From JADFSZ01 sp022560555 [NCBI: PVC group bacterium] (GTDB taxonomy: Bacteria; GCA-001730085; JADFSZ01), in contig JADFSZ010000030.1 in assembly GCA_022560555.1 (NCBI GenBank), positions 1 through 12,889 of the forward strand: DNA of 12,889 bases, given 5' to 3'. Of this stretch, positions 1 through 12,889 are shown in pieces; positions within the stretch are counted from its first letter, which is position 1; the number at the start of each line of letters is the position of its first letter. A program made the translations under genes and the position numbers. The notes under the pieces were generated by a model. That model saw only the letters and a list, made by a program, of their open reading frames with translations. It did no database searches and was not told the origin of the DNA.

Positions 1-5
1 AATAA

Positions 6-983
6 TTATACCGTCTTTTGAAGAATTTCTTTTGGCCCGGGCCCGGGCTCACTGATCAAAATCCCGACATGGGGTAAAGCTTCTTTGATCACCTGCGTGA
101 TTTTGGACACATCTTTTTCAAGGCAGAAAATCTTCACTTGAGCGCCCGCGTCCATGGTTTCCCATGCACCAATACTCTTTAGGCGCATTTCTTCGCAGCA
201 GCGAATGGCCACAAGGCTTTCGGGCTTCCAGTAAAGAATCGGGGGCTCCGACGAAAACATGGTTGCGAACATTTTTAAATAGCTTGAACGGATAAAAGGC
301 CCAAGGCTCTCAAGATCCTTGTTGGCCAAGGCGCTTAACGCTTTCGGAAAGATTTTTTCAGAATCAAGACACCACTCTCGGTAAAAAGGGCTTGTGAGGC
401 GCGCGCGTTCCATCGCCCCGCGTGACGAAATGGTTTTTGCCGTCTTGCTTATCTCAACAACAACAATGCGAAGTTCCGGCCAAAAATGTTCTTCGTGAAT
501 CTTGTCCGCATGCTCCGCATGCGATGGGAACGAAACAAACCCTCCAAATACAGCACGTGCCGCGGAGGCGGAGCCGATACGCGCTAACCCTGAAATAATA
601 TCAAGGCTGACCCCCGGATCCAGTAATTTACCAGCGCCAAAAGCCAAAGCTGCGAAACCCGATGATGAACTCGCAAGCCCGGCGGATGTGGGAAAGTTGT
701 TACGGCTGTAACAGGAAAAACAGTCTTTTGAGTCAAAATATTCTCGAAGAGAATCAAAAAATGGAGTGAAACGTTCAATGTCCACCGGAATATCGTTAAC
801 AACAACGGAATCTTTTTCGGATCGAGCCACCGTTGTTGTGGTCGTAAGATTTTTGAGGGTAATGCCGATGCTTGGGGTCGCGGGAAGATTTTTCTCAACG
901 TCGCTTTTCCCCCAGTATTTTATAAGAGCGAGATTTGGGGAAGCCTGGACAGTTATATTTTCCTGTGAAGTTCCATGTGTCAT
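6..983 (-). CDS. mvaD: Diphosphomevalonate decarboxylase (GHMP kinase family)
   Basis: This cytosolic enzyme carries out the ATP-dependent decarboxylation of mevalonate 5-diphosphate to isopentenyl diphosphate, the last committed step of the classical mevalonate pathway. The 325 residues are full length for the family. Visible signatures are NLALIKYWGK (17-26), the GHMP phosphate-binding loop PTSAGLASSSSGFAAL (98-113), an Arg before VFGGF (R143), and TMDAGAQVK (277-285), in which Asp278 matches the conserved catalytic aspartate of this family. These features argue for the diphosphomevalonate enzyme rather than a general GHMP kinase. The start codon overlaps the mvaA stop as ATGA (980-983), so the two are probably translationally coupled. 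The stop is only a few bases from the left edge; the operon probably continues there with mevalonate and phosphomevalonate kinases (inference). Confidence 0.95.
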   Translation of the reverse strand: MTHGTSQENITVQASPNLALIKYWGKSDVEKNLPATPSIGITLKNLTTTTTVARSEKDSVVVNDIPVDIERFTPFFDSLREYFDSKDCFSCYSRNNFPTSAGLASSSSGFAALAFGAGKLLDPGVSLDIISGLARIGSASAARAVFGGFVSFPSHAEHADKIHEEHFWPELRIVVVEISKTAKTISSRGAMERARLTSPFYREWCLDSEKIFPKALSALANKDLESLGPFIRSSYLKMFATMFSSEPPILYWKPESLVAIRCCEEMRLKSIGAWETMDAGAQVKIFCLEKDVSKITQVIKEALPHVGILISEPGPGPKEILQKTV

Positions 984-2245
984 TCTTTGCCCCGGATATC
1001 ATCGAGAAGTTTTGTCGCGGCTTTGGCCGCGAGGGTTCCGGACTCCCACATCTTCTTCACAAGTACTTTGATTTCTTTTCCGCGCGCGCCAACCATATAC
1101 GCGATACGGGACGCGTGCAGTTTCATGTGCCCTTGCTGAATCCCTTCAGAAACAAGGGCCAACAAGGCTGCTAGATTTTGCGCCAGGCCCAATGCTGCCG
1201 CGATGCGGCATAAAATCTGCGCGTCAGGATTGCCGAGAATTTTCATGGAGGTTTGACACCCGGGATGCATGGTAACCGCGCCGCCGACAGTTCCTAAAGG
1301 AAGAGGAATTTCCAAAGAGCCTTCCAAATTCCCGTCTTTGACTTCAAAACGGGAAAGCGCTTTATAAGCTCCGCTTATGGACGCATAATGATGAGCGGCC
1401 GACTCAACGGCACGGGTATCATTGCCGGTGGCTAGTGTCAAAGCGACAATGCCGTTCATGATTCCCTTATTATGAGTAACGGCACGGGAAGGGGCTTCGA
1501 GCGCTAGGTGAGATGCCAGCTCAATTTTGGAGGAAATCTCGCTGCCGAGAAAATCTTTATAGCGTAAAAACCGAAAAGGAACGCGAAAACTTGCGCCGGC
1601 CCGACGGTGCGGAGCCGTATTCGTTAAAATCGACATGAGGATTTTCCCTCCGCTGATCTTTTCAATCATAGAGCGGATTTTTTCAGCCGCGGTATTAACA
1701 ACGTTAGCTCCCATGGCGTCGCGCACATCAATATCAATGTTCACGTTCACAAGCCCTGTGACGGGAAGCCGTGTGACTTCAAGGCCTCGATATCCGCCGC
1801 CGCGCGCCTTCATCGACGGCATGGATTTATCCAATTCATTTCCGATTTCCACGGAGGCGAGATAAATTTTTTCTTCCTCGCCGGCAGGAACACCTTCAAT
1901 GTACAATTGGGCCGTCATAACCGGATCTGTGGCCCATGTGTGAAATCCGCCTCCGGCCGCAACGATACGGGCGCCGTGGGATGCGGCCGCGATAACCGAG
2001 GGTTCTTCTGTTGCCATCGGAACAGAATATTCTCTCTGGTCAATGAGAAACCCGGTGGCCAATCCGAGGGGAACCGGAAAAAGGCCGATTCCGGATTCAA
2101 TCATCACGTCCGTCACTTCCAGGTAAGAGTTTTTGCCGTCAATCGCTTCCATTTCTTTTTCTGTTAAATGAAATGCGCTTTTCAGATGATCTCGTCTTTC
2201 CTGGATCGGCATTTTTCTAAAATTTTTTGGGAAACCGTTATTCAT
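980..2245 (-). CDS. mvaA: Hydroxymethylglutaryl-CoA reductase, class II (degradative-type)
   Basis: This enzyme interconverts HMG-CoA and mevalonate with NAD(P)H. The 421 residues match the soluble class II bacterial form, with no membrane domain. Catalytic residues can be placed against the Pseudomonas mevalonii enzyme: Glu80/81 in ATEEPSV, Lys260 in THNKGIMNG, Asp276 in GNDTRA, and His377 in GHMKLHASRI. The DAMGANVVNT segment (176-185) is the nucleotide-binding stretch. Automatic annotation often says 'degradative', but here the gene lies between fni and mvaD, so a biosynthetic role is the better reading. The gap to fni is 24 bases and the gene overlaps mvaD by 4 bases. No clear Shine-Dalgarno precedes the ATG at 2245. 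Cofactor preference cannot be read from the sequence with confidence. Confidence 0.95.
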   Translation of the reverse strand: MNNGFPKNFRKMPIQERRDHLKSAFHLTEKEMEAIDGKNSYLEVTDVMIESGIGLFPVPLGLATGFLIDQREYSVPMATEEPSVIAAASHGARIVAAGGGFHTWATDPVMTAQLYIEGVPAGEEEKIYLASVEIGNELDKSMPSMKARGGGYRGLEVTRLPVTGLVNVNIDIDVRDAMGANVVNTAAEKIRSMIEKISGGKILMSILTNTAPHRRAGASFRVPFRFLRYKDFLGSEISSKIELASHLALEAPSRAVTHNKGIMNGIVALTLATGNDTRAVESAAHHYASISGAYKALSRFEVKDGNLEGSLEIPLPLGTVGGAVTMHPGCQTSMKILGNPDAQILCRIAAALGLAQNLAALLALVSEGIQQGHMKLHASRIAYMVGARGKEIKVLVKKMWESGTLAAKAATKLLDDIRGKE

Positions 2246-2269
2246 AAGTTCGGTAAATGGTAATTAGAT

Positions 2270-3409
2270 TTACATTCCTTCCGCTTTTTTTATTTGTTCC
2301 ACATTGGATATAAAACTTGTCTCACGCCAGATCTTGTCGGCCGTCACATCTTTTAATGTTTTAGAAGACGTCAGAAGCATAACAGAACGAATCACTTTTT
2401 CAATCCCTTCAATACGCCGTATCACAGCTTCAACGCCGCCGGACAACACGTCGCGGATGAATATGCCGGCTAGCCCTCCCATCTTCGAGCCCAGAGCGAT
2501 GGATTTCATGAGATCCATTCCGGACTTTAAGCCGCCGGATGCCAAAACGCGGCCCGACATGGACCCGACACTATCCAACACATACGCCGTCGGAAGCCCC
2601 CAGTCCGTAAACTCGTTTGCCAATTGTTCCTCGTTTTTGTTAAGACGCTGAGCTTCGACAAGAACCCAATTCGTTCCTCCGGCGCCGGCAATATCAACAT
2701 ATTTGACCCCCATGTTGAGGAGCGTTTTAATCTGATGGGGACGAATGCCAAAACCTGTTTCTTTGACAATGACCGGGAGGGGACATGTCTTCACGGTTTG
2801 TTGGATAGCCCCAAGCAAACCTCGAAAATCGGTGTCGCCGCCGGGCTGAAAAAGTTCTTGTCCGGGATTAAGATGAATGACCAGCGCGTGGGCTTGAAGC
2901 TTCTCTAATAATTTATAGAGTTTTGTGTTGTCATCACCGCGCACTTGTACAGCGCCGATATTTGCCAGTATGGGAACATGGGGCGCGTAAGGCTTAATAT
3001 GAAAATGTTCAAATAAATTTTCTTGTTCTAACAGAACACGAATGGAACCTAATCCAACAGGAATATTTTTTGCTTCTGCCGCTTCGGCTAATTTACGGTT
3101 AGCCGTCATTCCTTGAGCAGATCCGCCCGTCATGCATGAAATAAAAAGCGGCAACGATACACGCTGACCTAAAAACTCGCAAGAACTATCAATATCTTCC
3201 ATGCTTAATTCGGGCAACGCATCATGGATAAAATGAACCCCCTCAAAACCACTCACAATCCCTGATTGAATGGAGGCAGCATCCGTATGACAAATATCCA
3301 AATGACTTTGTTTGCGATCCGAGATGTCAAGTTGATCCGAAGTTCCGGACGAATTGAGATTTTTATTCGCGGAAGAGGTACTCACGGTAACCATCCTCTC
3401 TAATCCCAT
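2270..3409 (-). CDS. fni: Type 2 isopentenyl-diphosphate delta-isomerase (FMN-dependent)
   Basis: This enzyme interconverts isopentenyl and dimethylallyl diphosphate using reduced FMN and Mg2+. Family marks are the N-terminal SDRKQSHLDIC stretch (30-40), SCMTGG (90-95), the HLNPGQELFQPGGD segment, VKETGFGI, and the flavin-phosphate region AGAGGTNW and SGGLKSG. At 379 residues it is longer than the usual ~330-350 because about 29 residues precede the conserved start. The start is uncertain. ATG 3409 and ATG 3394 have no usable ribosome site, whereas GTG 3385 has GAGAGG (3395-3400) at 9-base spacing. The gene overlaps the end of mvaS by 47 bases, or 23 if GTG is used, which suggests coupled translation. 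Type 2 isomerase is the usual partner of bacterial mevalonate pathways. Confidence 0.94.
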   Translation of the reverse strand: MGLERMVTVSTSSANKNLNSSGTSDQLDISDRKQSHLDICHTDAASIQSGIVSGFEGVHFIHDALPELSMEDIDSSCEFLGQRVSLPLFISCMTGGSAQGMTANRKLAEAAEAKNIPVGLGSIRVLLEQENLFEHFHIKPYAPHVPILANIGAVQVRGDDNTKLYKLLEKLQAHALVIHLNPGQELFQPGGDTDFRGLLGAIQQTVKTCPLPVIVKETGFGIRPHQIKTLLNMGVKYVDIAGAGGTNWVLVEAQRLNKNEEQLANEFTDWGLPTAYVLDSVGSMSGRVLASGGLKSGMDLMKSIALGSKMGGLAGIFIRDVLSGGVEAVIRRIEGIEKVIRSVMLLTSSKTLKDVTADKIWRETSFISNVEQIKKAEGM

Positions 3410-4658
3410 TTAAATAAAATGACCCTGAGCTCACGGAAGGGATGGCGGACTGAAGAAGTGGTAAATACGTTGAACGGTTAAACCGATCAGTGGAAAGCCA
3501 TTGCTCATAATCGGTGAATGATGCTTCATTTCCGTTGGCAAGAAGTCCTTCAAGATCCCATTTTTCAATGACCTCGGGCGCTTTTGGAGCCACTTTTCCG
3601 GACACCACGAGCATGGTGTTCCCGGATCCATAGGATGCCAAAAGAACCTTTTTTCCGATAATATCCGAGCCCAGCTCTTTATAACGATCTTTGAGAAGAA
3701 AAGCTAAAGGCATAAACAAGGCGCCGGAATAAAGATTCCCGCTTTTGGAAGCCGGCTGGATGAGAGCCTGGAATCCCCGACGATCAAGGAAATCAGTCGC
3801 TTCTTGTTTGCTCAGTCCGAGAATTTTATGTAAAAGATGTCGCATGGCTTCCATGGGCAAACTTTTGTAGGGAACATGGAGAACAAAAAGGTCGGTTGAT
3901 TCTAAAACCTCTTTGGGGTCTAATTTTCTTCGAAGGCTATGATCTTTGAGTGCCGCCTCAAGGCCCTCGATATAACAACGAAGGGAAAAACGACCCTTCA
4001 CTTTGGCCGTATCAGAACCAATAGGACGAAAAAAATCATCCACATCTCTCGAACTGTATCCGACGGTGGAAAGATCTAGTTCAATCAACTTTGGATTTTT
4101 TTCAACCAGCATAGCCACGGCCCCTGCCCCTTGAGTGATTTCGGCCGTTGTCGAAGGCTCGTATTTAGCAACATCGGTGCAGACAACAATACCGTTTTCA
4201 TTAAAATTGTTGTTGTTCATAGAGAGCATGGCCCCAACACCGACAAGAGAAATGGTTCCTCCGGCACATGCATGTTGTATTTGGTAGGTAGAAATGGATT
4301 GAGGGATTTTGAATCCGGCGCGCTGAAGGAGACCTTCAATGTAGGCGGCAATGGGTTTTGAAAAATCTATCGTTGTTTCAGTGCCGACAGCGATATATCG
4401 AAGTCCGGATAAATTTGCGTCCGGGTTCGAACGAATCAATTTCGCCATGGCTTCAGCGCCCATGGTGACCGTGTCTTCCCACGTGTCGGGAAAACGCATG
4501 GACTCTTGTCCTGTGTATTCCATCGCGCGACGGATTGTTTTTGCAACCCGAGGATCCGTTTTCCCGTTTTCCCGCTTCCGAACAATGGCTTCAAGGCTGA
4601 TGCAAGGTTTCGGAAGATAGATCGCGATATCACTTATACCAATAGGCGTCATTTTCAT
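3363..4658 (-). CDS. mvaS: Hydroxymethylglutaryl-CoA synthase
   Basis: This enzyme condenses acetyl-CoA with acetoacetyl-CoA to give HMG-CoA, the entry to the mevalonate pathway. It has the thiolase fold, and the 431 residues are slightly longer than many bacterial MvaS proteins. Visible active-site parts are the nucleophile Cys131 in QHACAGGT (128-135), Glu61 in TWEDTVTMGAEA (59-70) as the likely general base, and His261 in LHVPYKS (260-266). ASYGSGNTM (341-349) is the conserved C-terminal glycine/serine loop. It is the first gene of the minus-strand operon, and its 3' end overlaps fni. No Shine-Dalgarno is seen before ATG 4658 or the alternative ATG 4652. A sigma70-like promoter lies about 130 bases upstream. 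Confidence 0.95.
   Translation of the reverse strand: MKMTPIGISDIAIYLPKPCISLEAIVRKRENGKTDPRVAKTIRRAMEYTGQESMRFPDTWEDTVTMGAEAMAKLIRSNPDANLSGLRYIAVGTETTIDFSKPIAAYIEGLLQRAGFKIPQSISTYQIQHACAGGTISLVGVGAMLSMNNNNFNENGIVVCTDVAKYEPSTTAEITQGAGAVAMLVEKNPKLIELDLSTVGYSSRDVDDFFRPIGSDTAKVKGRFSLRCYIEGLEAALKDHSLRRKLDPKEVLESTDLFVLHVPYKSLPMEAMRHLLHKILGLSKQEATDFLDRRGFQALIQPASKSGNLYSGALFMPLAFLLKDRYKELGSDIIGKKVLLASYGSGNTMLVVSGKVAPKAPEVIEKWDLEGLLANGNEASFTDYEQWLSTDRFNRSTYLPLLQSAIPSVSSGSFYLNGIREDGYREYLFRE
3395..3400 (-). promoter_or_regulatory. Possible ribosome binding site for an internal GTG start of fni
   Basis: GAGAGG on the minus strand lies 9 bases before GTG 3385 but directly touches ATG 3394, so it cannot serve that ATG. 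It therefore favours the shorter GTG-initiated isomerase. ATG 3409 lies upstream of this site. It has no Shine-Dalgarno, but mvaS and mvaA in the same operon also lack one, so the choice stays open. Confidence 0.4.
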
Positions 4659-4791
4659 GATGTGTTTAGCTTGCTTACATTGCGTTATGGGTTTCTTCTA
4701 GTTTCTTAGCATGGCATGAACTGTATTTATATATTAAATATGCAAAATGACCGGCCGTAACGGATAATTCGATACAAACCGAAGAGGATAA

Positions 4792-4820
4792 AGGATAAAT
4801 CAAAGCTCTTGAAAAGTCAA
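4792..4820 (-). promoter_or_regulatory. Predicted sigma70-like promoter of the mevalonate operon
   Basis: On the minus strand TTGACT (4815-4820) and TATCCT (4792-4797) are separated by 17 bases, matching the sigma70 consensus at 5/6 and 4/6 positions. Transcription would start near 4785 and leave a leader of about 125 bases before mvaS. This is a consensus match only. Confidence 0.5.
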
Positions 4821-4944
4821 CATTTGATTGTATCCTTCGGACATTGGAGTACGAACAATACAGCCTTAAGTTAATTATTAAAAGCATTTTAAGCCGTTCT
4901 TATTAATAATATTGATGTTGCGAGTTATAGATGATAGGATTGAC

Positions 4945-4974
4945 TTGACAAAATCACCCAATTTCGCATATGCT
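4945..4974 (+). promoter_or_regulatory. Predicted sigma70-like promoter of leuCD
   Basis: A perfect -35 TTGACA (4945-4950) is followed after 18 bases by TATGCT (4969-4974, 4/6). Transcription would begin near 4981, giving a leader of about 65 bases. The leader contains only a weak 4-bp hairpin (cggt/accg near 5010) and no attenuator-like structure. Confidence 0.6.
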
Positions 4975-5045
4975 AAAGGCCGCTTTGATAGAACGTCTGT
5001 GGCGCTCTCGGTGGAACCGGAACAAAAATCAAAGGAAATGGCAAT

Positions 5046-6458
5046 ATGGCTCTGAAAAAGAATATTTATGAAAAAATCTGGGATATGCATCTTGTTTATG
5101 AAGAACCGGGGCGCGATGCCATTATCTACATCGATACTCATTTTGTTCATGAAGTGACCTCCCCACAAGCCTTCGAGAGCCTACGTCTAAGCAAACGTTC
5201 TGTTCGAAGGCCTCAAAAAACATTTGCCACCATGGATCACAATGTTCCGACTTCGGACAGGAGCGCCCCGATCAAAGACGTTTTATCGAAAAAGCAAATC
5301 GAGACGCTCAGAAATAACTGCCATGAATTTGACGTCACATTGTTTGATATGGATACGATACAAAGCGGGATTGTTCATATCATAGGACCCGAGCTTGGCA
5401 TCACACATCCGGGGGCAACCATCGTTTGCGGGGATTCTCACACATCAACACACGGGGCCTTTGGGGCGCTTGCGTTCGGCATCGGAACAAGTGAAGTTGA
5501 ACATGTGCTTGCGACTCAGACATTGACTCAAAAAAAATCAAAAACGTTTGAAATCCGTATTAACGGAAAACGTCCATCGGGGGTTACGGCTAAAGATGTG
5601 ATCCTTGCCGTTATCGGAAAAATCGGAACAGCCGGAGCCACGGGATATGTTGTTGAATACACAGGAGAAGTGATTCGTGACTTTAATTTGGAAGAAAGAA
5701 TGACGGTGTGCAACATGTCGATCGAAGCCGGCGCGCGTGCCGGCCTCATTTCTCCGGATGACAAAACGTGCGACTATCTGAAAGAGAGAAAGTATATTCC
5801 TCAAGACGAGACATGGGAAAAGCTAACATCAAAATGGAAAAACTTCGCCTCAGACGAAGGCGCGGTCTATGATAAAACAATGGAATTGTTTGTCGACCAA
5901 CTTGAGCCGCAAATCACTTGGGGGACAACTCCCGAGCAGGTCACAAGCATTAATGGATCGACACCGGATCTTAGCCGTATTAAAGATCCAAACAAACGGA
6001 AAGCGGTCAAAAAAGCGCTCCAATATATGGGTCTGAATGAAAATATGCCTTTAAAAGGATTAAAAGTGGATCGAGTCTTTATCGGTTCATGCACGAATAG
6101 CCGGATGAGCGATTTGCGTGAAGCGAGTAAAGTTGTCAAAGGGTACAAAACACATAGTACTGTAAATGCCATGGTGGTTCCCGGAAGTCAATCTGTAAAA
6201 AAAATGGCGGAAGAAGAGGGACTTGATAAAATATTTAAAGAGGCCGGATTTGATTGGAGAGAATCGGGCTGCTCGATGTGTCTTGGGATGAATCCGGATC
6301 AGTTGAGAGCCGAGGAAAGATGCGCATCAACGTCTAATAGAAATTTTGAAGGACGACAAGGCAAGGGGGGCCGCACGCATCTCGTGAGTCCCGTGATGGC
6401 CGCGGCCGCGGCGATTAAAGGAAGCTTTGTCGATATCCGGGAATGGAAGTACAAATAG
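5046..6458 (+). CDS. leuC: 3-isopropylmalate dehydratase large subunit
   Basis: This is the catalytic [4Fe-4S] subunit of isopropylmalate isomerase, which converts 2-isopropylmalate to 3-isopropylmalate in leucine synthesis. The 470 residues match the bacterial type 1 large subunit. The three cluster ligands are visible: Cys349 in IGSCTNSR and Cys409 and Cys412 in GCSMCLGMNPD. Other aconitase-family segments are MDHNVPTSD (63-71), GDSHTSTHGAFGALAFGIG (129-147), and SNRNFEGRQG (430-439). The ribosome site AAAGGAAA (5031-5038) fits ATG 5046. leuD follows 37 bases after the stop, giving the usual heterodimer pair. leuA and leuB are not in the window, so the pathway must be completed elsewhere. 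Confidence 0.97.
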   Translation: MALKKNIYEKIWDMHLVYEEPGRDAIIYIDTHFVHEVTSPQAFESLRLSKRSVRRPQKTFATMDHNVPTSDRSAPIKDVLSKKQIETLRNNCHEFDVTLFDMDTIQSGIVHIIGPELGITHPGATIVCGDSHTSTHGAFGALAFGIGTSEVEHVLATQTLTQKKSKTFEIRINGKRPSGVTAKDVILAVIGKIGTAGATGYVVEYTGEVIRDFNLEERMTVCNMSIEAGARAGLISPDDKTCDYLKERKYIPQDETWEKLTSKWKNFASDEGAVYDKTMELFVDQLEPQITWGTTPEQVTSINGSTPDLSRIKDPNKRKAVKKALQYMGLNENMPLKGLKVDRVFIGSCTNSRMSDLREASKVVKGYKTHSTVNAMVVPGSQSVKKMAEEEGLDKIFKEAGFDWRESGCSMCLGMNPDQLRAEERCASTSNRNFEGRQGKGGRTHLVSPVMAAAAAIKGSFVDIREWKYK

Positions 6459-6483
6459 TTAAAAAGACACACGTGAACAAATC

Positions 6484-6488
6484 GGAGA
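6484..6488 (+). promoter_or_regulatory. Ribosome binding site deciding the leuD start
   Basis: GGAGA lies 7 bases before ATG 6496 but only one base before the in-frame TTG at 6490. The spacing supports ATG 6496 as the true start and rejects the longer TTG form. Confidence 0.75.
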
Positions 6489-6495
6489 TTTGACG

Positions 6496-7089
6496 ATGCG
6501 GTCCTTTACAACTTTAGAAGGAATTGTGGCTCCGCTTGAAGACTTGAATGTGGATACGGATCAAATTATCCCGAAACAGTTTTTAAAGCGGATTGAAAAG
6601 ACAGGGTTCGGAAAATTTTTGTTTTACGACTGGAGATATTTACCCAACGGCAAACTCAATCCGGATTTTGAAATGAATCACCCCCGCTACAAGGAAGCTT
6701 CCATCCTTCTCGCGAAGGAGAATTTTGGATGCGGATCTTCCCGGGAGCACGCCCCCTGGGCCTTGGATGATTATGGCATTAAATGTCTCTTGGCGCCGTC
6801 CTTCGCGGATATTTTCTATAACAATTGCTTTAATAACGGGATTCTTCCCATTGTCCTGGATTATCCTCTGATTGAAGAGCTTTTCAAAAATGTCAGACAG
6901 ATAGAAGACTTTAGGCTATCTATTGATTTACCAAATCAGCGGATTAAAAAACCTGATGGCAAAACAATCTCTTTTGATATTGATTCCTTTCGCAAACACT
7001 GCCTTGTCAACGGACTTGATCCTATCGGGCTGACTCTCGAACACGAAGAAAAAATCACCGAGTATGAAAAAGAACATGGGATACTATAA
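6496..7089 (+). CDS. leuD: 3-isopropylmalate dehydratase small subunit
   Basis: This is the swivelling-domain partner of LeuC, which completes the active site of isopropylmalate isomerase. From ATG 6496 it is 197 residues, close to the ~200 of the proteobacterial form. Recognisable segments are [14 protein letters not shown] (18-31), [15 protein letters not shown] (76-90), which contacts the substrate carboxylates, and [18 protein letters not shown] (101-118). The TTG two codons upstream is less likely because its ribosome site would be too close. It is co-transcribed with leuC. An 89-base gap with a possible promoter separates it from the next gene, and I saw no terminator hairpin after its stop. 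Confidence 0.96.
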
Positions 7090-7097
7090 ACAACGCC

Positions 7098-7126
7098 TTG
7101 ACAAATCTTATAGATATCCATGAAAT
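7098..7126 (+). promoter_or_regulatory. Possible promoter for the gloA-dinB-radical SAM run
   Basis: TTGACA (7098-7103) is perfect for a -35 box. The best -10 at 17 bases is TGAAAT (7121-7126), which matches 4/6. It lies in the 89-base gap after leuD. No LexA-type CTG-N10-CAG operator was seen here, so SOS control of the downstream dinB is not supported by sequence. Confidence 0.35.
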
Positions 7127-7165
7127 ACGTTGTCTTACGCATGGATTATGACGTTAGAACTTAAG

Positions 7166-7171
7166 AGGAGG
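7166..7171 (+). promoter_or_regulatory. Strong ribosome binding site of gloA
   Basis: A full AGGAGG sits 7 bases before ATG 7179. It is the strongest Shine-Dalgarno in the window and suggests high translation of the glyoxalase. Confidence 0.8.
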
Positions 7172-7178
7172 ATAAGAC

Positions 7179-7562
7179 ATGAGATTGTTGCATATCATGC
7201 TGCGTGTGAAAAATCTTGATGAATCAATAGAATTTTATACAAAGCATCTCGGCATGAAACTCTTGCGCAAAAATGATTATCCGGAAGGGAAATTCACCCT
7301 GGCCTTTTTGGGATACAAAAGTGAAGGGGAGGAAACCGTTTTAGAACTCACTTACAATTGGGACGTACATCAATACAACCTGGGTTCGGCTTATGGGCAT
7401 ATCGCGATTGGCGTGAATAATATTTATAGCACATGCGAACAGATGAAACGTGACGGGGTCAATGTGATAAGAGCCCCCGGCCCTATGAAGCACGGGCGCA
7501 CAGTGCTAGCTTTTATTGAAGATCCCAATGGATACAAGATAGAACTCCTGGAACGTACATAA
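7179..7562 (+). CDS. gloA: Lactoylglutathione lyase (glyoxalase I)
   Basis: This VOC-superfamily metalloenzyme isomerises the hemithioacetal of methylglyoxal and a thiol cofactor to the lactoyl thioester, detoxifying methylglyoxal in the cytosol. At 127 residues it is the short bacterial type. All four metal ligands fall at the same numbers as in the E. coli enzyme: His5, Glu56, His74 and Glu122. The lack of the extra loops of Zn-type enzymes suggests Ni/Co activation (inference from family knowledge). The C-terminal [12 protein letters not shown] block is typical. The gene has a very strong ribosome site and is followed 19 bases later by the secreted repeat protein. Glutathione as the thiol is assumed and not shown by the window. 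Confidence 0.94.
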
Positions 7563-7581
7563 ACGAAGAAATCCTTGCCTT

Positions 7582-8184
7582 ATGCGATATCTGCTTATTA
7601 TATTCATATTTCTTTTAATGATCCCCCCGCATGTCTCGGCAGAGCTCATCCGGAAAGTGGAAAAAGATAACAAAAGCAAAACGATTCTTTTCCTTTCGGA
7701 CGGTGAAGAGATCGCTCGAGAAACAGTCGCTCCGGGAAAACAAAAAACTGTATCCGGAGAAATCCTAGACGGCATTTACAAAGAATATTCAAAAAACGGG
7801 ACCATAAAATATGAATGGCTTTACAAATCCGGGCATTTGGACGGAGTAAGCCGGGAACTTTATGACGGCCGCCGGCCCAAATACGAGTGGAGCTATAAAA
7901 ACGGAACCCTTGATGGACCGAGCCGGTATTATTCTTCCTTTGGGCATGTGGTGCGGGAGCGGATGTATCTTTTGGGCGCACAAGATGGCCTTACGCGGGA
8001 GTACTATCTAAACGGGAAATTAAAAACCGAAACGATGTACCATGAGAACGAAAAAGATGGTCTTCAAATTGAGTATTATAAAAATGGTAAAGTGAAATAT
8101 GAAAAAACATATAAAGATGATGATTTAGTTTCCACAAAGCTTTTTGACGAAGAAGGCGAACCTATAACCATACTCAATTTATGA
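7582..8184 (+). CDS. Secreted YwqK/MORN_2-like repeat protein (five exact 24-residue repeats)
   Basis: The 200-residue product starts with a Sec signal peptide (hydrophobic residues 3-14, likely cleavage after VSA at 18-20), so it should be periplasmic or surface-exposed. Residues 63-182 form five tandem repeats of exactly 24 residues with no insertions, starting at Asp63, 87, 111, 135 and 159. Each begins DG and has a pattern like DG-x4-YY-x2-G-x3-E-x2-Y-x-G. This matches the MORN_2 / 'YwqK family antitoxin' repeat. The antitoxin label comes from that family's naming; no toxin gene is adjacent and export argues against it. The start ATG 7582 has only a weak ribosome site, 19 bases after gloA, and the stop overlaps dinB as ATGA. 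The function is unknown; a ligand-binding or envelope scaffold role is only a guess. Confidence 0.85.
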   Translation: MRYLLIIFIFLLMIPPHVSAELIRKVEKDNKSKTILFLSDGEEIARETVAPGKQKTVSGEILDGIYKEYSKNGTIKYEWLYKSGHLDGVSRELYDGRRPKYEWSYKNGTLDGPSRYYSSFGHVVRERMYLLGAQDGLTREYYLNGKLKTETMYHENEKDGLQIEYYKNGKVKYEKTYKDDDLVSTKLFDEEGEPITILNL

Positions 8185-9377
8185 GATCTTTGATGCTTTC
8201 CTCCGGGAAAAAGGCGCGGTATATTGTGCATGTCGATATGGACGCATTTTTTGCCGCGGTCGAGCAAAAAGATCATCCTGAATATCGGGGCCGACCCGTT
8301 GTGGTTGGCGCCAATCCTAAAGACGGACTGGGCCGCGGGGTTGTGTCAACGTGTTCGTATGAAGCCCGCCGATTCGGCATTCATTCCGCAATGCCGATCA
8401 CAAAAGCTTATCAGTTGTGTCCTCACGCGATATATCTTCCCGTCAATTTCAAACGATACAACGAAGAATCTGATAAAATATTTGAAATTTTTGAGCGTTT
8501 TACGCCGGATGTTGAACCCATCAGCATAGATGAGGCTTTTCTCGATATTACGCACACCTATAACATATTTGGTTCTCCCCAAGAGACGTGTCGCAAAATT
8601 AAGGAAGCAATTATAAAGGAAACTTGTCTGACGGCCTCCGTCGGACTTGCTCCCATAAAAATGGTCGCGAAAATCGCGAGTGACTTGGATAAACCCGATG
8701 GATTCGTTGAGGTGACTTCAGGCGGCAGTAAAGAATTTTTAGCCCCCCTGGACATCCGAAAACTCTGGGGGCTTGGGCCAAAGGGCGAAAAAATATTTCG
8801 AAAATACGGACTCAATACCATCGGAGACATCGCGAAACAAAAAACGGATTTTTTAGAGCGCATGATCGGCAGTGCCGGAAAACATTTTTGGGAATTGGCG
8901 AACGGGATCGACGATAGGGAGGTCGAAACTTCAGACGAAGTCAAGTCGATCGGAAATGAAGTTACATTTGATGTAGATGTGTCGGATGAAGATGAGATTT
9001 TATCAACAATCAGAAAACTTGCGGACAAAGTTTCGAGCCGTGTTAGAGACCAGGGCTTAAAAGGAAAAACAGTGACGCTCAAAATCCGTCTTACCGGGTT
9101 TGAGACATTTACCCGGGCATCGACGTTAAAGGAGCCCACACAGTTTTTTGACGTGATCTTGGATGCGGCCGAAAAACTGTGGGAAGATTTTAAAAAAACA
9201 AAAACAAAAAATGTTCGCTTGATCGGATTACGTATGAGTCATTTTAGTGAAGGAAGTCCGCAAATGGATTTTCTCGATCAAGCAGACGAAAAAAACAAAG
9301 AGCGCCGTCACAAAGCTTTGGATGCGGTGCGGCGAAAACACGGAAAAGACGCCATCCGTTGGGCGGGAACGCTCTAG
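8181..9377 (+). CDS. dinB: DNA polymerase IV (Y-family translesion polymerase)
   Basis: This is an error-prone polymerase that bypasses damaged template bases. Over 398 residues the Y-family order is clear. The palm motif is VHVDMDAFFAAVEQ (16-29), with metal ligand Asp19 and steric-gate Phe24. The fingers segment is SYEARRFGIHSAMP (59-72). The second catalytic motif SIDEAFLDIT (115-124) carries Asp117 and Glu118. A helix-hairpin-helix thumb follows around LWGLGPKGEKIFRKYGL, then the little-finger domain. QMDFL (361-365) sits where the beta-clamp-binding motif is usually found. The start overlaps the upstream stop (ATGA, 8181-8184). ATG 8193 is an alternative start with a weak GAG. The radical SAM gene starts 21 bases after the stop. 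No LexA box was seen. Confidence 0.96.
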   Translation: MRSLMLSSGKKARYIVHVDMDAFFAAVEQKDHPEYRGRPVVVGANPKDGLGRGVVSTCSYEARRFGIHSAMPITKAYQLCPHAIYLPVNFKRYNEESDKIFEIFERFTPDVEPISIDEAFLDITHTYNIFGSPQETCRKIKEAIIKETCLTASVGLAPIKMVAKIASDLDKPDGFVEVTSGGSKEFLAPLDIRKLWGLGPKGEKIFRKYGLNTIGDIAKQKTDFLERMIGSAGKHFWELANGIDDREVETSDEVKSIGNEVTFDVDVSDEDEILSTIRKLADKVSSRVRDQGLKGKTVTLKIRLTGFETFTRASTLKEPTQFFDVILDAAEKLWEDFKKTKTKNVRLIGLRMSHFSEGSPQMDFLDQADEKNKERRHKALDAVRRKHGKDAIRWAGTL

Positions 9378-9398
9378 GGTTTTTGTAAAAGGAAACAT

Positions 9399-10433
9399 AT
9401 GAGATCATTTCATTCTTTAAGAGGCTATTTGAAAAAAAAAGATGTTTTTAATAGAGCCGGGCTGCGTTTTTCACAGCTTGTGAGAGGCCGGCATGCTTTT
9501 GGCCAGCCGAAGATTATTCAAATTGAAACAACCGCTAGCTGTAACCTAAAATGTGTCATGTGTCCACACGGAAAGGACGGCGTATTCTCGGATGGCAGAA
9601 AAGCATTTATGACTCATCAGGAATTTGCGAATGTCTTGGATAAATTTCCTAAAGCAACATCGGTATCTTTGCAAGGCGTAGGTGAGCCAATGCTAAACCC
9701 GGATCTTCCTAGGATCGTCTCGGAGGCGGTTCGTAGAGGAATGGAAACGGGATTTTATACCAACGGAACTCTTCTTTCGTCAGGTAACTGCGAATGGATT
9801 TTGCGCTCAGGCCTAAATTGGATTATTGTTTCGTTAGATGCGGGAACCCCGGAAGAATTTAAAAGGATACGAAAGGGCGCAGATTTAAATAAAATTATGA
9901 GCAATCTGAAAGGATTGATAAAAGCAAAAAAAGAGCTAAAAGCAAGAAATCCTTCCGTTGGAATAATGTTTGTAGCCATGCCAAGCAATGTCAATGAAAT
10001 AAGTTCTGTTATTGATATTGCTGTGGAAGCCGGCGTTGATTGGTTGAGCATTAAAGGATGCCATGGAGGGCTTTCCTCAAATGAAAAGGAGTGGGCGGTT
10101 TCAGAAGAAGATTTTAAAAAATTACAAGCCGCCATCAAAACAGAGAAGGCGAAAGCGTTGACAATTCACATGGATTCACGAGAGGTGGACCCTCGCATCC
10201 GTGGGCCGAAAAAAAGCAGAATGAAATGTACATGGGCGTGGGAAAAAACGTATATCTCGGTTGATGGGTCTGCATGCCCTTGCTGCTATGCTTTGCCGGA
10301 ACTTGGGATGAGTGTTGGGAATATCTTTACGGATGATTTTAAAAACATTTGGAACAATGCAAAATATACCCAATTTCGAGAAAAAATCAAAAACGAGGTA
10401 GCTGACGTGTGTGAAAAATGTCCATTGTATTAA
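9399..10433 (+). CDS. Radical SAM protein with SPASM-like C-terminal cysteine domain
   Basis: The 344-residue protein has the radical SAM signature CNLKCVMC (Cys48, Cys52, Cys55) that binds the SAM-cleaving [4Fe-4S] cluster. GVGEP (93-97) is the SAM-binding GGE-like motif and SLDAGTPEEF (145-154) is a typical barrel strand. The C-terminus has Cys277, the cluster CPCC (293-296), and Cys338/Cys341 in CEKC. This is a SPASM/twitch-type arrangement able to hold one or two auxiliary clusters. Ribosome site AAAAGGAAA (9387-9395) fits ATG 9399. The substrate is unknown. SPASM enzymes modify peptides, proteins or small molecules such as sugars, and the neighbours do not decide. It is the last gene of the plus-strand run and faces the small secreted protein gene. 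Confidence 0.9.
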   Translation: MRSFHSLRGYLKKKDVFNRAGLRFSQLVRGRHAFGQPKIIQIETTASCNLKCVMCPHGKDGVFSDGRKAFMTHQEFANVLDKFPKATSVSLQGVGEPMLNPDLPRIVSEAVRRGMETGFYTNGTLLSSGNCEWILRSGLNWIIVSLDAGTPEEFKRIRKGADLNKIMSNLKGLIKAKKELKARNPSVGIMFVAMPSNVNEISSVIDIAVEAGVDWLSIKGCHGGLSSNEKEWAVSEEDFKKLQAAIKTEKAKALTIHMDSREVDPRIRGPKKSRMKCTWAWEKTYISVDGSACPCCYALPELGMSVGNIFTDDFKNIWNNAKYTQFREKIKNEVADVCEKCPLY

Positions 10434-10460
10434 TAAACGGCTGTGATTATTGGGATTTTC

Positions 10461-10487
10461 AAAAAAGGCCGTGCGTTAAGCACGGCC
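10461..10487 (-). terminator. Intrinsic terminator of the small secreted protein gene
   Basis: A perfect 8-bp stem, ggccgtgc (10467-10474) with gcacggcc (10480-10487), closes a 5-base loop. On the minus strand it is followed by six T residues (10461-10466). It lies about 35 bases past the stop of the gene at 10521-10829. The plus-strand flank is not T-rich, so it is not a good terminator for the radical SAM gene. Confidence 0.9.
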
Positions 10488-10520
10488 CGGTGGTTGGAGA
10501 TATGCCGACAGCATAGGGTA

Positions 10521-10829
10521 TTAATAAGAAGTGTAATACGTACTTGTCGTGTAATAACCGCTGTGATAAATGCCATACGCATCATAAAACCCCGGAACCC
10601 ACACCCGGGTGGACGGATAGTCATAAACAACCGTGTGCACCGGTGCATGATGATACGCGTGCGATGTGTATGTTGCGTGGTGGCCATGGTGAGATGAATG
10701 AGCGGCTGTGGACAATAAAGCAAATCCTGCCAATCCGCCGAGAACCCAAGGCCATGCATCTCCGGCATAAGCGGTGGAACTCGAAAGAAGAAAAACGGCC
10801 AAAACGATAACTGCAAGTAACTTTTTCAT
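10521..10829 (-). CDS. Small secreted or inner-membrane His/Tyr-rich protein
   Basis: The 102-residue product begins with a clear Sec signal peptide, with cleavage likely after AYA (20-22). Next come WPWVLGGLAGFALL, hydrophobic enough to remain membrane-associated, a histidine-rich stretch (about residues 43-65), and a Tyr/Ser/Thr-rich tail. VWVPGFYDAYGIYHSGYY (76-93) resembles the tryptophan/glycine W-x-x-G-x-W/Y repeats of some small periplasmic proteins. ATG 10829 is chosen because GGAGA (10836-10840) lies 6 bases upstream and the signal peptide starts there. The longer frame from 10943 adds unlike residues. The gene is monocistronic with its own terminator. Histidine richness could mean metal binding (guess). 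No known family is firmly recognised. Confidence 0.75.
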   Translation of the reverse strand: MKKLLAVIVLAVFLLSSSTAYAGDAWPWVLGGLAGFALLSTAAHSSHHGHHATYTSHAYHHAPVHTVVYDYPSTRVWVPGFYDAYGIYHSGYYTTSTYYTSY

Positions 10830-10851
10830 GATGAATCTCCTTGTTCGATTT

Positions 10852-10865
10852 TGTGTGTGTGTGTG
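10852..10865. repeat. (TG)7 dinucleotide repeat in the leader of the small secreted protein
   Basis: Seven perfect TG units, which read as CA on the sense minus strand, lie about 22 bases before the start codon and 11 bases before the ribosome site. They are in the untranslated leader, so slippage would change spacing or leader structure and not the reading frame. Confidence 0.85.
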
Positions 10866-10868
10866 CTT

Positions 10869-10895
10869 CATGGGCCTTATAGAGCAAGGCCCATG
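10869..10895. repeat. Perfect 10-bp inverted repeat upstream of the small secreted protein
   Basis: CATGGGCCTT (10869-10878) and AAGGCCCATG (10886-10895) are perfect reverse complements around a 7-base loop. Neither strand has a T-run after it, so it is not an intrinsic terminator. A candidate minus-strand -10, TATAAG (10876-10881), falls inside it. It could therefore be an operator, or an mRNA leader hairpin if transcription starts further upstream. Confidence 0.8.
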
Positions 10896-10904
10896 CCAGC
10901 CCAA
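10876..10904 (-). promoter_or_regulatory. Tentative promoter of the small secreted protein gene
   Basis: TTGGGC (10899-10904) and TATAAG (10876-10881) are spaced by 17 bases on the minus strand. The -10 is good (5/6) but the -35 is poor (3/6). The resulting leader of about 40 bases would contain the CA repeat and a good ribosome site. Confidence 0.3.
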
Positions 10905-10928
10905 ATCGTGCTGAAAAATGGCCTCAAG

Positions 10929-10941
10929 GAGAAATTTTCTC
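10929..10941. promoter_or_regulatory. Small palindrome in the divergent gap before endonuclease V
   Basis: GAGAAA-T-TTTCTC is a 6-bp inverted repeat around one central base, located between the two divergent genes. It could be an operator. It is short and may be chance. Confidence 0.25.
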
Positions 10942-11008
10942 ATTAAAACGGAGCCATTCTGCCCGTCCCCTATAGCTTCTATTTAATTTAGACAAAGGAA
11001 ATCTCCAA

Positions 11009-11695
11009 ATGGTTTCAACAAAAAAATATCACCATGTGTGGGATCTAACTACCAGAGAAGCCAAAGACTTACAAGCAAATCACAGATCTCTTGTGATCTT
11101 GACGCCTCCCAAGGGGCCGATCCGCCGTATTGCCGCGTGTGATGTGTCCTTCTCGAGACATGCCGAAGATCTCTATGCGGGGGTGGCTGTCTTTAGCTAC
11201 CCGGACTTAAGGCTTTTAGATAAAGCGACCGCAAAAGTCAAAATAACATTTCCATACGTCCCCGGATATCTGTCCTTCAGGGAAACCCCGGCTGTATTAG
11301 AAGCGTTTAAACATATAAAAATTCAGTCGGATTGCATTATCTTGGATGGACAGGGCCTCGCTCATCCCCGATTTTTTGGGCTGGCTTGTCACGTGGGCCT
11401 TTGGATGAATTGTCCCACGATCGGATGTGCCAAGAGTCGTCTCATAGGAGAATTTGTAGACCCCGACATGACAAAAGGATCTTCATCTCCACTCAAAATA
11501 GGGTTCCGGACGGTGGGCGCTGTGCTTAGGACACGTTCCGGCGTAAAGCCGCTTTTTGTCTCACCGGGACATCTTATGGATATTTCAACAGCAAAAAAAA
11601 TCATTCTCAGTTTATGTGTGAAGTACCGGATTCCGGAACCCATCCGATATGTTCATGATTTGGTCAATGCGGCACGCCGGCGGGAAGAATCTTGA
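11009..11695 (+). CDS. nfi: Endonuclease V (deoxyinosine 3' endonuclease)
   Basis: This DNA repair enzyme nicks the second phosphodiester bond 3' to deoxyinosine and other deaminated bases. The 228 residues are normal for the bacterial family. Catalytic residues align with the Thermotoga enzyme: Asp45 in ACDVSF, Glu92 in LSFRET, Asp113 in ILDGQGLAHPR, and His216 in PEPIRYVH near the end. The strand-separating wedge PYVPG (82-86) and the VSPGHLMD segment (185-191) are present. Ribosome site AAAGGAA (10994-11000) is 8 bases from ATG 11009. Its last 43 bases overlap the 3' end of the opposite-strand TrmJ-like gene, so the two transcripts are complementary there. Deamination repair next to the translesion polymerase cluster may be coincidence. 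Confidence 0.96.
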   Translation: MVSTKKYHHVWDLTTREAKDLQANHRSLVILTPPKGPIRRIAACDVSFSRHAEDLYAGVAVFSYPDLRLLDKATAKVKITFPYVPGYLSFRETPAVLEAFKHIKIQSDCIILDGQGLAHPRFFGLACHVGLWMNCPTIGCAKSRLIGEFVDPDMTKGSSSPLKIGFRTVGAVLRTRSGVKPLFVSPGHLMDISTAKKIILSLCVKYRIPEPIRYVHDLVNAARRREES

Positions 11696-12258
11696 GAGAT
11701 CTCTTTGGGATGAACAGGATAAAATGTTTTTTCAATAAGATTCAGAAAACTATGAAACGCGGCCACATCGCGGCTTTCCAAGGGGATTTTGTTGAGAATA
11801 CGCTTCATACTAAAAGAAAATTCTTCGCGCAAATGTTCATTATAAAAAGGCAGTTCCCGGAAGATTTTATCAAAATGTTCATGCATCATTTGAATTTCGG
11901 TAAAATCGGCGGTTTTTAACGTATATGTTTGATCCATCGTATGAAGCGAACGGGACAGCTCATAACAATAGATCATCACCGCGTGAGAGAGGTTGCACGA
12001 AGGATGTTTTGTGAATTGCGGGATCGCGGTAATCGCGTGGCACATGGCTAGTTCGTTTCTTAAAAGTCCGTTTGTTTCTCTGCCGAAGACAAGAGCAATG
12101 ATTGAATCGCTGGAAAGTTTTTTTAGCACAGTAGGGAGTTCATGCGGGGCATACGAGAGCCTTTGGTCCCGGCGCTTTCGCTTTCGCTGTGTGGTTCCGA
12201 TCACAAAATGAACGCCCTTTAAAGCTGTTTCTAAATTCATAAAACATGGAGTTATCAT
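11653..12258 (-). CDS. trmJ: TrmJ-like tRNA 2'-O-methyltransferase, N-terminus missing
   Basis: This is a SpoU/TrmH (SPOUT) family methyltransferase. Its best match by motif order is TrmJ, which methylates the 2'-OH of nucleotide 32 in tRNA. Visible are the HFVIGTTQR strand, the SAM-binding motif IALVFGRETNGL, and the motif-3 stretch KHPSCNLSHAVMIYCYELS. A helical C-terminal extension like that of TrmJ follows. About 60 N-terminal residues expected in the family, including the first conserved block with the catalytic-region Arg, are absent. Recognisable sequence begins near ETALKG (about 12240), immediately beside the DUF1302-like fragment. The ATG at 12258 lies in or next to that foreign sequence and is not a credible native start; ATG 12240 has no ribosome site. 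The gene is thus broken, or cut by a chimeric join. Confidence 0.85.
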   Translation of the reverse strand: MITPCFMNLETALKGVHFVIGTTQRKRKRRDQRLSYAPHELPTVLKKLSSDSIIALVFGRETNGLLRNELAMCHAITAIPQFTKHPSCNLSHAVMIYCYELSRSLHTMDQTYTLKTADFTEIQMMHEHFDKIFRELPFYNEHLREEFSFSMKRILNKIPLESRDVAAFHSFLNLIEKTFYPVHPKEISQDSSRRRAALTKS

Positions 12259-12889
12259 CGCTGTGATAGTCCACCCACATCAGACCAAGGTCGAGACTAT
12301 CTGACCAGTTATAATCAACTGATATTCGACTAACACGACCGGCGTTGTCAGCCAATTCCTTCCAAACGGCCAGTACTTGTATTCTCTCATTTAATGCCGT
12401 CCAGTAGAGCCTGGATCCAAAACTGATCTGGTCTTCATCAGCCTGCATAAACGCGTCGTGATCTCGCGTGTGGATGCTATCTATTTCAAAAGTGAGCAGC
12501 AGGTTTCTGAAACCGCTATATTCGATACCCAATACACTCAACAATTGATCCTTCTGATCCCAACCGTTTAGCTGACGGAAGAAGTCATCACTATTGGGAC
12601 GCACCGCCTGGTCAAGGTGCATCCCCAACTCGCCAAAGTACAGCCAGGAACCTCCCACCCAGTTCGCCGCTATACCAAGGGCACGCATGCGGTTCTGCCG
12701 GTAGGTCACCCGTGGGCTCACCGATTTTACGGCGGATATTTGATCGACAGTAAGCGCATTGTCGTTAAATTCGCCCAGCACCAACTGGAAATCACCGTGA
12801 TCGAAATGACTCGACGCACGAAAAAAATATTCAGTGTCTTGCTTGGTATCTTTTCGCAACAGGGTCAATCCAGAATCGCGGATTGTGAT
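12140..12889 (-). CDS. DUF1302-like protein, C-terminal fragment, open at right edge
   Basis: The frame is open from the right edge (residues ITIRDSGLTLLRKD precede the first in-frame TTG at 12868) to a stop at 12140. Only about 218 residues, down to roughly 12236, look genuine. They resemble proteobacterial DUF1302 outer-membrane-type proteins: an AANWVGGSWLYFGELG segment, GIEYSGFRNLLLTFEID, alternating beta-strand-like stretches, and a terminal IDVDYNW-like 'SDSLDLGLMWVDYH' strand. After MFYEFRN the frame runs into the TrmJ gene in another phase and yields a Lys/Ala/Pro tail of no likely meaning. The usual last strands are therefore lost. Base composition rises to about 63% GC in places (12601-12660), versus about 45% in the main region. 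It probably belongs to a different genome from the rest. Confidence 0.6.
   Translation of the reverse strand: MTIRDSGLTLLRKDTKQDTEYFFRASSHFDHGDFQLVLGEFNDNALTVDQISAVKSVSPRVTYRQNRMRALGIAANWVGGSWLYFGELGMHLDQAVRPNSDDFFRQLNGWDQKDQLLSVLGIEYSGFRNLLLTFEIDSIHTRDHDAFMQADEDQISFGSRLYWTALNERIQVLAVWKELADNAGRVSRISVDYNWSDSLDLGLMWVDYHSDDNSMFYEFRNSFKGRSFCDRNHTAKAKAPGPKALVCPA
12232..12255. other. Chimeric junction between TrmJ-like and DUF1302-like genes
   Basis: On the minus strand the DUF1302-like frame stays family-like through DNSMFYEFRN and then becomes nonsense. The TrmJ-like frame, in another phase, becomes family-like from about FMNLETALKG. Both truncated ends meet in about 20 bases. No insertion sequence, tRNA, direct repeat or integrase lies at the join. 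Confidence 0.7.

What the first reader, a model, noticed from the sequence alone, without database searches (positions are those of the whole stretch)
12232..12255. Two unrelated genes broken at the same point
A TrmJ-like methyltransferase without its first ~60 residues abuts a DUF1302-like protein without its C-terminal strands, both on the minus strand in different frames. Neither end has a native start or stop. Losing both gene ends at one point without mobile-element remains is typical of an assembly chimera; a real recombination breakpoint is the alternative. Anything to the right of ~12235 should not be used to infer this organism's biology until this is resolved.
Basis: partly seen in the sequence, partly recalled or inferred. 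Interest (0 to 1): 0.6.

Follow-up and report, generated by a model that had tools for sequence, protein, structure and literature searches.

The report
Misjoined end of a metagenome contig
The last ~650 bases of this contig most likely come from a different, proteobacterial organism and were wrongly glued on during sequencing or assembly, so the two broken genes are an artefact, not biology.

Summary
The window is a whole contig (C191) of a 222-contig draft genome. At its right end a TrmJ/YjtD methyltransferase lacking its first ~61 profile positions meets, out of frame, a probable outer-membrane protein lacking only its last 14 residues. The join lies at 12226-12237, in 10-12 bases that fit both genes. 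The right-hand piece looks foreign: its only relative in a genome-collection scan is a Proteobacteria MAG, 63% identical over 217/217 residues; 0 of 58 other genomes tried match it; its codon usage lies outside all 268 host chunks, while the TrmJ remnant sits at the host mean. Weaker composition measures agree less. Neither missing gene end was found in the genome; the model for the TrmJ front works in 5 of 6 control genomes. No repeat or tRNA marks the join. A chimeric contig end is by far the simplest explanation; a real recent transfer plus breakage cannot be excluded without reads. Corrections: join slightly further left; one terminal strand lost, not several; 'DUF1302' is a sub-threshold match.

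The parts
11653..12240 (-). TrmJ/YjtD-family tRNA/rRNA methyltransferase (SPOUT superfamily: recalled), 5' part missing (about 61 profile positions, including the conserved N-x-G-x-x-x-R block)
   Evidence: TIGR00050 positions 62-230/233, E 1.6e-36; alignment with 13 homologues; block invariant in the 10 homologues of A1; native codon usage
12226..12237 (.). join: AATTTAGAAACA on the minus strand fits both genes, so the breakpoint cannot be placed more finely
   Evidence: codons of both frames and L018 DNA, which reads TTTAGAAACA at the same point; the 15-mer here occurs once in the genome with up to 1 mismatch
12227..12889 (-). foreign piece: part of a probable outer-membrane beta-barrel protein (barrel inferred, not modelled), lacking its front (runs off the contig) and its last 14 residues
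   Evidence: 63% identity over 217/217 aa to L018:4320-5708; codon usage and Markov score
11009..11695 (+). endonuclease V, intact neighbour on the native side; its 3' end overlaps the 3' end of the TrmJ frame by 43 bases
   Evidence: PF04493 E 2.6e-66; coordinates

Best explanation
The right end of this contig is a chimera. DNA (or reads) of the window's organism, ending inside its trmJ gene, was joined to DNA of an unrelated proteobacterium, ending inside the last codons of a probable outer-membrane-protein gene, at a 10-12-base word that both happened to share. It happened in assembly (a short-overlap misjoin at a contig end) or earlier, as a template-switch or ligation chimera in library making. 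Shown: the two pieces differ in sequence relatives and codon usage and both genes break at one point. Inferred: that the join is artificial, and how it arose.
For: Right piece: the pattern scan of one genome per 84,980 species gave one relative, in a Proteobacteria MAG, 63% over 217/217 aa; 0 of 58 other genomes, including the one other held genome of the host phylum, match at E<=0.001. Synonymous codon LLR -0.037 against 0.086 (sd 0.029) for 268 host chunks, 0 of 268 as low; 7 L018 chunks -0.132 to -0.034; TrmJ remnant, not in the training set, 0.085. GC3 0.544 against host 0.446 (sd 0.035), L018 0.547, TrmJ remnant 0.441. Markov score: 0 of 200 host segments as low; the sliding score changes sign across the join. 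TrmJ front not found in the genome though the same model rings in 5 of 6 control genomes; front of the other protein not found. No repeats or tRNA at the join. The piece is the last 650 bases of a contig. [quoted passage not shown]
Against: No reads, so no coverage or pair evidence. Simple composition is less clear: tetranucleotide distance as large in 3 of 200 host segments and GC as high in 12 of 200; dinucleotide distance as large in 42 of 232 overlapping segments of the window. The right piece lies at the host-near edge of the L018 codon range (6 of 7 L018 chunks lower; these chunks and the host chunks were scored by models trained on them). The L018 model rests on 2,129 codons. Misassemblies across organisms are called relatively rare (PMC8201837; PMC7111523; passages). 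One search has no positive control.
Confidence: 0.93

Rival explanations
1. Real breakpoint: the organism (or some cells of it) recently acquired a proteobacterial DNA piece, and a deletion or microhomology-mediated recombination fused trmJ to it, killing both genes.
For: A 10-12-base microhomology at the join is also what real illegitimate recombination can leave; the rest of the acquired piece could lie on an unbinned contig.
Against: Needs transfer between distant lineages plus loss of both gene ends, with no repeat or tRNA at the join and no mobile-element family among the 9 window proteins scanned with Pfam (not all frames were scanned); so recent that neither remnant has a stop codon and the codon usage is unchanged; and it must fall by chance in the last 650 bases of a contig.
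Confidence: 0.05
2. The right piece is native: its gene belongs to this genome, and a native rearrangement or deletion fused it to trmJ.
For: It lies on the same contig; 3 of 200 host segments have as odd a tetranucleotide profile and dinucleotides are not unusual.
Against: Codon usage: 0 of 268 host chunks as low; Markov score: 0 of 200; no second copy or front part found in the genome; the one close relative found is in a Proteobacteria MAG.
Confidence: 0.02

Closest known systems
Inter-genome chimeric contig (misassembly) in metagenome assembly
   Same: two lineage signals on one contig, abrupt change at one point, at a contig end, short shared word
   Different: reads are not at hand, so lack of paired-read support, the usual proof, is untested
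TrmJ/YjtD family (TIGR00050)
   Same: profile positions 62-230 of 233, with the conserved FGxExxGL and NLSHAV..YE blocks seen in the alignment
   Different: first ~61 positions, with the N-x-G-x-x-x-R block, are missing at the join
DUF1302 (PF06980)
   Same: one weak sub-threshold hit
   Different: 17.5 bits against a cut-off of 23.2; the full-length relative in L018 has no Pfam or NCBIfam match

Membership tests
Chimeric contig (artefact) | different lineage signal on either side of one point | tested here: met
   simple tetra- and dinucleotide measures weaker; the left side's lineage could not be named
Chimeric contig (artefact) | genes cut at the point without mobile-element remains | tested here: met
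   (9 window proteins)
Chimeric contig (artefact) | lack of spanning read pairs or coverage step | not testable with these tools
   no reads held
TrmJ/YjtD (TIGR00050) | score over the family cut-off for the whole protein | tested here: not met
   126.4 bits against 167.15, positions 62-230 only: read as a fragment of a member
DUF1302 (PF06980) | score over the gathering cut-off | tested here: not met
   17.5 against 23.2; no hit for the clean fragment or for L018's full-length protein

The most novel reading that the evidence does not exclude
A real, very recent insertion of proteobacterial DNA into trmJ of a member of a sparsely sampled phylum, through 10-12 bases of microhomology, present in part of the population.
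Probability: 0.04. Interest if true: 0.35.

Novelty: not a real feature. Interest (0 to 1): 0.07.

Why it matters
It is a small warning for users of this draft genome: bases from about 12227 to 12889 should be cut off, the right-hand gene should not be counted as this organism's, and trmJ should be called 'interrupted by the assembly', not lost or decayed. It also shows that codon usage plus a search for the missing gene ends can take such a case a long way without reads.

Tried and rejected
Mobile element or integration site at the join: no repeats of 12 or more bases in 11600-12889, no tRNA in the window, no plasmid match for the right piece, no viral-contig relative for either piece (7 pattern matches for the TrmJ piece, none confirmed). 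Missing TrmJ front on another contig of the genome, which would have proved the misjoin: not found. A general habit of this assembly to have foreign contig ends: among 34 contigs (33 sampled and the window, whose own right end is one of the odd segments), 63 terminal segments were slightly odder in tetranucleotides than 446 interior ones (one-sided Mann-Whitney p 0.016; 13 of the 50 oddest segments terminal, against 12.4% of all segments). I opened two odd ends (L026, L033) by reading their open frames only and saw no clear broken-gene join, so I do not claim it. Three sampled contigs (L021, L022, L071) read all N and were dropped; my first composition run still held L021 and L022 and is replaced.

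So 'different lineages' rests on the right piece's relative, its absence elsewhere and codon usage, not on named best hits for both sides.

Full report
What was looked at. The window is the complete contig C191 of a draft genome of 1,658,262 bases in 222 contigs, completeness 91.5%, contamination 2.0%. Its phylum has one other genome in the held set. The finding concerns the last 650 bases.

The observation. On the minus strand the TrmJ/YjtD frame (11653-12258) matches TIGR00050 from position 62 to 230 of 233 (E 1.6e-36, 126.4 bits against a cut-off of 167.15). In an alignment with 13 homologues from other genomes (14 loci tried), homology begins at or just before 'MNLETALKG' (12240 and down). 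In two homologues whose front starts with a methionine in the stretch used (L006, L016), 66 residues precede that point; the 10 fronts aligned as A1 share an invariant N-x-G-x-x-x-R block. The right-hand frame (12889 down) matches, without a gap, the protein L018:4320-5708 of a MAG titled 'Proteobacteria bacterium isolate casp150-mb.100' (JAQBSZ010000016.1): 137 of 217 residues identical. The match continues as '..FYEFRN' to 12227 and stops there; the relative has 14 further residues. The two frames differ. That the protein is an outer-membrane barrel is my inference from the weak DUF1302 hit and from the look of its C-terminal strands; no structure was predicted.

The join. Minus-strand bases 12237-12226 (AATTTAGAAACA) fit both genes: the relative's DNA reads TTTAGAAACA at the same place before it goes its own way, and the TrmJ frame has the conserved leucine at 12234-12232 and alanine at 12225-12223. 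So two unrelated sequences meet in a shared word of about 10-12 bases. The 15-mer at the join occurs once in the genome with up to one mismatch.

Which side is native. Synonymous codon usage was modelled on 196 open frames (78,259 codons) of 33 sampled contigs and the left part of the window, TrmJ left out, against 2,129 codons of the proteobacterial locus with the homologous gene left out. The right piece scores -0.037 per codon; 268 host chunks of 217 codons average 0.086 (sd 0.029, lowest -0.002; 0 of 268 as low); 7 proteobacterial chunks lie between -0.132 and -0.034, so the right piece is at the host-near edge of their range; the TrmJ remnant scores 0.085. Host and L018 chunks were scored by models trained on them, the right piece and the TrmJ remnant were not. 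GC at third positions: right 0.544, TrmJ 0.441, host 0.446 (sd 0.035), L018 0.547. A second-order Markov score (18 sampled contigs and the left part; the segment's own contig left out): right -0.030, 200 host segments mean 0.034, lowest -0.016 (0 of 200 as low), with the change of sign across the join in a sliding view. Simpler measures are weaker: tetranucleotide distance as large in 3 of 200 host segments, GC as high in 12 of 200; against overlapping segments of the window itself, 0 of 232 are as odd in tetra- and trinucleotides but 42 of 232 in dinucleotides.

Where the missing ends are. A TIGR00050 search of the whole genome up to E 10 finds only this fragment. A model of the missing front alone (A1, 10 homologues) finds nothing in the genome up to E 10 (9 candidates scored), while it rings in 5 of 6 control genomes, 4 of which did not contribute to it; the sixth, G046, had only a weak match to the TrmJ query before. 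The front of the other protein, taken from L018, was not found in the genome either (no positive control). The genome is a draft, so absence is not proof. Of the 58 other genomes searched as 'relatives', none matches the right piece (one of the same phylum, 57 of the same domain only). In the order of the MAG that holds L018, 11 of 145 genomes drawn match, that MAG included; the next best has 29% identity. Plasmid and viral collections gave no relative (TrmJ side in viral contigs).

Reading. A contig end of 650 bases with its one close relative in another lineage, foreign codon usage, a cut in the front third of one gene and near the end of another, a short shared word at the join and no repeat or tRNA is what a chimeric join leaves. 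The passages seen in four papers fit: chimeric sequences at contig ends, between two close genomes of a mock community (PMC8172020); lower-coverage species more prone to chimeric contigs (PMC7881036); such joins recognised by coverage and phylogenetic differences and lack of paired reads, and rare (PMC7111523); misassemblies relatively rare (PMC8201837). They were found by two listings. A true transfer with breakage would need several unlikely events, all very recent, since both remnants are open. I put the artefact at 0.93. Whether the join was made by the assembler or by a chimeric library molecule cannot be told.

Consequences. The window's biology should be read from 1 to about 12225. This fragment is the genome's only PF00588 (SpoU) match at E<=0.001, and trmJ is best taken as intact in the organism and cut by the assembly (inference).

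Noticed in passing
6-4658 (-): Mevalonate-pathway cluster: diphosphomevalonate decarboxylase-like, HMG-CoA reductase, an FMN_dh-family protein (type 2 IPP isomerase by my inference) and HMG-CoA synthase in a row; the one other held genome of the phylum has no match to the reductase.
   Followed up: partly
L018:1132-6462: In the proteobacterial relative the right-hand gene follows an MMPL-family exporter and a LolA_like lipoprotein-sorting gene and precedes a TetR regulator; the protein itself matches no Pfam or NCBIfam model.
   Followed up: partly
33 sampled contigs of G000 and the window: Terminal segments of contigs are slightly more deviant in tetranucleotides than interior ones (p 0.016, 63 against 446 segments); could mean more chimeric ends or just repeats and odd genes.
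   Followed up: partly
G018: C15:9-119 and C21:24459-24536: In a control genome the TrmJ front and the rest appear to lie on two different contigs, i.e. the gene seems split by a contig break.
   Followed up: no
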